Origin: Nitrospirae bacterium CG2_30_53_67
GTDB lineage: Bacteria > CG2-30-53-67
Length of the DNA: 5,848 bases
Direction of reading: 5' to 3'
Assembly: GCA_001873285.1 (NCBI GenBank)
Contig: MNYV01000099.1
Location: 1 to 5,848 of the forward strand
This document shows positions 1 to 5,848 of this stretch, in pieces. Position 1 is the first letter of the stretch; each line of letters starts with the position of its first letter. Below the pieces are notes generated by a model that saw nothing but the letters and a program-made list of their open reading frames with translations, made no database searches and was not told the origin of the DNA. The position numbers were made by a program, and so were the translations under genes.

Positions 1-20
1 TGCAGTTTCTGAACGGGAGG

Positions 21-48
21 AAAAAACTGGATGGGTATCCGGTTTTTT
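21..48 (+). terminator. Rho-independent terminator-like hairpin upstream of metK
   Basis: A 12-bp stem (21-32 pairs with 37-48, one T-G pair) encloses a GGGT loop. The stem has an A tract on its left and a T tract on its right, so it could stop transcription from either side. It ends 43 bases before the metK start. It may terminate an upstream gene or be the terminator half of a leader attenuator or SAM riboswitch whose aptamer lies before position 1. Only 20 bases upstream are visible, so the choice cannot be made here. Confidence 0.75.
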
Positions 49-81
49 CGTTGATGAAATTTTAACAGTTACTATTTGAAT

Positions 82-85
82 GGAG
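82..85 (+). promoter_or_regulatory. Ribosome binding site deciding the metK start
   Basis: GGAG lies six bases before the ATG at 92. Two earlier in-frame ATGs exist, at 80 and 86. The one at 80 overlaps or precedes this site and the one at 86 is directly against it, with no other purine-rich stretch upstream. The ATG at 92 also gives the family's usual short N-terminus before the first conserved block. Confidence 0.7.
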
Positions 86-91
86 ATGCTT

Positions 92-1279
92 ATGCCTGAG
101 AGATACCTGTTTACGTCGGAGTCCGTCACCGAAGGCCACCCGGACAAGATCGCCGATCAGATCTCCGATTCCATCCTGGATGCCATCCTGGACCAGGACC
201 CGAACGGCCATGTGGCTTGCGAAACCCTGGTCACCACGGGGCTGGCCCTTGTGGCCGGCGAGATCACCACGACCTGTTACGTGGATATTCCCAGGGTCGT
301 GCGGGAGACCATCAAGGACCTGGGATATACGCGGGCCAAATACGGTTTCGACTACGAGACCTGCGCGGTGGTCACCTCCATCCAGGAGCAGTCCCCGGAT
401 ATCGCCATGGGAGTCAACCGGGGAAAGGAAGAAGAGCAGGGGGCCGGCGATCAGGGCTTGATGTTCGGTTATGCCACGAATGAGACCCCGGAGTATATGC
501 CGCTTCCCATCAGTCTGGCCCACAAACTGACCCGGAAGCTTGCCGAACTCCGCAAAGAGGACGTCCTCGAATACCTCCGGCCCGACGGTAAGTCTCAAGT
601 GACCGTGGAATATGAGAATGGGACTCCGAAACGGGTACATACCATTGTCATATCCACGCAGCACAGCCCGGATGTGACGCTCAAAGAGATTCGGGAAGAC
701 ATGATTGAGAAGGTCATCAAACCGGTCATCCCGCCGGATCTGCTCGATGAGGAAAATATTACTTACCATATCAACCCGACCGGGCGTTTCGTGGTCGGCG
801 GTCCTCAGGGGGACTGCGGCCTGACCGGGAGAAAGATCATCGTCGATACCTACGGCGGCGTGGGAAGCCACGGGGGCGGATGTTTCTCAGGCAAAGATCC
901 TTCCAAGGTGGACCGTTCCGGCGCCTACATGGCCCGATATATCGCCAAGAATATTGTGGCCGCGGGAATCGCCAAGAAATGCGAGATCCAGCTTGCCTAT
1001 GCCATCGGCGTGGCCCAGCCGGTTTCCGTGCATATCGACGGCTACGGCACCGAGAAGATCCCTCACCAGAAGATCGTAGAGATGGTACGCAAACTCTTTG
1101 ATATGCGTCCCGCCAAGATTATTAAAAAGCTCGACCTCAAACGGCCGATCTACAAAGCCACTGCGGCGTATGGGCATTTCGGCAGAAGCCCCGAAGGGAT
1201 CCTCTGGCGCAAAGGAGACGGCTTTACCTGGGAGAAGACCGACATGGCCGATGAGTTGAGGCGGCTGGCGGGACTGTAA
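92..1279 (+). CDS. metK: S-adenosylmethionine synthetase (methionine adenosyltransferase)
   Basis: This cytoplasmic enzyme makes SAM from methionine and ATP, releasing phosphate and diphosphate, and supplies the cell's methyl donor. The protein is 395 residues from the ATG at 92, slightly longer than E. coli MetK (384). Family signatures run the full length. The N-terminal block has the GHPDK motif at residues 15-19, with His16 and Asp18 matching the catalytic His14 and Asp16 of E. coli. GAGDQG is at 117-122, Lys167 sits in a DGKSQV context, and then come GDCGLTGRK and a glycine-rich [12 protein letters not shown] loop. That loop has GGGC where E. coli has GGGA, a mild substitution. All catalytic motifs I can place are present, and there is no frameshift. 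ahcY follows on the same strand, so SAM synthesis and SAH removal are encoded together. The start is the only uncertain point; ATGs at 80 and 86 would add four or two residues. Confidence 0.98.
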
Positions 1280-1373
1280 AACAGTAGGCAGTAGATATAT
1301 ATCATTGCATAATTAAAGCGGCATAAATGTTATTCTTAACGTTGCATAGTATACTTATCTTGTCTGCGCTGTC

Positions 1374-1452
1374 GTCATTGCCCGACCCTCCGATCAAGTC
1401 GGAAGGCAAGCTTAATCGTGGGATCGGAGGGCATGCTTGATCGGGCAATCCA
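1374..1452. repeat. Intergenic palindromic repeat A (GTCATT...AATCCA ends)
   Basis: Outer arms ATTGCCCGA (1377-1385) and TCGGGCAAT (1441-1449) are exact inverted copies. Inside them CCCTCCGATC (1386-1395) pairs exactly with GATCGGAGGG (1422-1431), leaving a nine-base bulge on the right. The interior also holds an imperfect direct repeat, 1400-1418 against 1425-1443, 16 of 19 bases alike. The GTCATT and AATCCA ends resemble those of the small dispersed hairpin repeats common between bacterial genes. The 94 bases between the metK stop and this element show nothing I can support. Confidence 0.75.
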
Positions 1453-1455
1453 TGG

Positions 1456-1499
1456 TTCGACAAGCTCGCCATGACAATTGTCACCCTGAGCCTGTCGAA
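1456..1499. repeat. Intergenic palindromic repeat B (44-bp imperfect palindrome)
   Basis: The two 22-base halves are inverted copies at 17 of 22 positions, centred on the perfect 12-base palindrome TGACAATTGTCA at 1472-1483. The right half also has its own hairpin: CACCCT (1482-1487) pairs with AGGGTG (1499-1504). Sequences of the form CACCCTGAGC...GTCGAAGGGTG are, to my knowledge, a recurrent intergenic repeat in many bacterial genomes. It lies between repeats A and C and has no coding content. Confidence 0.75.
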
Positions 1500-1505
1500 G
1501 GGTGG

Positions 1506-1534
1506 ATTCTCCGGTCAAACCGGAGGAGGAGAAT
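1506..1534. repeat. Intergenic palindromic repeat C (inverted relative to A)
   Basis: ATTCTCCGGT (1506-1515) pairs with a right arm at 1519-1534 that reads ACCGGAG and then AGAAT, interrupted by extra GGA triplets. With its flanks it reads TGGATT...AATGAC, the reverse complement of the GTCATT...AATCCA ends of repeat A. It ends 22 bases before the ahcY ribosome binding site, so the hairpin would sit in the ahcY leader. Confidence 0.65.
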
Positions 1535-1555
1535 GACAATATGCAGCCTTAATAG

Positions 1556-1564
1556 AGGAAGGAG
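1556..1564 (+). promoter_or_regulatory. Strong ribosome binding site for ahcY
   Basis: AGGAAGGAG ends five bases before the ATG at 1570 and only two bases before an in-frame GTG at 1567. Spacing favours the ATG. The site lies just after the repeat cluster, so the gene keeps a clean translation signal despite the repeats. Confidence 0.8.
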
Positions 1565-1569
1565 TTGTG

Positions 1570-2847
1570 ATGAGTACGGAAATAAAAGCAAGGTGTGATG
1601 TGGCGGCCCCGGAGCGCGCCGCGGAAGGAAAGCGAAGGATCGAGTGGGCCGATCAGGATATGCCGGTGCTCCGGGAGGTGCGGAGACGGTTTGAAAAAGA
1701 ACTTCCCTTGAAGGGGATGAAGATGTCGGCCTGTCTTCACGTGACCGCAGAGACGGCCAACCTGGTCCGGACGCTCAAGGCGGGCGGGGCCGATCTCCTG
1801 CTCTGCGCATCCAATCCCCTCTCCACGCAGGATGATGTGGCCGCGGCCCTTGTTCAGGAATACGGTATCCCGGTTTTTGCAAAGAAAGGCGAGGATCGGG
1901 ACACCTTTTACCGGCATATCGAGGCGGCCGTGGCGCACAGCCCCAACATGACCATGGATGACGGTGCGGATCTCGTCTCGTCGATCCTTTCCAGGCATCC
2001 GGAACTGGCCGGGCAGATCGTCGCGAGCATGGAGGAGACGACCACCGGCGTGATCCGGCTCAAGGCCATGGAGAGGGACCATGCCCTTCTCTTCCCGATC
2101 ATTGCGGTTAATGACGCGGACACCAAACATCTCTTCGACAACCGTTACGGCACCGGCCAGTCCACGGTGGACGGCATTATCCGCGCCACGGACATCCTCC
2201 TCGCCGGCAAGACCGTGGTAGCGGCAGGGTACGGCTGGTGCGGCAGGGGATTTGCCATGCGGGCCAAAGGCATGGGCGCCAACGTGATCGTTACGGAGGT
2301 GGATCCGATCAAGGCGATTGAAGCGGCCATGGACGGCTTTCGGGTGATGCCGATGATTGAAGCGGCCCGGCGGGCCGACCTGATCTGTACGTTGACCGGT
2401 GACATCCACGTGGTCCGGGCGGAACATTTCAAGGTGATGAAGAACGGCTGTATGATCTGCAACTCAGGCCACTTTGACGTGGAGATTGATCTTGTGGCCT
2501 TGAAGAAGACGGCCGTAACGGTCCGAGAGGGTGTGAGGAACTTTGTGGATGAATATATGATGGACGATGGAAGAAAGATCTTCGTCCTTGCCGAGGGGAG
2601 ACTGATCAATCTCTCGGCTGCGGAAGGGCATCCGGCGTGCGTCATGGATATGAGTTTTTCCACGCAGGCACTGGCCTCGGAATACGCCGTGAAGAACAAG
2701 GGGAAACTGGGCAAGAAGGTCTACGATGTTCCCAAGGAAATCGATTCCTGGGTCGCCTCTCTGAAACTCAAGACCATGGGGATCAGCATCGATCAACTGA
2801 CTGATGAACAGAAAAAGTATCTCTCTTCATGGGATATGGGGACGTAA
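1570..2847 (+). CDS. ahcY: Adenosylhomocysteinase (SAH hydrolase), short archaeal/Thermotoga-like form
   Basis: This NAD-dependent cytoplasmic enzyme reversibly splits SAH into homocysteine and adenosine, relieving product inhibition of methyltransferases. It has 425 residues. The substrate domain shows HVTAETA at 57-63, NPLSTQDD, the DDG motif near 130, the EE pair at 155-156 and the catalytic trio Lys186, Asp190 and Asn191, numbered as in the human enzyme. The Rossmann cofactor domain has GYGWCGRG at 220-227, followed by NSGHFD and a late SAAEGHP motif. It has RYGTGQST where classical enzymes have LYGCRESL. It ends shortly after a KKYL motif, so it lacks the classical C-terminal KPDHYRY tail that reaches the cofactor of a neighbouring subunit. 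Both features point to the short form found in archaea and Thermotoga. Some archaeal relatives act on S-inosylhomocysteine instead, so the exact substrate is inferred. metK upstream supports a role in the methyl cycle. Confidence 0.96.
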   Translation: MSTEIKARCDVAAPERAAEGKRRIEWADQDMPVLREVRRRFEKELPLKGMKMSACLHVTAETANLVRTLKAGGADLLLCASNPLSTQDDVAAALVQEYGIPVFAKKGEDRDTFYRHIEAAVAHSPNMTMDDGADLVSSILSRHPELAGQIVASMEETTTGVIRLKAMERDHALLFPIIAVNDADTKHLFDNRYGTGQSTVDGIIRATDILLAGKTVVAAGYGWCGRGFAMRAKGMGANVIVTEVDPIKAIEAAMDGFRVMPMIEAARRADLICTLTGDIHVVRAEHFKVMKNGCMICNSGHFDVEIDLVALKKTAVTVREGVRNFVDEYMMDDGRKIFVLAEGRLINLSAAEGHPACVMDMSFSTQALASEYAVKNKGKLGKKVYDVPKEIDSWVASLKLKTMGISIDQLTDEQKKYLSSWDMGT

Positions 2848-2878
2848 AGAATTAGGATCATCTCCAAAAGAGTGGGTG

Positions 2879-3087
2879 AAAACATCAGGGGTCAAGCCCC
2901 GTCAGAAGTTTCACAAATAAATAAAGTGGATCAAAAAGCACAAGGAATACTGTAAAGAACGGAACTTCTAACGGGGCAAGGGGTCAAGGATTCCAGGGGT
3001 CAAGTGAAGTGCTTTTCAAGACTTGAGGGTCCGAGGGTCCAAGGATTCAAGGGGTCGAGTGAAGTGCTAAAAACATCAGTGGTCAAG
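2879..3087 (+). repeat. Direct repeats bracketing the repeat block
   Basis: Two direct repeat pairs are interleaved here. AAAACATCAGGGGTCAAG at 2879-2896 recurs at 3070-3087 with 17 of 18 bases alike. A unit at 2982-3013 recurs at 3036-3068, matching at about 30 of 33 aligned positions with one single-base gap. Both pairs contain the GGTCAAG core, so the region seems to have grown by copying short segments. Confidence 0.7.
2896..2977. repeat. Inverted repeat with 17-base arms, MITE-like
   Basis: Arms 2896-2912 (GCCCCGTCAGAAGTTTC) and 2961-2977 (GGAACTTCTAACGGGGC) are inverted copies at 15 of 17 positions, around an A-rich 48-base interior. The shape resembles a tiny non-autonomous element or a long-looped hairpin, but no target duplication or transposase is visible. 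It begins where an 18-base repeat (2879-2896) ends. Confidence 0.6.
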
Positions 3088-3190
3088 GGTTTTAGTGTTT
3101 TTCTCTGAAGATTTTGCTTGCGTTCTTGTACTCGGTTTACCGGTATCAGTATTTCACTTGACCCCTTGAACCCTGGAATCCTCGAACCCT
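3026..3190. repeat. Large inverted repeat of GGGTC(A)AGG-type units
   Basis: The arm at 3026-3064 is an inverted copy of 3152-3190 at about 32 of 39 positions by hand count, around an 87-base interior. The right arm also matches the earlier unit exactly over 13 bases (2996-3008 inverted against 3153-3165). A TACCGGTA palindrome sits inside at 3138-3145. The right arm ends in a T run, so the fold could end transcription coming from ahcY, but the long loop makes that uncertain. Confidence 0.65.
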
Positions 3191-3243
3191 TTTTACCCAC
3201 TTTTGCATTTTGATCTTTGGTTTTTTATCTTTCTTTGGAAACC

Positions 3244-4878
3244 ATGTCTCTATTGCTGAGTGAAATTCGGCTGACGCCTGACCAGGATGCCTTGGATCTG
3301 AAACAGGTTGTGGCCGGTCTCATGCAGATACCCCTCGCCGAGATCATGTCTTTCCGGATTGTCCGCAGGTCCATTGATGCGCGTCAGGATGTGCGGATCC
3401 TCTATCAGATAGAGATTTCCGTTCCGGATGAGGAGAACCTGCTCCGGAGATTCCGGGAAACCGGCGGGGTGCGGGTCGAGCGCGCAAAACCCTCACCGGT
3501 CTTCCCGCTCATAAGACCCATCCGGTTTGAAACAAGGCCTGTGGTCATCGGATTCGGTCCGGCGGGGATTTTTGCCTCCCTGATCCTCGCCCGTTCCGGG
3601 GCGAAACCCATCATCCTGGAACGGGGGCGCCGCATGAAGGAACGCATCGGGGACGTGCAGGCCTTCTGGTCTGAAGGGGCTTTCCTCCCCGACAGCAATG
3701 TCTGTTTCGGCGAAGGCGGAGCGGGGACGTTTTCGGACGGGAAACTCACGACCGGAAAGAGAGCCCGGGAGATCCCCTGGATTCTGCAGGAACTGGTTGA
3801 TGCAGGAGCGCCCTCGGAGATCCTTTATGAATCCCACCCGCATATCGGAACCGACCGGCTGAGGAGCGTGATCGTCACCCTTCGTGAAAAAATCGAATCC
3901 GCAGGCGGTGAGGTTCGATTCAAAAGCCGGATGACGGACCTCGTGGTTTCCGACGGCGTGGCGCGGGGCGTCATCGTCAACCATCAGCAGGAGATCGAGA
4001 CCGATACCGTCATTCTCGCCCTGGGTCACGGGGCCGGGGATACCCTTGAGGCACTCCTTGGATCCGGGGTCCGGATGGAACCCAAACCGCTGGCCGTGGG
4101 GCTGCGCATAGAACACCCGCAGGAAATCATCGACCGGGCGCAGTACGGCCGGTGGGCGGGACACAGGCGCCTTGGCCCCGCGGATTACCGTTTGACCTTC
4201 CGGGATAAGATTCTGGGCCGCGGGGTTTATTCCTTCTGCATGTGCCCCGGCGGGAAGGTGATCGCGGCGAATGCAGAGCCGGAAAGCGTGGTCACGAACG
4301 GGATGAGTTCTTATCACAGAGCAAGCGGCCATGCCAACAGCGGTCTGGTCGTCACCGTTCATGGAGATGATTTCGGCGGTTCTCAGCCGCTCTCCGGCCT
4401 TGCCTTTCTCCGAGGAATGGAGAAGGCCGCCTTTCAAATGGGGGGAGGGGATTATTCGGCCCCGGCGCAGCGGGTCACGGACTTTCTGCGGGACAAGAGA
4501 TCTGCGGCGCTCCCTCCGGTGACCTATCGTCCCGGCGTGGTCCCGGCGGATCTCATGGGGCTGCTCCCGGATTTTGTCACCCAGGGTCTCAAGCGGGCCC
4601 TTTATGCATGGGGGCGCAGGATTTCAGGATTCCTCTCGGATGAGGCCGTGCTGATCGGGATTGAGACCCGGACCTCCTCCCCGGTGCGGATGCTCAGGGG
4701 TGGAGATTACGCCTCCATCAGCGTGAAAGGGCTCTATCCCGTGGGAGAAGGGGCCGGTTACGCCGGGGGGATTGTCAGCTCAGCCCTGGATGGGGTACAA
4801 TGTATACGATCTATTTTGCAAAGCAAGGGGATCAAGAGACATGAGAGCGAAGTTCAGGAACACGGAATACGGCGTTGA
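3244..4878 (+). CDS. Uncharacterised FAD-dependent dehydrogenase-like flavoprotein (COG2509 type)
   Basis: This is a predicted soluble FAD-binding oxidoreductase of unknown substrate, 544 residues long and near the usual family length. Residues 1 to about 95 form a small N-terminal domain typical of the family, with a conserved RRSIDAR segment. The FAD-binding Rossmann motif follows at 100-108 (VVIGFGPAG: Gly103, Gly105, Gly108), with Glu126 of LERG placed to hold the FAD ribose. The family-defining block GEGGAGTFSDGKL is at 156-168, followed by PHIGTD. A second FAD contact region, GEGAGYAGGI at 501-510, lies near the C-terminus. There is no signal peptide or membrane segment. I chose the ATG at 3244, where the conserved N-terminus begins. 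The only Shine-Dalgarno-like bases are a weak GGA at 3237-3239; an upstream TTG at 3217 would add nine unconserved residues. The last 38 bases overlap the kinase gene, suggesting coupled translation. Family membership is secure, the reaction is not known. Confidence 0.88.
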   Translation: MSLLLSEIRLTPDQDALDLKQVVAGLMQIPLAEIMSFRIVRRSIDARQDVRILYQIEISVPDEENLLRRFRETGGVRVERAKPSPVFPLIRPIRFETRPVVIGFGPAGIFASLILARSGAKPIILERGRRMKERIGDVQAFWSEGAFLPDSNVCFGEGGAGTFSDGKLTTGKRAREIPWILQELVDAGAPSEILYESHPHIGTDRLRSVIVTLREKIESAGGEVRFKSRMTDLVVSDGVARGVIVNHQQEIETDTVILALGHGAGDTLEALLGSGVRMEPKPLAVGLRIEHPQEIIDRAQYGRWAGHRRLGPADYRLTFRDKILGRGVYSFCMCPGGKVIAANAEPESVVTNGMSSYHRASGHANSGLVVTVHGDDFGGSQPLSGLAFLRGMEKAAFQMGGGDYSAPAQRVTDFLRDKRSAALPPVTYRPGVVPADLMGLLPDFVTQGLKRALYAWGRRISGFLSDEAVLIGIETRTSSPVRMLRGGDYASISVKGLYPVGEGAGYAGGIVSSALDGVQCIRSILQSKGIKRHESEVQEHGIRR

Positions 4879-5848
4879 GCTTGAGAAGACCATCACCGAA
4901 CTCACTCATCTCTTCTTCGAGACCGAAAAGAGCAGGAATTTAAAGACCCGCTTTGAGAATCCCCATCTGGTCAAATGCTGGGAGAAGACGGGCTGTACCC
5001 GCAGGGAATGCCCGGCCTATGGGGCCGAGAATTTACGCTGCTGGCAGATCGCCGGGACGCATTGCGGGGATACGATTGTGGGGAGCCGCGCCCGCCTCCT
5101 TCAGGACTGCAAGGACTGTGAGGTCTTCAAGGCCTCCACACGGGAACCGGCATCCGATCTGGGCGAGCTCTTTAATAATATGATGTTTATCCTGGAGAGC
5201 AGCGACCAGAGCAAGTACAAGGAATGCTACATTAAATTCGAAGGCGTGGTCAACGAGATGTCCCGGCTTTTTTTTGAGGCCGAAGAGCACAAGGATTTCA
5301 AGACCCGCTTTGAGAATCCCCTTCTGGTGAAATGCTGGGAGTACACGCACTGTACCCGAGAGGGATGTCCGGCCTATGGTTCAAAGAACCGCCGCTGCTG
5401 GCAAATCGCCGGCACCCATTGCGGAGAGAAGGTGGTGGGGAAGAATGCCCGTCTCCTGGATGACTGCAAGGATTGTGACGTGTTCAAGTTGTCCACCCAG
5501 GATTCCATGGCCGAGTTGGGAGAACTTTTCAACAACATGATGTTTACCCTGGAACAGAGGATGGAGCAGATCAGGGAGGCCGAGCTGGATCTGGAAAAGA
5601 GGATCGAGGAGGCCACGGTTCAGCTCAAGGAGTCACAGGCCCAGTTGATTCAAAAGGAGAAGATGGCCGGCGTGGGGCTTCTGGCCTCCGGCATCGCTCA
5701 TGAGGTCGGGAATCCGCTCACGTCCATCTCTTCTCTGGTTCAATTGATCCAGAGAAAGACGGACGACCCTGTGAGTCAGGAAAGGCTCAGCCTGATTCGC
5801 AAACATATCGACCGGATCTCGGAAATTGTGCGGGAACTGGTAGACTTT
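4841..5848 (+). CDS. Histidine kinase with duplicated cysteine-rich (two-CW-like) sensor module, 3' end beyond window
   Basis: The frame is open from the ATG at 4841 to the window edge: 336 residues, with no stop reached. It overlaps the flavoprotein gene by 38 bases. AAGGGG at 4825-4830 is a loosely spaced ribosome site, and no other nearby in-frame start exists. Residues 12-118 and 131-237 are tandem copies of one module, each with seven cysteines at identical spacing (46, 52, 57, 67, 75, 90, 93 and 165, 171, 176, 186, 194, 209, 212). Each has two CW pairs and a GTHCG segment, resembling the two-CW motif of bacterial signalling proteins. A charged heptad-like segment at about 238-275 should form a coiled coil. 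The phospho-acceptor region follows (GIAHEVGNPLTS, His287). The ATP-binding domain is not in view. No membrane segment is seen, so sensing is probably cytoplasmic. The cysteines suggest metal, Fe-S or redox sensing; the ligand is unknown. Confidence 0.9.
   Translation, partial: MRAKFRNTEYGVELEKTITELTHLFFETEKSRNLKTRFENPHLVKCWEKTGCTRRECPAYGAENLRCWQIAGTHCGDTIVGSRARLLQDCKDCEVFKASTREPASDLGELFNNMMFILESSDQSKYKECYIKFEGVVNEMSRLFFEAEEHKDFKTRFENPLLVKCWEYTHCTREGCPAYGSKNRRCWQIAGTHCGEKVVGKNARLLDDCKDCDVFKLSTQDSMAELGELFNNMMFTLEQRMEQIREAELDLEKRIEEATVQLKESQAQLIQKEKMAGVGLLASGIAHEVGNPLTSISSLVQLIQRKTDDPVSQERLSLIRKHIDRISEIVRELVDF
4874..5194 (+). repeat. First copy of the internal 119-residue-period coding repeat
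   Basis: This segment encodes residues 12-118 of the kinase and pairs with 5231-5551. By hand count 68 of 107 residues match without any gap. The best-kept parts are FKTRFENP-like, KCWE, CPAYG, RCWQIAGTHCG, DCKDC and GELFNNMMF. The DNA is also very alike over the KTRFENP-CW stretch, which suggests a fairly recent duplication or ongoing exchange between copies. Confidence 0.9.
5231..5551 (+). repeat. Second copy of the internal 119-residue-period coding repeat
   Basis: This segment encodes residues 131-237 of the kinase and is offset from the first copy by exactly 357 bases. All seven cysteines and both CW pairs are kept. The copies are joined by a short linker (residues 119-130) that has one extra cysteine at 129. 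The second copy runs directly into the predicted coiled coil leading to the phospho-acceptor helix. Confidence 0.9.

Follow-up and report, generated by a model that had tools for sequence, protein, structure and literature searches.

A soluble sensor histidine kinase begins with a tandem of two HAMP-like helical hairpins, and in each of them a seven-cysteine two-CW core is very probably embedded between the AS1 and AS2 helices. On balance we favour an explanation in which this HAMP-embedded tandem acts on the kinase, the kinase on an NtrC-type response regulator, and the regulator on sulfur genes. The anatomy is well supported; the ligand, the regulon and the chemical change in the core we infer. 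Sequence comparison shows the repeat, its two-CW membership, the conservation of its cysteines, the split HAMP domain of its relatives, the NtrC-type partner gene of its orthologues and the sigma-54 sites ahead of sulfur operons.

The kinase and its neighbours

The window, that is, the whole stretch of DNA analysed, is one entire contig of a metagenome-assembled genome (G000:C99, 5848 nt). It contains metK (TIGR01034), ahcY (TIGR00936), a gene for an FAD-dependent protein, and the 5' part of a histidine kinase gene:

3217..4878, + strand: FAD-dependent protein (PF21688); 38 nt overlap with the kinase start; gene order conserved at orthologous loci
4841..5848, + strand: gene of a soluble sensor histidine kinase, running off the contig after 336 visible residues
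5678..5842, + strand: HisKA dimerisation/phosphoacceptor domain (PF00512, 1.3e-10); phospho-His within GIAHEVGNP

Because the window is the whole contig, the kinase reading frame is still open at position 5848 and the protein is truncated. The orthologue from the same genus (genome G001) has 376 residues and one unit fewer. Translation likely starts at the ATG at 4841, which has AAGGGG upstream. The HATPase_c domain, found in the orthologue (L066), would fall past the contig end. The visible sequence shows no transmembrane stretch, and Pfam searches revealed no input domain in the window kinase besides the two-CW units. The description of this protein as a soluble histidine kinase, made in an earlier note on this DNA, agrees with the HisKA match and with the absence of a visible membrane segment. 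The genes for the FAD-dependent protein and the kinase overlap in G001 as well as in the window, and a functional link between the two products is possible.

A tandem of two-CW units

Residues 12-118 of the kinase align with residues 131-237 (window 4874-5551) at an offset of 119, with 68 of 107 positions identical. The second-best offset gives 13% identity, and 10,000 shuffles reached at most 18 matches. All 14 cysteines fall at matching positions, with the spacings x5, x4, x9, x7, x14 and x2 exact in both copies, so the duplication with a period of 119 residues stands as originally described. A 15th cysteine, C129, falls outside both cores. The repeat is also visible in the DNA (300 nt, 74% identity, spacing 357). 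An assembly artefact was considered as its source and rejected, because the copies are only 74% identical at this level.

The elements of the tandem, all on the + strand, are as follows:

4865..4951, + strand: copy 1 AS1-like helix, residues 9-37 (AlphaFold H9-37, low confidence in copy 1; homology to copy 2)
4976..5128, + strand: copy 1 two-CW core, cysteines 46, 52, 57, 67, 75, 90 and 93 (NF045718, 30.8 bits alone, below the 35-bit cut-off)
5150..5206, + strand: copy 1 AS2-like helix, LGELFNNMMFILE (H107-120; 2-residue break before copy 2 AS1, H123-150)
5207..5290, + strand: copy 2 AS1-like helix, residues 123-150 (AlphaFold models of unit and tandem)
5333..5485, + strand: copy 2 two-CW core, cysteines 165, 171, 176, 186, 194, 209 and 212 (NF045718, 39.2 and 38.4 bits)
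5504..5701, + strand: copy 2 AS2-like helix, running on as a signalling coiled coil towards the kinase (H222-287 in the tandem model, H104-151 in the unit model)

The cores had been likened to two-CW cysteine motifs. The NCBIfam two-CW model, NF045718, indeed matches the whole window protein at 59.2 bits, against a curated cut-off of 35; taken singly, copy 2 scores 38-39 bits and copy 1 falls short at 30.8. Both copies contain the pair of CW motifs, and their conserved cysteines follow the order of the domain. Judged by sequence, both belong to this uncharacterised domain as divergent members. The model matches 40 of 42 units compared, and no Pfam model covers the cysteine core.

Conservation was assessed in 82 distinct open reading frames containing the core, taken from loci fetched by profile searches and hence expected to be biased towards conserved members. 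In this sample cysteines C1, C2, C4, C6 and C7 are 100% conserved, C3 99% and C5 94%; the cysteines are thus kept in orthologues, as had been proposed as a check, and far more widely. A CxxC that had been taken for an addition at the carboxyl-terminal end turns out to be C6-C7 of the two-CW domain itself, invariant in the family. The two-unit array, by contrast, is as unusual as had been supposed: among the 82 reading frames, only that of the window has two complete copies. Two further reading frames with double matches represent a long stand-alone variant, split in two. A search of genome contigs with the tandem as query recovered four loci only, and no second tandem among them.

The kinase-type unit is matched in 172 of 395 sampled genomes of one phylum; the phyla of G049, G126 and G065 have too few genomes for a similar survey. 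The core also occurs in other settings. Stand-alone two-CW proteins (L004, L005, L036-L046, L056-L064), about 100-140 residues long and with a longer C2-C4 loop, occur several to a genome in the window genome (G000:C73, C166, C162) and its relatives. MerR-type regulators carry the core behind the DNA-binding domain (L035:1429-1944, - strand, confirmed by Pfam; L025). Further cores accompany GGDEF (L011/L050), HD-GYP (L010) and GAF-histidine kinase (L018) domains, with HAMP-like flanks around the core in L010 and L011.

A cysteine core within a HAMP hairpin

A HAMP domain consists of AS1, a connector and AS2; membrane HAMPs have a DExG motif at the connector-AS2 junction, of which divergent HAMPs keep a single glycine (PMC3570549). 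AS1-AS2 units may also be concatenated into poly-HAMP chains (PMC3570549). Relatives of the window units commonly present a transmembrane segment, AS1 (for example TRRIQLLRKSAEEIVRGNL), the two-CW core, and AS2 (GDEIQDLAEYFDVMAMTL).

Profile matches support this assignment. The gathering score of the Pfam HAMP model, PF00672, is 25 bits. The natural sequence of L065 scores 26.9 bits in two stretches, with AS1 (profile 2-27) immediately before the core; excision of the core yields a single continuous HAMP match of 40.4 bits. Further natural relatives exceed the gathering score, again with AS1 before the core and AS2 after it. At E values up to 0.1, HAMP is matched in 28 of the 42 natural units, and the next family in 7. 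Among the other core-excised sequences, HAMP became the best hit of L003 (25.8 bits), L012 (22.9), L002 (21.9) and window copy 2 (18.4); excised L007 and window copy 1 gave none, nor did an order-reversed control. Both window copies stay below the gathering score, copy 2 matching only when spliced and spliced copy 1 not at all. Their descent from HAMP rests on their relatives and on the structural model, and we accordingly call them HAMP-like.

AlphaFold models, computed for monomers, predict two long helices per unit. For copy 2 (42 sequences) the model comprises helix 2-32, a compact core, and helix 104-151, with a mean pLDDT of 90.2. In the tandem model, in which copy 1 has low pLDDT, AS2 of unit 1 (107-120) is separated from AS1 of unit 2 (123-150) by two residues. 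The predicted fold is thus helix-core-helix, with a near-continuous helix from unit 1 to unit 2 in the style of poly-HAMPs. No usable structural relative emerged from the PDB by Foldseek, by VIA-align or by sequence search. The duplicated unit had been viewed as a free-standing sensor module; it appears instead to be a helical hairpin of HAMP-like form whose connector houses the cysteine domain, and the input half of the window kinase a soluble, poly-HAMP-like tandem of two such hairpins.

History of the duplication

The same-genus orthologue in G001 (L009/L066) has one unit, as do the outgroups G003 and G005. The first part of the G001 unit resembles copy 1 (92% of nucleotides) and its second part copy 2 (90%), with the switch inside RCWQIAGTHCG. 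This chimeric pattern was matched by none of 20,000 permutations of 86 informative sites, and trees of the two halves group G001 with copy 1 (91%) and with copy 2 (95%), respectively. In the simplest history the duplication precedes the G000/G001 split, since the single G001 copy is a chimera of both, and recombination between two tracts later removed one unit from G001:

5048..5068, + strand: putative recombination tract (RCWQIAGTHCG), copy 1 side
5405..5425, + strand: putative recombination tract, copy 2 side

A recent, lineage-specific duplication is rejected by the same test. That the second copy arose as a recent, possibly neutral tandem duplication with no special function is improbable. 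The same-genus genome manages with one copy, as this reading would have it, but the chimera makes the duplication older than the split, all seven cysteines have been retained in both copies since, and third codon positions account for most of the differences between copies (47 of 91).

A candidate sulfur regulon

The gene order apt-metK-ahcY-FAD-HK-RR (HK, histidine kinase; RR, response regulator) is found in G001 and G005, and metK-ahcY-FAD-HK-RR in G003. The regulator beside the kinase orthologues is of the NtrC type (REC-sigma54 AAA-Fis); the window genome's own regulator was not found in the G000 assembly. Behind the regulator gene, G003 and G005 share an identical sequence, TTGGCATCTCCTTTGCTT, which is close to the sigma-54 -24/-12 consensus and lies within some 95 nt of conserved sequence. 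Per locus, matches to the consensus are no more numerous than expected by chance; the argument is one of position, strand and conservation. In G003, the promoter is followed by genes for DsrE (PF13686/PF02635), a TusA-like protein and an SQR type III-like oxidoreductase. In G005, it is followed by genes for a putative multihaem cytochrome and YeeE, then a PhsA/PsrB/NrfD-type complex. Sulfur operons with a candidate sigma-54 promoter hence adjoin the kinase-regulator pair at two of three orthologous loci; in G001 the genes after the regulator are not sulfur genes.

G000 and G001 also have the dsrE-tusA-SQR operon, at loci apart from the kinase, with a candidate sigma-54 site 46 and 44 nt before dsrE, respectively. 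A second copy of the operon in G003 has such a site at 64 nt. The candidate sites, all from genomes of this family, stand ahead of operons of the dsrE-tusA-SQR or the cytochrome-YeeE-Phs/Psr kind:

L107:2874-2888 (-) and L067:7855-7869 (+)
L133:8951 (-), L134:5464 (+) and L135:5143 (+)

No upstream activator motif common to all five promoters was found. The same sigma-54 motif precedes glnB-glnA in G005, a known type of sigma-54 target. G002, G004, G006 and G007, related genomes that lack the soluble kinase, also lack a close homologue of dsrE, but this pattern follows phylogeny.

NtrC-type response regulators are unusually numerous in these genomes, with 61-88 matches per 2.4-3.1 Mb genome (G000 to G007) and 66 in G000, so a different regulator could activate the sulfur operons in G000 and G001. 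Elsewhere in the window genome, another NtrC-type regulator comes directly after a membrane kinase whose HAMP is split by a two-CW core (L113:6218-9719, G000:C98). We judge the chances even that sulfur genes form the regulon of this kinase-regulator pair.

Proposed mechanism and alternatives

Loss of a cofactor, oxidation, or formation of a persulfide or disulfide at the core cysteines would alter the packing of AS1 against AS2. The two hairpins in series would relay this state down the coiled coil to HisKA, the kinase would phosphorylate the NtrC-type regulator, and the regulator would activate sigma-54 promoters of the dsrE-tusA-SQR or Phs/Psr-type reductase operon. Genomic context and the precedents of FisR and NreB make sulfur or redox sensing the best guess, and the most likely cue is sulfide or sulfane sulfur, or a linked redox state. 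That the cysteine core is the actual sensor of such a cue we hold at slightly less than an even chance.

A serious contender is that the core forms an Fe-S or other metal site for oxygen, NO or general redox, unrelated to sulfur and much as in NreB-type kinases, and that the sulfur operons are coincidental or lie downstream of redox. In a span of about 50 residues, six to seven cysteines hardly vary and resemble cofactor ligands, one of the 42 units weakly matches a 4Fe-4S profile (0.077), and the presence of the core beside GAF, HD-GYP, GGDEF, MerR output or DNA-binding domains suggests a general cue. Neither sequence searches nor Foldseek matched a described Fe-S fold, however, and it is specifically sulfur genes that adjoin two of the three orthologues. 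The near-invariant cysteines would also suit a structural zinc or disulfide knob that only sets HAMP geometry or a partner contact, the cue entering elsewhere: in membrane relatives through sCache or PAS domains, sensors that many of them carry, and in the soluble kinase through a partner protein. This is unlikely, as the soluble window kinase has no other input domain, and stand-alone two-CW proteins of about 100 residues indicate that the domain is useful outside HAMP.

HAMP domains normally relay signals generated elsewhere. If the connector holds a cysteine-rich domain, chemistry at that domain would act on the relay directly. The two-CW domain (named in NCBIfam), histidine kinases and poly-HAMPs are already known; the literature searched described neither the placement inside a HAMP connector nor the tandem or the sulfur context. 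Searches for two-CW, CW with HAMP, and HAMP insertions returned nothing relevant among open-licence papers, a scope in which absence is not proof. The kinase-type arrangement is common, yet neither a structure nor a paper on it came up. As a natural pair with two units and one, the window protein can be compared with its chimeric single-copy relative, and the sulfur operons supply a concrete hypothesis for the cue. More broadly, and tentatively, two-CW domains may be a widespread class of sensors that replace the HAMP connector, the window protein being a two-unit soluble poly-HAMP that reads reactive sulfur and drives sigma-54 sulfur operons.

Comparison with known systems

The window cores share with the NF045718 two-CW domain the order and identity of seven cysteines, both CW motifs, CPAY/CPA, GTxC and CxxC. 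The kinase-type core is shorter (profile 2-78 on about 56 residues) and sits in a HAMP hairpin, in tandem in the window protein.

The poly-HAMP HAMP1-2-3 of Aer2 likewise belongs to a soluble protein, and it joins AS1-AS2 units helix to helix, as is predicted for the window units; divergent HAMPs lack DExG and keep a glycine (PMC3570549). In the published description the Aer2 HAMPs have no obvious motifs for signal input (PMC3570549), whereas each window unit has a cysteine-rich domain in its connector.

FisR, a sigma-54 activator, controls an SQR operon, and a sigma-54 promoter before such an operon is shared with the genomes described here (PMC7315123). FisR senses through its own amino-terminal domain; here a separate kinase would feed a receiver domain (PMC7315123). 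The kinase NreB has been reported as a sulfide sensor controlling sqr (PMC9918477). NreB and other cysteine-based soluble kinases share with the window protein a soluble kinase and a cytoplasmic chemical sensor, putative in the window protein (PMC9918477, PMC8534201). NreB employs a PAS domain and a LuxR-type regulator, in contrast to the two-CW core in a HAMP hairpin and the NtrC-type sigma-54 activator proposed here.
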